From Castanea sativa (lineage: Eukaryota > Streptophyta > Magnoliopsida > Fagales > Fagaceae), in NCBI RefSeq assembly GCF_040712315.1, contig NC_134015.1, forward strand, positions 10,560,945 through 10,624,944: 64,000 nt of DNA. The letters are read 5' to 3'. Shown one piece after another: positions 1 to 64,000 of the stretch. Within the stretch, counting starts at the first letter, position 1, and each line of letters opens with the position of its first letter. A program made the position numbers and the translations under genes. Under the pieces are notes generated by a model that saw only the letters and a program-made list of their open reading frames with translations, made no database searches and was not told where the DNA came from.

Positions 1-2015
1 CGAAGATTGGCAAAAAGAGAGATTGCAGTGAACAAATTTCAAAGACAGTAAAAGGCCATTTTTACTTCAAAATTTGTTAAACTCTAGGGTTCATAGAGTC
101 CCATCTATCTCTGGATAGACTCATGAGAAAAAGGGGGAGGGGGTTATTGCTTATGGCACTCTCTTGTTTTATGCATACTCTCTAGAATAAAATAGTAGTA
201 ATAATAAAGAATTAGATAGTATTACCAAATCAATCACAATTTAAAACAATAATTTAAGCAAAAAAACCCAATAGCAGGCACTCCAGTGCCAGTGGCATAT
301 GCATCATTTCTGCTGATCCATTACAGGATATAAAAACACACCAGTATTCACTCCTTGAATGTCATCATCAAAGTCTATATCATGACTTGATAAGCAGTAT
401 CTTCCATCTGCGGTTGTATGTGCATATATCAAGCACAAATCGTTGAAGTTTATCAAGGTTTTGTTTCTGTATAACTGTGCCTCTGGGTGAACCTGCATGT
501 GTATAATGTCAAGTCACCACTCACTATGACACCAAAGGTATAGATCAAATCAAAACAATAACAAAACCAAAGCACCTTGATGTAAGCATCCCAAACATGA
601 TGACTGGCAACCACCATTTGTTTAGTATCATCCCATGAAAATCCATTCTGACCAAGTAGACTCTTTACATCATTGAATTGAGTCCACAAATTAGTGTAGT
701 GACTTTTCAAGGCCTTTTTATCATATGGGGTTCCAAAATGGCATTGAACGGTCAGCATATCAGTCCAAGCTTTTTTTTTTAATATATGGCCCATCCTATT
801 CCTCCTATGCACCTGATCTAACAAAAGATCAATAAAATAGCACTCCATTGCTGGTGTCCAGTTTGTCCTTGTACGATTGCTACTTGCAGGCGTTTGGGTG
901 CCCATTTCTTCCCCCTAAAACATTGAGACTATCATTCTAGTGATAAGGTCCCTTCCCATGCTATGCTTCCAATCCATAAACAACAAGTCAACTTTAGTCC
1001 TTAGCTATAGAGGTGGAAAATTCAAATTCACCAGAAATATCTGAAACCCATTAATAAGATTTGCATTCTTGTTTCAATTCATTTAACAATTCAAACTCAA
1101 ACTAATAAACACTTATAGCAAACACAGTGATTATACCAAAGAATTAGGATCCTCCAGAGTTCTTAGGCTAACTTCATCATGGAATTCCTAAAATCTTATC
1201 TATTTGTTTTGGAATGAGTTGGATTGCTTATGACACATCATCAATAATTTAAATAGATACCAAAATGGTGATAGTCAATATTTTATAAAACGTTGATACG
1301 TCGTAAAATATAATCCACTCCTTTAAAAATGAACGGATAAGATTTTAGGAACTCTGCACTAGAGTTACCCGGATATCTTAATACATATATTATTCTGAGC
1401 TTAAGTTCTACATGTTACCCATTTTTTTAGCTGCTTAGAAAGCTACAGAGAAAGGTGGACGATTTTAAATCCTAGATATTAAAAGATCATTGGGGGTCTC
1501 TCGGAAAATGAAAACCCAGAGTTTCATTAACAGAGTTTCTGCACTTTTTGCTTATATATAGCTAAATTAAGAATTCTATAATTGCAAAATAAAAATTCAA
1601 ACCTAAACCGGCTGTCAAAATGAAGATATTAAAGATAAACTACTATAAAATTCGAGCTCAAATTATACATACTAACACCTTGTCTAATTCTCGAGAAAAC
1701 TGATAGAAAATGAAGGAGAGGGGGAAAATATTCAATTATATGTGGTACACTGTATCGGGTTTTCATAAAAAAATCAAAACAGAATATCATTCCAACCATA
1801 GTTCCTTTTAATTATGCTTCCAATACGCAAAAGGATGAGTCAAGCCAAAAGTCCAAACATGTGTGCTTATGTGTTATGATTCAGAGAGGGAGAGTGTTTG
1901 GTACCTTTGAATTGTGGAGAGAAATCGCAGAGAGGGTGAGAAAGATACACTGTGGTTGCCGTTTGGCTGCTTTGAGAGATATACTCCTCTCTGTGGATTG
2001 CTATATCCTGCACCA
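1..2015 (-). CDS. 5' part of a Myb/SANT-like repeat gene, upstream copy (partial, runs off left edge)
   Basis: This is the first repeat unit of a gene closely related to the one at 15.4-24.1 kb. A noncoding 5' exon (about 1905-2015, donor after AATTCAAAG) is followed by a Myb/SANT-like exon (576-914, ATG at 905) and a short tail exon (342-492, starting VHPEAQ). The tail exon ends in phase 1 at a GT donor, so the next unit would lie left of the window. The Myb exon shows [13 protein letters not shown], then AWTDML, and ends VWDAYIK. Compared with the downstream copy it lacks 1 nt and 2 nt close together, which changes about four residues but restores the frame. No stop is seen in this unit. 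Members of this plant family resemble PIF/Harbinger-associated Myb-like proteins and L10-interacting Myb proteins; a nuclear DNA-binding role is inferred. Confidence 0.7.
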
Positions 2016-2203
2016 CTCCATAACAGAAAAACTGACTATGACTATGAGCTCCATTTTCCACGTGGGAATGGTGACTGCATTTGTCTTCCTGTTAATCAGC
2101 TTGATGGGGTTTTTGTCTTTCTGGGTGCCTAGTTTATGGGGTTTTTGTCTTTTCATGGTCGTTAGAGAATGTTGATAAATGTAGGAATAATGAAAGGATT
2201 GAG

Positions 2204-2525
2204 GGCAAAAGGGCCAAATACTACTCTTTGGTAAAATATATAGGGATTTATTATTATTTTGGAAATATATATGGATGTACCAATTTTTTAAAACTTAAGT
2301 TTATGAAATTTGAGTTTGTCATGTAATTCGAGTTTTTTGAAAAAATAGCCTTCAAATTTGTCATGTTATTTTTTATGAAACTCGAGTTTCATAGAAAATT
2401 GATACCTATTTTTCATGAAACATAAGTTTGTGAAACTCAAAAAAGTGGTAGAATCTTAATTATTTCGCAAACAATAATAAATCCCTACATATTTTGCCAA
2501 ATAGTAGTACTTGGCCATTTTGGCC
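2204..2525. mobile_element. MITE, Mutator-type (9-bp TSD)
   Basis: A 322-bp element has terminal inverted repeats of about 50-60 bp. The left end begins GGCAAAAGGGCCAAATACTA and the right end reads in reverse GGCCAAAATGGCCAAGTACT. It is flanked by a perfect 9-bp direct repeat, AGGATTGAG, at 2195-2203 and 2526-2534. The target size fits a Mutator-like origin. No coding capacity is seen. The middle has several copies of a motif around GAAACTCGAGTTT. Confidence 0.8.
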
Positions 2526-2534
2526 AGGATTGAG

Positions 2535-3505
2535 TAGATTGCAACTTTGAAAAAGATGAGTTTTCAAACCATTTGAATGCCTGTATACACTTAATAAAAT
2601 TTATAAAAAATTATAAATACACATATAAAAATTATATTCAGTGTGATTTTGAAATATATTTAACTAAGACTGATTTAATTATTACTTATATAATACAGTA
2701 ATATTTAATAAAACTAACTAAATAAATCAAATTAATGTATTTATGATATACATATTCAAATTTATTAAACTCAAAAGTAATAAAACAAAATAACGGTTTT
2801 TTTTCATCTTACTCATCGTCTTGCCTAATCAATTTCATCAAAATCAATATTATAATAATGTTCATCATTTTGCAAAATCATTTCTTCATTAATATTTTCT
2901 TCTTCTCATCAGCATTTATTATATCTTTTTATTCTTATATGAACTTAACATGGTTGGCTTTTCAAACTAGTCAGTATTAGAAGTTTCCCTTATATATGTT
3001 CATAAAAAATAAAAATAAAAATCCTTTTATCATTTAAACAATGGACAAGGGCAGCCATTAGCATCAATAAATGGAGTTTTCCTAATACCAAAGAATGTTT
3101 ATTTGGAAGAAAGAACCTAATAATTTTCTCAAATTTCATATCGAAATTCATTTATGCCTAACAATAATATAGTAAACACAATTTTAAAAACATTGATAAA
3201 TTTCTTATGATAATTCTAATTGTAAAAGAAATTAGAAATCAATTATACATCAAATAATTAACTAATATAATTAAGTAACTTTTTTTTAGAAACACATTAT
3301 TAATTAACTTGTTTTCAAATGAGTAAATAATAATTAGTATTTTTACCAAAAAGTTGCATAAAGGCAGTGACAAATATTTAGATGCTGATTGGGTCATTTT
3401 TTCAAAAGATTTGTGCACTCTTAATGAAATTTTCAAGTTAAGAGGTTATTGACACATCTTCTGGGATGGAACAAGCTGAAATGAATTAAACAACCGCAGT
3501 AAAAA
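2535..3505. other. AT-rich intergenic DNA
   Basis: No coding exon, RNA gene or clear repeat boundary was recognised. The sequence is strongly AT-rich, and short open frames here lack protein-like composition. Confidence 0.5.
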
Positions 3506-3667
3506 ATTCTTTTTTTTTATAGAGAGTTTCAACCTATGTCCGCTCCTGATGATAGTTTTTTATCATCAAATCAAGACACCAATCAGTTTTTGATGTAGGT
3601 AAGAATTGAACCCCATATCTCTTATTCAACCATAAAAATTTTTACCAGTTGAACTAATTGGAACCCA
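3506..3667 (-). mobile_element. SINE-like element, family 2
   Basis: Read on the minus strand, the head resembles a tRNA-derived SINE. It has a box A-like stretch (TTAGTTCAACTGGTA) and a box B-like stretch (GGGGTTCAATTCT), and the element ends in a run of A on the minus strand (T-run at 3510-3519). A degraded partner carrying the same AGGAGCGGA motif lies near 4960-5040. No target duplication was established. Confidence 0.5.
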
Positions 3668-5639
3668 TCGCAGTAGATAAAGCTTATTACACACTTACGA
3701 ATAAATTATAATCTAAAAATAGCGTACCAATTAGTGACCCACCATTAATCTTCATTGAGGTATTCATTGGGAAAAGTTAACAGATGATCTAATTGCATTG
3801 GTTTAGAAAATATTGTTATGAGAAAAGAAAAAAAAAAACTAATTTTTTTTACAACATTTTATATTTCCCGTCAAAGTGGTATTAAAACTTTCATAAAATT
3901 TTCCATTAGCAAATGCCCTAAAGGCACTAATTAACCGGATCCTTTATTATTTAATTGAAATCTATTTATTAGCCATATTGTGAAATGAGTAATGTTATAA
4001 ACACAAACTTTTTACAATATTGTTACAAAATATTAATGTAACAAATTTTTACTGATTCTCATCTAGACCCATCATTGACATTACTTTTTTACTTTCTAAT
4101 AATCACTTACCTCATCGGTAGTTTGTAAAATATATTGTAATTTTAGCATTTTCCTTGTGAAAAACCAACCCAATCATATGGAAAAACTTCCACATACGGA
4201 CACACCCAAGTTCGCACTACTTTTCACAACTTGCTAGGTTGTTAACTTATGATTAGATTACAACACTAATACATGGCATGAGAATATCACGGAACTTGGT
4301 GAAAAAAATGGATTTGGGTGCACTAATCATAGGCTGATACTAGTATGTCGTGGGATTTGGGTGTGAAAATGGATAATATGTCCATAAAGTTTTCCTAGAT
4401 TTTTTTTTTTTTTTAATATTACAAAAGGACATTAGGACCATACGAAGGTTTCAAATGGTCTACAAAATAGGTAGAGGCCTGATCAGCCCAACTTAAACTG
4501 TTGCTAAATTTGAGTCATTAACAAAAAATTTGCCATGTAAAAATTAAAAACAAAATTTCTATCAAGTGTATAATGATGTATCATAATATGCTTATACCTC
4601 ATTTTACATAGATAAAGCTATTAAACTCAAAAGTCAAAATCAACCTTGAAATGAGTAATTTGATACGAATCCTTTGATCTTTTGACCATTTACAACTGTA
4701 GAGTGTTATAAAAGTAAATTACTGTCAAACAATGTCATATAAGGGAGATTCGTGGGCTTTTTTCTTCTTGGGTTGAAGTTTATAAGCATAACCCCAATCC
4801 CACCTAAAAAAGTAAATTAAACTAAAATGGACAATGGGCATTCGAATAATTTTTGTATTAATACAGCGAAAGGGGCTGGTAAAACGACTCAGTAGATACC
4901 TTGTTATAAACAGAAAAACATTTATACCCCCTGCTTAAGCAACTCAGAACTCAGAAGTGTCGTGGGTTTCAGCTACTTCAACTGATAAAGTCTCTAATAG
5001 TTGTAAAGAGCTATCATCAGGAGCGGATGCTATAGACCCTAACCACACATACACAACAACTACAAAACCCTAATCACAAAACAGTGTTTTCTACATCTTC
5101 CGCTCCATGGACTAAGCCTTAGAAAATCTCCCATTAAAAAATCACGCAACATTATTCAGGTCGGGTCGTCAACCGAATCAAACATAACTAAGCTCTACAA
5201 AGCTCAACAAGAAGTGTCTTCCACAATCACTCCTAGTCTTCCAACATATGACTTGCAATCAAGAGGACAAGGTGAGAAAATCCCTTAGGCTTCTTCCAAT
5301 ATAATTTTTTTGATTGCCAAATATCTTAGCGGTTTTTTTTTTCCCTTCATGTGATTTGACCACAAAACTGTTTAGCGGTAATCATCAACTGGCAACTATC
5401 AGGAGGTGTGCACACTCTAACAGGCCTCTCTGGTATTGAGATTGCAAAGCCTGAGTTGTTTCATATGCACTTAAGCACCTACAAAACAGAGACATAGAGA
5501 GCATTAGGACAGATTGCATAGAGCTTTCTATCTGCTTTTTTGCAATTTATAAGTACGTAGTGCTTAAGTAAATCACTTTTTAGACAGTGCATTAGAAAGT
5601 AAGGTCAACAACTTTCTGCCTTCTAGGGTTATACCAACT
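3668..5639. other. intergenic DNA with a SINE fragment
   Basis: This is AT-rich sequence without a supportable gene. Around 4960-5040 it carries a partial copy of the SINE-like element at 3.5 kb (tRNA-like head, then CATCAGGAGCGGATG). The stretch 4010-4150 faintly resembles the MITE family at 49.8 kb. Confidence 0.4.
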
Positions 5640-6330
5640 AGCAAGCTTCCCAACTCCGAACTACTCCATGATGGCCTCTCCACAATACACACATACGGGG
5701 CTTACAAAGTAGTAGATTTTTGTTTTTTCTCTCATAAGATTTTCGAACTCCCAATTATCATCAATCTCCATCCAAAGGACATTATTGTTGAACTCCAATT
5801 TTGTGTAACAAAATATTAGGATGCACCTAGATATTTTATAATATAAGCAACAAAATAGAGCAAATAATTGTCTAAATATACTAGAATGGATAAACGGCAA
5901 TTCACCTAGGTATAAGAATCCTACACATAATCTCAGAGGTTACCATTTCTCCTGATCTCAAGACAACCCTCTTTGTTCAAGAAGAACCTTTGTATCATCA
6001 CATTGCCTCCTCAAATGTTTGTATCTATGCCTCAGAGTATCTCTGTGATGGTGAGACCAAATTTGCCATTGAACAGTCTGACCATTTCAATCCAAGCCTT
6101 GGCCACGAATCCATCACCAACTTTATTCCTGTTAAGCAAATGATCCATTTTTTATGACTGATTTCTTCTTGGACATTCACCAATTAGCATAGGAATGGCG
6201 TTCTTTTATGCACCAGAAGGAATGATAAAATTTATTTATGGGGGGATAAAAATTCATTTAACAAAGCATTTGAGAATGCACTTGCCGGGACAAGGCTATT
6301 CATTTCAACACCTAATTGGTAAAAGTAGTT
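5640..6330 (-). pseudogene. decayed fragment of the Myb/SANT-like repeat gene
   Basis: Nucleotide alignment by eye places 5905-6160 against the unit 3 Myb exon of the main gene (18999-19339). Shared runs include AATCCATGCC-like and CCATTTCAATCCA segments. The stretch 5735-5905 resembles the unit 3 tail and intron. From about 6268 to 6330 the match jumps to the start of the unit 2 Myb exon and its upstream intron (20500-20560), including ACAAGGCTATTCATT. The unit 2 tail and most of the unit 2 Myb exon are missing between them. Many substitutions and indels remove any reading frame. Confidence 0.7.
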
Positions 6331-8029
6331 TTTATCACAGATTAATTAAAATGATAAAAAAATACATGTGAACAAAGTAATGGATAAAAAGCTTCAAATT
6401 TATTAGGGATGACAAGTGGATCTGAGAAAAGGAATCTCCTTCTCCAAGCCTATGTCATGGAAAGACAGGAAAACTATTAGAGAAGATCTTTTTTTTTTTT
6501 TTTTTTTGAATTCTATTTTACAACCATTTTATATGATTCTTAGAAAGGAAGAAAATATAATTATCAAATGAATCAAACAAAAAAGAAAAAGAAAAAGAAA
6601 AGGAAATTGCAGTTCAGTTTATCTTACATATTTGCCACATGGATCAGCACACTGAAGAGATAAGGAAAATGGGTCGGCATACTCTAAAATACTCTAAAAA
6701 GAGCAATCCACCATCCTTTTGTCAAATATAATTTCTACCAATCACAATGTCTACACTTGTTCAATCAGCACAAGTGTAGTCTCTCCTCTCTCTAAAAAGA
6801 CCTTTGAACTGTAGTCTCTCCTCTCTCTTCACTGTTTTCTCTCCACTACCAACAAAAAAAAAAACTCATTTGTTCTTTGACATCTAAAACTTCAAATACA
6901 ATTACAAATCATTTTAGAAAGTCTTAATAGAAAAAACAATATATCTTTGTGTAAATTCCTTCAGTTAACAAACAAATAAAATATTATACAAACAGCTTCA
7001 TTCTTAGTTCCACATAAATGATCAAAGAACAACAATAATCTACGTACCTCTATTGATCCACTAATTTACTAATCATCTCATCTCTTTTTCTTGTCATGGT
7101 AAGCCTTTCCGTGATTGAATAAAAATCTGACACTTTCTAGATGCTGCAAAAACACCATGAAAATAATAACTGCACAAAACCCACAAATAACTTGACCCAA
7201 ACATAGATGTCACTCAATCTGGGCATTGATAATCAAAGGTCATTCACATATAACAATATCGTCCTTTAATTAAAATGTTGTACAGCCTAATATTGAATGA
7301 GAATGAAGAGCAATTCAGTCTAGGGCAAAAAGAAAAAGAAAAAGAGCAATCCACATTGTTAGTATGAAAGAACTAGATTTATTTTCAAATTCGACTAGAA
7401 GCAGATGCAACTACATCTTTACGTAATGCAGGAAACTTTAAGCACATTTTTATTCATACTAAAAAATTGTTCAACTAGGGAAAAAAGAAGAAGCTGAAAA
7501 CAAAATGTTAGTTCGAAGTCTGCAATGTTTGAAACTTTGAATAAAAAGAAGGGTAGCCATTCTTAAGGCAACATCTTAAGCAAAAAATGTATTAAGAAAA
7601 TGTCCAACCAGTAAAAAAAACTGAACCATGCAAAATATTTCTCACTTGGTAGAAGCATAGTTACCTATTATTTAAATACCCAATTAGAGGCCAACTTCAA
7701 AGAGTGACAGATCACCAACGCCAAGTATTCTTACCCTGCAAAGCTATAGGCCATGAGATGGTATTTGTTGATCAAATTACTAATTTCTTTTTATTAATAC
7801 TATTATTTTCTTTGCATTACCATATCCTTTCAAATTGGGTTGGTACCCCTTTATGAATGAGGGCGTTAATTTAGTGAGACAGACCGAAAAGTGATAAAGA
7901 TATCCAAAGATGCAAATCAAACAATACAACTAAAGTGGGTGACATACTTTGTCATTCAACAAGGGGAAAGAAAGTGAACTAAAATGATGCAAAGGAAAAC
8001 AGTTTCAATTTAATAACAGTACCTTGTCA
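6331..8029. other. intergenic DNA, no gene seen
   Basis: This is AT-rich sequence with poly-A/T tracts and no supportable exon. A short direct repeat around TGTAGTCTCTCCTCTCTCT occurs twice near 6775-6825. Confidence 0.4.
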
Positions 8030-8900
8030 TGTTTTCTAGGAATTTGATCAAGAGGTTCTCATTTTCTTCAACTGTGGATATGAATTGAAGTCAGAATCAC
8101 AGTTTACAGAGGAATAGGCCATTGAAGAGGGAGCTAAATCAAACCCATCTCCAACAGTTGAGTCAAATATCCCAAACCCAAGTCAGACCCATTTGTTAGA
8201 CCTAATTGAAGCCTTGAATCAATTGGCAAAGAGAGAGGTGCCCAGTTTCGTGAGAGACTAAAGGAGGTTGACATCTACAGCTGAGTCATTATATGAAAAG
8301 TACTCCGATTTGGCCACTTGGTATTGTACAGCCTAAGCATTGAAGACAATTAAAATCATAAACTATTCAATAAAATAGGAAACCTCGATTTCCCTCTTTT
8401 TGAAGAGAGCAAAATCTATTCCTGAGATTTTAATTCTCTCCTAGTGAAATGCTTAGTTCTACCAAATGCTTAAACCTCAAATGACTTTGAAATTGTACCA
8501 AATTTAACAGGGCAATGACTTGATGAGCAGACTATATAATTCTAAAATTTCAACTCAAATCCACTCCTACTCTGACTTCATATATATATATTCATAATAC
8601 ACAGTGCATTGTTTTGAATTAAGTCTTCTAGCAGAAAGTAGTTTCCATGTAAAAATAATACCTGGGCATATTTCTTCACATCAGACTCAGTTTCTTTTAC
8701 GGTGGATATAGATTGAAAACAGAATCATCTTTTTATAAAGGGATTGGCTATTGAAGAAGAACCCAAATCAAACTCATTACCATCTGCTAAGTCAATACCC
8801 AAATCAAACCCATTTGCTCTATCCACTGGACGCCTTGAATCAGATGTCTTCAGGGACTAGAAGGAGCTTGAAGGGTCTCCAGCGTCTAAGTTTGTATGTG
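8030..8900. repeat. diverged direct repeat next to the TNL 3' end
   Basis: Two stretches, about 8040-8300 and 8690-8900, align with each other. Both contain a GTGGATAT(A/G)(A/G)ATTGAA segment, then CAAATCAAAC(C/T)CAT, then GCCTTGAATCA, then a GAGACTA-like run followed by AGGAG. The right copy adjoins the 3' end of the TNL pseudogene, so the pair may be a local duplication of the TNL 3' region. Confidence 0.5.
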
Positions 8901-10930
8901 AACCATTTTGAGACAGTAAAGGTTCGAGTAACTCTGTGTCGTCATCAACATTTTGAGAATTGTGTTGGATGATAACGGAATTCTGAGGAGGACATATGCA
9001 TTCCACATGCACCCCCATCCTTGCTATCACAGGAGCATATTTTCTATTTCTACTGACCCAATGAGTGATTTTACATAAAATCTCAACATGATTCCGATCA
9101 CCTTGCATTCAAGTCTCTGAAATCCCTATGTACTTGGTTGTGAGGTTCATCGTAAAACCACAGATGATCACACTTCAAAGCATAAAAAACCCCCGAAACC
9201 ATGAGACGTTGCTTACGACTATCGGTAGAAATGTGGATATCAAAAAGACAATCAATTATATCATCACGAATAGAACTGTACTTATCATTATTAGCGTAAC
9301 TGTCCTTCAACGGAATTAGATGAAGAACAACACAAACAGCAATTGATGGAAACTCAGGACCAACCCAGAATGATATGGAACATTCAATGCTTTGATGATT
9401 GATCTAATTCGGAATCTTCTTTCCTGGTACCGTAATATCATATCTCTCTGCTAAATCAACCAGATATGAATCTAGAGTGGGAAAGGACTCATCTTCAATT
9501 GCATTGAACTTGGAGAGGGAGACCCAGGAAGAGCAATCAATCTGATTCGATAAATTGCGATGTGAATGCGAATCCATTAATACTTTGTGTTTCACACCTG
9601 AACATTTCATATTTGGTGAAAGCCCTAAATTTCTTCCAAAGTGCATGAAATTAGGAATTTTAAGAAATTGAAGTTTAGCAAATCTAGTAAATGTATTTGC
9701 AAAGGTAACCAAAATTGTTTCTATTATTACTTTAAGAGAGAGAGAGGGGTAGCTGAAGGATTAATTTTCTTAATGATTCTAAATTCAACGAGATGCAGTT
9801 TCGTGTATCTACTTGTCTTATACTTTCTGGAAGCTTTGGAATTTTCTTAAGGAACTTGGAATCGTGAAATACAAGCCAATTTAGTCTATTGAATCTGATA
9901 ATGCTTTCTCTAAGGTTCAAATCTTTACTCCCTAATAATAAACATTTCTGTGTGTGGGTGAAGCAAGAAGTCAACTTTTTAAGAAAATTCGACTTTGGAA
10001 AACAATATTTTAAAAAGCCACTATAGGAAATGCACGCTGCTGATTGCCTACTGATCCCCACGTCCTTTGGAAATTGGACATTACCATAAAGCAAGAGTTT
10101 GCGAAGATGTTGCAATTTATAAATGCTACTTGGAAGATGACACGAATAGAAATCGGAACCTATCTCTAATCATTCAAGTCCAGTGAGACTCCCAATTGAT
10201 GGAGGAAGCTCTCTAGTGGCAGTGTGCCTCACACTTAAATACTTTAAAATTTTCATTTCTTGTGGAATATTGGGAACCTTTTAACCCTTTTGCAATGACC
10301 AACATATAAATATTTAAGAGATTTCATCGCGATACAACTTAGAAGAATTTGAAGTTCAATGCAGCCCCAGAGATCCCAGCTTTCAAGCTTATCAAGACAT
10401 CCAATAGAGTCATGAATCTTGACTAATCTTCTACAATTTTGGAGATCCAATTTCTTTATGTTTGGGGTGGCACTCGATAAGTCGGGTAATTCCCTAATGT
10501 ATTGATTGTAATTGAAATTCATATATGCCAAGTTTTTGCATTGTATCCTCTATAGAAAAAGAAAATAAAAATTTTGACTCCAACAAACGTTATTAAAAAA
10601 TAGTTGAATAAAGTAATAATAATTTATAAATAAATAAATAAAAATTATTATACCTTGAAAAACTTGTCCAATGTAACCCGACTTTCTGGCATGTTGAGTG
10701 CAACGAGTTTTTGAGGATCAAAATTGGATGGTAAGGAAGACAAAGGAAATCCGGACCAATCAAGAACGCTTAATTCATTAGGAAAATATTTGAGACCTCT
10801 ACCAATATCTACATTACTAACCATGAGGAACTTGAGATTTTTCATCTTCTCAAAACATTTAGGTTCTAAATTCATCTTTGATGCTTCAGGTGTGCATATC
10901 ATTATGCCACGAATTTTTTCTAATCCATAA
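8857..10930 (-). pseudogene. LRR and C-terminal (C-JID-like) region of the TNL relic
   Basis: LRR-like segments include LKYFPNELSVLDWSGFPLSS and LKSLKYLY-type strands. The exon from 10549 begins after TTTCTATAG. Frame breaks near 10277, 10170, 9404 and 9107 split it. The post-LRR segment shows ITVPGKKIPN, SFWVGPEFPS and a DHLWFYDE motif. These are typical of the C-terminal jelly-roll region of TNLs. Confidence 0.8.
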
Positions 10931-11111
10931 TTGGACAAAGCATCGAGTCAATCATACTATACAATAAAATTCACTAAAAGTATAATGACGGTTAAAATTA
11001 AACAAGAACTAAACTAATAAACTTAAATTTTCTTCAACATTTAAATGGAAAATAATCACCACATTTGCCATTTGAAAAAAAAGGTAGAAAATGAACCAAG
11101 ATAATGCATAC

Positions 11112-12206
11112 CGTATTTTGGGTTAGTACTTTATGAACATCCTTATAACACCATAGCCTACTACGCTCTCTAGGCATTCGTAGTGATTCCCGTCGAATAA
11201 TGCGCCTACCCATTTGTTGTAGCAAATCATGCATCAACAATCTATCATATTGATCAATAGTTATTACACTCTTATCCATAAGTTTTTGAATTCCATAAAT
11301 TGGATGTAAATCACAAGCATTCAATATATTCATGACATACTCCTTAAAAAATCCCTTAAAGAAGCATGCAATATCAAGGAAAATATATTTTTCAGTTTCA
11401 TCCAATCCTTCATAACTTATTTCGAGTATTTTTGAATTTCTTCATTAGGAATTCTTTCATACTTATCTACTGCACTTCTCCACTGAGGTTTAGTTCTTCC
11501 ATTTAAATCAGCACCCATTATTACTAGAGCTAATGGGAGTCCCCTAGCATATTGTATAACTCTATTTGCAAGTTCCAAATAATCTTCTTTAGGTTTGTTG
11601 CTTTGGAAGGCATGCATGCTAAGGAGTTCCAGAGCTTCATCTTGATCTAATTCCTTAACCTCATAGGTTGAACAACTTTTTCTAAGAGTAGCTAACAAGT
11701 GTTTATCTCTTGTTGTTATAATGATTTTACTTCCAGAAGCAAACCAATTGCATCTTCCAAGCAAATTTTCTATTTGGATCCATTTATCAACATCATCAAG
11801 AACTAAAAGGATCCTCATAAATGAAAGTCTTTCCTTTATCATATTGATTCCTCTAGATTTGTTACCAACCTTTAAATTTATATCCCTTAAGATCTCAAGA
11901 AGAAGTGTCTCTTGTAGTTTGATTACACCAGCGTTTGTCCCTGATCTTTCTCTTAAATTTTCTAGATAACAAAATCCATCAAAATGATCACAAATTCTAT
12001 TAAAAATAGCTTTTGCGATTGTTGTCTTACCTATTCCACCAGGGCCATAGATACCTATTATATGACCATCATTTGACTCAATATCTGAAAGTATGGTCTT
12101 TACACGATAATTTATTTCAACTGGGTATCATGTGACAAACAACGGCGTGCGATTTAATTTAAAATTTGAGATCTCTTCAACAATTCCTTGGATAAATTCA
12201 AACTCA
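11112..12206 (-). pseudogene. NB-ARC exon of the TNL relic
   Basis: The acceptor GTTGCAG is followed by SEFEFIQGIVEEISNFKLNR, then a TGA at 12128-12130. After that the P-loop reads GPGGIGKTT, with kinase-2 at LLVLDDVD, RNBS-B at KIIITTRDKHLL and GLPLAL. The frame breaks near 11432 and resumes with YIFLDIACFFKG and the MHD-like MHDLLQQMGR. The nucleotide-binding motifs are otherwise well preserved, so loss of function looks recent. Confidence 0.88.
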
Positions 12207-12405
12207 CTGCAACTGTCATTCACATAACATGAAAACAATATATGATTTAGATTTTTATCATATATACACACACACAATTTAGAAAAAGAAAATAGAAATA
12301 TGAAAATGAACTAAATTTAAGATGTTCGGCTTGTGAATTAAATTTGAATAATCATCAAATAAAGTAAGTGGCATGTACAAAATCTATAACTATCATTATG
12401 TTAGC

Positions 12406-12431
12406 ATATATATATATATATATATATATAT
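12406..12431. repeat. (AT)n microsatellite
   Basis: A run of alternating A and T lies in the long intron of the TNL relic. Confidence 0.9.
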
Positions 12432-12860
12432 TAGTTTTAGGGTTCTAGACATAGTTGCCATGACGTATTGAGCATTTAATCATCAAGGTGGTATGGTAGT
12501 TCATTGGTTCAACCATTAGATGATTGACTCAACCGTTGTACTAATGATAAATTTATTTTAAATATAAACATATAAAAATAAATTAAAAAATAAAACAGAA
12601 GATAGACTATAAAAAGATGAACTTACATTCAATTTAAACATGAATATGTAGGAATTACTTAGATTGAAATTAATAGGATAGTATTGTTCATATATTGATT
12701 TTATATATGTTTATAGACTGAATAATAAGTTACTTGAATTGATCATTTGACTACTCATTTCAAGGTTTAAAAGCTAAAGACTTAAAAGACCATAAATAAA
12801 AGTGCATAATTGAAGGAAAGTATACTTATTAATTTGATATAAAAAAAAAAAAACATTTTT

Positions 12861-12964
12861 TTATACAAGATATAATTTCTATTTTAGCTTAATTTAAGTG
12901 TATATGTGTATAAAGCTCTCTCCTAGAGATTTGAACCCCGCACCAAAAGTGTGCGGTGGTAAAA
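12861..12964 (-). mobile_element. SINE-like element, family 1 (5' truncated)
   Basis: On the minus strand it carries a box B-like GGGGTTCAAATCTCTAGG, then an AGCTTTATACACATATACAC segment and a tail that becomes A-rich. The same order is found in the copies at 13.3 and 37.9 kb. The box A part is missing or very diverged. It lies in the TNL intron. Confidence 0.6.
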
Positions 12965-13308
12965 TAATTAACATTAAAGACCAAACGATTTGAATAAAAC
13001 CATGTGGTTCAGTATATTTTTTTAAAAACCATCAATTTTCATGATTTAATCAGCTTTTTGGTAGTGAAACTAACGTTTCTGTCATAACGTCCGGATTTTC
13101 ATATTATTTACCAATTTGACAGTTCAACCATTGTTTGACTCTAAAAAAAAACCATTGTTTTGGTACGATTATGATAACTGTACATTTAGCATAAAGTTGC
13201 AATGAAAATCTTTTTCTTTTTTTTTTGAGCGTGAGTTGCAATGAAAATCTAGTTACTGATAATTGAAACTAGTTACAACTTACAACTCATTTTTAATACT
13301 AGAACTAC

Positions 13309-13448
13309 CACCATGCACCTTTGACGTAATGGTCACTCTACAAGTATTAAGTGCTTGTGAAGTATGGGAGTAAGGGTTAGGGTTCAAGTTTCTAGGAAGG
13401 AGCTTCACACACATATACACTTCTTAAATTAGGCTAAAGTAGAATTTC

Positions 13449-13455
<7 letters not shown>
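13309..13455 (+). mobile_element. SINE-like element, family 1
   Basis: It has a tRNA-like head with a box B-like GGGTTCAAGTTTCTAGGAAG, then AGCTTCACACACATATACAC, then AGGCTAAAGTAGAATTTCTA and a TCTTT end followed by an (AT)n run. It aligns over its length with 37866-38004. It lies in the TNL intron in reverse orientation to the gene. Confidence 0.65.

Positions 13456-13487
<32 letters not shown>
13456..13487. repeat. (AT)n microsatellite
   Basis: An alternating AT run of about 32 bases directly follows a SINE-like 3' end. Confidence 0.9.
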
Positions 13488-13491
<4 letters not shown>

Positions 13492-13824
13492 CTAGAACTA
13501 AATTATTAAGGATATTTTTGAGAAATGTTTTTTAAATAAATAATATGTGGGAGAAACTCCTATTTAACGGTAAGGTAATTTTTTATTTTATTTTTTAAAT
13601 CTTTCTATTTCCACATTGCTAGCTAACTTCTATAGTAGTGTTTTCTCAACCAAAAAAAAAAAACCTTCTATAGTAGTGGATATGAAGAAAAAAAATCATT
13701 CATAATTTGGCCAAAAAACTAACACTGATAAATTAGTGGTAATTTTTGTTTAGCAATCAAATTACTTATCATAACAAACCAGTGAAACTCATAAAAAGTA
13801 CAATAGTTGTCATTAAATACACAC

Positions 13825-14315
13825 CTACGCTGGTAATGCCAACCAGATATATTTGCAGCTTCAAATAAAGCTTCCCTCCAGCTCTGCACCTTGTAATCCT
13901 TTAATTTTTCTTCATGTTTAGATAGTGCTTCTCCAAACTTTCCTTTTTGGTTACGTACTTCTAATGGATCTATGTTGTAAAAAACCAGTAGCATTAATTG
14001 GTCTTTTTTCTTACACTTAACAATCTTGACAAGTTCATCCAAGCACCATTTGGAAGATGCATAGTTTTCTGAGAATACAATTATTGAAATCCTTAAACTT
14101 TCAATGACTTTGAGAAGTCCTACAGAAATTTCTTCTCCCCTTTGAAGATTATTATCAATAAAGGTATTAATACCCCATTGACATAAAGTATTATACAAAT
14201 GACCTACAAAACCAATACGGGTATCTTCACCTCTAAAACTCAAGAAGACATCAGATTTCTTAGGTTGGTGGGTGAAAGAAGTAGATGAGGCTCCTTTGCA
14301 TGTCACAAGAGCCAT
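13825..14315 (-). CDS. TIR domain exon of the TNL relic
   Basis: This open exon of 163 codons plus 2 nt starts at the ATG at 14315 and ends at a GTGTGT donor. It contains the TIR hallmarks DVFLSFRGEDTR, GLLKVIESLRISIIVFSENY and WCLDELVKI. The catalytic Glu of TIR NADases would fall in the WCLDEL segment. Phase 2 matches the NB-ARC exon acceptor at 12206, so the splice is intact. Because the NB-ARC exon hits a stop about 25 codons in, a transcript would give little more than a TIR-only protein. Confidence 0.85.
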
Positions 14316-15290
14316 CAAGATTTATGAGGAAACAGCTGTAAAGATCTGAAAGGAGGAGAAAGAAAACTGTGAAGGGATTGCAATATAACTCAGGCAAGTG
14401 AAAGACAAATTAGGAAGAGGGTGAATGCAGGCAAGAGGAGCCTTTAAAGGTGGCTTGCTTTCGGTGTGCCCAGCAACTCTTTGAACTTTAAAGTCCCATA
14501 TTGATGCTTTTTACCTTGCTTTTGGTGTGACTCTCTGAACTTTCCAAGAACCACAGATGCTTTTTTTTTTTTGCAATATCATGCAAGTATCCGTGTGAAA
14601 CCTAAAATAAATCTTGGACCTTTCTAAGCAACATACTGGTCATTGTGGTCAAACAAAATGGTAATTTCCTATCTTATTTGTCATTCGCAAGTGAGATGTA
14701 ATAAACAAATGGTAATAAAAGAAGGTAGCCATCTTCCCTGCAATCCAACAAAGTCGTTTTTGACTTTCTGGAAATATTAAACTTTCCTTTGGTTATTCGC
14801 AGAGGAGAAAAAAGAAAAAGTGAAGAAAGTAGAATCCACTCAGCACGATAATGTTTTTATCAAAAATCTCACTCAAAAAGGGAAAGGGGATGCGTGAAAA
14901 GCCCATTAAAAGATTTAGCGTATATAGATTTATTGTACATCAATATGCTAGCTAAATGGCAAAAAATCTTTCCCTTGTAGATAAAATTTTATGCCCTAAC
15001 ATAGACAGAAATAAGTCCATTTACTGCCATATATGTATCAAAAGATATAAACGTGCAACACATGTTAAAGCTTCAACCTAATTTTGTTTTTGGGAAAAAT
15101 ATCGATTGAGAATGTATTTTTCATCAACATTCCAGGCAATCAACCATAAATCCAGCTACAACCAACCATCACCATGCGCAGGACCTCTCAGCAAAAGCAA
15201 ATTCAATTCCCTTTTTTTTTTTCCAATTTCAATAAGGAAATCATACAGGAAATTGCATTGAAAAATGCCTTTGCATTAATATAGGATCTG
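14316..15290. other. upstream region of the TNL relic
   Basis: This lies between the TNL start and the 3' end of the Myb gene. It holds an imperfect tandem repeat at about 14456-14570: two copies of a TTGCTTT(C/T)GGTGTG unit followed by TGAACTTT and then GATGCTTTTT. No exon is seen. Confidence 0.5.
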
Positions 15291-15361
15291 ATTTACATTG
15301 GAAAAACTCCCCAATAAAAAAGTACCAAAATTATATCTGACATTAACAAGAAAAATAGATG

Positions 15362-16499
15362 CTACCGTCGAAGCTTTTTCAATAACCACTTCCTCCGTGC
15401 TGTCACATCCATGGCCACGAACATCTTGGCCTTTCTCTCATCTTCTAAAAGTTCACAAGCCTCCAAGAAGATCTCATCATCCATGTCAGGAACGGTTTGA
15501 AGTGCTGCAACTATACATTCTATTGAGCTGTAGTCTTTGTCTTCCTCAGTACCCAAATATGTTTTCACTACACATGGCTTCCCCTCAACTGCCTCTAGTG
15601 TCTCTTTCTTGATGGTTCTCCTAACCTTTTGGATACATGCTGAGGTTGACAAAGGAGCAGATTTTCGCTTTCTTTTCTGATGAGATATTTCAAACTCAGT
15701 AGCTGGAGATAGCGTCTCTCCATTTATATTGTCAATCCCCATCCCTAGGGTGTTGGTGTTGATCTCCATTTTTACGTCGAAATAACTTGATCTACCATGC
15801 TGACTTTCATTACCATAAATCAAGCACAAATCACAATAATCATCCAAGATCTTATCTCTGTATGTAACTGTATCTGGATGATCCTGCAAAATGCAATTTT
15901 TAAATAAGATCAAAATTATACAGTTCAATGTTCAACTATCAATAAGATTATGTTCCGCACCCTACATTACGCACCAACATATAGTTTACTTCATGAAGAC
16001 TATTTATCATTTCATCAAGCGGGAGAGAGAGAAAGAATGTGTGTGAGCGCACACATGTTTACCATACTGTGGCATGCTCAGTGCTCTTTAGTGATAACCA
16101 AGGGAAACAAAAAGAGATAACCCTCTATCCTAGCAACATTACAAATAAGAAAAAATAGCACCTTGATATAAGCTTCCCAAACATGATCATCAGCTGTCAT
16201 TGTTTGGCGAATTCCATCCCAAGCAAAGCCATTATGATTGAGGATATCTGTGATGTTCATATACTCTTTCCTCAAGCTCCAATACCGATCTTCTAGTACA
16301 TCTTTGTCACAAAGGAATCCAATTTTTTTACTAAATGATGCATTCATCCAGGTCCAAGCTTGAGCATTGTATGTACGACCAATCTTATTCCCTCTGTGCA
16401 ACTGTTCTAACATAAGGACAATAAAATAACGGTCCATTTCCCTTGTCCAATTTATCCTCAGAGGATCATTATTAACAGGGGACTGGTAATCCTCTTCAT
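15362..16499 (-). CDS. unit 6 and C-terminal domain of the Myb/SANT-like gene
   Basis: The Myb exon (16162-16499; an alternative acceptor 6 nt upstream keeps the frame) contains [16 protein letters not shown] and GFAWDGIRQ. The last exon (15362-15883) starts [10 protein letters not shown] and has LCLIYGN. It then adds a basic KRKRK stretch, a likely nuclear localisation signal. It ends in an acidic and basic helix-rich tail, including [19 protein letters not shown], before TAG. Both exons are open. Confidence 0.85.
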
Positions 16500-16905
16500 C
16501 TACAACTTTAAAAATAACTGTCATTACATGAGAGGATTTATTCTGGAGGCATACAGTACCCAAAAAAAAAGTAATAATAATGTTGTTTCATACTGTTGAA
16601 ATGGGCAAATTTCAGTTCTTTTGTATTAAACTTTCAGGAAAACTGAGTCAAGTAGTTGTATTAGCATCAAATTAAAACTTCCTTTTTGCATGGATAGTGA
16701 CAAATTAATACTTATACAACAACAAAGTTGACAAATTATTTATAGCAATTATACTAGCAAATGGACAACTATTGCACCTGTAAATTAAACATGCTAGTGC
16801 AGTTTTCAGATGGTCCTCCTCTAATATCACACGTGTAGTTCAAACATTTTCTGAGAAGTCCTTAACTGATTGTACCAATTTGTCTATCTAAAGGTAATAT
16901 TGCAA

Positions 16906-16944
<39 letters not shown>

Positions 16945-19900
16945 AATATTTACTCCCAGCTCATAGTCCTCAACATCCAAAAAGTGATCAGAGTAATTTT
17001 GCCTTTGCTCAGTGTTGTCATTTCCATATATCAAAAACAAATCATTGACATTTGGGAGAGTTCTATTGCGGTATGTTCTTGCATCAGGATGTACCTACAA
17101 AAATTTTCTATAAGTTGTTGGGACCAAAAAGAATATTTATGTAATGGAAATTCAGAAGAAAATATCACCTTAACATAAGCATCCCAGACATCATCTTCAA
17201 CACGTATCATTTGTTTCACTTCATTCCAAGTAAAGCCACTCTGGCCAAGAAGAGTTTTCATATCATTGAACCGCTCCCTCAAATTCATAAAACGACTCTT
17301 TAGGACATCTTTGTCATGCTGAGACCCAAATTCTACACTAAACTTTGCAATCATATCAGTCCAAGATAGCTTGTTGAATTTTTGATCAACCATACTTCCA
17401 TTGCGAACTTGCTCTGACATTAGATCAATAAAATATCGGTCCATCAATGGTGTCCAATCAGTTCCTCGGTAATAGCTATTATTAAGTCCGGCACCTTCAG
17501 AAAATTCTAAAAGAACATAAATATGGGGAAAAGTAATCTTTCTTTGCTAATTTGAAAAAAAAAAAAATTTTCTTTTAACTTCAATGATCACTGTGTTTCA
17601 TATTAAAGAGGCAGCAGGGACTTGTTTTCTTTCTGTTTTTTTCCCTTGGTTCAAGAAAGCACTTAAACATATCTTGACAAAATGCTATTGCAATCAATGC
17701 AATATGAAATAGCACAGGTATATGTATCCAGACACATTGAACACATATATCTAATTGCTCATTGACTAAAGACCAAATACTTGAAGAGGGAAAAAATAGG
17801 CAAATGCTGAGATTTCTTATAAGCTTGTCGAACCAAAATCTCACCAAAACCATTACATCCTAGATCTTGACGCGCTTCATTACACAGTTCATCAGAAGCT
17901 GGATTTCCATAAATCAAGCACAAGTCATTATAATCTGGCGTCAGCATGATTCAGTATGGTTTTGCATCTGGGTGTTCCTACATAAACAAAGTCTTAGCCA
18001 ATAGCTATGTATACTCGAAATGACATTTAAGACTAAAATAAGTTGACAAAGCACCTTCACATATGCATCCCAAACATCATCAAAAGCTGTGACCATTTGC
18101 TATGTTTCATCCCATGAAAATCGGCTCTGTTGAAGAAGATTTTTCATATCAAAGTACTGCTTTTCCAATCTTCTATAACAACTTTTCAGAAAATCTTGGT
18201 CATGATGTAATGAGAATCGTTCCTTGAACAACATAAACATATCTATCCATGCTTGATTGTTGAAGGTGTAGTCAATCTTCTTCCCCTTGTGCACTTCCTC
18301 TAGCATTACATCTATGAGATAACGGTCCATTGAAGGTGTCCAATCCGTTGTCGAACAACCACTGTTTGCATAGCATTGGATATTCATATCCTCCCCTATT
18401 ACAAAGCAAAGATTTTGTTAATTCATGCAATAAGAAATATGTATTTCAAAGATGATAAGTCCAATGAGACAACTTATACTTCATTTTTTTTTTTTAATTA
18501 AATGCTGTGGTAACACTCTCGTTTTAGCCAAAGTTAGATAGATCAGCATTGTCAACCCCGGTCAACAACCATGTATAAATATTTAGAATGATAATTGCAT
18601 GGGTTCTGGTACATCAGAATTAGGATAGCAATGAAAGAAAAGGAAAAAATGCAACTGAAAGGAGACTGATATAGTAGGTTAAGAACACAACAAAGAAGAC
18701 AATAAATAAGCAGATAATAACTTCCTTAAATAATTTGGGAAGCTCTTGCTGCGGAAACAAGAAACCTACCAATTCTCAAATCTGGTTCTTCACTGTCAAG
18801 ATCTGCATTGCATGTCGAAATGCTGTATCTTCCATTACAAACTTCTTCACCATATATAACACATAATTTGTGATAGCTGGGAACAGATTTATTTCTATAT
18901 GACTGAGCATCAGGATGCACCTGCATATTTTATACATAAGTCACATAATAAAACTACAAATATCTAAAGGATACAAGAATGAGTAAATAGAAATTCACCT
19001 TGGTATAAGAATTCCAGACATAATCCTCAGCAGTTACCATTTCTCCTGTTTCATCCCAAGAAAACCCACTCTGATCAAGAAGAACCTTTATATCATTATA
19101 TTGTCCCCTTAAATGTTTGTATCTGTTCCTCAGACCATCTTTGTCATGGTGAGATCCAAATTTTGCATTGAACAGTCTAACCATTTCAATCCATGCCTCG
19201 GCCACAAATCCATGACCAATTTTATTCCCTCTAAGCACCTGGTCTTGTAACAATTCAATAAGGTAACGATCCATTGTTGATGTCCAATTTGTTCTCCGAC
19301 ATTCACTATCAGAAGAGGCATGGCCCTCCTTTTCTTCAGCTACAGGATAGGTAAAACTGACTGATTTATAAGGATAATAGATAACTTCTCATTCATCAAA
19401 ACGTTTCAGACTTTTAAACATAAATTAAGCTAGAAGAACATTATACTTGCCATCCATTGACAAACAGTAATTCATATAATTCAACATCATCGAATAGCAA
19501 TAAGATGGGGTACAGAACAATATCCACAGCCCAGTAAATCTGTCCTAACCCTAAGAGAAAATTTAAAGAAATTATTAAAATGAATTAAAATCTCATGGCT
19601 CTTAATGAACTGGGCATGCCTACAGGCACGTAATGAAAAAACTAGAACCTATAAATCAAATTTCCATTTAAGGAATGCAAACATGAGAAAAAAAAAAACT
19701 GTTATACAGAATACAAATCTCTCTAATTAAACATATCTGATAAAATTCCATTTTGTGAAGCTTAAAGACCTACTGGACACCTGAATATTAACCAAAGTCT
19801 TAATTGTAATTATCAATAAATCTCAAGTGGCATGTATAAAGACGAAACCAGATTTTTTATTTCAATAAGTAAACAGAATTATACTAATAAATTGGAGAGG

Positions 19901-21856
19901 AGTGTCCTCAAGAATACAGGTTCCCTCTAAAGGTCCTCCTTTTAATACAAGAAATGAACCTCACCCATCTTGATCTGTATGATATCATCTTCAAAGTTTC
20001 TCCCTTGCAATAAATGACTGCAATGTCCATTGCTTACTGCATTTCCAAATATCAATTTCAAGTCGCAAAAGTTTAGCAAGGTCTTCCTACGATAAGAATG
20101 CGCATCTGGGTGTGCCTACATCAGCAATTGTACGCATGAAATACAGTAAAAATGAATACCAATAACCAAATATATATGATAGTGTACCTTGATGTAATTA
20201 TCCCATAGATAATCATCTGCGGATATCTTTTGTTGAATTTCATCCCAAGAAAACCCCTTTACCTCAAGTAGACTCTTCACATCAGTATAATATTTCAATA
20301 ATTTCTTAAAACGGTGTTTTAAGAAAGTCTTTCCATATTTAGAGCCAAATTTTCCATTGAATAAGGTGAGCATATCATTCCATGCTTGTTTCTTGAATGT
20401 GTTACAGATCTTATTGCCTTTTTTAAGTTGGTCCAGCAAAAGCTTGACAAAATATCAGTCCATGGCTGGTGTCCAATCTATTTTTGAATGCCCTTTACTT
20501 GCCGGTACAAGGCTATTCATTGCAACACCTAATCAGTAAAAGCAGTTTCTATTCATTAAAAACAGATTATACTTGAATACTCATTACTACAAGCTAACAT
20601 AAAACATATGTAATTTCAATCAATCTTGCTGCACCCAGTTCCTAGCTATCAAATGAAGTAAGATATGCAACTTCCCAAAAAATAAACCATCAGGACCAGT
20701 TCAATCAAGTGTTCACACAAAGCCAAGCACAATGTGCTCATTTCTCTGCAACATTTTTTTTTTCTTTTTTCCGTGGATAGGAATAAAGGTGCTTGTTTCC
20801 CCATAATACAGACAGGTTTGCAATACAACACCAACTACAAGTCTTATCATTAGGTACTACTTAGGTCATAATTGGCTAAGCTCAAAATCAGTAGTAACCA
20901 CAATTCTGATTCTTGTGGAAAGCAGACCATGGTTGACTGCCCAAAGATTGGCTAAAAGAGAGATTGCAGTGTACAAATTTCAAAGATGGTAAAAGGCCAT
21001 TATTACTTCAAAATTTATTAAATTCTAAGGGGCATAGAGTCCCATCTATCTCTGGATGGACTCATGAGAAAAAGGGGGAGGGGGTTGTTGCTTATGGCCC
21101 TTTCTTGTTTTATGCATACTCCCTAGAATAAAATAGTAGTAATAATAAATAATAAAGAATTAGATAGTATAACCAAATCAATCCCAATGAAAAATGGTAA
21201 TTTAAGCAAAAAAACCCAATAGCATACATTCCAATACCACTGGCATATGCATCATTTCTGCTGATCCATGACAGGATATAAAAACACACCAGTATTCACT
21301 CCTTGAATGTCATCATCAAAGTCTATATCATGACTTGATAGGCTGTATCTTCCATCTGCTGTTGTATGTGCATATATCAAGCACAAACCATTGAAGTTCA
21401 TCAAGGCTTTGTTTCTATAGAATTGTGCCTCTGGGTGAACCTGCATGTATACAATGTCAAGTCACCACTCACTATGACACCAAAGGTATAGATCAAATCA
21501 AAACATTAACAAAACTAATGCACCTTGATGTAAGCATCCCAAACATGATGACTGGCAACCACCATTTGTTTAGTATCATCCCATGAAAATCCATTCTGAT
21601 CAAGTAGACTCTTTACGTCATTGAATTGAGTCCACAAATTAGTGTAATGACTTTTCAAGACCTTTTCATCATATGGGGATCCAAAATAGGCATTGAACAT
21701 GGTCAGCATATCAGTCCAAGCTTGTTTGTTGAATGTATGGCCCATCCTATTCCCCCTATGCACCTGATCTAATAAAAGATCAATAAAATAGCACTCCATT
21801 GCTGGTGTCCAGTTTGTCCTTGTACGATCGCTACATGCAGGCATTTGGGTGCCCAT
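15362..21856 (-). CDS. six-unit Myb/SANT-like repeat gene with three in-frame stops (pseudogene or exon-skipping gene)
   Basis: The gene consists of six modules. Each has a Myb/SANT-like exon (341, 341, 341, 341, 338 and 338 nt) and a tail exon (151, 151, 151, 133 and 151 nt; the sixth is fused to the C-terminus). Introns inside modules are phase 0 and introns between modules are phase 1. Each Myb exon carries a WT-x3-MDRYFI-like start, an AW-x3-M centre, a GFSWD-like motif and a VW-x2-YIK end. Tails start HPDA and contain LIYGN. ATG 21856 is chosen because the upstream exon is out of frame with it and looks noncoding. In-frame stops: TGA 20455-20457 (unit 2), TAG 18100-18102 (unit 4) and TGA 17951-17953 (unit 4 tail). 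The architecture resembles Arabidopsis multi-repeat Myb/SANT-like proteins. A nuclear DNA-binding role is inferred from family and from the KRKRK motif near the C-terminus. Confidence 0.75.
16909..16942. repeat. (GA)n microsatellite at a splice donor
   Basis: This run of 17 GA units lies in the intron after unit 5 of the Myb gene and touches the GT of its donor site on the minus strand. Confidence 0.95.
16944..17506 (-). CDS. unit 5 of the Myb/SANT-like gene
   Basis: The Myb exon (17169-17506) starts EFSEGAG and contains [14 protein letters not shown] and [10 protein letters not shown]. The tail exon (16944-17094) starts VHPDARTYR. Both are open. The donor of the tail exon is GT followed at once by a (TC)n run, because a (GA)n microsatellite occupies 16909-16942. 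It is a weak donor compared with the GTAGGT and GTGAGG of other units. Confidence 0.8.
17845..18395 (-). pseudogene. unit 4 of the Myb/SANT-like gene (TAG in Myb exon, TGA in tail)
   Basis: The Myb exon (18055-18395) is open through [14 protein letters not shown] and FSWDET, then meets TAG at 18100-18102 where CAG or AAG is expected. The tail exon (17845-17977, 133 nt, 18 nt shorter than the other tails) reads EHPDAKPY, then TGA at 17951-17953 where Arg is expected, then a normal LCLIYGN. Splice sites are intact, and skipping both exons keeps the frame. Confidence 0.8.
18770..19339 (-). CDS. unit 3 of the Myb/SANT-like gene
   Basis: The Myb exon (18999-19339) starts [11 protein letters not shown], runs through [15 protein letters not shown] and [11 protein letters not shown], and ends VWNSYTK. 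The tail exon (18770-18920) starts VHPDAQSYR and ends before GTAGGT. No stop is present. The decayed fragment at 5.6-6.3 kb matches this unit best. Confidence 0.85.
19965..20528 (-). pseudogene. unit 2 of the Myb/SANT-like gene (TGA in the Myb exon)
   Basis: The Myb exon is 20188-20528 and the tail exon 19965-20115 (starts AHPDAHSYR, ends before GTGAGG). The Myb helix start reads WTPAMD, then TGA at 20455-20457 where other units have Arg (CGA), then YF. One C-to-T change explains it. The rest of the unit is open and both splice sites are intact, so the unit could be skipped as a 492-nt frame-neutral block. Confidence 0.8.
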
Positions 21857-21864
21857 TTCTTCCC
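21290..21864 (-). CDS. unit 1 of the Myb/SANT-like gene
   Basis: The Myb exon (21524-21864) follows a TTGTAG acceptor and contains the likely start ATG at 21856 (MGTQMPACS). It ends AYIK before GTGCAT. The tail exon (21290-21440) starts VHPEAQ and ends in phase 1 before GTGTGT. Both exons are open, and the unit is closely matched by the copy at 342-914. Confidence 0.85.
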
Positions 21865-22733
21865 CTACAACATTGAGACTATCATTCTAGTGATAGAGTC
21901 CTTTTACATGCTAAGCTTCCAATACATAAACAATAAGTCAACCTAGTCCTTAGCTGTAGAGGTGTAAAATTCAAATTCACCAGAAATATCTGAAACCCAT
22001 TAATAAGATTGCAATCCTGTTCCAATTCATTTAACAATTCAAACACAAACTATTGACCACTGAAGCTAAAACACTGATTATACCAATGTTTAGAATCCTC
22101 CAGAGTTCTTAGGCTAACTTCATCATGGAATTCCTAAAATCTTATCTATTTGTTCTGAATTGAGTGGATTGCTTATGGCACATCATCAATAATTTAAATA
22201 GATACCAAAATGGTGATAGTCAATATTTTCTTAAAATGTACGTCATAAGTCTAATCCACTCATTTAAAAATGAATGTAAAATATTTTAGAAACTCTATAA
22301 TTGCAAAATAAAAATTCAAACCCAAATCAGCTATCAAAATGAAGATAATAAAGAGATACTACAGTAAAAATCCAGCTCAAATTATCCATAATAACACCTT
22401 GTTTAATTCTCGAGAAATCCAATAGAAAATGAAAGGGGGAAAATATTCAATTATATGTGGTACACAAAAGGATGAATTAAGTCAAAATTCCAATACAAGT
22501 ATGACAAAGGTCTGCACGCTGTTTCAGCATGCTTAATTCTTTCAAAAATCAAGAGTACATTTTAAATGAGTGATGCTACAAATTTTACAACATAAGTCTT
22601 ACAAATGGATATGTCACCTTTTAAACAAACACACACAAACAAAAAGTTCAGAAATTCATATATTATGTTGTTGTGGCACTAAACACATTCATTATCGTTT
22701 CCATTTGCAAGCCTTTATAGTAAATTTAGCAGT

Positions 22734-22951
22734 AGCTTTAGTGTTTTCCCAATTTAAATACTACTTAGTTGATTAAATGAAGAAACTACACTAAAAAAAC
22801 ACACTAATCCAAGCTAATATTCAAAACACTAGTTGATTAAATGAAGAAACACTAGCTTTAGTGTTTTCCCAATTTAAATACTACTTAGTTGATTAAATGA
22901 AGAAACTACACTAAAAAAACACACTAATCCAAGCTAATATTCAAAACACTA
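22734..22951. repeat. perfect tandem duplication, 120-bp period
   Basis: The 98 bases at 22734-22831 recur without mismatch at 22854-22951, separated by a shorter duplicated piece (GTTGATTAAATGAAGAAAC). Perfect identity suggests a very recent event or an assembly artefact. Confidence 0.9.
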
Positions 22952-22999
22952 AACCCTCTCTAACATTTGGTTTCAAATATCAATTTCAAATATATTATA

Positions 23000-23214
23000 G
23001 AGTAAATTTCATTAACTTACCCTGAGATTTGAGTTAATGTCAACCGGGTCTAAGACATTTCAAAACTGACCAATTTGGTGCCTAAACAATAAACATTGTT
23101 AGGTTCATTAGTCATTTTTCTCTTCTCTCTTAGGGACCAAATTGGTTTGTTTGAAATGTCTTGGACCTGTTTAGTATTAGCCCAAACCTTAGGGTGGGTT
23201 AATGTAATTCACAC
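23000..23214. mobile_element. MITE with 9-bp TSD in the leader intron
   Basis: The terminal inverted repeats start GAGTAAATTTCATTAAC on the left and read GTGTGAATTACATTAAC on the right in reverse. The inner halves also pair (GACATTTCAAA with TTTGAAATGTC). It is flanked by TATATTATA at 22991-22999 and 23215-23223. The duplication is AT-rich, so the boundary is probable rather than certain. Confidence 0.7.
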
Positions 23215-23920
23215 TATATTATAAGACTACAATTTACAACTACAATTAGTCTGTCAAATAAGCGAATACACAGAAAAATACCAATCCAAAATTGCACGAT
23301 TACATCTAATTACAACTTAAAATCCTAATTAGTTCAATCAAATTAAGAGATTAACTAAAATTCTAACACTAACCCTCTCTAGCATGTAAAAAATCACAAC
23401 ACTACGACTCTAATTAGCCGATCAAATGAAGCAGATACACCCAGAATATACTAATCCAAGCTACAATTCCAACATTAGCCCTCGGTTTGGTTGCCAAGAA
23501 AACCAAAACGAAAACAAAAAGATTTTTTTCAAAATTTTAATTTTACACAAAAAAAATAAAATAAAATTCGAGATTCCATTAACAAAATTCGTGAACTGTT
23601 TCGTTTACCTACTGCTAGATTTAAATTTTCGAATTCCGATTCTAAAAAAAAATAAATAAATAAAGCCAGAATAAGTGAAGCTATTTAGAGAACTAGAAGA
23701 ATAGAATAACAAAGATGAAATTAAAATTTCAGATTCAAAGTTTTTTTTTTCTTTTTTCATTTTAAGTTCCTTTTCTTTTTCTTTTTTTTCCATTTCCTAC
23801 TGTTTCGCAGTAACAAAACAGAACATAAGTTAATTCCATACTTTTATTATGAAACAGCCATGTGCGTGTGTGTGTGTGTGTGTTGATATGTAGAGATAAT
23901 TAGAGATTAGGGTTTGATAC

Positions 23921-24077
23921 CTTTGATTTGTGGAGAAATATCGCGCAGAGAGAGAGAGAGTGAAGAAGAGAAACTTCGAGGTGTGACTTGCGAGAATGGA
24001 TTTACGAAGAACACTGTGGTGGCTGTTGGATGTTTTGACAGACATACTCCTCTCCGTGGATAGCTATATCCTGCACC
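23921..24077 (-). promoter_or_regulatory. noncoding first exon (5' UTR) of the Myb/SANT-like gene
   Basis: It is conserved with 1905-2015 of the upstream copy and ends AATCAAAG before GTATCAAACC. It includes a GA-rich tract. An ATG inside it (24045) is out of frame with the main start after splicing, so it may act as an upstream start. Confidence 0.6.
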
Positions 24078-24079
24078 TG

Positions 24080-25526
24080 TTCAATGATATATTAGTACTC
24101 TAAGAAAGGATGTCTCATATGTGTGAGAGTGGTCTACAAAGGTTTTTTTTTTTTTTTCCAAACTAGTTGAGAAAAAAACTCTTCAAGCTCTTTTTTTTTT
24201 TTTATTAAATGTAAATTTTGAAAATTTGACCATTAGATTGTATGTTCTTTATGTTATTAACATACAAATTTTGAAATTTAGACATTTAATTTTCTTGAAA
24301 TTTTGCATGCATGGGAGAATAATAAGAACATGTAATCTAATAATTAAATTTTCAAAATTCATATTTAATATATATATATATAACAAGTTTGAAAAGTTTT
24401 AAACATTTTCCATTATCTTATGAGTCACATTTAAGATTTATAAATTTTTTTATTTTGCAATACGTGCTGGGGAATGGAGAATAGTAATACATATTTGAAA
24501 AAATTTTGCAACAAACTTGGTAGTAGTCTAAGTCTACTACTCCACTCAATATCTTTTTATTAGATGTGAATTTTGATAAATCCATCTTTGAATTATATTT
24601 TCTTTTCATATCCTCTATGTTTGCAAAATTTTTAGAATATCAAAATTTTATAACTATGTTATCAATCAAATATTAAATTTCAAGTTTTGTAGTCTAAAAT
24701 TATACATAAAATATAGGTTTATAGATTGAAAAAAAAAATTCTAATTGACATGAAATTTTATGTGTGTTAAGAACATTAAGAACGCGCAATTTAATGGTTA
24801 GATTTTTGAAATATATTACTATGTTAATTTTTTAAATAAGAGTTATAACCTTAAAGTACAGTCAAATTTATAGCCAAACTTTGTCCATACATATATATCT
24901 CGTGCATAAGATATTTTTTTATAGTCTTATTATCAATTGTAAATCAATATGTCCTTAGATAAAGTATATTACACTTTTTAATTAAATTTAATGCAACTAG
25001 ACGATGGAAAAATTGAATTTAATTAAGGAAGTTAGTATATTGCATTTGCACCTAAGAATGTGTATTTAAATTTTGTCCATACAGTAAGGTTAAAATGTCT
25101 CCTCTTATAAAGAAAACGATTTTTCTTAGCAATTGGCTTTGGTCAATGCATTTTGTTTTACAAAAAACATTTTATACAATAATACTAAAGCCTTCCGAGA
25201 GGTTAAGGCAGGAGGAATCCGCTTGGAAGAATATTGACATGGTCCTATGTTTGTAAATATTTTATGAATTCTTTTAGTTAAAGAATAAAGTTTGTAATTT
25301 AAGATTACAACTCCTCCTTATCCAAAAAAAAAAAAAAATTATAACTCCTACTTTAAAAATAAACATAATTATATATTTTGAAAATTTAGTCATTAGAATA
25401 CATGTTTTTTATGTTTTTAATACATGTAAAATATTTTCATGTTAATTGGATTTTATTTGCTATTCGATTTATACTCTTATTTTTGAATAATTTTAGATTA
25501 CAAAAATTTGAAATTTAAACATTTAA
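24080..25526. other. AT-rich intergenic DNA with a dispersed repeat
   Basis: No exon is seen. The stretch resembles the 398-bp element at 50187-50584 in several places (motifs around GGATATAAGAAGAAAATGTAAT and ATTCACATCCAATAAAAA, partly inverted). It is read as decayed copies of that MITE family. Confidence 0.45.
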
Positions 25527-25883
25527 GGTCCGTTTGGATAGAGTTGAAAACTGAAAGCTAAAAACTGAAAAATGAAAACATTGTAGCAAAATTATTTTTA
25601 AATGTGTGAATAGTACCATGGGACCCATTTTTAATGAAAAAGTTGCTGAAAAGTGAGGTTTGTGGCTCCCGTGAACAGTGCACGAGACCCACTGATGTGC
25701 AGAAAAGTCAAAAATCACGGCTAAAAAAAAAAAAGAAAAGAAGAAAGGTGTGAAACGCCAGCTTGGCACTGTTCATAAGCCCCTTGCACTGTTCAGTGCA
25801 AAAGGTGCTGTCCAAGAAAAAAAAAAGGCTGAAACACGTTAAACGCAAACCGTGAACACAATAATTTGAATCCAAACGCCACC
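25527..25883. mobile_element. MITE, GTTTGGAT-terminus family, copy 1
   Basis: The left terminus is GGTCCGTTTGGAT and the right terminus in reverse is GGTGGCGTTTGGAT. Internal motifs GTGTGAATAGTACCATGGGA and CACTGTTCA are shared with the copy at 39.66-40.00 kb. It is flanked by TTAA on both sides. It lies inside an older dispersed repeat. Confidence 0.75.
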
Positions 25884-27830
25884 TTAATTGATGATATAAT
25901 TTTTTATTTTTGATATTTTGTAAATTTTGCAAACATAGAGGATATAAGAAGAAAATGTAATCTAATGGTAGATTTATCAAAATTTACATCCAATAAAAAT
26001 ATGACAAAATTTGGCCAGAATCTTAGTTATAGCCTAAGACTTTAAATTCCACTAGAAAAAAATTAACATGACTACATATTTTAAAAAAAATTTGAATTGT
26101 ATTTTTTTTATGTTCTTAACACACATGTCAAATTTTGTGCTAATCGGATGTTATTTACTATTTAATATATAAATTAGGAAAAATTACACTTTGCCCACCT
26201 ATGATTTGCCCAAAAATCACTTTGCGTAACCGTGATTTAAAAATAGGCATTTTACACACCTCAGGAATACTCTGTTCGTCTCCAGTTACCCACCTTTATT
26301 AAAAATATTGGTAAATTTGTATTTTTACTACCTTTTTATGTCTCTCTTCTGTCAAAACATTAAAAAAAAACTAAAAAATCAAGAGAAAAAAAGATCTAAA
26401 AGCTACAAAAAAAAACTTTTTTTTTATGCATAATTTTAGACTACAAAAACTTAAAATTTAAATATTTAATTGATGACATAGTTATTTATTTTTTATCTTT
26501 TAGAAATTTTGCAAGCATAAAAAATATAAGAAGAAAATATAATTTAATAGTAAATTTGTCAAAATTCACATCCAATAAAAAGATATTGAATAGAGTTGTA
26601 GCTAAACTTTGTCCATAAAAAGATTTTGAAAGGAATTGTAGACTTGGGCTATAACTAAATTTATAACCAAACTTTATCCTTAATTAAATAAAGTTGCCAA
26701 TTTATCCAGGGAAAATTAAATTCACCTCATGTTTGCTTATGAAAATTTTGTTCAGAAGCTTTAACTGTTTTTGTTCACAAGCTTTAATTTTAAACCTTTT
26801 TTTTTCTTTTTTGCTTTCATTAAGTAGGGAAGAGGATTTGAATCCAAAGTCTCCTCAGTGGGAGAACAGGACAATGCTACTATGCTACACAGCTCTTGGC
26901 TTGAATGTTACATTTCAACCCCCAAGATTTGAATTTAAATGAAATTGTTATGCTATCATTTAAAGATTTATTAATAATTTTATTTCAATCCAAAACTTTA
27001 GAAGTTAAAAATGTAGCATTTAAATATATATATATATATATATATATACATGGGACCAAATCGTGAAAGAATCAAACTTAAAAGAATAAGTTATACTTGA
27101 AAATTTGTCCACATAAAATTTGTTAATTTGATTTTAGAGGACACCATGCTCCAAGTTTATAATTCCTATCTTAATAGGTAGAAAAAAGAAAGGAAGATAG
27201 ACAAAGTAGAGCAGTGAAAGATAGGATTTGAACCATAGATACGGAGCGTTATAAAAGTTGCTATTGGGCTATCGCCTATTACTTGAACCCAATTTCAGAA
27301 TTTTAAACCACCAATCTATCATTAGGATAACATTGTTGCAAAATTTTGTCAGTATAAAATCCATGTTCCAATCGTAGCATGTATCTCCCATTGAATTGCA
27401 ACCTCGTCTATGCTCCATCTCATACATGAGAAAGAAGCCTATGACTATGAGTGGCAAAACAAGCCATCATGAAAATCCCACTCACGATGAAATGCATATA
27501 CAAAACAAAATTATTGGCAATTAATTCCACGCTTTGGCTAGTCAGCCTAGAAACTAGAAAGGCCTACAAAAATAAACATGTGTTTTGATAGGTAATCTAT
27601 TCGGTAACTGAGTTTTATAGGTATGCCTTATGTGAGAATGGGGCAAAAAATTGTGGGGCAGGAGCAAGAAACAGATAACTGGCAACAATATTTTGTGGGT
27701 CTAAAATTGCAATCAATATTCATTTTCTGTCTCTAAAACATGCAACTTTGCCTGTTTGTGACCTAATTCGGCTGACCTTTTGTATCCCCATATAAAAAAA
27801 GGCTGAAGTTACAGCAACAACATACACAAG
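25884..27830. other. intergenic DNA, decayed repeats
   Basis: It contains further decayed copies of the 50.2-kb MITE family (25884-26160 and 26440-26680), a MITE-like end near 26170-26330, and an (AT)n run at 27024-27048. A tRNA-like stretch near 27190-27270 (minus strand, box B-like GGTTCAAATCC) may be a SINE remnant. No gene is supported. Confidence 0.4.
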
Positions 27831-27835
27831 AAACC

Positions 27836-30800
27836 TCATCTATATTCCTTCGGCAAGCGGTAACCAGACATGACTAGCTTGTCCGCAAACATCTTGCCAG
27901 TCTTGGGCATGACATGCCAATGCAATGTCAAGTTAAATTCTTTACCACGAAGGTTGCTTCCCTGCACAAATGAAAGGTGAAATTAATTTTCTCGTAAGCC
28001 AAGAAAAAGGATGAGAGAATTGAGTAAGACTACTACATAAAGGCAGCATACCTGATCAATAAAACGATACTTGTTAGAGGTATGCGTCCAAAACTTTGCA
28101 TGCTCTTTAGAAGCTATAATGCCATCCCAAAGTGAAATCTGCAAAATGAAATTTCAAAACAAATCATGCGATGGACATGGTATTTGTGAAGCAAAACATG
28201 AAATATATTACGATAGTCAAGTGGGCATGCCATACAGGCTGTTGTGGCACTGACATAGGCAATTGGGAACATGTAAAAGACCAACAATTTCTAGTCCAAT
28301 ACATCTCTAGATATGAAATGCTAAACCATAAATACTCAACACAACAAGATACGGAGGACTCAAAAATAAAAAATGCAGCCAAATGCCTAAGCTTACCTGA
28401 TTTAAGGAATTCTTTGGAGTTTCATACTCGGCAGCTAGAAATACAAAAACCTGAAAAGAAACGTACAGTGGATAAAAATTCTAAATCAGCTTTGAACTTA
28501 ATTAATATTATTATAAAAGAATAATTGGCAGGAACCTCAGTGAAGAGTCAATTATATTCAAGCAATTCCATTAATATGAATTGGCATGCAGTATTTTATA
28601 AAGATTTTCAACTATCATGAAAATCATAGAAAATAACACCAACCAAACAAAACAGAGGGAAAGAAAGAAATATGAAAGAATTTCTGTACAATTAAATCAA
28701 TCTTTGAGATACACTAAACAGGATATCTAGAATGATTACTCCCAAACTCTTATTCAAAGCCACACATATGGATACTTTAGAATTAGCATCGATAGAAAAT
28801 AGCAATTTTACGAAATTCTAAAACTCAGTGCAAATATATCAATCTTTAAAACATACCTAATCAGACCCCTGGAATTTTGGACACCAAACATCTTAGCCAG
28901 AACCTCATATTTATACCCCATATGTACTAATAAAATAAATAAATAAAACAGACAGACAGACAAACCAAAAAAAAAAAAACACATATCTATACTCCATATA
29001 TGAGCTGTGAGCATGATAAGTCCATAGCATTTCCCAAACATTAATTTCAGACAACCCTCTTTTGTACAAAAATACAATTAAAAGCAGTCTGTACAGCATG
29101 AGTAAGAATCATTGCAAAATTGAAACACAAGAAATTCTCAAATGGTTAACCTGCTTCGTATTCCATGTAAACAATGACTGTAAGTCTGCTGATATGTTCA
29201 ATGTCAAGCTGACCTGCATAAAAGTGGAAGACAAGTTACTTCAATTAGAACCAATATCTAATAGGTGAATAGAGAATACAGAGGAAATATTGTTCAAGTT
29301 TGATATGGACTTAAAACACCTTTAGTAATAAAACAGGAGATGGGTAACAATAAAACTTCAAAAAGTTATCTTGCAACCAGAAATACATAACAAGCATCTC
29401 CTAGCTTAAGTGAGATAATTAATCTTAATTCAACATATTGAAAGTCACCTGCTAGAGTAACAGTCACTTCCAGCATTTGAGCATCTAATAACATTAAAAA
29501 ATAAGCAATTACAGGAAGCTTCAAACAACAGTGGGTATGTTTTGGGTAGAAGAAGATTTTCTTTTGCAAAAAATAGATTGTATCAAAGAACAAAAGCAGA
29601 CAATTATACACCTAAAAGGTTTTGAGTAGTACATATGGTAATTAATCATTTGCGAAGGAAAGAAGCTATAATGATTTGATCTCTCTCACTCCAAAAACCT
29701 ACAGTAGCTTCACGGCTGATCAGGGCATAATAAGCCTAGTAAGAAGCAAAACAATCTCCTCTTCTATAATCCTTTATAAGGCTTACTTGCTTGTTCCTTC
29801 CTCAAGATCAAACTCTGCTCCCTAACAATATGTTTGGAAGTTTGGAGAGGAGAGAAGTAGAGAGTAGAGTAGAGAAGACATCCCTCCCCTCATTTGGATG
29901 TATTAAAAATTAGAAGGGAAGAGAGGGGAGTAGATACTACAACCAAACCTTGTTTGGTTGTAGTATGGAAAGGACAGGAAAAGATAATAATCATAATATA
30001 AAAAAAATAAAAAATAAGAAAAGGACAAGTAGACCCTTCATTTATTAAATTCTATACTTAATATTTATTAAGGGCAAAGTTGGAAGTACATAAAAATCAT
30101 AAAACTGGAATCCCTCCCCCTCCAAAATTCCCCCAATTTAATGAAATTGAAAGAAGGGGTTTAGAGGGATGAGGAAGCCCCTTCAACCCCCCACAAATCC
30201 TTTCCCTCTCCCTTTCAAAAAACATCCAAACAAGGGGGAACGTAAAACCTAAGCCCATGTCCCTCTACTCCCCTCTCCTCTCTCCTATCCAAACATATTG
30301 TAAATGCAATCGTCTTCTACCTTTGAATCTTATCAAAGAATGTTCCTAGCAGTTTACAGTAATTTTTCTAAGATAGTATGGTCATCTAAAGCATACCTGT
30401 GAATTCCAGAGTCTAGAAAGCTGCTACAAAAGAGAAGTCAACTTCAATGATATCTTAACATTTATCACTACACCAAATGATAGAAGAAAATGTAAATCGC
30501 ATCATCCTTTGCTGTAAGATGGAATGTGCTCAATATTCAATAATGATACAGCAAGTAACATGATCCTACCACTATGACATCCTCCTCCCAAGGTTCTAGG
30601 GGTGCCAACATTGGTTGTACTGTTACAACTCAATATTGGTAATTGGGAAGTATTTGGGATAGGTATCAGGTCTGAAACCAGGATCCAAAAAGTTAAATCT
30701 AAAAACAAAGGGAAGGCTTTGGAGGCTAATGAAGAAAATGATATATCATCCTATCTGTAATTTTAAGGATGCTCTACCTTAGATTTGGACCAATCTAGCA

Positions 30801-32013
30801 TTGGTGGAGTAACCAACTTTACAAGGGTCACCCCATACATGGTTTACGACTCCACAGAGACTTGTTTTTTTGGTAAAGAGTCACCTGGGCCTAGTCACTG
30901 CAACCCCGTTTGTGAGGAGGCACCCCTTCTCTTGATGTTGCAGGGCTATTTTGCATTATTTTTACCTTTAAAAATGCATTTTTGACATCAGATAAACTGG
31001 ATATTGACACCCTCCTTTAGCAGAGATGATAACATTACAACAATCATTGTAAAACATCATTAGCCATGATGTTATTTATTATTAGCCAGATAAAAAAAAA
31101 TTACCAAAAAAATCCCAAGGAATTAGTCCAATATTTTAGAGAAGCAAATCCTATGCACACTTGCACATAAGTATAGAAACATAGTGATCTATAAACTGAT
31201 TATCAACAGACCAAACTACTGGACCCGAAATTCAAAGCCTTCGTGCACATACGTACACATACAGGCATAAGAAGTCACACAAACATATGGTATCCTCTAT
31301 TGGCCTAGAGAATAGACCTCAAAGAGACCATCTTTCAAACAATTTCACAGATAAAATAAAACATATTACTCCATTTCCAATCTCATAAAATGACATGCAT
31401 ATGACTCAAAACCAAACAAACCCATTAACCTCCATAGAATTTCACAACAAATCTGAGGCCTAATTTAATAAAACAACAAAAACAACAATTAGCAATGACA
31501 AAATGAAATTCATAAAACCCATCAAAGCCTACACCATGGTTCAAACAAATTTCGAGTCTTGTTCATAAATTACCCACAAACAAGTGAAAACAAATCAAAT
31601 CCCACAAAACCCATTAAAACTGTGATAGAATTCAAACAAAATTTTGCAGCTTAATTCACAAATAACCAGATATTTAATAAAAAGAACAACATTTTTAAAA
31701 AACAAGAATTACCTCGTCATTCCCATTTGGTTGCTTCTGGAACCAATTAACGTTCAACACCTAAAACCCAAAACCCACAAGAAAACAAATCAAAAGTTAA
31801 AGAAACACAGATCTATCAAAGAAAAATGAATCAAAAACCATAAATAAAAAATACCCAAAAGACGGAAGAAAAAAAAAAAAGAAGGACCTGAACACTGGAT
31901 GAGGGAGAAGGGTGGTTGAAGTTGTCAGAGAAAGAGGCCATGGCACACATGAGAGCTAGGATGGTCACTGTAAAGGTTAGCAAAGCATTGGCTCTGTACC
32001 CAAATGAATGCAT
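27836..32013 (-). CDS. SPCS3: signal peptidase complex subunit 3 (SPC22/23-like)
   Basis: Six exons join in frame: 32013-31888, 31760-31713, 29213-29151, 28450-28397, 28138-28052 and 27961-27836. They total 504 nt and encode 167 aa, normal for the family. The N-terminus [14 protein letters not shown] leads into one membrane segment (about residues 10-28), giving a type II protein with a luminal body. Recognisable parts are [35 protein letters not shown] and a C-terminus around [14 protein letters not shown]. The subunit is noncatalytic and supports signal-peptide cleavage at the ER. All introns have GT-AG ends. No break is seen. The 2.5-kb intron 2 hosts a MITE at 29.8 kb. Confidence 0.95.
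29826..30300. mobile_element. MITE in an SPCS3 intron
   Basis: A perfect 13-bp terminal inverted repeat (CAATATGTTTGGA / TCCAAACATATTG) bounds a 475-bp element with purine-rich GGAGAGGAGAG-type subterminal sequence pairing with CTCCTCTCTCC on the other side. The flank is TAA on both sides, which would fit a 3-bp target duplication. Confidence 0.75.
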
Positions 32014-32669
32014 TTTTGTTCTTGTGTGTTCTTAGTGGTTTCTTGAGAGGGTTTTTGGTTTTGTAAAAACCCGTTTTGCTTTGTTTGACTCTTCTGCGGT
32101 TGTTGTAATTGTAAAAAGTTGTGTAATTCTTTTCAGCTAAAAAAATTGAAAGTTGTAATATTTTCAGAGAGAAGGAGAGAAATGGGGGAGGAGTTGTTGT
32201 TTCATTTTGTTTTGTATCAATGCGGTCTTGAGTGTGTGAGTGAGTAGAGGTTTTTTTTTTTTTTTTTTTTAATTTTTACACTAGTGCTGTTCTGTTATTG
32301 GACATGACACGTACAGTTGGATCCACCATATTTGCTGATGTGGCTTTTTGAATTTTCTTAAATTTTGTGGGAATATTAAGAGGACCAAAAAATTTGCCCC
32401 CTTTTTTCTTTGTTGAAATTTGCCCTTTACCCATTGAGAAAAATTAACTCTAATTCTTGAGGATTCAACAAAATGAAAAACTTCCAACTCTTGGGTTTTT
32501 AAATTTGAAATTTTTTTTAAAGAAAAAAATTTGACATATTAATATTATAGAGAAGAAATTATAAGTCAGCCAAAAAAAAATTATCAATCAAGGCAAGTCT
32601 ATATATGTTAAAAAGGGCCATTTTTGTTAAACGCTTTAATATATAATAATAAAACAGTAATGTTTGTAA
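32014..32669. promoter_or_regulatory. upstream region of SPCS3
   Basis: It is the presumed promoter and 5' UTR of the minus-strand SPCS3 gene. It holds a GA-rich tract near 32165-32185 and a long T run at 32251-32270. No clear TATA box was assigned. Confidence 0.4.
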
Positions 32670-33060
32670 GTTTTTTTTTTTTTTTTTTTTTGGAGAATGA
32701 AGCTTACTATTATCATTAATTAAATGTGGCTAAATCAACCTGGACAATATGGCAAATGTCTGGTCGTACATCTTCCATCCAAACAATTAGATTTGGCTCT
32801 CTAATAACCCTTCTTGCCAATGCATGGGCTACATTATTCCCTTAATGACGTATATGAGAAAAAACAATATATTGAAATGAATTTGACAGCCATTTGACAT
32901 CCTAGAGTAGGTGACCGTATAAAGCCAGAGAAGGAATAGAGTCTTGGAGTTCCTTGCAAATTACTTCTGAGATGATAGCTCTGGTAATACCAAGTTTTCA
33001 AGCAAATTTCACGGCTCTCCTTGCAACTAAAGCTTCGACCTGGGCTACTATCCAAAAATT
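32670..33060 (-). mobile_element. LINE 3' end (RNase H-like domain), 5'-truncated
   Basis: On the minus strand the sequence encodes, with several stops and shifts, an RNase H-like domain of plant non-LTR retrotransposons. Recognisable pieces are VEALVARRAVKFA, LGITRAIISEV and NNVAHALARR. The element ends in a poly(A) tail, seen as a T run at 32670-32691. The catalytic acidic residues are only partly readable. No target duplication was found. Confidence 0.75.
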
Positions 33061-33722
33061 ATAAATTAATGTATTACTAATAACTAAAAAAATTAAATAA
33101 TATTTACTTTATTGGTGAAGTGGTATAGATCACCACTATAAAAAAAAAATGGTACAAATTACATTTATTACCACGTCAAACTGTAAACTATATGTAGTAA
33201 TTTATCCTTTGACAAATATCATATGTTGAAGAGACGAGTTCAAACTCGTCTTTTGAAGGGACGAGTTTTATGATTGATTGAAAATTTTTTTAAAAGGGGT
33301 TGTATACACAAAATAGTTTTGAAACAGTACTGAATAAGTAAATTAAAAAAAATCTTGTTAATTACTCAATTTTACATATAAAATTCTTTTTTTTCATTGA
33401 GAAAGGAGGGTGCTCATAGAAAACCTAAGTCCCCTAGCCTATTCTTTTAAGTTGGATAGAAATGATATTTATTTATAAGTTAAATAGACTCATATTATGG
33501 GTTATAGTTAGCTCAATTAGTAAAATTTATTATCATTGATTAAAAGATCTGAAATTTAAACCCCTTTAAGGTAAAAAAAATTGAAGACTTTTTGTTTGCC
33601 ACAATAACTAAATCAAGTAAAATACCTAATATCCACGTCAAAAAGTGAAGAAATTTATTGTACTAGTTATTAAGGTGAGCAATATTGTCCTGTATAACTG
33701 ATTGTCGTCTTAATATTATAAA
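33061..33722. other. intergenic DNA with a SINE-like stretch
   Basis: Around 33497-33600 a tRNA-like head is present (TTAGCTCAATTAGTA as box A, GAAATTTAAACCCC as degenerate box B) and is followed by A-rich sequence. Otherwise no gene is seen. Confidence 0.4.
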
Positions 33723-34189
33723 GGGTATATTGTAAAATACACTCCTAAAATTTGTAGTTGTTTGGATTTTACACCTTGAAATTTGAGAAATTGAATTTTT
33801 CACTTTGAAGTTTGGTTTCATTAGCAAAATCTCACCCTCCATTAGTTTTGCCAATTAAGTGACATGTTGGCATGCTAATGTGTGTGTGTGTGTATTTATA
33901 TATTTTGGTCAAATTAGCCTCTCAAAACGATGTCGTGGCACTTAAAACAAAGAAATGAGTTTAGGTATGAACTAAAGTATGATTTTTAGTAGTTTTGAGA
34001 GGCTAATTTGAAGAAAAAAAAAATCAGCAACGCCAACATGTCATTTAATAGCCAAAAGGCCCAAAACTAATGAACAGTGGAGTTTTACTAACAAAATCAA
34101 ATTTCAGAGTATAAAATTCAAATTTTCAAATTTTAGAATATAAAATCTAAACAACCCCAAACTTTAGGGGTATACTTAGCAATTTAGCC
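33723..34189. mobile_element. MITE, about 470 bp
   Basis: The terminal inverted repeats are about 55 bp. The left end GGGTATATTGTAAAATACAC pairs with the right end read in reverse, GGCTAAATTGCTAAGTATAC. The pairing continues through TTGTTTGGATTTTA / TTGTTTAGATTTTA. The target duplication is not clear. Confidence 0.65.
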
Positions 34190-35911
34190 TGTTATATAAT
34201 TCCCTAACGTCAGACTCAAGGTGCGTGAGCAAAAGGATCAATGTTCTACAGATGCGACTCTCTCTTGACAAATTAGGGTGAGTTGCTTAAGTTATGATCT
34301 AATATTTGCTTCTTTTCTCTTTCAACCTTATTGTTATTCAACTTGAGGGATTACAATTTAGTAAGTTGCAAGAGATTGTGCTCACCAATGTGGCAACACG
34401 CATGGGAAGGCCTCACATTGGACCTCATAGACGATGTTTGTACTCCAATGCTAGGTCCATATCTTCCTAGCAAGCAAAAGAATATGGTCCATGTTTGACT
34501 TCCTTATCTGCGATCATTCTAAAACTTCGAAGAGACAGATGTAGTCATCTAAATGCAACAATATGTTTTGAAGAGGCAAATTTAGTACACAACAAAACTA
34601 AAATGTATTCAACCAATAATGGATTTGTCTTTAATTAACCATTTGAAAATTTTGAACCCTTGTTGTTTTTCCTCACGAACTCATGAGTCTTTAATTTTCT
34701 TAATATATTTAGCAGACTAGCACATATAGTTGCAAAGGGGTTTATATATAGTTTGGTTATCACTAAATTTAGATTATGATAATTGATGTTAGGGTTCTAG
34801 ACATGTTAACAAATCTTAATGTCTTTATCCAAAAAAAAATTCTAGCTTAATGTCAGAACATATCAAATTTGGGTTAAATCAATATAATTGCGTTAGGGTT
34901 GAGTTTGATTTTATGAGATAATGATTTTTTTTTTTTGGTATGTTTTGTATCATAATAAATTTCTATTTGGAACCTGCTTTTTTTGTGTTTTTTTGTGTTT
35001 TTTTGGAGAGTTCTCCCTTGAGCATAGATCATTATTCTTGAAAATACATTATTTATTCCCTCATCGAAGTGCTTTTTTTCATTGAAGAGGTTCTTCATTA
35101 GTATTCTACTTTGATACCATATCTTTGCGTTGCATGTTAATTGCTTTATTATCACTGCTTTTGTGATTTATTATCATAACTGTGGTTGATATGAATCACC
35201 AATGATGTTTGTGTGAGGAATAAATATTAAACTTGTGCAATAAATTCATTAATCCACTGCATAAATTGCTTAGGATAAAAGTAAGATTTTCATGGTTGAT
35301 TGTGTTAATATTATTTTCATGAGATGCTTAATATAACATTTGAAAATCAAATCATGACTAATTTACGTTATAAATGCGTACAAATTGAACTGATATAATA
35401 ATGAAGCTGGATTTGACAACAACCAAAGGAATAGTCTGGTCGAAAAATATGATAGGTAGTGCTAGTTTTTTTTTTGGGAGTTCTAAAAGGTTTTTTCTCT
35501 TTAATTTTTATTTAGAAAACAAAATGTTAGTTAGATTCATCTTAAGACGAGTTGTGAATGGACAGAGGAGCTTCTTCTATCCATGTCTCAAACTCCAGTA
35601 TTCAAACAGTGACAATATAGCCTTAATCTCACAAAAACTAATAACAAAAATAAAATACAGAACAGAGTAATCTAGCTATTAGCTAGTTTATTTAGAGACA
35701 TGAAACGAACAATAACATCTTAATCAAACTAGGTAATCAGCCAATGCTTAATCACATCTGAATGATTGTTATATTCGGATTTGTGACCCAGTTGAACAAG
35801 TTCTAGGCTAAACCAAACTTCATAGCCACCAACGCCACAAGGACCATTTATTTTATTCACATTATTATCACCACATAGGTGCAAAAGTACATAATATGAT
35901 CAGAAAAACTC
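34190..35911. other. intergenic DNA, no gene seen
   Basis: This AT-rich sequence lies downstream of the conglutin-like pseudogene. No open frame here looks protein-like. Confidence 0.4.
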
Positions 35912-37182
35912 TCAAGGACTGCAAGTGAAGTTGAAGTTGGCACAATTAGTCCTTCGAGACTTCAGCGAGGAGCTTAATCCCAGCCTTGACTTTGCCAAAT
36001 CAAACTGAAGCAGATTGTCCTCCAATTGGTATGCCCCTATGACAATTGAAGCTTTTGGATGAGATCCTCCATCAACAAAGCCTAAACATGTCACACCCGG
36101 TTGTGCCTGCACCATTAAGTTTGCACCAACAATTCTCCATATAACATTTTGTGTGTGCAACACAAGGTCAACGTTGGGAACTCCAGGTCCAAGCCTTGAG
36201 CTTGTAATTTTGTTTGATTCATAACATACCCCAAATGGTGCAACAGGTTTTGTCTGGGGTACCCCCCGAGAGCTCTTTAGAGAAAAATTGAGTGACTGTT
36301 GTGAAAATCGAGTGCTCGAGAATTGTATAAGGAGTTGTGGTACTGATCATTGCTCCACCTAAACCATGTTGTTTGAATGATAGAAGAGACGTGTCTAGTG
36401 GAACAAGTTTGTTGTTGACTTTTATTGAACTCACTTGTATGTAGTACTCTCCTTTTTGGCTCACGGTTTATGGGGTATAGCTTAGTGGACGTGAAATATC
36501 AATACCTGGATGCATATAGTATGGTCCATCTCCGAAGAAAATAACTCCGTTACTGCGTGTGGAAGATGTGAGGCACAAGGCAAATTTTGGTTGAAATCCA
36601 AAGTGTGAAGCAAGTTGAGTTGGTACAGAAATTGGTGCATGGCCTAGTCCAATAACCCCTCGAACATTTTTTGGTAACCCTTTTTGTAATAGGAAGGAAG
36701 GTGCACAAGTAAAGAGAAATTGAGGCACCCTAGCCATTGGCCCTGGGTTAGACCCTTGAGTTGACTGAATTAAGAGCTCATCTTGTGCAAGTTCACCCAT
36801 GGCACTTTGATGTGTTACCGGGTTCTCTACCATGAGCCCACGTGTTGTTATGGCACCCGGGGCTAGCTGTGTAAGGGCAAGTGTGGCAAGTGTGGCTATT
36901 GGCTTTAGAGCATTGAGTGGAGTGGCAATAGGGAGCATGGTAGGTTGATGTCAAATATTGTTGATCACAATTAACCCACAAGAATTCCCCTTGTAAGTTC
37001 ACAAGAAATGGAACTTGCAAAAGAGAGGTGTGGACATTAGCCACATGAAGATTTGTGGCACTACCTTTGTGCACTTGTAAAACGAGTTTGTTTGGTTTGA
37101 AATTGGTTTGGGGTAGTGGGGATGCCAAAACAAGAGAAGAGAAAGAAAGGAGGACTAGAAGATAATGAAGCAAAGGAGCCAA
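35912..37182 (-). pseudogene. gamma-conglutin / basic 7S globulin-like pseudogene
   Basis: The intact family members are secreted pepsin-like proteins lacking full protease activity (seed globulins, xylanase inhibitors). A signal peptide-like start (residues about LLHYLLVLLSFSSLVLA) is followed by GEFLWVNCDQQYLTSTY, CHSTQCSKANSHTCHTC, GLGHAPISVPTQLASHFGFQ and the C-terminal LLQFDLAKSRLGLSSSL. Four lesions are seen. The start ATG is spoiled by an extra T near 37182. A frameshift near 36837 looks like 2 nt lost. TAA lies at 36468-36470. One extra C sits in the C run at 36262-36267. All parts are otherwise collinear, so this is a recent single-exon pseudogene. Confidence 0.88.
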
Positions 37183-37865
37183 TGATGGAATTAGGCAAGC
37201 TTGCTTGAGAAACTAGATGGTGTGGCATATGAAGGTTTAACAGCATATTGTCCATTTTATAAAGGTGTGTTTCTAGGCCAGAGTGAAGGAATATTTTTTT
37301 TGATGCAAAGAGTGAAGGAATATGGACACTTAATGTTTGGCATTGTTCATAATAGAGTTTGGGCCCATTTTGCTTATGATGGGCTTTGTGTGTTGTTTTT
37401 CTTATGGGTTCACATGCCAAGTTCAGAAATGAGCACAATCTATAGTAAGAGAACAAAGAGTTGATGAGTGTGAGAGCCACATGGCATTTTAGGAGGGTTT
37501 TACAAGCCATGCAGAGTGTTAGGATGAGCTCACAGTGGGCTGGAATATGGGCTTGGGATTGTCTACAGAGTGTCACATTGCTACTACTAGCTTTCTAGAA
37601 TCCAAACACACACACACACAAACAAAACATGCATTCATTTTTACATGGTTTGGAATTAATCTAATTTAAAGCAATTGTTTAATTCTTTCTTGTAACAGTA
37701 AACTTAAATCTGTAACTGCAATATGCTAACTTTTAATTACTGCAATATGTTGATGTAGATTAAGCACAAATTCAGGGAAACTGAGTGAAATAAAGCATAA
37801 TTAAACCGATGCATGACATGAAGCCCATCATCTGAATAATCAAAAGTCATTCAAAGTTCACCACC
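37183..37865. other. upstream of the conglutin-like pseudogene
   Basis: No exon was recognised. A (CA)n-like run lies at 37608-37625. Confidence 0.4.
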
Positions 37866-38004
37866 ACACACCCTTGGTACGGTGATCACTTCATAATATA
37901 AATGCTTGTGAAGTGTAGGGGGCAAGGGCCGGAGTTCAAGTCTTCAGGAGGAAGCTTTACACACATATACACTTAGTTTAGGCTAGAGTAGATATTCTAT
38001 CTTG
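37866..38004 (+). mobile_element. SINE-like element, family 1
   Basis: It aligns with 13309-13455. It has a tRNA-like head with GGTGATCACTTCATAA and a box B-like GGAGTTCAAGTCTTCAGGAG, then AGCTTTACACACATATACAC, and ends TTCTATCTTG plus an A run. Three copies in one window suggest an active or formerly abundant family. Confidence 0.65.
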
Positions 38005-39656
38005 TAAAAAAAAATATAAAAAAAAAAATCATTCAAAGTTCACTGTAGATTATGTCCAAGATTAATGGTGTTATAAATTATTAGAGTTAAAATGTAACAT
38101 ATATAATGCCAGTTCCATTCTGCAAGTGCACACGAACTATCTTGCAAGGCTTTTCCAAGGGATTAGGCTAATAGTGACTAGCCTTTAGAGTTAAGACCTC
38201 GTATAATTCACAAGATCATGTGTTCAATATCCTTTCTCCTAATTATATAGTGTGTAAAATAAAAAGGATTATACTGATTCAAGGACTAGTCAAGTGATTT
38301 AAGAACTCTGAACACCTATGTTAGAGGAAAAACATTGTTAGGTTGAAACTTTCTATAAAAAATTTTAAAAAGAAGAAGAAGAAGAAGTTAGAGGTAAAAG
38401 TTTGGTTTTACATTGTTAGTTTGGTCTGCATTGCGCCAAGATGTGTAGCCCTGATTTTGATTTGGAATCAAATTAAGCCATGGATGATTTATATGTTGGC
38501 TCCATATAAGTGGCCGCAAGGATGATTGTTTGTAGAGTATTTTTAACACTAATGAATTGAATATAATCTTAATTAAGATTTTATGAAATTTAGAACCAAA
38601 GAAGAATACAATATTTAACTTGTGATTCAATGATTTTTTTTTCATGGAAGGAATAAGAATGGTAAAAAATTGGTTAGTTTTATTTTTTTTATTTGACAAT
38701 ATTCATACTCATGAACAATCAAAATTTACTTCACCCTTTTTTTCATGAATGAAAAAAAAAAAAAATCATGTGTAGACTCATCGACCTTACGCCACGTTAC
38801 AGTAATGGATAATACCACATGTATTATTGAGACTTTGATACGTGACAGTAATGTGTAATATCACGTATATCATTGGGACTTTGATAGAGATATCATCATA
38901 GGCACAACACATTTATTGAAGCGCTACTATTTAAACTGCTCAACTCTTGCTAAACATCATGTGAAGCGATATGAAAACTCTTACCTCCCAACTAAGAAGT
39001 ACAGACATGGACACAAATATTGATACAAATACCAACATCAAAACGACGCGGTGACATAAACAAATTATGAAAAATTATGATATAAAATGACTGATATGAC
39101 TCGACATTAATACTAACATCCTAAATAAATTATTCGTACTTTCTAGCAACCAAGCCAAACCCCAAATGTGGTTTTACTCTCACTTTTACCACTTGAGTTT
39201 GCTAGGGCATAAATGGCCAATGGATACATGGTCTACCCTACCCCAGCTTGCAGCAAATGATTGTTTTTTTTTTTTTAAAAAAAATATACAAAATTATTGA
39301 AAATTTTCAAAATGATGAATTTTCCATGATCACAAAGAAAATATTAAAAAAGCGAAAAAGAAAAGATGAAAGTCAAAAGTTGAAAGTATGAAATGGTTCA
39401 CATAGGGATCGGCGCTGAACGTCTCATTCCAAACCGACACCAACATTTAAAAGAATATGAAGAACACATCTTTTTAGGTAGCTCCTCCTACCGTTACTGT
39501 AACGCTTCAATACTGCACATTTGTTCAGTAAAGAAGTGGGATTCTTTTGTGTCCTAAAACAAAAGCTATTCCTTTCCCAAAGAAAAAAAAGAAAAGAAGA
39601 AAGACTAATGCATGTGTTTTAAAACCAAATAAAAAGGCATCTTGATTCTTGAGTTG
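38005..39656. other. intergenic DNA, no gene seen
   Basis: This is AT-rich. A short local repeat around GTGACAGTAATG(T/G)(A/G)TAATA occurs near 38800-38860. No supportable exon is present. Confidence 0.4.
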
Positions 39657-40003
39657 TAGGGTCTGTTTGGATAGAACTTATTGCTGAAAACTGAAAACTG
39701 AAAACTGAAAACACTGTAGCAAAATAATTTTTAAATGTGTGAATAGTATCGTGGGACCCATTTTTAATGAAAAAGTGGTTAAAAAGTGATATTTATGGGT
39801 CCCATGAACAGTGCAGGATGCACTGTTTACGCAAAAAGTCCAAATTCACGGCTGTGAACAGTACATAACAGTACATCAACAGTGAAAACTGTCTCCTGCT
39901 CTCCTCTGAAACGCATGAAGCAGGAAAAAAAAAAAAAAAAAAAAGAAGAAAACTTGAAAACGCAAAACTCAGACGTGGAAACGTGAATCCAAACACTCAC
40001 GTA
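39657..40003. mobile_element. MITE, GTTTGGAT-terminus family, copy 2
   Basis: The left terminus is GGTCTGTTTGGAT and the right terminus in reverse is GTGAGTGTTTGGAT. It shares GTGTGAATAGTATCGTGGGA, CCATTTTTAATGAAAAAGT and CACTGTT motifs with 25527-25883. It is flanked by GTAG on both sides. Confidence 0.75.
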
Positions 40004-40283
40004 GTCTGAAGAGTGATGCTTATTAATTATTATTGTTCCTGAATCAAAACACAGTTGTTCACATGTTTTCGAATTGGATTATTGTAGCAATTTGTTAAGG
40101 ATATTAGATTGATTTCAAAGTCATTTTCCATCTCTTTTTTTCCCTAGTATTTCTAGGGTCTTCACCTTCTATTTTATTTTATTTTTTGTGTTTCTCGTTT
40201 ATCAGTTTATCAAGATGAGAAAATAGTCTCTCATAATTTTCAATGAACTTCTTTAGGTAACAAATTTTGTGATGTTATTGATG

Positions 40284-40322
<39 letters not shown>

Positions 40323-41578
40323 TTTTTAATTTACAATTTTATAATTATTAATGATGCAAAAAATTGTCAATTTTACTCTTGTCTACTTGATGGACGATGC
40401 ATTATTTACAAAGAAAGTTAGAGAATGAATAAATGGATGGAACACTGGTGTGGTGTTGACCATAATCCCTATGATGATCAAGTTAGAAATAGGGAAAAGA
40501 TTTACTTAATAAATTAGATCAGTTGGAGAAAATGATATGACTAGTTTGTAGATAGTAGAGTACAAACATTTTCCTTTTACATTGTGTGAGTTTTTTGTCA
40601 CTCTCATTCATTCTTATAATGGATGTTCAAATTTATGAGTCAGGAAACGCTTGTTATTAATATTAGACCTTTATTGTTTTCAATAATCATTCATCTATTG
40701 AATTCATACGTTACTCTTCTATTGTTAAATATATTCAATGCTATAAACGATCTAACATTCAATGCTATGGATGGCCATTGTAAATTTATAGGCATCAGTT
40801 ATAACAATAACTACGAAAGAATTTAATCTTTGAACTTTTTTAATTAAAATTATTTAGGGGTGTCAATTAAGCTACAATGCTTTTGGTGTTAATTTTGTGA
40901 TTGACTTGAACAATAAACACCACCGCCAAAAAAAGCATTTAGAAAGATGCCGATGTGGTATTAGCCTAAACATCTCCTATGCCTAAGATGATACTCGTTT
41001 TAGAAATTAACTTGAAGAATTCACAAATATGTGAAGTGTACTTTGTACGTTACTTTCCTTATGGCATGTAATTATTTATATTGAATCTTAGTTAGTGACA
41101 TATTACCAAAGATGATCACCTGATTCTTTATCAAATTTTGCTCCACTCAAAGGGAGGAGTGAAATGCATTGGAAGGTACGAGAGGAGAATAACACAAAAC
41201 TTATTAGTTTGATTCTATCATTCTAATTAATCATCTCCTCTCTCTTTTGCTAAAGGAGCCTTCAAGTGAAATGTACCAATGAAATCATGAAAGTGCACAT
41301 CATCTTTATATGTTTCTTATCTTTTTTGCACATTATGAAATACTATCCCTTTTGCTTTTTTTTTTTGGGCCCAAGGGAAAGAATAATATCACAACACAGA
41401 TGAATAGAAGTTTTGATATATCAAAAGGTAATGGAACAAAATTTACTAATTTTAACAATTTCCAAGTAACATAAGCAATGGTACTTTTGCACTTTCGTAC
41501 CACTATCACCACTACCCCCACAAATTACACATACCTAAGATAACAAACCAAAACATAACTTAAAAATCTCTGATAAAT
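40004..41578. other. 3' flank of the HIPP gene and intergenic DNA
   Basis: It contains an (AT)n run at 40285-40314. No gene is recognised. Confidence 0.4.
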
Positions 41579-43543
41579 TTACATGATACTGCAACTACCA
41601 GTATTCTCATCACTAAACATGTGAGTGTAAGGATCGGGCTGCGCAGGGTGAAGCATGGGCGGCCCCGGCATGTAATTAATGGCCGGATGCGGCCGCCCAT
41701 ACATCATCGGTTGGTACATGTCATTGCCATTTGCCCTTTGTTGATTCATCATCATCATAGCCATGTATTGTTGTTGATTGTACGGATTGCCTGGCCCCAT
41801 TCCAGGTCCCATTCCTTGATAATATCCACTGTTCATTGCTGTGGTTGCAGGTAGACCTTGCACCGCAGGATAAGCTCCCATTTGGCCCATAGGATAATTA
41901 CCCATGTTGCCCATTGGATTTCCTTGTCTCATCTGGCCCATTGGATAACTACCCATGTGGCCCATTTGACCTCCTTGGCCCATTTGGCCCATAGGATAAT
42001 TACCCTTAAGGCCCATTTGGCCCATTTGGTCCATTTGCCCTCTTGGGGCCATTTGACCAACATTTCCACCTCCACCTCCACCACCACCACCCCCACCACC
42101 ACCACCACCTTTGTTTCCCTTGCCATGATTAGTGAAAGCAACATCAATGTCATGGAAGTCATTTTTCTTTTTGTTACTTTCATGGAACCCATCATTCTTG
42201 GCTCCACCTTTCTTGCCTCCATTGCCATTATTTTTTCCACCACCACCACCCTTAGTACCATGATTATTGGTACCCTTGTCAGTACCACCCTCTTTTTTGC
42301 TACCACTCCTACCAAATCCTAGCAATCCACCTAGAAACCCACCACCACTTTTGCCACCTTTTTTTTCTCCTCCACCACCTTTGTTTTGTTTCCCTCCCTT
42401 CTTATTCCCGCCGCCGCCGCCACCTCCACCACCACCTTTCTTCCCTCCATTGCCATTCTTACTATCCTTATTTCCACCCATACCACCCTTCACATCTAAA
42501 GGTATATCAATAACACCACCTTTCTTAGCATTTCCACCACCCCATTTATCATTCATGGGAGGCCCATTCATCGTAAAATTAGGCCCATATGGCCCATGGC
42601 CTTTACCCATTGGAGGCACCATCTTGTTGTTGGGTAAATGGTGGCCTTGAGCAAACTCATAATCACCATCATCAAACTCCTCATCATCAAATTCATCGTC
42701 AAATTCATCAAACTCATCACCAAATTCGTCAAACTCATCATCAAATTCATCCTCAGGAAAACTGAACTTGACAGATTTCTGGTCTTTAATGGGCACCTTC
42801 AGATCTTTAGCACCTTTCATTTGGTGTTGTGGTTGTTGGCCATGGCCACCCTTTTGGTCCTTCCCACCCTTCTGAGACTTGTTGTCTTTACCCCCTTTTC
42901 CGTGCTCAAATTGCATATTCTTGAACTGGTTATTGAGTTGGTTTTGGTTGTAGTTTGAACCTTTTTGAGGTCCCCATAGCTCTGCATGTTTCCCTGACTT
43001 CTCCAACTTATTTATGAGTTTAACTGGATCAACAACTCCTTTCACAGTCACCCTGCCTTGCTCTGCATCTATGTTGGTAGAATAAACTCCTACACAGAAA
43101 CAAAAGTAACAAGAGCCTAAATAAAAACTATATACACCCAATTAAATTGTACATACATAAAATTACAAAGTCATACTAAAAAATCACATACTAGAATTGA
43201 AATTTAAGACATAGAACTTTAATTCTGTAAGAAAAATCAGATAATAAAGTACATACCATCAATTTTCTGCAATAGTTTCTTTACTTTCTGCTTACATCCT
43301 TCACAGTGTATATTCACTCTAAGCACACAAGACTGCAAGGAAAAGCAACCCACAAACAACTTAAAATGACTTGTAAAAACCAAATTTTTACTAGGAAAGA
43401 AGAAGAAAAAAAAAAGAACATATCAATTGAGAAACAGTGGAAGAAATGAATAAAGGGTCCTAAAAGAGCTTCATTTCAGAACATGAAACATGAAAACATT
43501 TAGAATGGCGTACCTGCATCTTCATGACATCTTGTTTATTCAT
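41579..43543 (-). CDS. heavy-metal-associated isoprenylated plant protein (HIPP)
   Basis: Three exons (43543-43514, 43332-43257 and 43089-41579) give 538 aa in one frame. The HMA fold is at residues about 11-75, with the metal site MNIHCEGC-like as [14 protein letters not shown] (CxxC) and [17 protein letters not shown]. An acidic run of Asp, Glu and Phe follows (about residues 150-185). Then come Gly-Lys repeats, a poly-Gly run, a Met-Gly-Gln-rich section with a repeated MGQMG motif, and the C-terminal CSIM. CSIM is a CaaX box for farnesylation, so membrane attachment is predicted. Such proteins bind metals or partner proteins in stress and development. The size and Gly-rich tail fit the HIPP32-34 type, but I do not assign a member. 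Confidence 0.92.
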
Positions 43544-43560
43544 CTTTTTTTCTCACACAC

Positions 43561-43591
<31 letters not shown>

Positions 43592-43700
43592 AATAAAAGA
43601 AGGAAATGGATCTGTAACGCTGAAACTGTAAGCTGAGAATAGTGAGAATTTACTAAGGGGGTACTATAAAAGAGAGTCTGAGAGTTCAAAGGCGTTTGGT
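43544..43700 (-). promoter_or_regulatory. HIPP 5' leader with CT-rich tract
   Basis: Directly upstream of the HIPP start is a (GA)n-rich run (43559-43591, CT on the coding strand). CT-rich leaders of this kind are common in plant 5' UTRs. The transcription start is not defined. Confidence 0.45.
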
Positions 43701-45316
43701 GAGCATTAAACACTTATCTTTAAGCTTTGTCTGTGTGTTTCAGGCTAGTCTGTTGTTTTTTGAACTTAAATATTTTAACAAGCGCAAAAGGCGGTTGCTC
43801 AAGATACAAGAAATATCTTATATATAAACAACTGGAAAAGGCTTGTCTGGGCATTGCTTTTTGGGTAAACGTGCTTAACAGCCTAACTTAGCAACAAGGA
43901 AAAGACATAATTACATTAATATCAATTTACCACTAGCCAAGAAGATTCCACTGCACAAGCTTTTCATCTAGCCCATTTTTCATGGGCTTCATTTGCATGT
44001 GGGCTTACTAACTTTTAAGCTGGATCCAATCTTTAAAAAAAAATTGAGGTTAAAATTGTAAATTTCAGTCTGTTTCTCAAATTTTAATTTAATTATGTCA
44101 GTTTTGTCACTCAATTTTCAAAATCAAATCAAAATAATAATTGCGATATCAATTTTCAAATGCACACTTCATAATAATGTTTATTAATGTCACTTTTAGA
44201 TATTCCCGCTTGACTTAGAAGAGATTTGAATGCAGAAATCGATTTGATTTTAAAATCTTAATAGTTGAAGGACCAAGCTCAACATTGTCCAAATTAGTAA
44301 TTTAAAACAAAAAAGTTGATTTATAAGAAAGCATGGTATCTATAAACCTATATCTAGCAAGTAAAGTTTCTTAATTTTGTACTACACAGTATAAATCAAA
44401 TCCCAAGAATTTAGCTAATCAAATCAAATCAAAATCTCATGGCAACTATTGGCAAGAATGAGGCTGTAATAGAGGAAGAGAGTTTACACATTGTTTATCA
44501 AAAAGAGTTACACACTGTTTTAGCCAATCATTGAACAGAAATGAAAATCAAATAAAGAGATGTTCCATCTAAAATCATGAGTTGTATTGTATATCTGCTG
44601 TGAGACCCCTCCACCACAATAATTAACTGCTGTGACGTTCATCAAGCACATGAGTTGTATCAGAATTTTTTTTTTTTAGCTAAAACAGAAACCTTGGCCT
44701 TTTTTGAGTGTTTTTTTTTTTTTTTCTTTCACAGTATTGAAATACCTTGGTCGCATCATTGCTGCAATGATTGTACTCTACTCGGTTTGTGCGTGTGATC
44801 ATTTTACACAAAGATTGCATTTATAATTTAACATTATAGGAAACATGCACTATCGATCTTGGTTTCACTTTTCAATTAAAAATACTCCTTTTAGATCAAA
44901 GCCACTTATATTGTGGAGCAGCTTTTTGGAGGTATGGATGCAAACTTGACTATATTGGGAGATTGTGGAGAATTTTTATACTGGAAAACAGGTTGATAGA
45001 GATATGAATTTGAGGAGAAGAATACTGTGATTTTATTTAAATGCCCATTATTCCATATCTTAGTTTTTATGCTCAAGTGGTCCTTCTGTTTTTATAGCAC
45101 CAACTTGACCCTTAGTTACTTGCCCTTGACCAATTATTTACTCCCTTTCTATGCAGAGACAGAGAGAGAGAGCACCAGCAGAAGAACAATAAGTTTATAG
45201 AGACAAAATTATTCTCACAATTCTTCATAATTATTGAGATGACAAGTTATTAACTGAAAATACTATGAAATGACACTTATTTCGTATAAGTTTTGTGGGA
45301 GTTTAGGAGGTGAGGG
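43701..45316. other. intergenic DNA, no gene seen
   Basis: This AT-rich sequence lies between the HIPP gene and the foldback element. No exon or repeat boundary was recognised. Confidence 0.4.
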
Positions 45317-45326
45317 ATTCAGTATC
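45317..45326. repeat. left 10-bp target duplication of the foldback element
   Basis: ATTCAGTATC immediately precedes the element terminus GAGTCTTTTGG. The identical sequence follows the other terminus at 46952-46961. Confidence 0.92.
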
Positions 45327-45910
45327 GAGTCTTTTGGCTAAATATTGTAAAAAATGAAGTTTTTTGTTGTTATAGCCACTGTTCAAAGTTATTTAGCAAA
45401 ATGAGGAAAGAGAATGAATTTCGGCAACAGCGTTGCCGAAATTGCATAAAAAAGTATGAGAGAGAAATAAATTTGCAGGTGATGGCAGGATTTGAATTTC
45501 GGTAATCCCATTACCGAAATTCCTGCTGCCCAAACCATTACCCGAGTGAGTGCCCAAATAAAAACAATTGTGGCAATGCCATTGACGAAAATGGGAAAAA
45601 AAAAAAAAAAAAAAAAACCAATTGAGGTGCCATTGCCGAAAATGAGAGAAAAGAAAAAAAAACCAATTGAAGTGCCATTGCCGAAAATGGGAGAAAAGTA
45701 AAAAAAAAAAAAAAAAAGTCAATTGTGGCAATGGCATTGCCGAAAATGGGGGAAAATATTTTAAAAAAAAATCAATTGTGGCAATGGCATTGCCGAAAAT
45801 GGGGAAAAAAAGTTTAAAAAAAAAAAAATCTATTGTGGCAATGGCATTGCCGAAAATGGGTGAGAAAAAAAAATTGTGGCAACCAAGTCGCCGAAAATGG
45901 AGGGAAAAAA

Positions 45911-46085
45911 AATGCTTCGTCCACAACATTTTTCACAACAAATTACAAGTGGTTAGTTGTTATTGGTTTAAATTTAAACTTAATACTAAGATAACTTTTG
46001 TGCCCCAATAATAACAATCAGTAACAACCTGCTAGTTAGGATTTGTTGTAAAAATATTGTGAAAATATTATAGACATATCATTTC
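45911..46085. mobile_element. nested MITE in the left arm
   Basis: It is related to the solo element at 49801-49971 by its ends (AACATTTTTCACAACAAAT and TTGTTGTAAAAATATTGTGA). The matching copy in inverted orientation is at 46233-46397. Confidence 0.65.
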
Positions 46086-46232
46086 TCAAAAAAATTGTGG
46101 TGCCGAAATAGAAGAAAAAAAAAGTGGCAAATTGTTTTTTTTTTCCCTCTATTTCGGCAATGCAATTGCCACAAAACAATTTGCCACTTTTTTTTTTTTT
46201 TTTTTTTCTATTTTGACACTACGATTTTTTTT

Positions 46233-46397
46233 AGAAATGATACATCCACAACATTTTTACAACAAATCCTAACTGGCAAGTTGTTACTGATTGTTATTAT
46301 TAGGGCACAAAAGTTATCTTAGTATTAAGTTTAAATTTAAACCAATAACAACTAACCACTTGTAATTTGTTGTGAAAAATGTTGTGGACGAAGCATT
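46233..46397. mobile_element. nested MITE in the right arm
   Basis: This is the inverted counterpart of 45911-46085, with a handful of substitutions and a short end difference where TTGTGGATGTATCATTT replaces the left-arm sequence. Its presence in both arms means the arms were copied after the insertion. Confidence 0.65.
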
Positions 46398-46951
46398 TTT
46401 TTTCCCTCCATTTTCGGCGACTTGGTTGCCACAATTTTTTTTTCTCACTCATTTTCGGCAATGCCATTGCCACAATAGATTTTTTTTTTTTTTTTTTACT
46501 TTTTTTTCCCCATTTTCGGCAATGCCATTGCCACAATTGAATTTTTTTTTTTAATATTTTCCCCCATTTTCGGCAATGCCATTGCCACAATTGAATTTTT
46601 TTTTTTTTTTTTTTTTTTTTTTCCTTTTCTCTCATTTTCGGCAATGGCACCTCAATTGGGTTTTTTTTTTTTTTTTTTTTTTCCCATTTTCGTCAATGGC
46701 ATTGCCACAATTGTTTTTATTTGGGCACTCACTCGGGTAATGGTTTGGGCAGCAGGAATTTCGGTAATGGGATTACCAAAATTCAAATCCTGCCATCACC
46801 TGCAAATTTATTTCTCTCTCATACTTTTTTATGCAATTTCGGCAACGCTGTTGCCGAAATTCATTCTCTTTCCTCATTTTGCTAAATAACTTTGAACAGT
46901 GGCTATAATAACAAAAAACTTCATTTTTTGCAATATTTAGCCAAAAGACTC

Positions 46952-46961
46952 ATTCAGTATC
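46952..46961. repeat. right 10-bp target duplication of the foldback element
   Basis: ATTCAGTATC directly follows the terminus CCAAAAGACTC. Confidence 0.92.
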
Positions 46962-47359
46962 TGCAATAGAGTAGTTTTAATATCATATACTATTTTACAA
47001 TTTTTTACTATAATTCTGATGTGCCAGAGTGTGGGTAATTGCCTATCATACTTATATATGAACCTACAATTTTTTCTTCACTACTCATATTTTTCCACAT
47101 TATATTTGTGATAAAGAAATTGTGAGATAAATTATACTATTAGATTTTCTCAAGCAATAATAAGGTCCTATTTGGTAGAGTGGTTAGAACCCACATTTTT
47201 AATTTTTAAACAACATCATACACTTTTTTATTTATATGTATTTTAAAAAATTACAAATAATATTACTCAAACACCCTGCCCAGCCACCCAAAATATTTTT
47301 AACTATTCACAAAAAGTAGCCAATAATATACAACAAAGTTAGGTTATTGTCTAAAGCAT

Positions 47360-47395
<36 letters not shown>

Positions 47396-49790
47396 AGTAC
47401 AAACAAATATCTCAAGGCAAGCAAAATTGTCATTTCAGAGACAGAGATATTTTTTGTTTATTTATTACTATTATCATTATAGTACGGACACACGCAGCAT
47501 CTTAAAACTATTCCAAATGGATCCTATAGACATGCACTAGAGTCAAAAACAGACAGAATTAAAAAGTGTTTGGACCCCTTCTTTTGCAACCAAATTATTA
47601 TTATTATTTGTTCTTCTTAAAAGCATCGCCAGTGAAGGAAATGCTGTCATTAAACCCTTCCTTTGCCTGTAAAAGATGTTTGAACGGTGACAGAAAAGAC
47701 TCCCCTCTACAGGGCACAACCCCTAAAAAAAATCTATCATGCTTATGTGCTTTATTGTGTTTGTGCATGGGTTTGCTCAGAAATCGGCTTTTGCTATCCC
47801 CAAACATTGACTAATCAACTGCTTTATTCATTTGCATTTGTTGGAATTATAAGGAAATAGTTCTATTGAACTCTTTAATGGTTCAAATTTTGAGGGCTAA
47901 AATCCAATTATTTGGCAGCCATATTAAATTCATCGAACATTCGAACCCTTTAAAGGCAATCTCTAGTGGAGTGCTTGTATATTTCTGATCCTTCTTTATA
48001 GAAAGCTCACCATTAAAACATGCCCTTTTTGAAATCAAATCAAACCACTTTCATGGTGTTAGAGCTCAAAATGAAGTTTAAGATTTGAATTTATGTTAAT
48101 CAATGCCTAACTTGGTACAACTAGTCCTTAACACAACACAAGAACTGTAACTATTTTCATGTAGTATGTATATCTAGAGCTACAATTAAGGCAAAGATAT
48201 TTGCCATTGGGATTGTTGATTAAGTCTGATGATGATTTTACCTGATGTCAGACAGTCAGAGTCAAAGTTTCTAAGGAATATTATCTGCATAGGAATGAAG
48301 ACACGGTAAATTTTGTCACAGTTAAAGCAGAATTGCATGCCGAAAAAGGATAAATAAAACACTCAGGATAAAACAGAACAATAAAAGTTGATGTAAATTG
48401 TTGTCTTGACTCCCTTGAGTACATACATATAATTTTAGTCAGTAGAAATTTATGCACAAACCTCGGAGGAAGATTCAGATGATCTATATAAAAAGTTCGG
48501 ATAATGTATGTCCTTAAGGTACACATTAAATTATTTATTTATGGTAAAAAAATTTTAAAAATTAAAAAAATTGTCAATATTTTTTCAATTCTCGAGAAAT
48601 TTTTGTCCAAAAATAAATATTTATTGTATGCTCTAAAGGCAAACATTAGCAAAATTTATATATATATATATATATATTATTCTTCATGAGAATCACGTGC
48701 ATAAGCATGCATTTTTTTTTTTACAGATTTACTAATTTATTTCTTTGTCCAAAGCTAGTTAAAGTATAGTTACATCTTATAATAAAATCTCTTAAAATAT
48801 GTAAATAAGCCTTTTTTTTTTTAATCGCATTTGCTGAAAATTTTTGTTAAAAGTGTATTGAACTATATTTGTACTTTAAAAAAGTTAAAAAAAAAAAGTA
48901 GTATAAAAAAATAATTAAAGATTTAAAAAATTGTACATAAAAAAAAAAAAAAAACTAATATCAAGCACACACTAAATTAAGTATAAACTTCAGTAATAAG
49001 TCATAATCCATGTCCTAACTTGTAAGATATTTTTTTTTTCATGAGAAGTGATACTTTGATCACCTCATTAGTAGTTGCTTATACACTACCCTTTTCTCAA
49101 ACTACTCAACCTATGAAAAAGAAAGACACAGAATTCTAAAAAAATATTAGTTGCTTATACACTACCTTTACTTATTCAGGCTACTCAACCAGTGAGAAAG
49201 TAAAGATAAGGAAGCAACCCAACCAATAATAGTTTGGAAATGACATTACAATAGCACTATTTGTTGTTGTTTGTTGTTGTTGTTGGTGGTGTTGTTTTCA
49301 GCATTATTGTCGTATGTGATTGTGAAAGTAGGGGGCTGAAGAAGAGGAATGGGAGAGAAAAGACGATAATAAATATAAGATCTAATGCTTGCTGCACTAC
49401 TATTGACTGTCCCCTATGGCTCTTCTTGACTGTCAGTTGTACCTTCTTCAGCCCCACCTCATGATCATGAATCGTGGTCACGCAAAGCAACAAGCAAATA
49501 TTAATTGCTTAATAGGTACATTTTGTTCACACATGTGCGTGTGCATTTTCACTTCTACTTTGCCATGTTCCTGTATGTCTACTGACTCTGTATTTTACAT
49601 TGATGATCTAACTAAGTTCATCTTGCTCTTAAAGACTCCTTCACAACCATAAAATAAATAAATAAAGACTCCTTCACATGTAGTGATGATGTACATAACA
49701 GAAATAAATTTCTGAGTGACAAAAGCCAGCTTACATAACAAAAATAAATTGAAATAAGGTTTCCTTTTTTGGATTAATAATGTTAGATAT
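46962..49790. other. intergenic DNA, no gene seen
   Basis: It contains a (CT)n microsatellite at 47362-47390 and an (AT)n run near 48657-48677. A direct repeat around TTAGTTGCTTATACACTACC occurs at about 49069 and 49148. No supportable exon is present. Confidence 0.4.
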
Positions 49791-49800
49791 TTACGTAAAA

Positions 49801-49971
49801 AGAAATGCTACCTCTATAATATTTTCATAACAAATTTTAATTAGCACATTATTGTTATAAGTTTTTAATTTGAATTCACTATTGAAATTATTTTGTCATC
49901 TACTAGTAACAGCGAGTAACAACTTGTCAATTAAAATTTGTTGTGAAAATATTATGAATATAACATTTTTC
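49801..49971. mobile_element. MITE, solo copy of the nested family
   Basis: The terminal inverted repeats pair AGAAATGCTACC...ATATTTTCATAACAAATTTT with the reverse of the right end. It is flanked by TTACGTAAAA and TTACCTAAAA, a 10-bp duplication with one mismatch. Confidence 0.65.
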
Positions 49972-50186
49972 TTACCTAAAAGATAATATAATAATAAAAG
50001 AATAGGTAATATTCACAGTACGCTTAGGTTTAGGTTTAATATCTATTCATCTTTTGGGTTTAATAATAGCACACTAAGTGAAATAGCGGCAACATGGAAA
50101 GCTAGTAGTGGGAAAAGCTCAACAGTCAAGATTCAATATGGAAAATCTGATACTCGGTCCAATCTAATTTGGTGTTATTTGTTTTA

Positions 50187-50584
50187 AGGATAAATTTTAG
50201 TTACAAAATTAGTTGTAGTATAATGGTACAACTTTACTTAATAAAATAAACATTATTATATATTTGAAAAATCTAACTATTGAATTGCATGTTTTTTACG
50301 CTCTTAATACACATATTGAATTTTGTGTCAATTAAATATTATTTATTATTTATTTATAAGTTTATATTTTATGCATAATTCAAAACTACAAAAACTTGCA
50401 ATTTAAACAATTTTATTGATGATATAGTTATGGATTTTTAATTTTCTAGAAATTTTGTAAGCATGGAGGATATAAGAAGAAAATATAATCCAATGGTAGA
50501 TTTGTCAAAATTCACCTTCAATAAAAAGATATTAAGTAAGTTTGTAGCCTTAGGTTACAACTAATTTTGTAACTAAACTTTGTT
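50187..50584. mobile_element. MITE, 398 bp, 9-bp TSD
   Basis: The left end AGGATAAATTTTAGTTACAA pairs with the right end read in reverse, AACAAAGTTTAGTTACAA. The pairing continues through AATTAGTTGTA. It is flanked by TTTGTTTTA at 50178-50186 and 50585-50593. Decayed relatives fill much of 24.1-26.7 kb. Confidence 0.75.
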
Positions 50585-50593
50585 TTTGTTTTA

Positions 50594-51369
50594 GTTCGTT
50601 ACTAACCATCACGAATGTAAAAATCGATTGAACCTATCGACTAGGGTAAAACGAGTGAGTTGGGCCCTTTAGGTGTTTGCTCACACCTCTAAGTAGAATC
50701 AATGTGGTTCAGCCATAAAACATATGTCCACAAGTCCAAAAATCCAAAAACTAAATCCTTCGTTTACTTAGTTAATAACATGTTAGAATGGATGCTATAT
50801 TTGGAGAGGACAAGGTTTTTCTCCGACTACAAATCAATTTCACATTTTGGATTAGTATATTACAAATTGATAATATTGATATATTCAAATCTAGAAATTA
50901 CTCATGTTAATATGGAAAGTGATTACTTTCCATTATTCTCTCTCAAGATGTGTACGAAATCTTTGATGAAGAGCACGACTTCATTTCAAATTCAAAACAT
51001 GAATAAATTTGTCTTCCTAACAACAACAACAACAACACCGCCTTTACAATAGCAATCCCTCAATGAAAAATCCACAAGAATTACTCCCCTCAAGATGTCA
51101 CTATAGCAATAGTGCCATGAACTCTTTTGTTAAGACGCAAGACCTAATGAGCATTAAAATTTCCATTGAATATGAAAAATAAAATAAGGATGTAGATAAT
51201 AAAAAGGATCAATACTGCAATCCATGTTTTACTAATGTTAATTTTACTTTCCAACAAATAAAAGGATCAATGTAAGGTAGCTCCTTCATAGTTTTTAATA
51301 CTAACATTTTCTGTAGTTTCCATATTCATGGCCTAGTTCTGAAGGTCTTCACATGGATTGGTCTTGAGT
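50594..51369. other. intergenic DNA, no gene seen
   Basis: No exon or repeat with clear ends was recognised. A short (CAA)n run lies near 51021-51037. Confidence 0.4.
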
Positions 51370-51389
51370 GGTTTAAGCGGTGCTAAGGT

Positions 51390-51780
51390 CATGTTAGTTC
51401 TTAACCCACTTGAGGGAAAAATCATCTTATGTGCCTGTCTTATGGAGCGTGCCTCTCACAAGCATGTGACATGCTCGTATGTGGCATGCTTCATAGGACG
51501 GACACACAAAATTCTAACTCCATTTGAGGGGCACCCACATGTTTGTGAGAGGCATGCTCCATATGACAGTCACACAAGATATCAGCTCCATTTGAGGGAG
51601 CACTCACATGTCTGTGAGAGGCATGCTCCATAAGATGGACACTCCACTTGAGGGGGCACTCACATGCCTCTGAGAGATACACTCCATAAGATGGAACAAG
51701 ATACCAACTCTACTTGAAGGTACACTCCGTAGGACGGGTACACAAGATACCAACTCCACATGAGAAGCCTCCTACAGCTC
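51390..51780. repeat. degenerate tandem repeat (minisatellite-like)
   Basis: At least five imperfect copies share the order CACTTGAGGG, CACTCACATG, TGTGAGAGGCATGCTCCATA, AGA(C/T)GG and ACACAAGATACCAACTCCA, with a period near 60-80 bp. The frame is not conserved across copies, so a coding origin is not supported. Confidence 0.7.
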
Positions 51781-53480
51781 CCTCATTCATTTAAGCCCGT
51801 GAAACATTGATTTTAGACAGAGGTCACTTACTAGGCTCACGCTCATGTAGGGTCACCACTGCTAGTCCCCTCTCACTCTTCTTTATTAAGGAGAAAAGAC
51901 AAGAGTGTAAAAGACAAAATATGCTGAAAATTTCCGTTCTCTTCTATACATTAGTTTAGAATCAACGAAGTAAAAATAAAATACAGGAGGGTCACTACAA
52001 TGGTGGAGTTACTGAAGTGAGATGTAAAAACATGTTTTATTATTGTCTGTCAAAGAGTTGCAGTATATTGAAGTATGAAAATTGGGTGGTGACTTTTGTT
52101 CACAAATCACAGGCACAGGCACAGCTGGTCTAAAAGGACTTAACTAGCTCAGTTGGGTCACCCTCAAAGGGTCATTTATCCTCTAAATTGAGGGACAATC
52201 ACACAAAGGCTGAAGGACCAGTCTTCTTCATTAACTAAACTTGGTCTAGCAGAGATAAGAGTTGGGACCCCAACATTAAGGTCAGGGAGACCCCAGCTGC
52301 TATTATAAGCTCAGGACACAGGCTCCTTTATGTTCGATGGGATGGTTGTTGGTGACAGCTAAAGTGAATTATTAAAACTGTTAATTTTAGGGGACAAAAA
52401 ATGGTCCAACCTTGTTAGCATACACTGCTACTACCATGAAACCTATTTCAACATTTTTTTTTCTATTCATTTTTCTATTTGTTTTTCATTGAGTTGGACT
52501 GGCAATCTTCCTCGTAGGAGTGAAAAAGAGCTAGATAATCACCATGCCAATAAAAAGATGCTGGTACTACAGTAGTAACATGAAAATCGAGGTGATTACT
52601 TTTCATCTGTAAAGAACTAACTCAGCAAGATTCAAATCCTCAGCAATAAGTATAGTCAGTGATTCTTTTGCACTTTTGGACACTATATAAGACTGGAGAC
52701 CACACTTTTGTCCCCTTTTCCCATGGCACTCACAATTTTCACATCTACTTTTGGTCATTCCAAGCCACTTTTCTTCCCTGTTATGCTAACTTGTGTAACA
52801 AATATTCCCTCCCGGCCTCCCCCTTTTACAAGCTCTAGAGAGAGAGAGAGAGAGAGAGAGAGAGGCATCATGATTCATGATATAGTTTAATTAGTGTAGT
52901 TAAGGAAATTAGCTTTATTATTTGTGAGGTTATTTATAACCATCCACCCTAACAATAGGCATTTGTAATATGCAGAAATTACAAAATTTTATAATCAGCA
53001 TCCTATTTCAAGATTAAGTTGCAATATCCACTCTACTATCCAAATTGGAAATGAGTTACATGAGTAAATAAAATATTATCGAATTAAGGTACTAATTACA
53101 AAATTATGCACATTACAAATATTCTAAAAGTTTAGGATGGATAATTATCCACTAATCTATTAATTTAAAGATTGTTTTCGATGGTACAGTGTGAATTGCA
53201 AATTAATTTTGAATTAGGATGTTAATTGCAGAATTTTATCGTTTAGATACACAATGTGAACATTCCCCATTGTTAAAGTTGAATAATTGCAATTAACTCT
53301 TATTATTATTACATGATGAAAATTCCCTCCTCCTAATTACCCTAAACAAAAATAAATAATAAAGATAAAATCTTCCCTAAACAAAATGCAATTTAAAGAG
53401 AAAGGTGTAAACTTTTCCTGCTATTAGAATAAAAAACCTCTACAAAAGGGTAGTAAAAGAAAGTTTTTTTTTTTTTTTTC
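51781..53480. other. intergenic DNA, no gene seen
   Basis: It contains an (AG)n run at 52837-52864 and a T run at 53465-53480. The stretch 52100-52340 is less AT-rich than its surroundings but has no convincing exon. Confidence 0.35.
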
Positions 53481-53663
53481 TTTTCTCTGTCTTCTGTATC
53501 AGGGTATGTAACTCACCCAATGTTAAGATAACTGTATCAGATTTTCAAAGAGATAAACCAAGGAAAGATTCTGTAAATTCCTATACAGAGAGAACTTGAT
53601 CTCCAACTATGGACAACTTCTAACATGAGCAGTTATAGCTGTTTACCAAATTGGGATTGTGCT

Positions 53664-56600
53664 TCAAAAGCTGTATGAGTGATAACAATCCACGAGTCCT
53701 GTGGATTTTTCACCAGTGCAAGGGAATTGGTAATTTCCTATCTCAGGATGATGCTGAAAAGTGAAAACAGAAATAACATTACATGAGGCAAAGATATTTC
53801 TTAGGTAAAAAAGAGAAAACTAGAACATGTGAAAGGTGATTTTTTTTTTTTTTTTAAAAGGGGGAGTGGGGGGGGGGGGGGCGGGGGTGAACAGAGGAAA
53901 ATATTAAAGACAGGTCATCAAAATCCAATATAAACAAAAACTAATTCTTACCTTTACTAATTTTAATTTTATTTGCTCCTGGGATGGCCACATACACTGA
54001 AAATGCAAAAAATACTGTTCAACATTGGAAGAGAGAGAAATTCAAACCAAAACAAAACCAAGTGGAGCTATTTGCAACAAAACTATAATCAAGTAGCTTA
54101 ACTTTGAAAATTATCATAGAACATTTCAAAAGCAATATTAGATACTAAAGAAAGATCATTATAGTTTTTTCCTTTAATTATTTGCCACCTTTAAGTCCTG
54201 CATCAGAAAACATTCCCTAGTAAAAAAAAAAAAAAAAAAAAAACCTCAGCCAACTTATTAACCAAGCTGGTTTAACGACTACAGGAACATATTCCAGATT
54301 ACATCACTTTCTGTGCAAAGCATGAAAGCAAAGTCCCAAATAATAATAATTACATTTGCCTAGTACATGCTTGGATGCTCCTTGCCGTGACATAATATGT
54401 ATTGCAATTAAGACAGCCATGACTGGAATAATGTTTATCAGATCTACACAAGATTTTCTTGATTTCCATTCATATATCACCTACTATTGTACTTTCCCTG
54501 GTATTGTCAATAAATAGGATGCACAAGATGTACTAGTAGGGCAACTGAAGGCCCAATTGAGTTTCTGGACCAGACTCCTGTATCTCAATAAGCAGCTGCT
54601 ACTACAGCAAGCATTTTCACACCAAACAGACCCAGTTGGTTAAATCATCAACAGACAAAGTGATGGGTTGCTTCAATTAAACCAATTTCAAGACTGAACC
54701 TTAAACTATCTGAGATGTTCTTGAAATTTATCACTTAAACAACCAAGTACTTACTTTTCATAAGTAAATAAGTTATATTAATAACAAAAAATCAAGTCAC
54801 CCAAGTATACAGGAAGTATACGACTGGGGACCATACAGTCAAACATTGAAATTACATAGATCTATCAAATCGGAAATCAAACAAAGAGAATGACTCCGTA
54901 AAATAGACATCCAATCCAACAAAGTTCTAAAGAAAAAAAAATAATCAGGAATAGTTCTCTTTGTAGTTATTCACTTATTCCTCTCTCTCTCTAGAGACAC
55001 CACATCAAGCAATGGGGGTAGCCATCCCCATTCCTATGACGCCCAACTTTGACAACCAAGTACTTTTTTTGACCTTGCCCATAAATGCCAATTGATAGCA
55101 CTAATGATACCCTTTACAGCGTCATCTAGGACCTAGACTAGTTCCTAGATAAAATAGTTTGCATTATTACCAGTATGCACTAAATTCTTAACCGATTTTT
55201 CACAAAAAAGACCCATCTAGTCAGCTGTACAGCCTACCCAATGGTCAGACCCTTCATTGGATTCTTGCATTCCTATCTAAGTAGTTCATGGACCAACAGA
55301 ACATAGACATCAAGGAATCCAAGAAATACATGGACCAACCATTCATCTTTACTTCTACCTAAAAGAAAAGGAAGCTATTCTCAGATTTTGCAGGGCCAAC
55401 AAAGAGAAGCATACTCATCACCAATTAAGAACAGGTCAAAAAGCCCACCACACTGGCCCAATTAGAAACCATACTGAATAGTGAATAGCATATTATTTAC
55501 CATAGCTAATCACCTTTTCTCCAGGAATTTTATTTTAAACAAGGAAGAATGAAAAAAAATGTCAGTCATCATTTATATGCGTATGACGAACCCTTTACCA
55601 ATACCTTAGATTTACTCTCACTTGAAAATGGCCCTCACTATTCTTCTCCAGGACAGCTTGAGTTATCTGAGCATGAGGAAACATGGTTGGCAAAGGCTGA
55701 TTAGGTTGCACAGCAGTTGAGAGAGGTGGCAAGCCATGTTTCCTCAAAGATAATAAGTGGGAAGATGTCTTCTCTTGGTAAGGGCTTCTATAGGTTATCC
55801 ATTTCAAAGAAGCCTAAATCAATGCCAGTTCCTGAAGGGTGACAGAAATTCCAGCTTAGACCTTTCTGGAAAGGGATTTACCTATGCATATATATTTCAG
55901 GGTATACTAAAGTGAACGTGCAGTTGGCCAATTCAGTGGCAAGGTAAAATATGGTGATACTGCCATCAAATGCAAAGGGGGAATGAGGAATGAAAAAAAT
56001 GTCAGTCATCATTTATATAAGTATGATGAACTAAAAGATCCCAGATGTAAACCATAGTTATTGACAACATATCATCTTGCCAATAAATAAATGACGAAAA
56101 GAAATATAACAAGAAATCAACAAAACTCAAAATTTAAGTCAATACACTGCAGTTAATTTGTCCAGCCACAACTAAAAAAATGAATGTATATTTGTTTGTA
56201 GTCTTCAAAAGTTCAATTATTCTTCAAACTAACCAACTTCTATCAAGATAGTGATTGACAGCAGGAAGCAAATATGCAGTTAAAGTTCATACCCAACAAT
56301 TTAAATTTCAAAAATCAACTCAAGTTACTCACTTGTAGCCCCAAAAAAACTTAAATAATATCATTCTTTCAAACCAATCACAGATATTCAAATTCACAAT
56401 CATCAGCCATTTAAAATTGCTCAGCAGAACCTCAAACTAACCATAGAGACCAGTAAAAAATGTTAAATAGACAATGGTCAAATTCCAAAATCCAATGGAT
56501 CATCAATTTGAAAGTCATTAAATTACCTTGGACACCAATTGATTAGGAAAAAAAAAATCTAAAAAGTAATGTTATCACAGAACAATGCAAAGAAAATTGT

Positions 56601-59046
56601 TTCAAATAAAATTGTTTCTAAAGAATTCCTAACCTGAGTGGGAAATGCTAAGGAAGAAAAAGAGCAGACACTTGACCTTCAAAATAAATGAAAAAATTCA
56701 TATAAGAGTTTGCACGCAGAAATTGTTTCAATAGGACTTCAAAAATAGCCACTTCTTATCAAGAAATTGGTAGGGTATCTACACAACTTATATCTTTCTA
56801 TGACTATAAGAATCTAAACTGATGTTTCATTACCAGACAGCTAAACTGTATGAACTTTAATGATCTCTACCTAACTTTCAGTTCTTTCAATTTCCCATCT
56901 CATCCCGTAGTTAGCTTCATCTTAATTCTGGATTGTAAAAAGAGCTAAAGAATTATCTCCCAACAGCGACCTAAACTCTTTTTTCTTTTCTTTTTTTCTT
57001 CCATGTCCACTTATTCAATAGAAATAAGTGTGCCACACTCAAAATTTTGAAACAAACTCTTTAGGATAGCAACCAAGAATAACACAAATGTATTATGCAT
57101 GGGAGAAAAATGCAAGCCAGAGGAGTAAGCAAGATGCTAAATTACCCATCTTTGGCCAATGATAATATTTTGTATCAATTATATTCTCATAAGTATCTCT
57201 ATCTCCCAATATAGTTTGAGGAAACATCCCAAACCATCAAATTCACTTAGTAGTGGCCAAGTTCTGTCAACCAATTAACCTGATTTTTTTATAAGTGGAA
57301 AAAAAAAAAATTAGAATAGAGGAGATACCTCATGTGCAGGATGTGTACACAATATTCTCCTAAAATACTACATTATCATAGAATTATATTTGCAAAGAAC
57401 CAACTAACCTGATTATAAATGAATAATAAAAAATTCTAAAGTAACATAAATGGACAAGCCATATAGGAAATGAGAATGATCTTTACCTGACTAATCTTGT
57501 TCTAAAGCTCACTTGAAATAGCAAAATTGGCAGACTAACAGTCATTGAATTTTGGCCTATCTAATAGCTCTCCAATTACCCACCTAGGCATTCTAAACTA
57601 CGATTTCTATCAATTCAAAATTCAAAAGGCAATAACCTCTATTTTTTGATAGGTAAGAATAATTTTATTAAAATGAGACTAATTCGTGAAAAGAGACACA
57701 AAGTAGCCTAAAGAATTACGAATGGAAAAAGGAAATAACCTCTATGACACAATCAAATGTGAATATATCATTTTTTTTTTATCCCCCAAGGATTTGTTTG
57801 CTTCTTCCAACAAACCAGAACAATGGCCTCAAAACATTTTTCATGCTACTTGCAACAAAATGGTGCAAGTTAGAAATTACATCCAATTTATATGCATGCT
57901 ATTACAAAAGTAGTAAACCATAATTCTATTTGTTTCTTCCCTAAATTTCTAATTGGTAATGGACGTCTATCAAAGAGCATTGCAAATCTGCCCCCTCCCA
58001 ACTGAAAAAAAAAAAAAAAAAAAACCATGCACCAGTTATTGTTCTAGGAATCTAGAAACTCTGCAATAGACTAGCAACTCAACAAGTTTGCATCTATGAA
58101 TAGCCCCCAACTTTTAAGAGAAATTATCTCATTCTATGCTTCTTTCTAAACACCCTAAAAATTGGAGTAATCAGTACATACCCATCAAAAAAAGAAACAC
58201 TTTCTTTTTTAAGAAGTTCAGAATTTCAGCCACAGATTGTTACCTGAGATTGAACCTAGGCAATGAGTGGGAATAAATGACAACAATCCCAATTCCGTTG
58301 TTTAGTTCTCTATAAACCAACTAAAGCATACCCAAAAAAGACATAAAATTAAATCACCAAATAAATTCAAGTTCTTAATTACAGAATAACTAATCCTAAT
58401 CTTTACCAACCACTAAACCCACAAAAAACCCAGCAACTCTTCGCTTAGTAAACACACTTTACAATACACATGAATGAAATCCCTTGTATCCAAACAAACA
58501 AAGAACAACTCAATAGCTACATTGAAACCAAACCAAACACACACACTAAAGTGACCAACCATTTCATCAATGCACCAATGCACAGAACTAAAATTTCTCA
58601 TTATACAAAAACTACAAAGCACAAAAGTACACGTACACAGGATACACTCAAAGGCACAACATAAAGAAGCAAACTTGAAGAAAAAAGAGCACGCACCTGA
58701 CATCAACAAGAGGATTAAAAGTGAAAGAAACCGAATGGGGAGTCCGGTTCATTCTCATTCTCATCCACCACGACCCTAATGGTATTTTTGGGCAAGTTTT
58801 ACGTGACTTTTTATCTTCTTGGTTATTGCAGTCAGATACAGGTATGGTGGCATTGGTGGTGTATGATAAGAGGTATTGATGGTGAAGGTGGAGGTGGGTG
58901 GTGGGTGGTGGTGGTCGTGTTGGACATGGTGGAGGATGAGAAAGGTGTGACCTTTGTGGGGTTGATGCAAAATAAGAAGAAGAAAAAGGTGTTGTTGTAG
59001 AGAAAGAAGAATAAGGAGTTGGGTTATGTGAAGGAGAGAGAGACAC
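53664..59046 (-). CDS. spliced gene of unknown function
   Basis: I do not recognise the product. The best-supported part is the 3' half: exon 55813-55622 (64 codons, starts ASLKWITYRSPYQEK, ends before GTGAGAG), exon 53996-53952 (15 codons, MWPSQEQIKLKL) and exon 53753-53664 (ends CYHSYSF and TGA). All are phase 0 with strong CAG or TAG acceptors. Upstream, three small exons fit one consistent chain (58309-58244, 57534-57487 and 57359-57329; phases 2, 2, 2, then 0). They link to a first exon at 59046-58697 rich in Ser, Pro and Thr and perhaps organelle-targeted. In the first two of these small exons only one frame is open, and it is the frame required. The first exon and the 31-nt exon are the least certain. 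The predicted length is about 274 aa. No known motif is seen. Confidence 0.5.
54757..55140 (-). mobile_element. possible LINE 3' tail in an intron
   Basis: Sequence resembling the terminal part of plant non-LTR elements is present (AGTATACAGGAAGTATACGA on the plus strand, next to an ATAAGTTATATTAATAACAA tail). A shorter similar tail is at 57640-57725. The identification rests on general resemblance only. Confidence 0.3.
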
Positions 59047-59159
59047 AGAGAGGGAGGTGGGTTTTGATCTTTGTTGGTTTTGATGATGGTGGGGTGGTAC
59101 TGGTAATGACAGTTTCTTCTTTCTTTAGAATGAAGTGACCTTTCTTTTTCTTGTATCAA

Positions 59160-60497
59160 AAACAGAGAAGAAGTGACCTGTGAGCTAATCTAACCAAAAT
59201 AAAGAAAATAGAATTTAGAAATAGCAATTAGAGAGTTTGTGTTTAAGTTAATTTAACAATTGGTAATTTGAGTAGGGAAAATTCTGTTACACACTTGTTT
59301 TTGTAGCTTCTGTATATATTCTCTTTGAAATCATGTTTTGAAATTGCATATTTCATCACTTCCTTTGAAATCGTATACTCAAAAGTGTACAATAACGAAT
59401 ATATAGTAATCATTAATCATCTGAGAATGTATCTGTGCTTATGCCTTTTTATGGGATGGTTGAAATTCAGAACTCAAAAGTGGGAGCTATACATGTCTTA
59501 ATAATAGTACTAACTTATAATTTCCAAAAGATAAAAAGAAGCTTTGAAGTGGTTTTGGAAGTGGGCTCCTTTTTAACCTGTAGTATCCATTTCTTGTTTT
59601 CTATTTACGTTATAAGGCATCAATTGATTTTTACTACAAATCAAAATTCTTGTAATTCTATTAGTATTTTAAATAATTTCTAATGAAAACTTCCAAGATT
59701 CAAATCTCACATTTTTATTATTGTAACTAGCAAATTATCATAAAAGAATGTAATTTTTTTTAGTGTAAATGATATTTGAATTTATGTCTCTTTTTGAAAA
59801 CATGAAATCATCAATTAAGTCAACTGAAACCCATGTGGAATAAGAGACCTTACAAATTTAAAATAATCTTAATGATTTTGAATGTGTTTAAGCTTTTAGA
59901 TTGAATATCACTAGTGTAATAGTCAATTTCTTAAAAGATTATGGCTACACAAGGCTTGAACGTCAAGAGTTGAGACTTTAGACTATACCACTCAAACTTG
60001 GAGATGGAGAGTTTAGATAAGATGACCATAAAAATAGCAAACACCTTCACTCTTCCTAAATTTATTATAGTTTTGAGTTTTTAATTTCCTTTTTATTTCA
60101 GTTCAATCCACAATTAACAAAACCCTAAAACCCCATATCCATCCAAGTTTTTTTTCTTCTATTTTTTTTTGATAAACGGTCAAATAAAACAAGAGGAGAA
60201 ACAAATATATAGTCGAAAACTTTAATCATTTTTCACTAAGAGCTATCACTAATTTGATTATGAAATACAGAAAAATGGACAAACTCCCTCTTTATATGTG
60301 TGTTATTGCTTAAGGAGGACTTTGTGCTAATGGTCTTCCAGTTCCAACCTGAGCTCATCCCTATAGGAGTCAAATATGCCATTCAACCTAATGGTTCTTG
60401 GTAGCCATCTCCTATGTATGTATTGCTACATAATTAAAACATGCCATTTTGACCTAAAGAAAATTAACAACTCTCTCTTGTATATTTATTGCTAAAA

Positions 60498-60529
<32 letters not shown>

Positions 60530-61110
60530 ATCTTAATGGACTTCGAACTCAAACAGTCGAGCTCATTCATGAAAGAGTTTGATATACTATTCAACCTAAA
60601 CGTCATTAAAAACTCTCTTATCTACATATTTTTCATGTTTACATAATTTTAATTTAGTAGCAACCAGAATTGAATATAGCAATTTTGAATTTGTTTTCCC
60701 TAAAAAATATATATATATTGGATTTTATTTCTCATTAAAAATGGGTATTTAACAAATTCTTTTGGGCTTTTAAAAATGAATTCTCCTTTAAGTGGGCCAG
60801 GCCCAAATGAAAGCCCAATCCTGCAAAACTAAAACGGCCATTGTCCCATGCGTTTCACTAGACAAAACATAGAATGCAAAAACGGTGCGTTTTCCTTCTT
60901 CTTCTTCTCTGAACCGAAGAGAAACCCTAAAATCACAGCTTTCTCTAATCCAATGGAACATAGAATCAGCTGAATAAGGTACAGAATTTTCTTCAGAATC
61001 TAAATTCCAAATTTTTACCCTTTATAGTTTATTAGCTTAATTCTCAGCTGGGTTTTGTTATAGGCATTTGCGTGGTTTGAATTGTGAAGAAAGAAACAAG
61101 TCATCGTAAA
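59160..61110. promoter_or_regulatory. shared upstream region of the unknown gene and ALG13
   Basis: These two genes are transcribed away from each other. The ALG13 side (60840-61110) is less AT-rich, with a TTCTTCTTCTTCTC pyrimidine tract at 60896-60910 and AAACCCTAAAATC near 60922, both typical of plant leader regions. Degenerate repeats around TATTCAACCTAA and an (AT)n run (60503-60529) fill 60280-60610. Confidence 0.45.
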
Positions 61111-63481
61111 ATGGGAGACACCGAGAACGGTGAAAAGGCAAGGAAAACGGTTTTTGTAACCGTGGGAACGACTTTGTTTGACGCTCTTGTTAGAGCAGTG
61201 GATAGTTTGGAAGTTAAGCAAGAGTTGTTGAAAAGAGGGTATACCCATCTTGTCATTCAGATGGGTCGTGGATCCTACACACCCACGAAGGTATTATATG
61301 TGTTTGTTCTGGTTTCTGATAAAATTATTGTAGTGTATTTTCAATGTGTTGTTTCAAACATTGCTTCTTTTTAGTTTGAAATTGAGTGAGATAAATGCAT
61401 GTTAATCTTGAAGTTTTTTTTTTTTCAGATTGTTTTTATCTGTTATGCTCTGTCACAAAATTTTTTTTATTGAAAGTTTGAGATTTATATATAAATTTCA
61501 GGATACCTGTTGAGACTTTAGATGCAAAAAGGGTGACTAACACCCTATGATGCACGAATACGGATACGAGTATGATATGAGTATGGGATACGTTAGGGAT
61601 ACATGTATTAATAATTTATTAAATATATTATATTTGTAAGCATTTATTTTATATATTGTTAAGCGTATATCAATTTAAAAGCAATAATGGATAATAAAGC
61701 GAATCCATGGCCATTAGATGATGTTTAGAATACAAACCAAGATCAAAAGAGTCAATAATAGATAACTAGGTGAGTGTTCAACATTGAAACCAGTACATAA
61801 AACATATAAATAAAAATTCTTACAAGTTTGGGCTATCTCTCACTATCGGGGGTCAGTTTAGAACAAAATCCAAGTCATATCATGGGTGTATCCTAGATGT
61901 ATTGGTAATTTTTTTTTTAAAAATGATTGGGTATGTATCTCAGAGGTATTTGGTATGATACCGGTACGATATGTATCGGATACGGGTACATGAGCAAAAA
62001 TGGAGTATCTGGGCATCCTAGCTAACACCTGTAATCACTGGAGATGGGAAGGGGCTACAAATAATTATAAAAAGGAATATACTGTAAGGTGATTTAGCAT
62101 TAAAGAATTAAATTTTGAATTCAACTTGGAAAAAAATAAATTCAAGAAGAAGAAGAAGAAGAAGAAGAAGAAGAAGAAACATACTAACAATAATTTGAGT
62201 TCTTGCTGAAATTGGCTTATTCTCTTCTTGTAAGAACAATGTGGAGGGTAAATTTATGAGTTCAAGGCCACCAATTGCATGTGTATTTATCATTATAAAA
62301 AAAAATGATTTTTTTCTTAGAATTAAGTTCTGTCAAAATATTTACCCAAAAAAAATCCCACAAACATCTGATATGAATGTTCTAAACCTTTTCTTTTATG
62401 CAGTCTGGAGGGGAAGATGGGTCTCTAGCTGTAGACTTCTTTACTTTCTCATCAAGCATTGCTGATTATCTGAGGTCAGCATCTCTGGTGATCAGTCATG
62501 CAGGTAAGCACTTTATAGTTATGTTCTAATTTCTTATCCCTTGTTGGAAATGACCAGATTATAACGATATAACACTTTCCTTCTTGCCCATGATTTATTA
62601 TCTAATGAATTGGGCTTCATTTGGAGGATTACTGGTTCAAATCTTTCATTAGACTGTTTTTTCTTCAATAAAGATTATTATTTGTCAAAAAATCTTTCGT
62701 TCGACTGATACCAGTCATTTGGACATTTCGTCTCCTTTGGCTTTTAAACAGCTACAATATCATCAGGATGGTGTGTATGGTAATATTATTGTTATAATAG
62801 CTACAATATGTATGTGATTTTCCTTCAATTCTCATTCCAATAGTTGCCATTGCACAATCTTCTGATATTCTATTATTGGACTGGATATGCTTTGTTGTCT
62901 ATGGTGCTGTTTACTTAATTGTTGAATTTAGCCTGCCACACAATGAACTTCTGTAACGGTAATATCAAATTTTAGTCAAGCTTATAGTAGGATTTGTCTT
63001 GTCTTCTAGAAGGAACGTATAATTTGTACTTGTGAACATCAGTACATGAAATGAAAAGTTATTAGCAGGCAAACCTTATATCTTAATACTCTACCATTGC
63101 ATTCATGAGGGTTGTGTTTGTATTTGTCACCAAAATTCCATGAAGCAAATAAATAGAAGTACCCAGAGAATCAATGATTAGGAAAATTGTACCAAAGTCC
63201 CTTCAACCTGTACCAATTTCAAATCAGCTAAGATATTTATGCTGTCCTAGAACTTTAAGCTGCCTGCAGTTTGGTATGTTGGGGTTTGGATACAACGCAG
63301 AGGTAAGCTTAGAAGCTTCCTCGGAATGTATCAGCCTAAACTTTGCCTCCCCAGTCCCCCCCGCCCACACTTTCCTTTTCACTTTCTTCTCTCTTCCACT
63401 GGGGAAATGGCAAATATTAAACATCAAGATTTTATTCCAACTTGCACCCTGTTGCATGGTAACTTTATTCGAAACTAATGG

Positions 63482-63530
<49 letters not shown>

Positions 63531-63896
63531 GCACAGCCAAAGTTCTGTTTTTATGTCCAAAGTTTTGGATTGTCAGAGGATTCATATTTGCTGTAATAAT
63601 TTATGATTACATCCATGACTGATTTTGACCATGGTGCAGGGTCAGGAAGCATATTTGAGACACTGCGACTTGGTAAGCCTTTAATTGTGGTGGTGAATGA
63701 AGATTTGATGGACAATCATCAAATTGAGTTAGCAGAAGAACTAGCGGAGAGGAAGCATTTATACTGTGCTCGTCCTCAAACACTTCATCAAACCATAGAG
63801 TCTATGGATTTGGAGTCTCTCCTCCCATATCCTCCAGGTGATGCAATGCCAGTTGCGAAGCTTATTAATCAGTTTCTAGGTTTCCCAGATGATTAA
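61111..63896 (+). CDS. ALG13: UDP-GlcNAc transferase subunit ALG13-like
   Basis: Three exons (61111-61290, 62404-62503 and 63640-63896) give 537 nt, 178 aa, normal for the plant family. The N-terminal GT-B half-domain shows [19 protein letters not shown] and [11 protein letters not shown]. Exon 2 contains a [18 protein letters not shown] stretch, leading to the conserved [13 protein letters not shown] across the exon 2/3 junction. Exon 3 has [20 protein letters not shown] and ALG13-type [11 protein letters not shown]. With membrane partner ALG14 it adds the second GlcNAc of the dolichol-linked N-glycan precursor at the ER. All splice sites are GT-AG (GTATTA, GTAAGC; TGCAG, GTGCAG). The start ATG is the first in frame after a leader of at least 100 nt. 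No break is seen. Confidence 0.95.
61545..62025. mobile_element. foldback MITE-like element in ALG13 intron 1
   Basis: The left end (GATGCACGAATACGGATACGA) and the right end (CGGATACGGGTACATGAGCA, then TCTGGGCATCCTA) are imperfect inverted repeats. ATGATA...GGTA motifs pair further in. The target duplication is unclear. Confidence 0.5.
62144..62179. repeat. (AAG)n microsatellite
   Basis: About twelve AAG units lie in ALG13 intron 1. Confidence 0.9.
63485..63528. repeat. (AG)n microsatellite
   Basis: About 22 AG units lie in ALG13 intron 2, roughly 110 bases before the last exon. Confidence 0.95.
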
Positions 63897-64000
63897 TGAA
63901 AATGCTGAATTTACCTCTTCAGAGATAATCTTTTGCATGTACAATTGAGCTATAATTTTTTAACGATGAATAAGCTTTGCCTCAGTGCTTATGTAATTGG

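What the first reader, a model, noticed from the sequence alone, without database searches (positions are those of the whole stretch)
45317..46961. A 1.6-kb foldback element made of arrayed palindromes, with an exact 10-bp target duplication
Seen directly: termini GAGTCTTTTGG / CCAAAAGACTC, flanks ATTCAGTATC on both sides, and two arms of about 800 bp that are inverted copies. Each arm is itself an array of GGCAATGGCATTGCC-type palindromes spaced by A runs. The 9-11 bp target size is known for Mutator-like elements. A nonautonomous foldback of this build would give a long hairpin if transcribed and could seed small RNAs or a new miRNA locus. I know of no named family with this array.
Basis: partly seen in the sequence, partly recalled or inferred. 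Interest (0 to 1): 0.78.

Follow-up and report, generated by a model that had tools for sequence, protein, structure and literature searches.

The report
Oak-family foldback transposon with palindrome arrays
A real 1.6-kb jumping-gene insertion in an oak-family plant genome, built as two mirror-image arms packed with small palindromes; it belongs to a large family for which the paper searches turned up no name, but to a kind of mobile DNA that is already known.

Summary
Window 45327-46951 (1625 bp) is an inverted repeat that ends flush in GAGTCTTTTGG / CCAAAAGACTC, with an exact 10-bp direct repeat ATTCAGTATC on both sides. The arms align with 750 of 772 letters identical. The host is a Fagaceae plant. 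The core resembles a hAT-type MITE and has a separate relative at 49798-49977. Reading one arm as a pseudo-protein found similar modules in many public contigs: 26 hits, then 368 with a profile. Of 129 fetched, 127 carry the unit with at most one substitution, 63 in two or more reading frames (34 exactly), so this is repeated DNA, not a gene. Best reading: a non-autonomous foldback DNA transposon, probably Mutator-like, moved in trans and prone to make a hairpin RNA. The Mutator assignment rests on target-duplication size and architecture only; no transposase was found. Host copy number, empty sites and small RNAs could not be tested. An unnamed family of a known kind.

The parts
45317..45326 (.). 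left copy of the 10-bp target-site duplication ATTCAGTATC
   Evidence: exact direct repeat, only two occurrences in the window
46952..46961 (.). right copy of the 10-bp target-site duplication ATTCAGTATC
   Evidence: exact direct repeat flush with the inverted terminus
45327..46951 (.). whole foldback element, 1625 bp, termini GAGTCTTTTGG / CCAAAAGACTC
45327..45598 (+). left terminal segment, carrying two palindromes
   Evidence: 269 of 272 letters identical to the right arm
46680..46951 (-). right terminal segment, mirror of 45327-45598
45417..45443 (.). palindrome AATTTCGGCAAC-3 nt-GTTGCCGAAATT
45494..45522 (.). palindrome GAATTTCGGTAAT-3 nt-ATTACCGAAATTC
46756..46784 (.). right-arm counterpart of the 45494 palindrome, with one change
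46835..46861 (.). right-arm counterpart of the 45417 palindrome
45565..45905 (+). left array: seven units of GGCAATGSCATTGCC type (two shortened, one divergent), spaced by A runs
46396..46713 (-). right array, same unit order, one unit fewer than the left
45912..46087 (+). left MITE-like core with its own imperfect inverted ends
   Evidence: similar to the separate repeat at 49798-49977 (71% over 168 columns); limits set by eye
46235..46403 (-). right MITE-like core, mirror image
   Evidence: 72% identity over 174 columns to 49798-49968
46088..46230 (.). centre with further, degenerate array units (46149-46177), around the hairpin loop
49798..49977 (.). separate MITE-like repeat related to the core; possible 8-bp duplication TACGTAAA / TACCTAAA (7 of 8) by eye

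Best explanation
This is one insertion of a multi-copy, non-autonomous foldback DNA transposon family of a Fagaceae plant, most likely mobilised in trans by a Mutator-like transposase. Shown: the element lies between 10-bp target duplications, its arms are inverted copies with the same module order (terminus with two palindromes, palindrome array, MITE-like core), the two ORFs scanned match no Pfam family, and relatives with the array exist in many public contigs. Inferred: the repeated half-site TTTCGGYAAY / RTTRCCGAAA is a cluster of transposase-binding sites that marks the ends; a MITE entered the array before the two arms became inverted copies of each other; and read-through transcription would give a long double-stranded RNA cut into 21-24-nt siRNAs that silence the family.
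For: Exact flush 10-bp duplication. Inverted arms 750 of 772. 17 half-sites inside and none outside. Array found elsewhere through a pseudo-translation: 26 hits, 368 by profile. Of 129 fetched, 127 carry the unit with at most one substitution and 103 exactly; 63 carry it in at least two reading frames with at most one substitution, 34 exactly; controls 0 of 120 unrelated proteins and 0 of 2580 shuffles. 68 of 129 show the order interior-array-terminal palindromes by my expressions. One hit (P0132) matches the terminus in translation (FLQYLAKRL) and continues into other sequence. MITE-like core mirrored in both arms and present as a separate repeat in the window. Hairpin -919.9 kcal/mol for 1301 nt; 822 of 1436 21-mers have an exact reverse complement in the element, after dropping 169 A/T-run words. 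Host: best named hits Quercus rubra 88%, Quercus suber 86%, Castanea mollissima 80%.
Against: No Mutator-like transposase is linked to these ends. The 26- and 20-letter exact patterns and the P0138 scans found no other DNA copy (viral and prokaryotic collections), and the host genome could not be searched. The source taxa of the public contigs are not given, so host copy number is unknown. Only 1 of 129 relatives reaches the terminus by the expression, and that one, P0132, is one of the two (with P0177) without the standard unit: no single relative was seen with both the standard unit and the terminus. Arm divergence is uneven: 3 of 272 at the ends against 13 of 208 in core plus centre (p 0.003; against core alone p 0.050), so a single clean inverted duplication is not the whole story. 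No evidence of transcription or small RNA was available.
Confidence: 0.76

Rival explanations
1. A foldback element of a superfamily other than Mutator (for example hAT, P/Galileo-like or an undescribed one), whose transposase makes 10-bp duplications.
For: Foldback architecture recurs in unrelated superfamilies: Galileo is a P-type element and Tm1 is Mutator-like (abstract and first part of discussion read). No transposase was found here. The core looks hAT-MITE-like.
Against: The MITE-like core is internal and not at the ends.
Confidence: 0.2
2. The palindrome arose in place after insertion, by inverted duplication of a simple element, so this foldback form has never moved.
For: Core and array are mirrored unit by unit, consistent with an inverted duplication.
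Against: The inverted repeat ends exactly at both target duplications, and relatives elsewhere have a similar module order in one arm (68 of 129), so array-bearing arms are a family trait. Whether both arms, or the doubled core, occur in other copies was not seen.
Confidence: 0.15
3. Assembly or read artefact (foldback read).
For: Long palindromes are a known assembly hazard (recalled).
Against: The direct 10-bp repeats flank the palindrome and the outer flanks do not fold (57 of 200); the arms differ at 22 aligned letters and by a whole unit.
Confidence: 0.02
4. A microRNA or siRNA locus kept by the host for regulation, with the transposon only as its origin.
For: Strong hairpin. Mutator-type MITEs are reported as the main source of MITE-derived miRNAs in eudicots (PMC12550479, passages).
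Against: No Rfam match in the window at gathering score. The extended duplex and A-run arrays look like an siRNA source rather than a miRNA precursor (judgement). No small-RNA data.
Confidence: 0.05

Closest known systems
Tm1, Mutator/Foldback family of root-knot nematodes (PMC3169594; abstract, first part of results and first part of discussion read)
   Same: Composite inverted repeats that hold variable numbers of a short repeat; 9-bp target duplications; mostly non-autonomous; a second element nested inside one copy.
   Different: The Tm1 repeat is a 13-15-bp tandem repeat, not a palindrome array; its extreme ends are not inverted; a copy encoding a MULE-like putative transposase is known; the host is an animal.
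MuTAnT of Medicago truncatula (PMC4486113; passages read)
   Same: Plant Mutator-like family with almost identical long inverted repeats made of modules, forming a foldback; sizes from about 200 bp to over 1.6 kb.
   Different: Termini GGGG and TA-microsatellite targets with 9-nt duplications; no palindrome array mentioned in the passages read; autonomous partner known.
FARE foldback family of Arabidopsis (original paper not held; known here from citations)
   Same: Plant foldback with long palindromic repeats at its ends, classed with MULEs.
   Different: Sequence not compared.
Tandem-TIR MULEs of tomato and other plants (PMC3310237; abstract and first part of results read)
   Same: Extra inverted-repeat modules inside a mostly non-autonomous MULE with a target duplication.
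   Different: Duplicated whole ends rather than an array of ~15-bp palindromes.
Galileo of Drosophila (PMC3688188; abstract)
   Same: Long repetitive inverted repeats with several transposase-binding sites identified in them: the model used here for the array.
   Different: P-element superfamily; 7-bp duplications (recalled).
Mu killer of maize (PMC3440606; abstract)
   Same: An inverted duplication of a Mutator element, proposed to make a hairpin RNA that silences the family.
   Different: Carries transposase gene sequence and is a single locus; no coding part was recognised in the present element.

Membership tests
Mutator-like (MULE) transposons | 8-11-bp target-site duplication, mostly 9-10 (range recalled) | tested here: met
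   10 of 10 exact for this copy; other copies not seen as DNA
Mutator-like (MULE) transposons | long terminal inverted repeats | tested here: met
   outer 293 nt at 99%
Mutator-like (MULE) transposons | MULE transposase in the element or in an autonomous partner with the same ends | not testable with these tools
   no Pfam match in the two element ORFs scanned; the host genome search did not complete
Foldback-type elements (a structural class) | inverted repeats that make up nearly the whole element and contain internal repeats | tested here: met
   772 aligned letter pairs, i.e. 1544 of 1625 bp, with an internal array
Foldback-type elements (a structural class) | several dispersed copies with variable repeat number | tested here: inconclusive
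   129 fetched relatives with 0 to 11 detected units, 119 of them with 1 to 3; their taxa and loci are not given and only single arms are seen
Tm1 | about 14-bp motif C tandem repeats and asymmetric terminal motifs A1/A2 | tested here: not met
   termini are symmetric GAGTCTTTTGG and the array unit is a ~15-bp palindrome, compared by eye with the motifs
MuTAnT | GGGG termini and (TA)n targets | tested here: not met
   GAG terminus and ATTCAGTATC target, compared
hAT-type MITE (the core only) | short element with inverted ends and 8-bp duplication | tested here: inconclusive
   core and solo copy have imperfect own inverted ends; the solo copy has a possible 7-of-8 duplication by eye; the core sits in A runs where none can be read
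microRNA precursor | match to a known miRNA family or discrete small RNAs | tested here: inconclusive
   no Rfam match at gathering score; small RNAs not available

The most novel reading that the evidence does not exclude
A large plant transposon family that captured a MITE of another superfamily into its binding-site array before it spread, and whose doubled-core foldback copies act as natural self-silencing hairpins, making siRNAs against the shared termini and also against the unrelated MITE family.
Probability: 0.12. Interest if true: 0.6.

Novelty: new member of a known kind. Interest (0 to 1): 0.36.

Why it matters
If the family is confirmed in Fagaceae genomes, it gives a clean case for asking why foldback ends grow arrays of short palindromes (transposase-binding specificity against replication slippage), and whether an element that carries a second family's MITE in its arms makes cross-silencing siRNAs. 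For annotation it is a reminder that such elements yield spurious phenylalanine-rich predicted proteins in databases.

Tried and rejected
Exact-pattern scans of viral contigs for the terminus (20 letters) and the array unit (26 letters) found nothing. P0138 against viral and genome contigs: 79 and 317 stretches matched a pattern, none confirmed by tblastn; these collections are viral or prokaryotic, so this says little. Rfam and tRNA scans of the window were empty. No MULE domain among 20 ORFs given to Pfam out of the 32 listed; the other 12 were not scanned. Searching papers for the motif letters gave 8 papers, each holding only the short TTTCGGCAATG; from their titles none concerns transposons (listing only). 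Considered and dropped: that the arms code for a protein (across the hits the same DNA unit is read in different frames); that the MITE-like core is a late insertion private to this copy (an interior expression, modelled on the translated core end, occurs somewhere in 56 of 129 relatives in the form and in 71 of 129 in the wider form, and stands before the array and terminal palindromes in 68 of 129; that it is the same core was read from translations, not tested on DNA). My palindrome counter does not count palindromes with 3-base loops, so it missed the four long ones; those were read and checked.

Full report
WHAT IS THERE. The sequence from 45327 to 46951 is a 1625-bp inverted repeat whose ends read GAGTCTTTTGG and CCAAAAGACTC. 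Directly outside each end stands ATTCAGTATC (45317-45326 and 46952-46961), 10 of 10, and this 10-mer is found nowhere else in the window on either strand. A flush match of this length has a chance of about 2.9e-6 from base composition; at this spacing 2 of 62,355 positions have identical 10-mers, the target duplication and an A-rich word at 21280. The left and right halves align with 750 of 772 aligned letters identical and 72 internal gap letters, 37 of which are one array unit that the right arm lacks.

ANATOMY. Each arm runs from the outside inwards as follows. (1) A terminal segment of about 272 bp with two palindromes, AATTTCGGCAAC-3-GTTGCCGAAATT and GAATTTCGGTAAT-3-ATTACCGAAATTC on the left; the right-arm copy of the second has one change. 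(2) An array of seven units in the left arm and six in the right, centred on GGCAATGSCATTGCC and separated by A runs; on the left two units are shortened and one is divergent (the right arm counted by eye). (3) A core of about 175 bp with its own imperfect inverted ends, related at 72% over 174 columns (right arm) and 71% over 168 (left arm) to a separate repeat at 49798-49977; by eye that separate copy has a possible 8-bp duplication with 7 of 8 letters matching. (4) A centre with degenerate array units. The array therefore goes on past the core, which suggests that the MITE-like core entered the array. The half-site TTTCGGYAAY occurs 17 times in the element and not once in the rest of the 64-kb window. 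As RNA, 45500-46800 folds into one long hairpin of -919.9 kcal/mol (the tool gives no shuffle control above 1000 bases).

ARTEFACT? Unlikely. A foldback read would mirror the flanks too, but the flanks do not fold (57 of 200 letters agree, about chance) and the short repeats outside are direct, not inverted. The arms differ at 22 aligned letters.

HISTORY OF THE ARMS. A second alignment, with the centre cut differently, gives 23 substitutions, of which 16 are transitions and 7 transversions. By segment: terminal 3 of 272, array 7 of 270, core 7 of 171, centre 6 of 37. Terminal against core alone gives Fisher p 0.050; against core plus centre p 0.003. The centre alignment is weak, so this is a hint only: either the ends have been homogenised (gene conversion or selection for matching ends) or the inner arms are older. 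Because the mirrored core and the unit order are shared, the two arms go back to one ancestral arm (inference).

HOST. The window holds a TIR domain, NB-ARC and Roq1-like winged-helix pieces of a resistance gene, Myb/SANT-like ORFs, TAXi-type aspartic-protease pieces and an ORF with a weak heavy-metal domain match. Fagaceae is well supported; the species is not settled.

A FAMILY. The host genome search did not complete (nine tries), so I used an indirect route. The phenylalanine-rich stop-to-stop frame through the left arm (45393-45932, minus strand) was used as a query. It found 26 predicted proteins at E up to 0.01, all from ENA contigs without names. An alignment of these with the query found 368 at E up to 0.001 among the 7980 candidates scored, of which the best 120 are listed. 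The 129 distinct relatives listed by the two searches (P0121-P0249) were all checked; the other hits were not seen. Of the 129, 127 contain the translated array unit with at most one substitution and 103 exactly; 63 contain it in at least two of its three reading frames (FGNAIATI, SAMPLPQ, RQCHCHN and variants) with at most one substitution, 34 exactly. None of 120 unrelated proteins (the TIR-domain hits) and none of 2580 shuffled sequences contains the unit. The two without a unit are P0132 and P0177. In 68 of 129 the order interior-array-terminal palindromes can be read with the expressions. With other expressions 124 of 129 match a terminal-palindrome expression, 56 a narrower interior expression, and 1 the terminus itself; the wider interior expression matches 71. 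The one that reaches the terminus, P0132, holds FLQYLAKRL as does the end of the window's arm and then goes on for nine residues into other sequence. It lacks the standard unit; by eye it has units that resemble the divergent innermost unit of the window's left array (HFQQLGCHN against HFRRLGCHN). So the evidence that array and terminus travel together outside this window is indirect. The modules are repeated, diverged, non-coding DNA present in many contigs. In which genomes is unknown: the records carry no taxon, so I cannot give a copy number for the host, nor say whether the contigs are genomic or transcript assemblies.

MECHANISM. The commitment: a non-autonomous element that lost or never had coding capacity and is moved by a transposase of an autonomous relative that recognises the ends. 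Shown are the ends, the duplication, the arms and the array family. Inferred: the half-sites are binding sites for that transposase. The parallel is Galileo, where binding sites were identified in the tandem repeats of long inverted ends (PMC3688188, abstract). Also inferred: a transcript through the element would be double-stranded and feed siRNA production, as proposed for Mu killer in maize (PMC3440606, abstract). In this element 822 of 1436 21-mers have an exact reverse complement inside the element (169 A/T-run words were dropped first), so the substrate would be good; expression is untested.

COMPARISON. Foldback ends with internal repeats or modules are known in Mutator-like families: Tm1 (PMC3169594), MuTAnT (PMC4486113, passages) and, through citations there, FARE of Arabidopsis (paper not held). 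[quoted passage not shown] So arrays, palindromes, foldback form and nested elements are each known. The combination of a palindrome array with a mirrored MITE-like core, and a named family with these letters, did not come up in eight paper searches, which cover open-licence papers only. Repbase and similar libraries were not available. The verdict is an unnamed family of a known kind.

WHAT SPEAKS AGAINST ME. The Mutator assignment rests on one copy's duplication length plus long ends. Terminal conservation in relatives is almost unseen. The uneven arm divergence does not fit one simple event. The separate MITE-like repeat is only about 72% similar. The link between the interior of the relatives and the window's core was read from translations only.

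Noticed in passing
window 3-1355 and 20944-22296: A 1.36-kb direct duplication at 91% identity that includes a Myb/SANT-like ORF; weaker copies of the ORF region lie at 17-20 kb. Pfam matched Myb_DNA-bind_3 in the two of these ORFs that were scanned.
   Followed up: no
window 9404-14321, minus strand: Pieces of a TIR / NB-ARC / winged-helix (Roq1-like) resistance gene; best named relatives of the TIR part are in Quercus.
   Followed up: partly
window 24285-26602 and 50185-50581: A dispersed repeat in several copies and both orientations at about 73-85% identity; not identified.
   Followed up: no
window 22733-22951: A 120-bp unit in a 1.8-copy tandem duplication with 100% matches.
   Followed up: no
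window 41579-43141, minus strand: A 520-aa glycine-rich stop-to-stop frame with a weak heavy-metal-associated domain (below Pfam's cut-off); the foldback element lies about 2.2 kb upstream of it.
   Followed up: no
window 45317-45326: The target duplication ATTCAGTATC also stands inside the printed Tm1 motif C of nematodes (CGATTCAGTATCCGC). Taken as coincidence, since here it is host target DNA.
   Followed up: no
database proteins P0121-P0249: Predicted proteins in public collections that are translations of this non-coding repeat in different frames, a source of spurious gene calls.
   Followed up: yes
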